Part shown: one piece after another, positions 1 through 21,397 of the stretch | Position numbering within the stretch: the first letter of the stretch is position 1 | Layout of the letters: each line of letters opens with the position of its first letter | Assembly (NCBI GenBank): GCA_905236375.1 | Contig: CAJOOW010000122.1 | Span: 1 to 21,397 of the forward strand | Reading direction: 5' to 3' | Source: an uncultured Alphaproteobacteria bacterium | Lineage (GTDB): Bacteria; Pseudomonadota; Alphaproteobacteria; RUG11792 | Length of the DNA stretch: 21,397 nt | Program-made: the position numbers and the translations under genes | The notes under the pieces: generated by a model | What the model was told of the DNA's origin: nothing | The model's input: only the letters and a program-made list of their open reading frames with translations | The model's database searches: none

Positions 1-492
1 AAGAAGGTATCTCTTCGAATCTTCATCGAAAATTATTGAATCTTTCGTTAGCGAAACAAGCTCCGAAACCCTAAGTCCTGCTCCATAAAGAATATGCAAC
101 ATCACTTCTAATTTATGATTTGATTTCGATTGGAAATATGAAAGAAGCAAGTTTATTTCATCTTCAGACAAAACTCTCGGCAGGGGTTTGTTTTTTGTTT
201 TTAACTTTATATCAAGCATCGGATTCTTAGAAATAACTTTCTCATCGAGCAGAAATAAGAAAAATTGCCTAAGTGACGAAACTTTTCTCATTATCGATGA
301 TTGTTTTGAATTTTTGGAATTAAGATATTCAATATAATCTTGAATGACTTCAGAAGAAACATCATAGCGATTTTCTGTGAATTTCAAAAACTCCTTGACA
401 TCGCTTCTATAAGATGAAAGACTTTGAAGGGAGAGGTTCTTCTCTCCAACAATCATTTCTTCAAATCGTTCGATAAGAGATTGAATATCCAT
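1..492 (-). CDS. xerD: Tyrosine recombinase XerD, N-terminal part (runs off left edge)
   Basis: Site-specific recombinase that with XerC resolves chromosome dimers at dif. Only the first 164 codons are present; the gene continues beyond base 1. The start is ATG at 492 (MDIQSLIERF). The N-terminal core-binding domain shows the XerD pattern EKNLSLQSLSSYRSDV, followed by LPRVLSEDEI and then LYGAGLRVSEL, which holds the first catalytic arginine (R141). The remaining catalytic residues (K, HxxR, H, Y) lie outside the window. XerD is preferred over XerC because EKNLS..(L/T)S.YR.D and LP..LSE match XerD better. The gene begins 2 bases after the mnmA stop, so it is the last visible member of the brnQ-mnmA-xerD operon. 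No separate promoter is visible. Confidence 0.85.
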   Translation of the reverse strand, partial: MDIQSLIERFEEMIVGEKNLSLQSLSSYRSDVKEFLKFTENRYDVSSEVIQDYIEYLNSKNSKQSSIMRKVSSLRQFFLFLLDEKVISKNPMLDIKLKTKNKPLPRVLSEDEINLLLSYFQSKSNHKLEVMLHILYGAGLRVSELVSLTKDSIIFDEDSKRYLL

Positions 493-494
493 GT

Positions 495-1544
495 TCATTC
501 CCTTGAGATAATTCCACCGCCAATGACGGCATTTTCAGAATTGTATATAGCGCAAATCTGACCTGCAGTAACAGGAGTTAGCGATTTTTCCAACAGCTCT
601 ATTTCGGCTCCATTTTCTGTTTTTAGAATCTTTGCTTTGCTTTTTTTGGATAGTGATCGAAGTTTCACAAAGGCTTCAAAAGATTCTGGCATTTCGATTA
701 CCCAATTCGTTGAGAAAATTGAGAAATGCCTTCTTTCAAGATCGTTTGATGGCCCAACGATGACTTCATTATTTTTTGAATCAAGGCTGACGACATAAAG
801 AGGCTCGTTAAAAGCTATTCCAAGTCCCCGCCTTTGACCGATTGTGTAATTCACAATTCCATTATGTTTTGCCAAAACCTTATCTGTTCCTTTCAACTTA
901 ATATTCCCTTCAGCAAATAAATTTAAATTGGAATAGAATTCACTTAAAAATTTTTTGTAATTTCCATCTTGGATAAAGCATATATCTTGGCTGTCTTTCT
1001 TTGCGAAATTTGGCAATCCAAAATTTTCAGCCATCTTTCGTGTTTCAGATTTATCCTTAATTTTCCCAAGCGGAAATCTAACGTATTTAAGATTATTTCT
1101 GTCGACTAATGATAAAAAATAACTTTGATCCTTTTTTGGATTAGCGGATTCAGACATAAGGATGGAATCGCCATCAACTTCCATATTAATATAATGCCCA
1201 GTTGCCATTAAATCTGCTCCTTTTGATCTTGCAAATTTAAGCAGCATATTCATTTTGATATCACGATTACAAATAGCACATGGATTTGGAGTTAAGCCAT
1301 TAGAGTAATACTCTGCAAAAACATCCATAACCTTAGACTTAAATTCATCTCTCGCTGGCATAACAAAATGAGGAATTTCTAAAATATCACAGATTCTTTT
1401 GGCATTCTCAATATCAGCAATAGAATCGCTTTGATGATCCATCGTTATTCCAAAGATATTGTATCCTTGAGATTTTAAAAGAGCTGCTGTTGTTGAAGAA
1501 TCAACTCCTCCTGACATTGCAACTGCATATGTTATATCAGGCAT
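495..1544 (-). CDS. mnmA: tRNA-specific 2-thiouridylase MnmA
   Basis: Cytoplasmic enzyme that thiolates U34 of tRNA(Lys/Glu/Gln), using ATP and sulfur passed from a cysteine desulfurase relay. At 349 residues it has normal family length. The PP-loop SGGVDSS is at residues 11-17 (ATP adenylation). The two catalytic cysteines are visible: C89 in NPCAICN and C189 in DSQDICF. GHYIN, the YTIGQRRGLG element and a C-terminal beta-barrel region ending in GGGIISRE follow. The start is ATG at 1544, overlapping the end of brnQ by 8 bases, so translation is probably coupled to brnQ. The gene is co-transcribed with xerD downstream. Family assignment is firm. Confidence 0.97.
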   Translation of the reverse strand: MPDITYAVAMSGGVDSSTTAALLKSQGYNIFGITMDHQSDSIADIENAKRICDILEIPHFVMPARDEFKSKVMDVFAEYYSNGLTPNPCAICNRDIKMNMLLKFARSKGADLMATGHYINMEVDGDSILMSESANPKKDQSYFLSLVDRNNLKYVRFPLGKIKDKSETRKMAENFGLPNFAKKDSQDICFIQDGNYKKFLSEFYSNLNLFAEGNIKLKGTDKVLAKHNGIVNYTIGQRRGLGIAFNEPLYVVSLDSKNNEVIVGPSNDLERRHFSIFSTNWVIEMPESFEAFVKLRSLSKKSKAKILKTENGAEIELLEKSLTPVTAGQICAIYNSENAVIGGGIISRE

Positions 1545-2652
1545 CCTCTTTGGATCCTTTTGCGTAGTAATATATAATTCGAGCTATGACAAAGATTATC
1601 ATAATTGGATAGAGTTTCGCAAGAATCAGCCCCATTAATGAACACAATTTTGCAAATCCCAGAAACGACACCGCAACCGTTGTTATGCCAACTAAGATCA
1701 AAATTAATTTTCGATTTATTTTTTCTTTGCAGATATCTTTATAAACATAATCCGTGAAAATTGAAGATAAAACAATGTTTGTTGCAAGACAACATGAGGC
1801 AATCACAATAGCAACAAACCATGAAGCATAACTACCCATAGCTATTTTGGCAACTTCTGTAAACAATGCCTCATCTGGAGTATCTTGCAGGGCAATTGAA
1901 TATTTAGCTCCGACAAATGCAAGACCTGTATAAACAACAGTAAGAACGATTCCTCCAACAACGCAGGCTCCAGCGCAAAATTTAAGAAGTTGATTTTTGT
2001 CATTTTTCTTATCATCTGGCAAAGCGTTTTTTATATAAACATAAATTGATGTTGCCATTATAAATGCTGCTAATAAATCCATCGTTTGATATCCCATTTC
2101 AAATCCATTTATGAAGGCCACTAATCTGGGAATTTCGGAAACAGGAATGCTGGATTCGCAAAAATATAAAGCTCCAATGACGATTAAAGCAATTCCTCCA
2201 AATTTTAGAGGAGTAAAGATTGTTCCAAGCAAATGAACAATTTTCCCAGGATTCCATGCCAACAATATTGTAATCGCTACATAAATGATATTGAAGATCC
2301 ATTCAGGCATATTTGGAGATAGAATATGGATTCCTCCAAACGAAACATTAACTCCTCTTGCTGTAACTCCAAATGGCCCCGTCATCATCATTACGAGAAA
2401 AGTGAAAATTGCTATAAAATATTTTCCAGTTGGCTTTAGATATTTTTTCGTATCAGCATCAAAAAGCATCGCGCCGTAATACCCAATGAGAGGGACAAAA
2501 ACCGTTGCGAGAAGCCATCCCAGATTTGAAATTGACCAGTGCGATGCAAAATTTTTCCCAATAATTAACGGAAAGACAATATTGCCTGACCCAAATATCA
2601 TGGCGAATATCGCAAAACCGGCTAATACTACCTTGCCTAACATGTCGCTCAT
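1537..2652 (-). CDS. brnQ: Branched-chain amino acid:cation symporter (BrnQ/LIVCS family)
   Basis: Inner-membrane secondary transporter expected to import Leu/Ile/Val with Na+ or H+. The N-terminus, KVVLAGFAIFAMIFGSGNIVFP, shows the family's first helix with the glycine-rich GSGNIVFP break. About ten to eleven hydrophobic segments follow, with PDDKKNDKNQLLKF as a cytoplasmic loop. At 371 residues it is shorter than the roughly 430-440 residues of typical BrnQ proteins, as in compact genomes. It starts at ATG 2652; ATG 2643 is an in-frame alternative, and neither has a strong Shine-Dalgarno. It is first in an operon with mnmA and xerD and lies about 16 bases after the predicted transcription start. 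Import of branched-chain amino acids fits an auxotrophic host-dependent bacterium (inference). Confidence 0.88.
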   Translation of the reverse strand: MSDMLGKVVLAGFAIFAMIFGSGNIVFPLIIGKNFASHWSISNLGWLLATVFVPLIGYYGAMLFDADTKKYLKPTGKYFIAIFTFLVMMMTGPFGVTARGVNVSFGGIHILSPNMPEWIFNIIYVAITILLAWNPGKIVHLLGTIFTPLKFGGIALIVIGALYFCESSIPVSEIPRLVAFINGFEMGYQTMDLLAAFIMATSIYVYIKNALPDDKKNDKNQLLKFCAGACVVGGIVLTVVYTGLAFVGAKYSIALQDTPDEALFTEVAKIAMGSYASWFVAIVIASCCLATNIVLSSIFTDYVYKDICKEKINRKLILILVGITTVAVSFLGFAKLCSLMGLILAKLYPIMIIFVIARIIYYYAKGSKEDA

Positions 2653-2674
2653 TTTTTAAATCAAAAGCATTGAA

Positions 2675-2703
2675 ATTCTAAGCTAAAACGGCAGAAATGT
2701 CAA
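2675..2703 (-). promoter_or_regulatory. Strong sigma70-type promoter of brnQ-mnmA-xerD
   Basis: On the minus strand a perfect -35 TTGACA (2703-2698) is followed by a 17-base spacer and a -10 TAGAAT (2680-2675), one mismatch from consensus. Transcription would begin near 2668, giving a leader of only about 16 bases before the brnQ ATG at 2652. It is the closest match to consensus among the promoters noted here. Confidence 0.8.
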
Positions 2704-2836
2704 TTCTTGCATGCGTTGATGGGACAGACTATAACATATTCCAGAGGATCAGACTCTTCGAATTTGGAAAATATTAGCTTTCTTAAATAGAGTTTGAAAA
2801 CATAATCCAATTCAAAGATTCATATCAGCGCGATTT

Positions 2837-4201
2837 TCAATCTGATAAAATTTCTTCTCTATCGTTGAAATGACGAATTTCGTTTCCATAAATTTGATAA
2901 TTCTCATGGCCTTTCCCAATGACTGCAACGAAATCTCCTGGTTGAATTAATGAGATGGCATATTGAATGGCTTCCATCCTATCTGCAATTTCAATTCCTT
3001 TTGGGCATTTTTCAAGGATTTGATGTCGAATTTCTGCTGGAGATTCAGTCCTTGGATTATCGTCTGTTATTATCACAACATCAGCAATTTCGGATGCTAT
3101 TACTCCCATTTCTGGCCTTTTTGATTTATCCCTGTCTCCTCCGCAACCAAAGACGCAAATCAGACGTCCATGACAAGCTTTTTTAAAACATTCCAAAGCA
3201 TTCTTAAAACCATCAGTTGTATGAGCAAAATCAACATAAACATTGCCACCTTTTATTGACCTTATATGTTCCATTCTGCCATTCAAAGGTTTAATTTTTG
3301 GCAAAGTTTTTAAAATATCATGAATAGATACATCTGAGGCATAAGCCAAAGCTATCGCACACAAAATGTTCATAATTTGAAAACTTCCGAAAAGCTTAAC
3401 TTCAATCCCAGGAAAAATCTCATTTCCGATCATTAAGTCAAAAACCATTCGATCTGGGAACTCCTTGATGTTTTGAGCTTTTATGAAATTTTGATTACTA
3501 ATTCCGAAAGTTACTATGTTCTTATTAATCTTTAGAACAGATTCATAAACTTCTGGAAAATCCATCGAAACAATAGCAGGTTTGTCATTTTGTAAAATTT
3601 CTCTAAAAAGTCGAAGCTTTGAATCCAGATAAGCCTCCCTCGTTTTATGGTAATCAAGGTGATCCGAAGCAAGATTAGTAAATGCTGCTGCTGTTAGCTC
3701 AGCTCCATGGCTCCTTTTCTGATCAAGAGCATGACTTGATGCCTCAAAAACGCAATGATCAACTTTTTGAGTTTTGAGATATTGCATTATCTTATGAAAA
3801 GTTATAGGATCTGGAGTTGTTAAATTTGGAACAGTAATTCCTTCAGGTTCAATTCGTTCTTGATCTATAAAAAGTCCTAAAGTCCCAAGATTTCCGGATT
3901 TTTTCCCGGAATAGCTCCAAATTTGGCTCAAGAAATGAGCTGTTGAACTTTTGCCATTTGTTCCGGTTATTGCAATGCAAATCCTCGGTTGTTCAGGATA
4001 AAGGAGCTTGGCCAACTTTGATGCCACGAGTCTTGCATCTTTAACTGAGATAATATGTGGATTTTCTGAGTGTTCGGCAAAAACAATTCCAGCGCCTCTT
4101 TGAAATGCCTCCGCAATGTGATTTTCAACATCTTTGCAGGGAATCGCAACAAAAATATCTCCTGGTTGAATGAGTTTTGAATTTATCTGAATATTTCTCA
4201 T
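2837..4201 (-). CDS. murE: UDP-MurNAc-tripeptide synthetase MurE (meso-DAP adding)
   Basis: Cytoplasmic Mur ligase that adds meso-diaminopimelate to UDP-MurNAc-L-Ala-D-Glu in peptidoglycan synthesis. Domain order is a short N-terminal UMP-binding domain (PGDIFVAI, 13-20), a central ATPase with P-loop GTNGKSS (80-86) and SDHLDYH (179-185), and a C-terminal domain with FGCGGDRDKSKRP (351-362) and DDNPR (380-384). DNPR is the hallmark of DAP-adding rather than lysine-adding enzymes. At 454 residues it is about 20-40 shorter than usual, with the deficit at the N-terminus. An in-frame stop a few codons upstream excludes a longer start, and GGA just before ATG 4201 supports this one. The usual AHTPD reads AHTTD. 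It stands alone rather than next to ftsI and murF. Confidence 0.96.
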   Translation of the reverse strand: MRNIQINSKLIQPGDIFVAIPCKDVENHIAEAFQRGAGIVFAEHSENPHIISVKDARLVASKLAKLLYPEQPRICIAITGTNGKSSTAHFLSQIWSYSGKKSGNLGTLGLFIDQERIEPEGITVPNLTTPDPITFHKIMQYLKTQKVDHCVFEASSHALDQKRSHGAELTAAAFTNLASDHLDYHKTREAYLDSKLRLFREILQNDKPAIVSMDFPEVYESVLKINKNIVTFGISNQNFIKAQNIKEFPDRMVFDLMIGNEIFPGIEVKLFGSFQIMNILCAIALAYASDVSIHDILKTLPKIKPLNGRMEHIRSIKGGNVYVDFAHTTDGFKNALECFKKACHGRLICVFGCGGDRDKSKRPEMGVIASEIADVVIITDDNPRTESPAEIRHQILEKCPKGIEIADRMEAIQYAISLIQPGDFVAVIGKGHENYQIYGNEIRHFNDREEILSD

Positions 4202-4285
4202 TTTTCCAAAAAATCTATCGCAATTCTCTCAACATTATATTATAAATGGATATGCACTCGGTTTTGAATAGAGAAGTTCAGAAAA
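4202..4285. promoter_or_regulatory. Divergent promoter region between murE and waaA
   Basis: This 84-base AT-rich spacer separates two divergent genes and must serve both. On the minus strand two overlapping perfect -10 hexamers TATAAT lie at 4244-4239 and 4239-4234, giving a murE leader of about 27 bases. On the plus strand TATAAA at 4241-4246 with a poor -35 (TCGCAA, 4218-4223, 17-base spacer) could drive waaA. Neither direction has a good -35 element. The assignment rests on gene orientation plus the -10 matches. Confidence 0.45.
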
Positions 4286-5587
4286 ATGTTGCTTCAGATC
4301 CTTTTGCTATTGGTTGTTTTATATTCATCATTGAGAGCATTTCCCAAAACGACTTTCAGATTTATAAGTTGTTTTCTCGGCCCAATCGTCAGAATTTATA
4401 TCTTACGTAGAATATCGAAAGGGCTTGAAGACAAAAACAGAATTAATGAAAGATTCGGAATTCCATCCGAGAAAAGACCAGATGGAAAATTGATTTGGAT
4501 TCATTCGGTCAGTGTTGGTGAAACATTGTCTGTTATTCCAATCATCGAAGAAATAAAAAGAGAGGCTCCGAATGTTTCTGTTTTGCTCACAACAACGACT
4601 TTAACTGCAGCGCAACAAATAGAAAAGCGCTTAGGGGATAAAGTTATTCATCAATTCATTCCATTTGATATTTTCATGTGGGTAAGAAGATTTATAAAAT
4701 TCTGGAAACCATCAGCTGTAATTTTTGTTGAATCAGAGCTTTGGCCAAATACTCTTTATTATCTTCATGAAAAGGATATTCCAACTTATCTCTTTAATGT
4801 CAGAGTTTCAGATAAATCTTTAAGAAGAATGTTCTTTGTAAGAGATTATCTTGGAATTTTGCCATACAGTCTCTTTACAGAAGTTTTTGTTCCTTCGACT
4901 GAAGTGCGAAATTATGTAAGAGATCTTGGGGCTAGGGAAACTAAAATTTTGCCGAATATGAAAACAATATCCGAAAAACTACCAGTTAATGAATCTAACC
5001 AAAAAAAATTAGTTCAAAAAATAGCGGGAAGAAAAGTCTGGTTAGCTGTCAGTACCCATCCAGGCGAAGAAGAAATTATCTTAGGAAGTCACAAAAAACT
5101 TAAAAAGAAATTTTCAGATATCCTAACTGTGATTGCTCTTAGGCATCCAAATCGTAAAGACGAACTCAAAGAATTAGTATTAGCAAATAAATTAACTTCA
5201 GCGGATTATTCAACATCTATAAAAAACAGAAGACACATAACCGAAGATATTTTTATCATAGATGCGATGGGCTGTCTTGGCGAGTTTTTTGAAACTATTG
5301 ATACGGTTCTTGTTTGTGGAAGTCTTGTTCCTGGGATCGGAGGGCATAATTTCCTTGAACCTCTGAATTTTGCTTGCAATGTGGCAACTGGCCCTCATAT
5401 TGATAATTTTAAAGATATCTATAAAGTCGTAGAAAAATATTGTTCTAAAGTCGATGGAGTTGAAGAAATAGCTGACTTTGTAGGTGCATCCATTGAGAAT
5501 TATAATCGAGACACAAAAAGATTAAAGGAGCTGGATTTTAAGAAGGAGTGGCAGAAAATTATAAAAAATGTGCTGAAAGCAATTTAA
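4286..5587 (+). CDS. waaA: 3-deoxy-D-manno-octulosonic acid (Kdo) transferase WaaA/KdtA
   Basis: Membrane-anchored GT30 glycosyltransferase that moves Kdo from CMP-Kdo to lipid A precursor on the inner face of the inner membrane. At 433 residues it is family-typical. A hydrophobic N-terminal anchor covers residues 1-15. The first Rossmann domain holds WIHSVSVGE (71-79), whose glutamate is the conserved catalytic base, and FVESELWPN (147-155). The second domain holds STHPGEE (256-262), RHPNR (286-290), DAMGCLGEF and the nucleotide-sugar-binding GGHNFLEP (352-359). The start is ATG 4286 with only a weak upstream GAGAAG. The gene shows that the organism makes Kdo-containing LPS. No terminator is visible after it, so read-through into mlaA is possible. 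Confidence 0.97.
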   Translation: MLLQILLLLVVLYSSLRAFPKTTFRFISCFLGPIVRIYILRRISKGLEDKNRINERFGIPSEKRPDGKLIWIHSVSVGETLSVIPIIEEIKREAPNVSVLLTTTTLTAAQQIEKRLGDKVIHQFIPFDIFMWVRRFIKFWKPSAVIFVESELWPNTLYYLHEKDIPTYLFNVRVSDKSLRRMFFVRDYLGILPYSLFTEVFVPSTEVRNYVRDLGARETKILPNMKTISEKLPVNESNQKKLVQKIAGRKVWLAVSTHPGEEEIILGSHKKLKKKFSDILTVIALRHPNRKDELKELVLANKLTSADYSTSIKNRRHITEDIFIIDAMGCLGEFFETIDTVLVCGSLVPGIGGHNFLEPLNFACNVATGPHIDNFKDIYKVVEKYCSKVDGVEEIADFVGASIENYNRDTKRLKELDFKKEWQKIIKNVLKAI

Positions 5588-5711
5588 CCATTCTAAGAGA
5601 AGATCAATTTTCCAATCTGCAAACAAACTCAATTATGCCAGAAGATCTAAGTAAATAAACATTCCTGAAATTGAACAAAATTATAAAATTTATCATTAGT
5701 TTTTCAAAAAC

Positions 5712-5722
5712 TATAGTACAAT
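5712..5722 (+). promoter_or_regulatory. Possible -10 element ahead of mlaA
   Basis: Within the 169-base gap after waaA, overlapping TATAGT (5712-5717) and TACAAT (5717-5722) lie about 35 bases before the mlaA ATG. No convincing -35 is present at 16-18 bases, so this is tentative. I see no hairpin terminator for waaA in the rest of the gap. Confidence 0.3.
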
Positions 5723-5756
5723 TTTGAGGAAGGCGTCTGCTATAAGATGTGGGATC

Positions 5757-6527
5757 ATGAAATTAAAAATAGCTCTTATTTTTGCTTTGTGTTGTGTCAA
5801 TTTTGCTGTTGCAAATGAAGAAAATACGGAAAAAAATGAAACGGAAAAAGTCGAACAAGCCCTGGAATCAGATGAGTGGTCATTTGATGATTCTCCTTTT
5901 TATGAAGATGAATTTGACGATGTTTATGATCCCCTTGAACCATTCAATAGATTGATGTTCAAGATTAATAACGCATTAGACAAAGTTTTTCTTATCCCTC
6001 TTTCAATGACTTATAAACACATTCTTCCAAACTTTTTACAAATTGGAATAGCAAACTTTGCCAGTAATTTCTTTTCACCTGTAGCACTAATAAATTTTAT
6101 TCTCCAAGGAAATGCTGAATATGCGACCAAAACAACTTTCAGATTTATAATAAATACCCTACTAGGATTTTTCGGAACTGTTGATGTTGCTTCTCAAATG
6201 GGATTGGATAAGAAAAACACATCTCTTGGGGATACCTTTAAGAAATGGGGCATGAAATCTGGTCCTTATTTGGTTTTGCCGATAATTGGCCCAGGTAGCT
6301 TTAGATCAGGAGTTGGAAGTATTATGCAACTTCCAATCGATCCAGTGGCTCAAATTTCACTAGCGCATTGGAAGAAAAACACAAGGAGAAGACTCTATTA
6401 TTGCATCTATGGAGCAAATGTTGTTGTAAAAAGAGCCCAACTTCTCGACTTAACGCTAGAAATGGAAGCAACTTCTGAAGATATGTACGTTACGACGCGG
6501 AATGCCATAATGTCTATGGAAGGTTGA
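5757..6527 (+). CDS. mlaA: MlaA/VacJ family outer-membrane lipid asymmetry protein
   Basis: Component of the Mla retrograde phospholipid pathway that removes phospholipids from the outer leaflet of the outer membrane. The start is ATG 5757 (256 residues). An in-frame TTG at 5724 would only prepend 11 residues before the signal peptide. Residues 1-19 form a signal peptide ending AVA before N20. An acidic linker follows (21-57), then the family signature DPLEPFNR (58-65), the NN.LD....P....Y pattern, GFFGTVDVAS and GPYLVLPIIGPGSFR. Unlike E. coli MlaA there is no usable lipobox: C12 and C13 follow Leu and Cys, not Gly/Ala/Ser. It is the first gene of a compact plus-strand run through lipB. No mlaBCDEF genes are in this window. 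Confidence 0.93.
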   Translation: MKLKIALIFALCCVNFAVANEENTEKNETEKVEQALESDEWSFDDSPFYEDEFDDVYDPLEPFNRLMFKINNALDKVFLIPLSMTYKHILPNFLQIGIANFASNFFSPVALINFILQGNAEYATKTTFRFIINTLLGFFGTVDVASQMGLDKKNTSLGDTFKKWGMKSGPYLVLPIIGPGSFRSGVGSIMQLPIDPVAQISLAHWKKNTRRRLYYCIYGANVVVKRAQLLDLTLEMEATSEDMYVTTRNAIMSMEG

Positions 6528-6574
6528 TCAATTGTTGTATAATCGAGTTGCTGAATGATTTTCGAAGGGCTGAA

Positions 6575-6865
6575 ATGTTAAGCGGAGAACCAGTTCTTTT
6601 AACATCAGCAATCCTTTTTTGTCTTGGTTTCCTTGGACTTTTTAAACAAGCGAACATAGTCAGAATTATGATTTCGATTGAAATTATGATTTTTGCTTCA
6701 ATAATAAATTTCTGCTATTTTGCAGGAGGGAAAGCGATAAAATCCGGTCATTTTGCAGCATTGATTGCGGTTGTTTTGAGTGGATTGACTCTTAGCATTA
6801 TTTATGCAGTTTATACAATGCAACTTAATGAATCGGATGACGATGATCTCTTGGGTGAGAGTTGA
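6575..6865 (+). CDS. NuoK/MrpC-like small membrane subunit
   Basis: A 96-residue protein with three membrane helices, resembling complex I subunit NuoK and antiporter subunit MrpC. The start is ATG 6575, with GAAGGG at 6563-6568 as ribosome binding site; an in-frame TTG at 6524 overlapping mlaA would give an unneeded N-terminus. It shows LTSAILFCLGFLGLF, then MISIEIMIFAS, in which E36 aligns with the conserved NuoK glutamate of helix 2. In helix 3 the second NuoK glutamate is replaced: ALIAVVLSGLTLSI has Thr where NuoK has Glu, as in MrpC. An acidic tail (NESDDDDLLGES) follows. It precedes a NuoL-like gene by 1 base. It is either the K subunit of a divergent complex I arm or part of a cation/proton antiporter. 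Confidence 0.8.
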   Translation: MLSGEPVLLTSAILFCLGFLGLFKQANIVRIMISIEIMIFASIINFCYFAGGKAIKSGHFAALIAVVLSGLTLSIIYAVYTMQLNESDDDDLLGES

Positions 6866-6866
6866 T

Positions 6867-8672
6867 ATGTTCGAGTTATTTCCACTGGTAATTCTGCTAT
6901 TATCTGGGACTGTTGCTCTCGCATTTAATTTTTTTAAAATTGGAAAATACGGAGTTATAACATCAGCAATCTCATTTATTCCTCTGCTTTTTCTAAAACC
7001 ACACAAGCTGAAGTTCAATTGGTTTAGTATTTCAAATCTTAATTTTGATCTTTCATTTAATTTCTGGGAAAGTGAGATCCTTATCTGTTTAATTATAACC
7101 ATGATTTTAATATGTTTGTATCAAGCAAGATCAATAAGTTTTTTTGACAACGCAATAGAAAGAAAATTTGGAGTTTTGAACATATTTGTGTTCTTCATGT
7201 GTCTTGCTGTTTTGTCAGATAACATCTTTCAGTTTTATATTGGGGTTGAAGCACTCGGATTAATTTCAACAATTCTTGTTAGCATTGAAAAAAATTCTGA
7301 AGCAGAAACGACAAGAGTTTTCTTTTTCAACAAATTCGCAAGCATCCTTTTCCTTGTTGCTATTTCATTATTGGTAATTACAACTAACAGTTTTGATATT
7401 TCCAAAATAATGGAAGCTTGCTCCGTCAAAGATTCTGCCAAATTGCTTATTCCTGCGTCTTTGCTTTTGATTGCATGCCTTTGCAAAGGAGCCCAACTGC
7501 CATTTTCATATTGGCTTCTTGATGCTGTCAAGGCTAATACTTTTGCTTCAATATTAATTCACGCAGGAACAATCGTGGCTGTCGGAATAATTTTTATAAC
7601 AAAATTCTATTTTCTCTTCGATTGTTTTCCAATTCTGAAAAAACTGATGATAGTCACAGGATTGTTTACTTCTTTCTGGATGGTATGTTGCGCTCTTGTT
7701 CATAATGACATCAAAAAAATCATAGCTTGCTTGACGTCATCATCAGCTGGAATGATGTTTATAGCATGTGGGTTCGGCGGATATTCCCTAGCAATTCTAT
7801 ATTTCATTTGTCATGCATTTTTTAAGTCAATGTTATTTCTAAGTTTTGCCTATCTAATAGCAGCAATGTCTGGAGAAAGAGACTTAAGTCACCTGGGAGG
7901 AATTGCCAAAATGGCGCCAAAGGTCACAGATATAATCTGGGTATCTTTTTTGTTTGCAGCTGGATTCCCGTTTTTTTCAGGCTTCTTTTCAAAGATTTCA
8001 TTTATGGGAACGATGGAGATATCGGAAATGAGATTTATTTCGTGGGAAGTAATAGCTGTTAGCATACTATCAATAGCTGCTATTTTTAGAATGATTTTGA
8101 AATCGCTTTATGAAGAAAGCAGATCTGATGATCTAACACTTTCAAGAGCTTCAAAATCCAATGATTATGATATGAAGCCATTTTGGTTTTTATCTTGCAT
8201 TGCGACATTTGGTTCATTCATGATATGGAGTGTGTTTGAGTGGGGAGATTTACATTTTGGAAAAGCCGGAATTGTTTATATAAGAGAAACAATGGATTAT
8301 TTTCATGAAATAATAAGTTCTTTAGTTCAGATAGCAATAGCTGTTGTTGCTGTTTGTTTTTACGAAAAATATTCCGGTAAATCGACTCAGAATGAAATTA
8401 GTCTCACAGTGGCTCTGTTCCGTAGAAATGAAATCTATGGAATATCTAGAACGATTATAAGAAGGATAATAACATTTGCCATGAGAATTCTGAACTCTAC
8501 TCAAAAAATCATTGTTTACAAAATGAACAAAGACACTTTCAAAACAATTTATCGCGTTGGAAATTTTTTAGCGAGTCAGCATAGAAGTTTTATAAATTCA
8601 CATGCAATTTGGATCCTTTTAGGAATTACAACCGCATTTGCTCTAGCTCTTTTTGAAGGGATGTTTAAATGA
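6867..8672 (+). CDS. NuoL-like proton-conducting membrane subunit
   Basis: Polytopic inner-membrane protein (601 residues from ATG 6867) of the complex I / Mrp antiporter channel family. Conserved features in order: YIGVEALGLIS with E128 (the helix-5 glutamate), CKGAQLPFSYWLLDA with K207 (helix-7 lysine), IHAGTIVAVGI, HNDIKKIIACLTSSSAGMMF, HAFFKSMLFL with K320, and GFFSKISF with K376. Charged proton-path residues are thus kept, but consensus positions differ from ordinary NuoL: KSAQ.PL..WLPDA reads KGAQLPFSYWLLDA. The tail (about 510-600) is a basic amphipathic stretch and one last helix, suggestive of the NuoL lateral helix and terminal anchor. It overlaps the next gene by 4 bases (ATGA), implying coupled translation in a fixed ratio. 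Confidence 0.85.
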   Translation: MFELFPLVILLLSGTVALAFNFFKIGKYGVITSAISFIPLLFLKPHKLKFNWFSISNLNFDLSFNFWESEILICLIITMILICLYQARSISFFDNAIERKFGVLNIFVFFMCLAVLSDNIFQFYIGVEALGLISTILVSIEKNSEAETTRVFFFNKFASILFLVAISLLVITTNSFDISKIMEACSVKDSAKLLIPASLLLIACLCKGAQLPFSYWLLDAVKANTFASILIHAGTIVAVGIIFITKFYFLFDCFPILKKLMIVTGLFTSFWMVCCALVHNDIKKIIACLTSSSAGMMFIACGFGGYSLAILYFICHAFFKSMLFLSFAYLIAAMSGERDLSHLGGIAKMAPKVTDIIWVSFLFAAGFPFFSGFFSKISFMGTMEISEMRFISWEVIAVSILSIAAIFRMILKSLYEESRSDDLTLSRASKSNDYDMKPFWFLSCIATFGSFMIWSVFEWGDLHFGKAGIVYIRETMDYFHEIISSLVQIAIAVVAVCFYEKYSGKSTQNEISLTVALFRRNEIYGISRTIIRRIITFAMRILNSTQKIIVYKMNKDTFKTIYRVGNFLASQHRSFINSHAIWILLGITTAFALALFEGMFK

Positions 8673-10081
8673 TATTCGGATTGCCAGTAGCCTCGATAAT
8701 AATCTTAATTCCACTAATTGGTTCATTATTCATAGCTTTAACGGATAAAAAAAATGTTTTGGGAATAAAATCAGTTTCATTCTGGACTTCTCTTTTTGCA
8801 TTATGCTTTTCGCTAGTCGTTGCATTCTTGTTTGATTATTCAGTTCATTCTTATGCTGATGAAGCTTTTCTTTTTAAAAAAGCTCCGATAAAGTATCGAG
8901 TTGGTCTTGATACCTTATCAGCCCTATTTGTCCCCGTCATTTGTTTTATATGTTTCGTAGGAATTCTCTGGATAACGAAACGAAAAACTCAAAAAAAGAA
9001 AACTTATTTCATATCCATTTTGATTTTTGAAGCTCTTTCAATTAGTGCATTTTATGCAAGAGATATGTTTTTCCTCTTTGTTTCAATGGAATCAACTATT
9101 ATTCCGATTTACGTAATAATGTCTCAACGAAAAGAACAATCAAGTGATGCTATTTTCCATTTTCTGTTTTATTCAATGTTAAGCGCCATTTTGGTTTTAG
9201 TTTCATTTGTATTGATTTACACAGAAACCAAGACTTCAAGCTTAACTGAGATCTATAAAATAGGAGTTAAAAACAGAATGGCCTTTTGGTTATTAATTAC
9301 TGGAATTGGAATAAAAATGCCAATCTGGCCATTTTATAATTGGCTTCCAATAGCTCACGTAAAGTCGCAAACAATGTGTTCAATTTTGCTTGCATCGATT
9401 GTCTTAAAGTTCAGTTCATTGCTAATTTTGCGTTTTGTTAATCCTCTGTTTATGGATATCATTCAAAACAATTTTGAAATAGCTCTTTTTGTAATTGCTT
9501 TAAGCATGCTATTTGCCAGCTCTCAATTGTTTTTTCAAGATGACTTAAAAACGACCTTTGCATATTTTTCAATAATTCACATGAATTCCGCGTTTTTGAT
9601 TTTATTGGGCAATTTGAAAGAAGCTGGTTTCATTTTTTCGATTATGCATCACAGCATATTGATGGCAATGCTTTTCTTTTCGTCTAACATTGTCGAAAAA
9701 ATTCAAGGGACTCGTTCAATAAATACGCTTAAAAAGACAACAGTACAGCCATACGAGATTCGTCTAATAATGCTTTTTGCTTTTTTGTTCCTTGTCTCTT
9801 CTCCATTTTCTTGGGGATTTGTCTCCGAAGTGATAACAATCAAGGCGATTTCTCAAATTTCAATACCATATACATTTATATTTGCTGGTTTGATTTTGCT
9901 TTCATCACTTTATGCGGTATATGTTTATAGCAATTGTTTTGGATTATGGAGAGAAACTGAAACAGCAGTTGTTAGTGATTTTTATATTAACGACAGATAT
10001 AAAAAATTAGCCTTATCATTAGTTTGTGCTCTTATAATCTTCATAGGGATTTTCCCAAAGATCATTCTTTCCCGATTTTAA
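8669..10081 (+). CDS. NuoM-like proton-conducting membrane subunit
   Basis: Inner-membrane channel subunit of 470 residues, close to NuoM or MrpD length. YRVGLDTLSALFVP (76-89) matches the NuoM YRLGVDG.S region. The charged residues that NuoM uses for proton translocation are present: E141 in SMESTIIP, K216 in IKMPIWPFYNWLP, K247 in SIVLKFSS, and E387 in GFVSEV. The very conserved WLPDAH is WLPIAH (residues 225-230), so the protein is divergent although its machinery is intact. The start ATG overlaps the NuoL-like stop by 4 bases and is preceded by GAAGGG. The next gene, lipB, begins 1 base after its stop. Which electron donor or antiport partner it serves cannot be told from here. Confidence 0.85.
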   Translation: MIFGLPVASIIILIPLIGSLFIALTDKKNVLGIKSVSFWTSLFALCFSLVVAFLFDYSVHSYADEAFLFKKAPIKYRVGLDTLSALFVPVICFICFVGILWITKRKTQKKKTYFISILIFEALSISAFYARDMFFLFVSMESTIIPIYVIMSQRKEQSSDAIFHFLFYSMLSAILVLVSFVLIYTETKTSSLTEIYKIGVKNRMAFWLLITGIGIKMPIWPFYNWLPIAHVKSQTMCSILLASIVLKFSSLLILRFVNPLFMDIIQNNFEIALFVIALSMLFASSQLFFQDDLKTTFAYFSIIHMNSAFLILLGNLKEAGFIFSIMHHSILMAMLFFSSNIVEKIQGTRSINTLKKTTVQPYEIRLIMLFAFLFLVSSPFSWGFVSEVITIKAISQISIPYTFIFAGLILLSSLYAVYVYSNCFGLWRETETAVVSDFYINDRYKKLALSLVCALIIFIGIFPKIILSRF

Positions 10082-10082
10082 A

Positions 10083-10679
10083 ATGCCAATTCGATTCATA
10101 AACCTCGGAATTACAAAATATCCCATAGTCCTTATTGATATGGAAATAGCCCAAGAATCTGTTGCTCACGGAGCCGATGAATGCATTTTCATAACAGAAC
10201 ATGAAGCTTTATATTCTGCTGGGAAAAGTTTTGAATTACGTGATTTTATAATGAACCCCAAATATCCCGTTTATTTCCCCAAAAGAGGCGGAAGGGTTAC
10301 AGTTCACTCTCCAGGACAATTAGTTATATATCCTGTTATCAATCTCAAAAAACGCAACCTAAATGTTCACGAATATGTTGAACTTCTGGAGTCTTGGATT
10401 ATGAAATCTCTAAATGAGCTCAATATTAATTCTCATCTCTCGGAGAAAGGAGTAGGGGTTTGGGTTGATGATTGTAAAATCGGATTTATCGGAATAAGAA
10501 TAGAACATGGAATTACAACTCATGGACTTTGTTTGAATGTCTCAAATGATTTAGCAATGTTTAATGCAATAGTTCCCTGCGGAATTAACGGAGTTAAGAT
10601 AACTTCTATTGAAAAACTAAACAAGAATATAAAAATGATAGATGTTTCTGCTGCGTTTAAAACAACTTGTCCATTCTAA
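10083..10679 (+). CDS. lipB: Octanoyltransferase LipB
   Basis: Cytoplasmic enzyme that moves octanoate from octanoyl-ACP to lipoyl domains, the first step of lipoate synthesis (followed by LipA). At 198 residues it is of normal length. EHEALYSAGK (39-48) and RGGRVTVHSPGQLVIYP (68-84) match the LipB signature R-G-G-x-(V/T)-T-x-H-x-P-G-Q. The catalytic pair is visible: K132 in CKIGFIGIRI and C166 in IVPCGI. THGLCLNV and ITSI are also conserved. The start is ATG 10083, 1 base after the NuoM-like stop, so it is the last gene of the plus-strand run. It converges on the HAD phosphatase gene, leaving only 26 bases between them, with no obvious hairpin. Confidence 0.96.
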   Translation: MPIRFINLGITKYPIVLIDMEIAQESVAHGADECIFITEHEALYSAGKSFELRDFIMNPKYPVYFPKRGGRVTVHSPGQLVIYPVINLKKRNLNVHEYVELLESWIMKSLNELNINSHLSEKGVGVWVDDCKIGFIGIRIEHGITTHGLCLNVSNDLAMFNAIVPCGINGVKITSIEKLNKNIKMIDVSAAFKTTCPF

Positions 10680-10705
10680 TCAATCTTGTTTCTTTTCTAA
10701 TATCA

Positions 10706-11830
10706 TTAAGATTTACCGTCTTCATCAACAGAGATCGCCTCGTTATCAGCAGGCTGCTTATCTCCATTTTGAGAATTTGTTTCCCAAAGGTCGACTTCTT
10801 CATCTTGAACAGCCTCAACCTCTTTTGGGGTTGCAGTTTCATCAGGATGCTCAATTTTTAATCTTTTATCTTCTATCCATGACATGATGCTGGCCTTAAT
10901 TCCTGGCAATTCTTTTGTAAAACGATTTTCTGCAAAAGTTGAAGATTTATCAGAGATCTTTTTTATCTGCTCTATCAATTCTTCAGGAACTTTTGAAGGT
11001 AGGCCATATTCTTTAGCTAAAGTTCTATATTGTTCTTTTGCAAACATATAAACCCTAACATAAAAATCATGGATCCATTCTTGGTGATTTTTAAAATAGT
11101 TTATTTGCCACAAAATCTCTTCGTCAGATAATTTCGGCCAGACATCTTTCTTTATATCTTTGCTATATGTGCATTCGTAACCGAAGTATTCAATATCTGT
11201 TTTTGTCGAATCACACATACTTTCTAAAGCCATAGCGACTTGTTTTAGATATTCGACATGGTCATCCATAAAAATGACTCTTTTAGGCTTTATTCCATAA
11301 TAATTAAGATAATTCACGAACGCAATGCCTTTATCAGTTCCGCTTGTGCAATACCCTCCAAATAGTCCTTTTTTGTTCCATTCTGCTCTTTCATCGCTTA
11401 GCCCTAATTCTTTTACTTCCTCCCACTGGAATTCAGTTCTCGCCGTCAATATCATAACAGGCACGCGCAATTGTACATCCTTTATAAAGTTTTTTATTCG
11501 CTCATTAATAAGGATTGTTTCATCGAGAAGAATTTTTTTGTAATTAATCCCAGATCGGTCGAAAAACTCTACACATTTTCCCCATTTTTCAGGATCTACT
11601 ACAGTATCTCCTCTGTTTGTAACAATCGTCTCATCATAATCCATAATTAGCCATGTGTCAGGCATACATAATTGTCTCTTTATTTGATTCAACGATATCT
11701 TCTGATTTTTATATGGAGTAATAGAGTAAGTGCTTTGATATGCAATGATAGTGCCTGTCCATTCAAGATCAGACGCAACTGAAACATTTATTATCGATAG
11801 TAAAGTTAAAATTCTAACAACGAATCTCAT
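10706..11830 (-). CDS. Exported HAD-superfamily phosphatase, DUF2608 type (copy 2)
   Basis: 374-residue HAD-fold protein of the type annotated DUF2608. Residues 1-20 are a signal peptide (MRFVVRILTLLSIINVSVAS), so it probably acts in the periplasm or outside the cell. HAD motifs: I, IMDYDETI with D64 and D66; II, ILTART with T129; III, GTDKGIAF with K167; IV, FMDDHVEYL with D189 and D190. All catalytic positions are intact, so it should be an active phosphohydrolase; the substrate is unknown. A long acidic, low-complexity tail (about 330-374) follows the fold. An excellent ribosome binding site, GGAGG, lies 5 bases before ATG 11830. It is the third gene of a minus-strand run, 22 bases after its paralogue. 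Confidence 0.85.
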   Translation of the reverse strand: MRFVVRILTLLSIINVSVASDLEWTGTIIAYQSTYSITPYKNQKISLNQIKRQLCMPDTWLIMDYDETIVTNRGDTVVDPEKWGKCVEFFDRSGINYKKILLDETILINERIKNFIKDVQLRVPVMILTARTEFQWEEVKELGLSDERAEWNKKGLFGGYCTSGTDKGIAFVNYLNYYGIKPKRVIFMDDHVEYLKQVAMALESMCDSTKTDIEYFGYECTYSKDIKKDVWPKLSDEEILWQINYFKNHQEWIHDFYVRVYMFAKEQYRTLAKEYGLPSKVPEELIEQIKKISDKSSTFAENRFTKELPGIKASIMSWIEDKRLKIEHPDETATPKEVEAVQDEEVDLWETNSQNGDKQPADNEAISVDEDGKS

Positions 11831-11852
11831 TTAAACCTCCATGTTCTTTTAA

Positions 11853-12701
11853 TTATTTTGAACTCATCATTGTTTCAGCTTCTTTATCAGAAAGCCACTT
11901 TTCATTTTTCTCAAGATATTTTAGCTGAAACATAAAACGTTCTGCAGAAAATTTATATTCATATGGAATTTTTTTCGATGCAGTATATTCAAATCCTTTA
12001 AATGCTATTTTCATTTTCTGCGCCAATTTTTCGACATTTTTCAAATGACTTAATGTATCATCGATAAAGACTATCTTTTTCGGATTAAATTTTGAATATT
12101 CCAAAAAATTTTTCAATGCTTCGCCCTTCGATCCAGGTTTTGCACAGACAATTCCAAATTCATAATACTGAGATTTGTCCTTTTCTCCAAACCATTTTCC
12201 TTTAAGATCTGACCAGGTTTTCGAAAAATCAAATCCAAATTTCTCAAGTTCATTCTGTCTCAGTTTTATCGAATATTTTTCATTTAACTTTTCATTCCGC
12301 ATAGAAGTTATAACCAAGACTTTAACTTTTCTTTCTTGAAGATCTTTTACAACTTCTGGCATATGTTCATCAACAAGAACTTGATCAACTGACTCATACA
12401 CTATCCCTTTTAGCTTTTTCATCTTCTTTTCGACTGATGGCTTTTGTTTGACTAGATCATCAATGTATTTTTCAACCAATCTATAATTTTCAGGAGCAAA
12501 AACGACATCAGTTTGATGAATTAGGACATCATCGCAATCGAATACTACAAAAGTTGATTCATCAGCATCTTTTAGTTCTTTTTCGATAACATCAAGCGAA
12601 CTTGTCGTTGTTATTTCTGGAGACTTTACAGCATATTGCATCCATGCAAAGCAAGCTGCTAAAAACGTGAGGGTTGCTATGTATATGAGTTTCTTGTTCA
12701 T
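11853..12701 (-). CDS. HAD-superfamily phosphatase, DUF2608 type, probable lipoprotein (copy 1)
   Basis: 282-residue paralogue of the downstream gene. The N-terminus MNKKLIYIATLTFLAAC ends in a lipobox (LAAC, C17), predicting a lipoprotein; failing that, it is a membrane-anchored exported protein. HAD motifs: I, FDCDDVLI with D55 and D57; II, VITSMRN with T132; III, GSKGEALKNF with K192; IV, VFIDDTLSHL with D214 and D215. The two proteins share the C-terminal pattern FEYTASKKI / YECTYSKDI before a helix rich in F, Q, Y and K. The start ATG 12701 overlaps the acetyltransferase stop by 4 bases and is preceded by GGAGATAG. Substrate unknown. Confidence 0.82.
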   Translation of the reverse strand: MNKKLIYIATLTFLAACFAWMQYAVKSPEITTTSSLDVIEKELKDADESTFVVFDCDDVLIHQTDVVFAPENYRLVEKYIDDLVKQKPSVEKKMKKLKGIVYESVDQVLVDEHMPEVVKDLQERKVKVLVITSMRNEKLNEKYSIKLRQNELEKFGFDFSKTWSDLKGKWFGEKDKSQYYEFGIVCAKPGSKGEALKNFLEYSKFNPKKIVFIDDTLSHLKNVEKLAQKMKIAFKGFEYTASKKIPYEYKFSAERFMFQLKYLEKNEKWLSDKEAETMMSSK

Positions 12702-13318
12702 TCTATCTCCAATTCAGAAGTTAAAAGCTTATCAACATTTTCTCGTATCTTCTCAATATCCCAATTCCACCAGGAAATTTCAAGCAATTTCTTTATTGTT
12801 GATTCATCAAATCGCATTCTGATGATTTTTGCTGGATTTCCTCCAATAATTGCATAATCTGGAACATCTTTTGTAACCAATGCTCCCGTTCCAATTATTG
12901 CCCCATTTCCGATATGAATTCCTGGCATTATTGTTGCGTTATATCCAATCCAGACATCATTTTCGATAACAGTATCTCCTTTATTCGGAAACACCAGCGA
13001 TTTCGGATGATTCTCAGCTATTTCTTTATCGAAAATTGCAAATGGATAAGCTGTCAGATATGAATGATTATGAAAAATTCCATTCATCAAAAACTTAACA
13101 TCCTGTGCTATTTGACAGAATTTCCCAATAACTAGCTTATCTCCACAAAAGTCATAATGATATTTCACATTCTTTTCAAAACGTTTCGGATCGTCTTCGT
13201 CATCATAGAATGTATAATCTCCAACTATAATATTGGATCTTGTTATTATATTTTTCAGAAATATGGTTCTTTTTAAGCCTGCAACTAGAGGATAGAGAGT
13301 TGTTGGTTCTGGAAACAA
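12698..13318 (-). CDS. Vat/XAT-family hexapeptide acetyltransferase (type B CAT-like)
   Basis: 206-residue left-handed beta-helix acetyl-CoA transferase of the xenobiotic acetyltransferase class (Vat streptogramin and CatB relatives). It shows DKLVIGKFCQIAQDVKFLMNG, then H83 (of FHNH) in place of the catalytic histidine of MNGANH, then TAYPF, GDTVIENDVWIGYNATIMPG and hexapeptide repeats, IIGGNPAKIIRMRF, and the WWNW motif near the C-terminus. The start is TTG 13318: an in-frame stop is the codon just before it, GAGG lies 6 bases upstream, and PEPTTLYP aligns with the true N-terminus of Vat proteins. It is first of three genes with the two HAD phosphatases. Family members may act on antibiotics or on sugars, so resistance should not be assumed. 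Confidence 0.88.
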   Translation of the reverse strand: MFPEPTTLYPLVAGLKRTIFLKNIITRSNIIVGDYTFYDDEDDPKRFEKNVKYHYDFCGDKLVIGKFCQIAQDVKFLMNGIFHNHSYLTAYPFAIFDKEIAENHPKSLVFPNKGDTVIENDVWIGYNATIMPGIHIGNGAIIGTGALVTKDVPDYAIIGGNPAKIIRMRFDESTIKKLLEISWWNWDIEKIRENVDKLLTSELEIE

Positions 13319-13328
13319 TTATTGCCTC

Positions 13329-13361
13329 AAACAAAAGCCGGATCAATTCAAACAATCCGGC
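13329..13361 (-). terminator. Intrinsic terminator after rplI
   Basis: On the minus strand GCCGGAT (13361-13355) and ATCCGGC (13343-13337) form a perfect 7-bp G+C-rich stem with an 11-base loop, followed at once by TTTTGTTT. It begins 6 bases after the rplI stop codon. The T-run ends about 10 bases before the TTG start of the acetyltransferase gene. Confidence 0.88.
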
Positions 13362-13367
13362 GATAAC

Positions 13368-13868
13368 CTAAGCCTCAACTGCCGTTTCTTCTTCCGTGGC
13401 CTCTTCGATTGGAGCTGTCTGTTCTTGAGCAGTCATAACTCTGACTGAAATATCAACAGAAACTTCTGGATGAAGAACAATTCCAACCTTATACGTTCCG
13501 ATTGCTTTTATCGGAGCAGGAATTCTAACTTGTCCTTTCGAAATTTTATATCCTTGTTCCGCCAATTCTTCAACGATATCTGAAGGTCTTACTGATCCAA
13601 AAAGGAATCCTGAATCGCTAGCCTGTCTTGTTAGAATTATCGAAATATCAGACATCTTTGAAGCTGCCTTTTCAGCCTCGTTTTTGAGTTTCAAGTTATT
13701 TGCTTCAATTTCCGCTCTTTTGTTTTTGAAGTATTCCAAATTCGCTTCGGTGGCTCTCAAAGCCTTCTTCTTTGGCAAAAGAAAATTTCTCGCAAATCCA
13801 AGTTTGACATTAACGATATCACCAATAAAACCGAGCTTCTCAACTCTTTCCAATAAAATTACTTGCAT
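13368..13868 (-). CDS. rplI: 50S ribosomal protein L9
   Basis: Ribosomal protein L9, which binds 23S rRNA at the base of the L1 stalk. At 166 residues it is a little longer than the roughly 149 of E. coli. The N-terminal rRNA-binding domain is classical: MQVILLERVEKLG, GDIVNVKLGFARNFLLPK and KKALRAT. A long charged helix (about 45-75) links it to the C-terminal domain (SGFLFGSVRPSDI, then HPEVSVDISVRV). An acidic tail (IEEATEEETAVEA) is added. The start ATG 13868 has AGG about 9 bases upstream. It is followed by a strong terminator and has no rpsF or rpsR upstream, where they usually lie. Confidence 0.98.
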   Translation of the reverse strand: MQVILLERVEKLGFIGDIVNVKLGFARNFLLPKKKALRATEANLEYFKNKRAEIEANNLKLKNEAEKAASKMSDISIILTRQASDSGFLFGSVRPSDIVEELAEQGYKISKGQVRIPAPIKAIGTYKVGIVLHPEVSVDISVRVMTAQEQTAPIEEATEEETAVEA

Positions 13869-13984
13869 CTTTTAAAACCTATTAATAAAAATTCATCAGA
13901 TCATCCATAGATGGTTTATTTTATCAGTTGTTCGAGAAAAAATCCATAGAAATGTTACAGAACACTATACTTTATTCATAAACA

Positions 13985-14019
13985 ACTAGACCCACCGGAT
14001 TTTGTCCGATGGACCTAGT
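13985..14019 (-). terminator. Stem-loop terminator after the 14048-14758 gene
   Basis: A 15-bp stem with a 5-base loop (CAAAA on the minus strand). The arms are ACTAGGTCCATCGGA and TCCGGTGGGTCTAGT. Three positions are G-U pairs in the minus-strand transcript but A-C mismatches in the plus-strand one, so the RNA that folds is the minus-strand one. Only a weak T-run (TTGTTTATG) follows. It sits 29 bases past the stop codon and separates this gene from rplI. Confidence 0.7.
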
Positions 14020-14047
14020 TTGCATAATTAAATGTTTTATGACGCTA

Positions 14048-14758
14048 TTATTGATCGGCAGGAAGCATTTGTATCGCTTCATTTAGTTTTGCTAATATTT
14101 TATCCAATATGTCGATTTTTATGCACTCATATCTAAATTTTAAGTCTTCCAATGCGGCCGTCGGATTGTTTCGCATTGATATCTCTTCTGCAGTCAGCCG
14201 ACGATTACTCTGATACCTGGTTTTTCTCGTCATTTCGTAAAGACGTCCTGCTAGTCCAAAGCGTTTCATGCCATCTTCTTCTGCAGCTAGGTCACGTGAC
14301 ATGGTGTAGGCGAATCGCTGTCCCTTGTCTGTAGGTAGCTTTTGTTTCAACAGCTCAACTGCAACATCAAGTTTGTGATGGCACGTAGTGTATTTTTTGC
14401 AGACTTCTTCTAGATACTGTGACTTTTCTCGCGCACCTAAGCTCGCATATTTCGGACCACCAACAAATGCTATCGCATCATCAATACCCCTGATATAGGC
14501 GTCGTAGATAGGTTGAAGGTTTTCAAAACGTTGCTTTAGTTGTTTCAGATCTTCTTTGTACTTATCGTTCTTGTCACCTGATATTCCAGAATGTGTAAGC
14601 GATTGATGCATATCGTCAACATCAGGATTTGGAGTTTGATTTTCAGAATCTTCAGGATGCATATCGTCAACATCAGGATTTGGAGCTTGTTCCATACTAA
14701 TACTATATGCCCCTGGAATTAAAAGCAATCCAAGCAATGCTCCTATTAATTTATTCAT
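14048..14758 (-). CDS. Secreted protein of unknown function with a duplicated PNPDVDDMH segment
   Basis: 236-residue protein that I do not recognise. Residues 1-19 are a signal peptide (MNKLIGALLGLLLIPGAYS). A short acidic Pro/Asp region follows with PNPDVDDMH twice, spaced 17 residues. From about residue 60 the protein is charged and largely helical (KYKEDLKQLKQRFENLQ...), with CKKYTTCHHKLDVAVELL in the middle and a helical C-terminus. The start ATG 14758 has a strong GGAGAAG site 5 bases upstream. It is monocistronic, with its own promoter and terminator. Parts of the gene are visibly richer in G+C (about 42-47% in two 60-base samples at 14161-14280) than its neighbours, which may mean foreign origin or recent acquisition. 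An effector or surface role is possible but unproven. Confidence 0.75.
   Translation of the reverse strand: MNKLIGALLGLLLIPGAYSISMEQAPNPDVDDMHPEDSENQTPNPDVDDMHQSLTHSGISGDKNDKYKEDLKQLKQRFENLQPIYDAYIRGIDDAIAFVGGPKYASLGAREKSQYLEEVCKKYTTCHHKLDVAVELLKQKLPTDKGQRFAYTMSRDLAAEEDGMKRFGLAGRLYEMTRKTRYQSNRRLTAEEISMRNNPTAALEDLKFRYECIKIDILDKILAKLNEAIQMLPADQ
14605..14685 (-). repeat. Perfect 30-bp direct repeat with 51-bp period
   Basis: Bases 14605-14634 and 14656-14685 are identical. They encode the repeated PNPDVDDMH segment near the N-terminus of the secreted protein. The period is 17 codons, so copy number could change without shifting the frame. Confidence 0.95.
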
Positions 14759-15145
14759 TTTACTTCTCCTATAAAATAATAGTTATAATAATATGCGAGG
14801 AATAATCCTCTATAATTCAGTATATCAAAAAAAAAGTCAAGTCAAGAATTATTTTTTGAATTATAAACATTTACGTAAAATTTTATGGGACTATTTAAAG
14901 TTTGACAGAAGCTTAAAAATTATGTCATCATAATCCCAGAACGATGAACTGACTTCGTTTTAGGCGTTGTTTGCAACAAGCCTTACTTTGATTATTCAAA
15001 CATTTATAACATCAGCTTAAAAACAATCTTATAGCATACAACACCAAAACAATATGAAGGCTCACCCGTATTGCTCAAATAAAGTTAGTTTTATGAAAAT
15101 AACAATCAAAACTGACTATTTAACAAAAAGAAAGGAATATAAAAA
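14759..15145. other. 387-base non-coding region between the secreted-protein gene and the portal gene
   Basis: It holds the promoter, leader hairpin and ribosome binding site of the minus-strand gene (14759-14845). The rest (14846-15145) is AT-rich. It contains a weak imperfect stem, AGGC.GTTG/CAAC.AA.GCCT at 14962-14983, with no good T-run, and a TTGACA at 14902-14907 whose nearest -10 (CATAAT, 14929-14934) is too far at 21 bases. AAAGGA at 15131-15136 serves the portal gene. No tRNA, attachment-site repeat or convincing gene was seen here. Confidence 0.6.
14797..14845 (-). promoter_or_regulatory. Promoter and 5' leader hairpin of the secreted-protein gene
   Basis: On the minus strand TTGACT (14845-14840), part of a doubled TTGACTTGAC, is followed by a T9 run and TATACT (14824-14819). 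The spacer is 15 bases, shorter than ideal. Just past the expected start point GAGGA-TTAT-TCCTC (14810-14797) forms a 5-bp stem with a 4-base loop near the 5' end of the mRNA. Confidence 0.5.
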
Positions 15146-16360
15146 ATGTTTTCAAATTTTTTCAAAAATTATGTATATGGCAAAGTTGGAGATTCAAAAT
15201 CCGCCCTTGTTTCATACAGAACGGCTCAGTGTTTCTTATCAACTGATTATAATGATCTTTCAGAAATCGGCTATAAAAAGAACGTCATTGTTTATCGATG
15301 CGTTCAGCTTATTGCGAGGGCTTTGGCTTCAGTTGAATGGAATTTGCGAGATGGAGATCAAACCTTTTATGATCATGAAATTCTAAATCTCATAAATAAG
15401 CCCAATGCAAAACAATATAAAACAACGTTCATGGAAGAGGCTATTTCATATTTGCTTCTTTCTGGAAATTGTTATGCTATGGTCGAACGAGATGAAGATG
15501 ATAAGCCAAAAAGTCTCTATCTTCTTCGTCCTGATAGAATGGCGATAATTCCGGGAGATGGAGAGTTTCCATTGGCATATCAATATCAGATGGCTGATAA
15601 GAAAAGACTTTTTGAAGTTAATCAAAAAACAGGAGAATGCGATATTTTGCACATCAAACTTTTCAATCCTTTGGATGATTGGTATGGAATGAGTCCGATT
15701 GAAGCTGCTATGGGATCGATTAATCAACACAATGCCATAGCTCAACAAAATACTTCATTTCTTCAAAATGGAGGAAGGCCTTCAGGAGCATTGATGTATA
15801 AGTCTTCAATCGATCCTCAAAAACGCGGAGAACTTAAAGATAATCTAAGAAATCTGTATGAAGGAGGAAGAAACGCTGGAAAAATTCTGCTTCTCGAAGG
15901 AAATTTTGAATGGAAAGAAATGGGACTTTCTCCAAAAGATCTCGATTTTATTTCAGGAAAAGAACTGGCAGCCAAAGAGATAGCTCTGGCATTCGGAGTT
16001 CCGAGCATCCTAATTGGATCGATGACTTCTGCAACTTTTGCAAACTATAAAGAAGCACGATACAATTTTTGGGAGGAAACTTTGATTCCTCTTTTGAATA
16101 TAGTCGCTGGAGAATTCTCGAATTGGTTTCAAATGATTTTCAAAACGGATTTGAAACTTTGGTATGATCTTGATTCAATTCCTGCATTAACAAAGAAACG
16201 CGAAATCGAGTGGAGAAAGATCAATAACGCTGACTTCCTAACGCAAGACGAAAAACGCGAAGCCTTCGGCTATGGCCCTATGAATGATGGAAAAGAAAGC
16301 AATGACTCAGAATCATTATCCAAATCTCTAACAGATCAAACTGCTTCCTTACAGCGCTGA
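15146..16360 (+). CDS. HK97-family phage portal protein, likely gene-transfer-agent type
   Basis: 404-residue portal protein, a ring subunit through which DNA enters and leaves a phage or gene transfer agent (GTA) head. Length is close to that of alphaproteobacterial GTA portals (about 400). It shows NVIVYRCVQLIARALASVEW (46-65), EEAISYLLLSGNCYAMVERD, LYLLRPDRMAI, ILHIKLFNPLDDWYGMSPIEAA, LLEGNFEWKEMGLSPKDLDF and IALAFGVPSILIG, then YKEARYNFWEETLIPLL, all family patterns. The start ATG 15146 has AAAGGA upstream. No terminase, protease, capsid or tail gene lies beside it, which fits scattered GTA genes of Rickettsiales-like bacteria or a prophage remnant. Its last codons overlap ileS by 25 bases. 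The frame is open throughout. Confidence 0.9.
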   Translation: MFSNFFKNYVYGKVGDSKSALVSYRTAQCFLSTDYNDLSEIGYKKNVIVYRCVQLIARALASVEWNLRDGDQTFYDHEILNLINKPNAKQYKTTFMEEAISYLLLSGNCYAMVERDEDDKPKSLYLLRPDRMAIIPGDGEFPLAYQYQMADKKRLFEVNQKTGECDILHIKLFNPLDDWYGMSPIEAAMGSINQHNAIAQQNTSFLQNGGRPSGALMYKSSIDPQKRGELKDNLRNLYEGGRNAGKILLLEGNFEWKEMGLSPKDLDFISGKELAAKEIALAFGVPSILIGSMTSATFANYKEARYNFWEETLIPLLNIVAGEFSNWFQMIFKTDLKLWYDLDSIPALTKKREIEWRKINNADFLTQDEKREAFGYGPMNDGKESNDSESLSKSLTDQTASLQR

Positions 16361-19125
16361 CAGAGATTGGCTTGTCCAAACTCCGTGTCATAATTTGCAA
16401 TTTCCGTCGAGATCTTCCAACATCTATCGCATTTAATGCCGGCAACTTTTTTCACAACGACTCCAATATTAATCTCTTCATTAACATTAGCATTCGAAGG
16501 AACTTGAGCGTTGATGATGGAAGCCTTAGATACAATAGCTATCTCTGCAAGGTCTAAAGACTCGAACAATTTAATATTATTAAGATCATTAGAATATATG
16601 TAAATTTCACATTCCAAACTCGAACCAATTGTTTTTGCACTTCTTTCAACTTCAATTGATTCTGTTACAGTTTTTCTCAGAGATTGTATAACATTCCATT
16701 TTTTCTCCAACTCTTCATTATGCCACTCCGCTGCAATTTCTGGAAAAAGCTCAAGATGAATACTCGTTTTTGCAAAATTAAATGGATATGAAAGCCAAGC
16801 TTCTTCTGCGGTAAATGACAAAACAGGAGCTAACCAATGAGTCAAGCAAACAAATATTTCATTCATAACCTGCAAACAAGCCAATCGTTTTGGATCGTCT
16901 TCCTTATCGCAATAGACTGTGTCTTTTCTGATGTCGAAATAAAACGCAGAAAGTTCATTCGCGCAGAAATTGTGCAACTCTGAATAAAAGGCTTGAAAAT
17001 CAAACTTCTTCAATGATTCGCGGAGCAATTTATCGAGATCATAAAGCCTTGATAGCATGAATTTTTCCAATTCTGGAAATGTTTCACGTGAAACATTTTG
17101 ATTTGGATCATAATCAGAAATAACGCCAAGAAGATATCTTAGAGTGTTTCTAAACCTTCTATAAACATCTTGTTGGCGTTTTAGAATTTCATCTCCAATT
17201 CTCATATCTTCAGAATAGTCAGAATTCAAACACCAAAGTCTTAAGATATCTGCTCCAAGTTTTGTCGTAACATCATCTGGAGCCACGACATTTCCCAATG
17301 ATTTCGACATCTTGCGACCATCCTTATCAAGAACAAATCCATTGGTTGCGACTTGAAGATATGGCGCTTTTCCAGTCGTGCAAACAGATTCAACCAGCGA
17401 TGATTGAAACCAGCCACGGTGTTGATCTGAGCCTTCAAAATAGAGATCTGCTGGCCATTTCATATAGTCTCTGTTCCCTTGAAGAACATAATGATGAGAG
17501 CAAGCGCTGTCAAACCAAACTTCAAGAGTATCTGAAACTTGGATATAATCATCTGGATTATATTTTTCTCCTAAGAAATATGAAGCTGGTCTAACTCTCC
17601 AGGATTCAATTCCTTCATTTCTAATTGTCTCAACGATTCTTTCAAAGACTTCATCATCCATCAAAACTTTATCTGTCTTCTTGTCGATGAATAAAGCAAT
17701 TGGGACCCCCCAAATTCTTTGCCTTGAAATACACCAATCTGGCCTCTTTTCAACCATCGATCTTATGCGATTAACATAAGACTCTGGGAACCATTTTGTT
17801 TTGTCTATTTCACTTAAAAGTTTGTCTCTGATTCCATCAATTCCAATGAACCATTGAGTCGTTGTTCTGTAAATCAAAGGGGCTTTAGAACGCCAAGAAT
17901 GAGGATAGCTATGAGTTATTTTATAAGCATGAACCAAATTCCCAGCATTTTGAAGTTCTTCAATAACATGAGGATTAACTTTAAAAATATGTTCTCCAGC
18001 GAAATGAGGCAATGTTGAAACCAATGTTCCATCATCATTAACCGTATCTTCTATGGGTAATCCAAACTTTTTCCCAAGCAAAAAGTCATCCATACCATGA
18101 GCAGGCGCCGTATGAACTAGGCCTGTTCCAGCATCAAGTGTAACGTGAGAAGCTGGCAAAAATGGCACTCTTTGATTAAAACCAAGGTTCTTCAAAGGGT
18201 GATCGCAAATGATTCCTTCCAACTCTTTTCCGGAAAAAGTTTCCAGAATTTCACAAGATTCAATTTCCGCCTCTTTTGTAAACGATGCAACAAGCTCTTT
18301 TGCAACTATCAGCTTGTCATTTCCAGTTTTCAGAATAACATACTCAAAATCTTCAGAATAAGCAATTGCCTTATTTCCAGGAATTGTCCATGGAGTTGTT
18401 GTCCAGATGACTGCATAGCAACCTTTAAATCTTGGATCTTTTGTTTCAGAAATGGGAAATTTGACATATATCGCATCACTGACTTTGTCGTGATATTCCA
18501 GTTCAGCTTCAGCCAAAGCGGTTTTTTCAACGACTGACCACATAACCGGTTTTTTGCCACGATAAACCATTCCTTTTTTGAGAATTTCAAAAAACTTCTC
18601 ACAAATGGTGGCTTCCGAATCCTTAGCCATGGTGCAATACGGATTTTCGAAATCAGCAATTATTCCGAGCTTTCTAAAACCTTCTTTTTGAATTTCAAGC
18701 CAATGCGTCGCAAACTCTCGGCACTTTGACATAAACTCAGCAGCAGGAACATCTTCTCTCTTTTTGCCTTGTTTTAAATAGCTCTCTTCTATTTTCCATT
18801 CAATAGGAAGTCCATGACAATCCCAACCAATGACTAGTGGGGCATTATAACCCAGCATTTGATACGATTTCGAGACAGCGTCTTTCAGGATTCCAATCAA
18901 AGCATGCCCTATATGAATCGGGCCATTCGCATATGGAGGGCCAAAGTGAACTATAAACTTTTCTCGATTTTTAGAGGCTTCACGAAGTCTTTCAAATAGC
19001 CCTGAGTTTTTCCATTCTTCAACAATCTTTGGCTCTTTCCTGGCCAAATCTCCCTTCATGGGAAAATCAGTTTTCGGCAAGAAAACAGTGTCTTTCAATT
19101 GCTTTTTGCTACTTTGGTCTGTCAT
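16336..19125 (-). CDS. ileS: Isoleucyl-tRNA synthetase
   Basis: Class I synthetase charging tRNA(Ile); 929 residues, the usual bacterial form. PPYANGPIHIGHA contains HIGH at 71-74. The CP1 editing domain shows WTTTPWTIPGN (241-251) and GTGLVHTAPAHGMDD (333-347). DWCISRQRIWGVP is at 463-475 and KMSKS at 605-609. The anticodon-binding domain follows, then a C-terminal zinc knuckle with C899, C902, C922 and C925. The start is ATG 19125, agreeing with the FPMKGDLA..EP spacing of other IleRS proteins. Two oddities: a perfect parS site is written into codons for NVSRETF (677-683), and the last 25 bases are shared antisense with the portal gene. Confidence 0.98.
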   Translation of the reverse strand: MTDQSSKKQLKDTVFLPKTDFPMKGDLARKEPKIVEEWKNSGLFERLREASKNREKFIVHFGPPYANGPIHIGHALIGILKDAVSKSYQMLGYNAPLVIGWDCHGLPIEWKIEESYLKQGKKREDVPAAEFMSKCREFATHWLEIQKEGFRKLGIIADFENPYCTMAKDSEATICEKFFEILKKGMVYRGKKPVMWSVVEKTALAEAELEYHDKVSDAIYVKFPISETKDPRFKGCYAVIWTTTPWTIPGNKAIAYSEDFEYVILKTGNDKLIVAKELVASFTKEAEIESCEILETFSGKELEGIICDHPLKNLGFNQRVPFLPASHVTLDAGTGLVHTAPAHGMDDFLLGKKFGLPIEDTVNDDGTLVSTLPHFAGEHIFKVNPHVIEELQNAGNLVHAYKITHSYPHSWRSKAPLIYRTTTQWFIGIDGIRDKLLSEIDKTKWFPESYVNRIRSMVEKRPDWCISRQRIWGVPIALFIDKKTDKVLMDDEVFERIVETIRNEGIESWRVRPASYFLGEKYNPDDYIQVSDTLEVWFDSACSHHYVLQGNRDYMKWPADLYFEGSDQHRGWFQSSLVESVCTTGKAPYLQVATNGFVLDKDGRKMSKSLGNVVAPDDVTTKLGADILRLWCLNSDYSEDMRIGDEILKRQQDVYRRFRNTLRYLLGVISDYDPNQNVSRETFPELEKFMLSRLYDLDKLLRESLKKFDFQAFYSELHNFCANELSAFYFDIRKDTVYCDKEDDPKRLACLQVMNEIFVCLTHWLAPVLSFTAEEAWLSYPFNFAKTSIHLELFPEIAAEWHNEELEKKWNVIQSLRKTVTESIEVERSAKTIGSSLECEIYIYSNDLNNIKLFESLDLAEIAIVSKASIINAQVPSNANVNEEINIGVVVKKVAGIKCDRCWKISTEIANYDTEFGQANLCQRCKEAV
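17077..17098. promoter_or_regulatory. parS centromere site (ParB binding), inside ileS
   Basis: Bases 17080-17095 read TGTTTCACGTGAAACA, identical to the parS sequence bound by chromosomal ParB (Spo0J) proteins, including the Caulobacter-type consensus. The palindrome extends perfectly to 22 bp (17077-17098). In ileS it encodes NVSRETF. ParB loads at such sites, spreads, and with ParA moves the origin region to the cell pole. A 16-base exact match by chance in a window of this size is very unlikely. Confidence 0.9.
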
Positions 19126-19185
19126 AGTTTATTTGAAATTCCTAAAAAGAGGCAAATTTAGTCGCTAATTAGACTTATGGACTCA

Positions 19186-19214
19186 ATTATAACCTCAGCA
19201 TTCTTCAAAAACAA
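19186..19214 (-). promoter_or_regulatory. Probable ileS promoter
   Basis: On the minus strand a perfect -10 TATAAT (19191-19186) is preceded at 17 bases by TTGTTT (19214-19209), a weak -35. Predicted start near 19179 gives a leader of about 54 bases to ATG 19125. It lies in the 125-base gap after the exported HIT gene. Confidence 0.5.
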
Positions 19215-19250
19215 GACAGGTATTGGCCTTTTGCTCTCGAATTTTTTTAT

Positions 19251-19694
19251 TTATCCTGCCCCCACAATATGCACATGCATATGCATAACCGTTTGGGGGT
19301 GGGGATATCCTCCTATCCATCTGAAATTTCCGGCGTTTGTTAGTAATTTGAATCCTCTCTTTGACAAATTTTTCATCCCAATAATTCTTTTAATCCCATC
19401 GAGAAATTCAAGCTTTTCTTCGTTCTTTGCTCTAATTAAATAATCGCCTACATCAACATAATTGCCTTTGGGAATTATTAAAATATGAACAGGAGCCCTT
19501 GGATATTTGTCTTCAAACGCCAAGAAATGTCGTCCTTCTAACACTTTCCTGCATGGAGAAAGTCCGTGCAGGATTCTATAAAAATCATTGTTTGTGCTAT
19601 ATGGCACAATGGCAGATGATGAAGAAGCAGAGACTTCTGCTGTTATTATGCAACACAGAGATATAATAGTTGCTTTTATATATTTATTAACCAT
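19251..19694 (-). CDS. Exported HIT-family (histidine triad) protein
   Basis: 147-residue HIT nucleotide hydrolase/transferase fold with an added signal peptide (about residues 1-23, MVNKYIKATIISLCCIITAE then VSA). The mature part closely follows the cytoplasmic HIT gene just upstream: VLEGRHFLAF, RAPVHILIIPKGNY (66-79), GFKLLTNAG and PQTVMHMHVHIVG. The triad H138-x-H140-x-H142 is intact, H140 being the expected nucleophile, so it should hydrolyse nucleoside phosphoramidates or dinucleotides, but outside the cytoplasm. The protein stops soon after the triad. ATAGGTAA precedes ATG 19694. Export of a HIT protein is unusual; the role is unknown. Confidence 0.85.
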   Translation of the reverse strand: MVNKYIKATIISLCCIITAEVSASSSSAIVPYSTNNDFYRILHGLSPCRKVLEGRHFLAFEDKYPRAPVHILIIPKGNYVDVGDYLIRAKNEEKLEFLDGIKRIIGMKNLSKRGFKLLTNAGNFRWIGGYPHPQTVMHMHVHIVGAG

Positions 19695-19707
19695 ATTTAC
19701 CTATAAT

Positions 19708-19741
19708 AAAAAAGACTATACATTGTAATATTATATAGTCT
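19708..19741 (-). terminator. Intrinsic terminator after the fabH-HIT operon
   Basis: On the minus strand AGACTATA (19741-19734) pairs with TATAGTCT (19720-19713) around a 13-base loop and is followed by a T-run (six T's, then ATTA). The stem is A+T-rich, so termination may be leaky. A TATAAT hexamer (19735-19730, minus) lies within the hairpin and could be the -10 of the next gene. Confidence 0.6.
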
Positions 19742-19778
19742 AAAAGTTAATATTTGGTTAATAAATCTTTTTTATTAT

Positions 19779-20144
19779 TTATTCTTCTTCAGACTTTCCC
19801 AAAATATGAACATGCATGTGCATAACAGATTGAGGTTCTGGAAATCCAGGGGTCGTGAATTTTCCTGCGTTTGATATCAGCTTAAAGCCATGTTTTTCGA
19901 GTTTCATAATTTTGACTATTTCAGCAATCCCTTTATTAAAATCCAGAATTTCCTCATCGCTCGCATTGGACATAAAATCATAATAGTCTATATAATTGCC
20001 CTTCGGAATAATAAGAATATGGACAGGAGCTTTTGGAGCTATGTCATGAAATGCCAAAAAATGCTTTCCTTCTAAAACTATATTGGCATTAATCTCTTTG
20101 TTTACTATTTTATAAAAGATGTTATTCTTATCATATCCTTGCAT
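19779..20144 (-). CDS. HIT-family protein (HinT-like), cytoplasmic
   Basis: 121-residue histidine-triad protein of the HinT/PKCI branch, hydrolysing AMP-linked phosphoramidates in known members. It shows IFYKIVNKEINANIVLEGKH, HDIAPKAPVHILIIPKGNY (33-51), HGFKLISNAG, and PQSVMHMHVHILGK with the triad H109, H111, H113 (H111 the nucleophile). No signal peptide. The CxxC of zinc-binding homologues is absent at the N-terminus. GGAGATTTT precedes ATG 20144. It lies 17 bases after fabH, so it is the third gene of plsX-fabH-HIT. A terminator follows, then its exported paralogue, so the pair looks like a tandem duplication. Confidence 0.93.
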   Translation of the reverse strand: MQGYDKNNIFYKIVNKEINANIVLEGKHFLAFHDIAPKAPVHILIIPKGNYIDYYDFMSNASDEEILDFNKGIAEIVKIMKLEKHGFKLISNAGKFTTPGFPEPQSVMHMHVHILGKSEEE

Positions 20145-20161
20145 AAAATCTCCTAAGAAAA

Positions 20162-21121
20162 TTATAATTTAACTATTGCAGATCCCCACACTAATCCAGC
20201 GCCGAGAGCTGTAAAAAGCAGAGTATCGCCTTTTTTAATAGTCCCTTTATCCATTGTTTCGCTTAAAGCCAATGGAATCGAAGCAGATGAAGTATTTGCG
20301 TGGTTTTCTGTCGTAATTATCATTTTCTCAATTGGAAAATCATGCATCTTGCATATTGTGTCAAGAATCCTTTTGTTAGCTTGATGAGGAATAATCCAGT
20401 CGATATCATCAATTGTCATATTGTTTTCAGACAAAATTTCTTTCATCGACTGAGCCATATATTCAACCGCATATTTGAAGACCGTTCGACCTGCCATCGT
20501 CACATAGCCTCTATGATCATTTTGAGGGCCATTATGGGATAGGATAGCATTAAACTTATCTTCTTCTCCATTAGAATATAATTTCGTAGCTAAAATTCCA
20601 GAAGAATCATCATTTGAAGATTGAAGAACCAGAGCTCCAGCTCCATCTCCAAAAAGAACGCAAGTTGATCTATCTGTCCAATCAACAAACTTCGTTATCG
20701 TTTCCGAAGCTATTAATAAAACATTTTTCAAATGCATTGATTTCATCATGCTATCAGCAACAGCCAAGGCATATATAAATCCAGAACATGCAGCATTTAA
20801 ATCAAAAGCAAAGGCCTTGTATGCTCCAATTGCCCCTTGAACTTTACATGCACATGATGGGAATCGCGAATCCCCAGTAGTTGTCGAGACAATGATTGCA
20901 TCTATAGCCATCGGATCAATATTAGCTTTTAAAATGGCTTCTCTAGCAGCTTTTATAGCCAAAGTTGAAGTTGTTTCATCATCAGCCGAAACATGCCGGC
21001 TTGCTATGCCTGTTCTTGTGTAAATCCATTCATGAGATGTATCCAGCGTCTTTGAAAGATCATCGTTTGTTACAACTTTTGATGGTAAATATGCAGAAAT
21101 GCCAGTTATTTTAGTTTTCAC
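20162..21121 (-). CDS. fabH: 3-oxoacyl-ACP synthase III (FabH)
   Basis: Starts fatty-acid synthesis by condensing acetyl-CoA with malonyl-ACP. At 319 residues it is of normal length. Catalytic triad: C112 in NAACSGF, H246 in PHQANKR and N276 in NHANTSSAS. TRTGIASRH near residue 36 and FGDGAGALVL are family patterns. The start is GTG 21121, giving MKTKITGISAYLPS; it overlaps the plsX stop by 11 bases, so translation is probably coupled. plsX-fabH is the standard order in alphaproteobacteria, but a HIT gene follows here instead of ihfA. Confidence 0.97.
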   Translation of the reverse strand: MKTKITGISAYLPSKVVTNDDLSKTLDTSHEWIYTRTGIASRHVSADDETTSTLAIKAAREAILKANIDPMAIDAIIVSTTTGDSRFPSCACKVQGAIGAYKAFAFDLNAACSGFIYALAVADSMMKSMHLKNVLLIASETITKFVDWTDRSTCVLFGDGAGALVLQSSNDDSSGILATKLYSNGEEDKFNAILSHNGPQNDHRGYVTMAGRTVFKYAVEYMAQSMKEILSENNMTIDDIDWIIPHQANKRILDTICKMHDFPIEKMIITTENHANTSSASIPLALSETMDKGTIKKGDTLLFTALGAGLVWGSAIVKL

Positions 21122-21397
21122 TTAAGTTTTCCCTTTCGATTCCAGCTATCATCTCTTCGATGTTTTTTATAAAATTCGATTCGGCTAGCCTTATTGCAAC
21201 TGAAATAGCATTTGAAAATCCGATTTTGTCTGAATTGCCATGGCTTTTTATTGATATCTTTTTCAGCCCAACAAATGGTGCCCCATTATGAAATCTCGGA
21301 TCTATCGCCTTTCTCAAATTTTGAATGGCTTTCCGACAAAGTAAATAGCCTATCTTGCTCAAAAAACTGGAAGAAAAGCCAGATCTTAATGTATGAA
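21111..21397 (-). CDS. plsX: Phosphate acyltransferase PlsX, C-terminal part (runs off right edge)
   Basis: Makes acyl-phosphate from acyl-ACP for phosphatidic acid synthesis at the membrane. Only the last 94 codons are in the window; the frame is open to the right edge, so the gene continues past 21397. The visible C-terminus carries LRKAIDPRFHNGAPFVGLKK and ISIKSHGNSDKIGFSNAI, matching the PlsX pattern DPR.(Y/H)NGA...GL and (V/I)KSHG.....F..A. The stop TAA at 21113-21111 lies inside the fabH start region. First visible member of plsX-fabH-HIT. Confidence 0.93.
   Translation of the reverse strand, partial: HTLRSGFSSSFLSKIGYLLCRKAIQNLRKAIDPRFHNGAPFVGLKKISIKSHGNSDKIGFSNAISVAIRLAESNFIKNIEEMIAGIERENLSEN

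Follow-up and report, generated by a model that had tools for sequence, protein, structure and literature searches.

The 22-bp palindrome at positions 17077..17098 of the window, the whole 21,397-nucleotide stretch analysed here, is very probably a genuine chromosomal parS site, one of at least six in this genome that lie within genes in an NVSRET reading frame. The window corresponds to contig C122 in a draft genome of 830,535 bases in 163 contigs (78% complete), and the family of this source genome is what we take to be GTDB order RF32. In ParABS systems, ParB dimers load at parS, clamp shut with CTP, and then slide along the adjacent DNA, and the resulting partition complex is used by ParA and SMC. 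A parS site inside a gene for an essential enzyme must satisfy two masters: the enzyme itself and, presumably, the machinery that sorts the chromosome. This double duty leaves a codon signature that can be measured.

The core of the site, TGTTTCACGTGAAACA (17080..17095), has 0 mismatches to the 16-bp parS consensus as given in the earlier note. The palindrome around it, AAATGTTTCACGTGAAACATTT, is perfect over 22 bp, so the exact parS and its 22-bp extension are both as the earlier note had described them. The core is the sole match in the window at up to three mismatches, a looseness at which 7 of 100 shuffles gave at least one match. For the exact 16-mer, a first-order Markov model derived from the window predicts 5e-6 occurrences per window and 0.0002 per 830,535 bases. 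The adjoining bases are also conserved: the base preceding the 16-mer is A in 52/54 and the base following it is T in 50/54 exact family sites (54 of the 60 such sites, from 12 family genomes, with the parS-rich relative G001 left out). This A/T flank around the 16-mer is a family-wide preference. Keeping the 16-mer does not entail keeping all 22 bp: the ileS site of the relative G025 has TTC as its seventh codon where the window has TTT.

The genome-wide search that the earlier note had proposed returned six exact copies in the source genome, none at one or two mismatches, and four at three mismatches. A control pattern, reversed and not complemented, gave no exact match and two at up to three mismatches. 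The six copies stand against about 0.0002 expected by chance. All of them lie inside coding sequences and share one reading frame, NVSRET: the site reads NVSRETF in IleS, in a dihydrolipoyl-dehydrogenase-like protein (Lpd), and in the biotin carrier protein; NVSRETL in YidC and, close to the end of the protein, in LeuS; and NVSRETS in DotU. These host proteins belong to different families, IleS and LeuS excepted. Only the Lpd site falls inside a Pfam domain; the other five sites are in non-domain stretches, which make up 17-51% of those five host proteins (the LeuS value is approximate). The copies occupy six different contigs, and the 9.2-kb contig with parB has none. When aligned pairwise with 200 bp of flank, the copies match over just 19-36 bp at the site. 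The parS 16-mer can be read in two open frames; the third contains a stop. The coding copies elsewhere in the family comprise 14 in the NVSRET frame, 13 in the MFHVK frame, and 2 at ORF edges, so that the use of NVSRET in the source genome (6/6 versus 14/27) amounts to a mild bias (p 0.035) resting on crude ORF calls.

The host gene of the window copy, ileS, is essential and lies at 16336..19125 on the minus strand, where it encodes an isoleucyl-tRNA synthetase of 929 aa. The site forms IleS residues 677-683 (NVSRETF), in the linker to which the earlier note had assigned it: by Pfam, the synthetase core covers residues 34-643 and the anticodon-binding domain 688-843. This linker is readable in 29/35 family genomes; three of the 29 carry the site (the source genome, G025, and G029) and 26 do not. 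All three carriers spell six codons alike: AAT GTT TCA CGT GAA ACA. Elsewhere in ileS, the codons of unchanged residues are identical in 281/721 cases (39%) for G025 and 333/722 (46%) for G029. The product of the per-residue rates over the six unchanged codons is 0.0009 for G025 and 0.0024 for G029, two figures that are not independent, as the sequences are related. The Arg codon CGT is rare in the source genome, where it makes up 9/97 Arg codons across four genes, and a synonymous-pattern search of that genome found no NVSRET with a non-CGT Arg codon. In the 35 genomes, irrespective of frame, the same search gave 24 matches in seven genomes; the 16 in G001 are kin of the same palindrome. To judge from these alignments, the ileS codons look held by selection on the DNA rather than on the peptide.

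That the peptide NVSRETF is itself selected, or that the match is a product of chance, is scarcely credible. That all six copies share one frame, compared with 14/27 for the family's other coding copies (p 0.035), is what a selected peptide would predict, but only two frames are open at all, the third having a stop, and chance yields 0.0002 exact matches. Moreover, the three of 29 IleS linkers with NVSRETF all use one codon set, synonymous versions with another Arg codon are absent from the source genome, and the host proteins, apart from the IleS/LeuS pair, come from different families. Codon identity and the synonymous-pattern search led us to disfavour peptide selection. An alignment of ileS orthologues had been set beforehand as a check, and it found NVSRETF only together with the six site codons. 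The dual-use sequence envisaged in the earlier note is thus supported by identical codons in 3/3 carriers, compared with 39-46% codon identity in the rest of the gene.

The site has a restless history in ileS. In an IleS tree built without the linker (cut out in 28/29 rows; the G008 row kept it), the three carriers fall in one clade of the source genome and genus g3, with support 92/79. The pattern on the tree needs at least three changes, be they a single gain with two losses or a series of gains; separate gains are possible because the IleS linkers of G025 and G029 have five extra residues. The ileS parS site is evolutionarily labile under either scheme. Relative to most relatives, the site of the source genome swaps residues and leaves the length unchanged.

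Two other genes of the window deserve mention. An HK97-type phage portal gene (15146..16360, plus strand; TIGR01537, 222 bits) is convergent with ileS and sits among housekeeping genes; it is perhaps the remnant of a gene-transfer agent or a prophage. On contig C15 of G001, a similar portal ORF, recognized by eye, lies about 10 kb from parB and adjoins three parS. At 12698-13318 of the window, a hexapeptide acetyltransferase resembles Vat/CatB xenobiotic acetyltransferases, below curated cut-offs.

ParB, the presumed partner of the site, is encoded in the source genome as well. A ParB query from the relative G002 matches the first bases of source contig C153, which encode 58 ParB C-terminal residues and then a stop. 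The presence of parB had been named beforehand as a test, and this C-terminal piece at the opening of the contig provides it. Profile searches found no TIGR00180 or PF17762 match in the source genome, and hence no ParB DNA-binding domain; the parA, rsmG, and tsaB pieces of the G002 query found no match there either. The names of the parAB neighbours (thrS, tsaB, rsmG, and others) were assigned by eye. We take the missing parA and the missing DNA-binding part of ParB for an assembly gap at the locus.

The relatives supply the intact protein. A PF17762 match is present in 27/35 family genomes, 14 with exact parS and 13 without; the exact site therefore does not follow from the mere presence of such a ParB. 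An Arg and a Gly (R173 and G201 in Caulobacter numbering) mark the parS-reading ParB, according to the excerpt of PMC7383237. The stretch KSR...N...GH[AG], with the parS-type Arg and Gly, is kept in 15 of the 16 family ParBs read (positions by eye). In the exception, G022, the GH stretch of ParB is lost and the helix-turn-helix is degenerate, and no site at up to three mismatches was found within the 20 kb examined. Among genomes without the exact site, variants lie near parB in G012 (TGTTCCACGTGGAACA) and in G023 (one mismatch); G003 and G004 have no site variant within the 3 kb examined. The ParB of G025 matches solved ParB structures with E about 1e-48. Clusters of exact sites adjoin parAB in G001, G002, G005, G013, G025, and G029. 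A Noc-binding site (NBS) was also considered for the window palindrome and rejected, the sequence being an exact parS and the relatives' ParBs having the Arg and Gly in 15 of 16 cases.

Genus g7, represented by three genomes, has no exact parS and no PF17762 match. One of its members, G020, encodes a 114-residue ParB-like protein beside parA (L287, on the minus strand of G020:C21 at about 26.0-26.4 kb). In this protein the N-terminal KLGRGLSALFG and the C-terminal domain are retained, and the CTPase and DNA-binding parts are missing. A similar short ParB-like frame is found in G026 (G026:C1:41640-41819), which has no exact parS. The joint loss of parS and of the DNA-binding part of ParB in g7 supports the motif as the ParB site.

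Genes with parS are also seen upstream of parAB in G005, where sites lie inside two genes (L204:3880-4338 and L204:4891-5583). Judged by eye, one of these genes encodes a small acetyltransferase and has two parS read as MFHVKH, of which one recurs at the same position in G029; the other encodes a radical-SAM protein and has a single parS in the NVSRET frame.

At the other extreme stand relatives that are rich in parS. Family genomes have 0 to 10 exact parS each, with the exception of G001, a member of another genus, which has 60 in about 1.0 Mb and a single PF17762 match. In the class as a whole, a draw of 385 genomes that did not include G001 gave at least one exact parS in 282; four genomes exceed ten, with 13, 18, 18, and 78 sites. 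In G001, 59 of the 60 sites were seen, on 39 contigs (loci L144-L192), and 56 of the 59 are outside called genes. Eighteen contigs of this genome, chosen blind to sites (210 kb), hold nine sites on eight contigs. The whole genome has 77 places at up to two mismatches, and variants with one to three mismatches occur. The last of the four genomes, G264, belongs to another family of the class. Its 78 exact parS, in a genome of 1.8 Mb, form clusters and tandem arrays of 35-37 bp on at least 11 contigs (49/78 sites seen; loci L224-L243). Its parS expansion is apparently independent of that in G001. The gene calls for relatives follow a simple longest-ORF rule that is unreliable within the tandem arrays of G264, and its coding count of 18/49 seen sites is likewise unreliable and was set aside.

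Many of the G001 sites belong to a repeat. Site-spanning similarity, with overlapping windows left out, joins 26 of the 59 sites into one diverged repeat family with a core of 16 copies that have at least 15 partners each. Identity in site-spanning alignments of at least 120 bp is 70-94%, with a median of 76%. When only the left flank was profiled, with the site itself excluded, 22 places were found in G001. Twenty of these extend to the site, and 20/20 have the exact 16-mer there (5/5 on the blind contigs); the remaining two matches are partial and weak. This profile was trained on 24 site-bearing copies, including five on blind contigs, and so leans to site-bearing copies. As far as these alignments tell, the parS site of G001 is being kept while the surrounding repeat decays.

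Palindromic elements of Rickettsia land in genes, and the palindrome of the source genome could similarly have spread as a short palindromic element, mobile or repeated, with ParB binding incidental. The G001 repeat family and its tight 16-copy core are what such spread would leave behind. Against it, the six source copies align over 19-36 bp only, the ileS site replaces residues with no change in length versus most relatives, and the flank-matched G001 copies all carry the exact 16-mer despite a median identity of 76%. We consider this explanation very improbable; for the window copy a palindromic mobile element was rejected on the ground that the six copies do not share flanks.

The same palindrome could also act as an RNA hairpin, for example as a two-way transcription terminator. 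Perfect arms of at least 12 bases in 46/59 G001 copies fit this idea, as do G001 variants that are still able to pair, such as TGTTTCACGCGAGACA, and the placement of 18/47 classified intergenic copies between convergent gene pairs, which account for 35/177 gaps (crude gene calls). However, pairing alone does not need the exact letters, and a terminator would do harm in the interior of an essential gene, which is where the window copy lies. We give a hairpin function almost no weight.

Where the six sites lie on the chromosome can be approached through the gene order of relatives. Because dnaA and parB are about 3 kb apart on one contig in G005, parAB indicates the dnaA side in this relative at least. 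Several host genes share a contig with parAB: the distance to parAB is about 16 kb for ileS in G022 and about 8 kb for dotU in G023, and yidC is about 21 kb from parA in G012. A 144-kb contig of G015 has parAB at 30-31 kb, yidC at 54 kb, ileS at 111-114 kb, and accB at 135 kb, which puts ileS 80 kb from parAB. In all, 4/6 host genes are on parAB contigs of five relatives, compared with 9/67 control ORFs from 20 contigs picked by rule, every eighth one (p 0.008). Counted by contig, 5/6 site contigs and 5/20 control contigs map to the relatives' parAB contigs (p 0.018); against size-matched controls (contigs of at least 5 kb) the comparison is 5/6 versus 4/8 and is not significant (p 0.24). None of the six ORFs on the parB-fragment contig C153 maps to these contigs. 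GC skew, a check that had been proposed, is too noisy in the relatives' contigs to give a clear origin. The chromosomal address that the earlier note had read from the site is thus upheld in part: ileS is on the parAB contig in G022 and G015. An origin-side position is plausible, not proven. Loss of the palindrome in relatives combined with a place far from the origin had been named as evidence against a centromere; the loss, which is half of that item, is found in 26/29 ileS.

The dispersal of sites invites the reading that they have left the origin and spread chromosome-wide, with ParB taking on a chromosome-wide role in nucleoid organisation, in SMC loading at many sites, or as a Noc-like division guard. 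The six sites on six contigs, with none on the parB contig, point in this direction, as does G001 with its 60 exact sites on at least 39 contigs and at least one site on 8/18 blind contigs. On the other hand, the source genome has just six sites, four of their six host genes are on relatives' parAB contigs, and parS-type residues are kept in the ParB of 15/16 relatives. We regard such a role as unlikely in the source genome.

Under the preferred reading, that of a chromosomal parS within ileS, ParB dimers would load at the ileS palindrome, clamp via CTP, slide outward, and build a partition complex that would serve ParA and SMC; as the earlier note predicted, ParB might spread over the portal, rplI, and plsX-fabH genes. 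At least six such sites would have been written into genes, and in the five cases outside Pfam domains the added peptide is presumably tolerated. Across the family, whose members are gut alphaproteobacteria with small genomes, the centromere may itself be evolutionarily mobile, the sites differing in number and place according to genus: no site in g7, where ParB has lost its DNA-binding part; six in genes in the source genome, mostly in protein linkers; and 60 in G001, dispersed over many contigs and in many cases borne by a repeat that decays except at parS. The ParB of G001 might then load over much of the chromosome and behave as a general nucleoid protein rather than as an origin marker. 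We put forward this whole proposal tentatively and hold it to be possible though doubtful. One family that includes both genomes with no parS and a shortened ParB and a genome with sixty dispersed sites offers natural experiments on parS as a mark of the origin and on the outcome of ParB loading at many places.

The founding survey of parS distribution is reportedly that of Livny in 2007. Intragenic parS is already known, and the window site adds one more case. A literature search for parS with the phrase 'within coding regions' returned no match, and matches for the site-encoded peptide were, by their titles, all on other subjects. Judged by titles and the starts of abstracts among the papers listed, we found no account of sixty dispersed exact parS in a 1-Mb genome and have not seen the dispersed, repeat-borne parS of G001 described.

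The sites of the source genome resemble chromosomal parS of ParABS systems in their exact consensus, in the presence of several copies and of parB, and in the clusters beside parAB in relatives; they differ in that all six copies found sit in coding sequences. The nearest precedent is Pseudomonas aeruginosa, in which 9/10 predicted parS are most likely in coding sequences, as the excerpt of PMC4368675 states. Centromere sites are written into genes in both organisms, whereas the source genome uses other genes, has every found copy in the NVSRET frame, and adds a measured codon-level conservation in ileS. Most bacteria have fewer than five parS and Streptomyces has 11-65 predicted, mostly near oriC, in the excerpt of PMC8743542. 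With at least 60 parS each, G001 (60) and G264 (78) are far above the usual number and resemble Streptomyces in copy number; G001 differs from it in that its 60 sites are packed into about 1.0 Mb, occupy at least 39 contigs, and in many cases belong to a repeat. The predicted sites of G001 also recall the Noc/NBS system, in which a relative of ParB has many dispersed binding sites, but the G001 site is parS and not NBS, and the ParB residues of the relatives are of the parS type as defined in the excerpt of PMC7383237.
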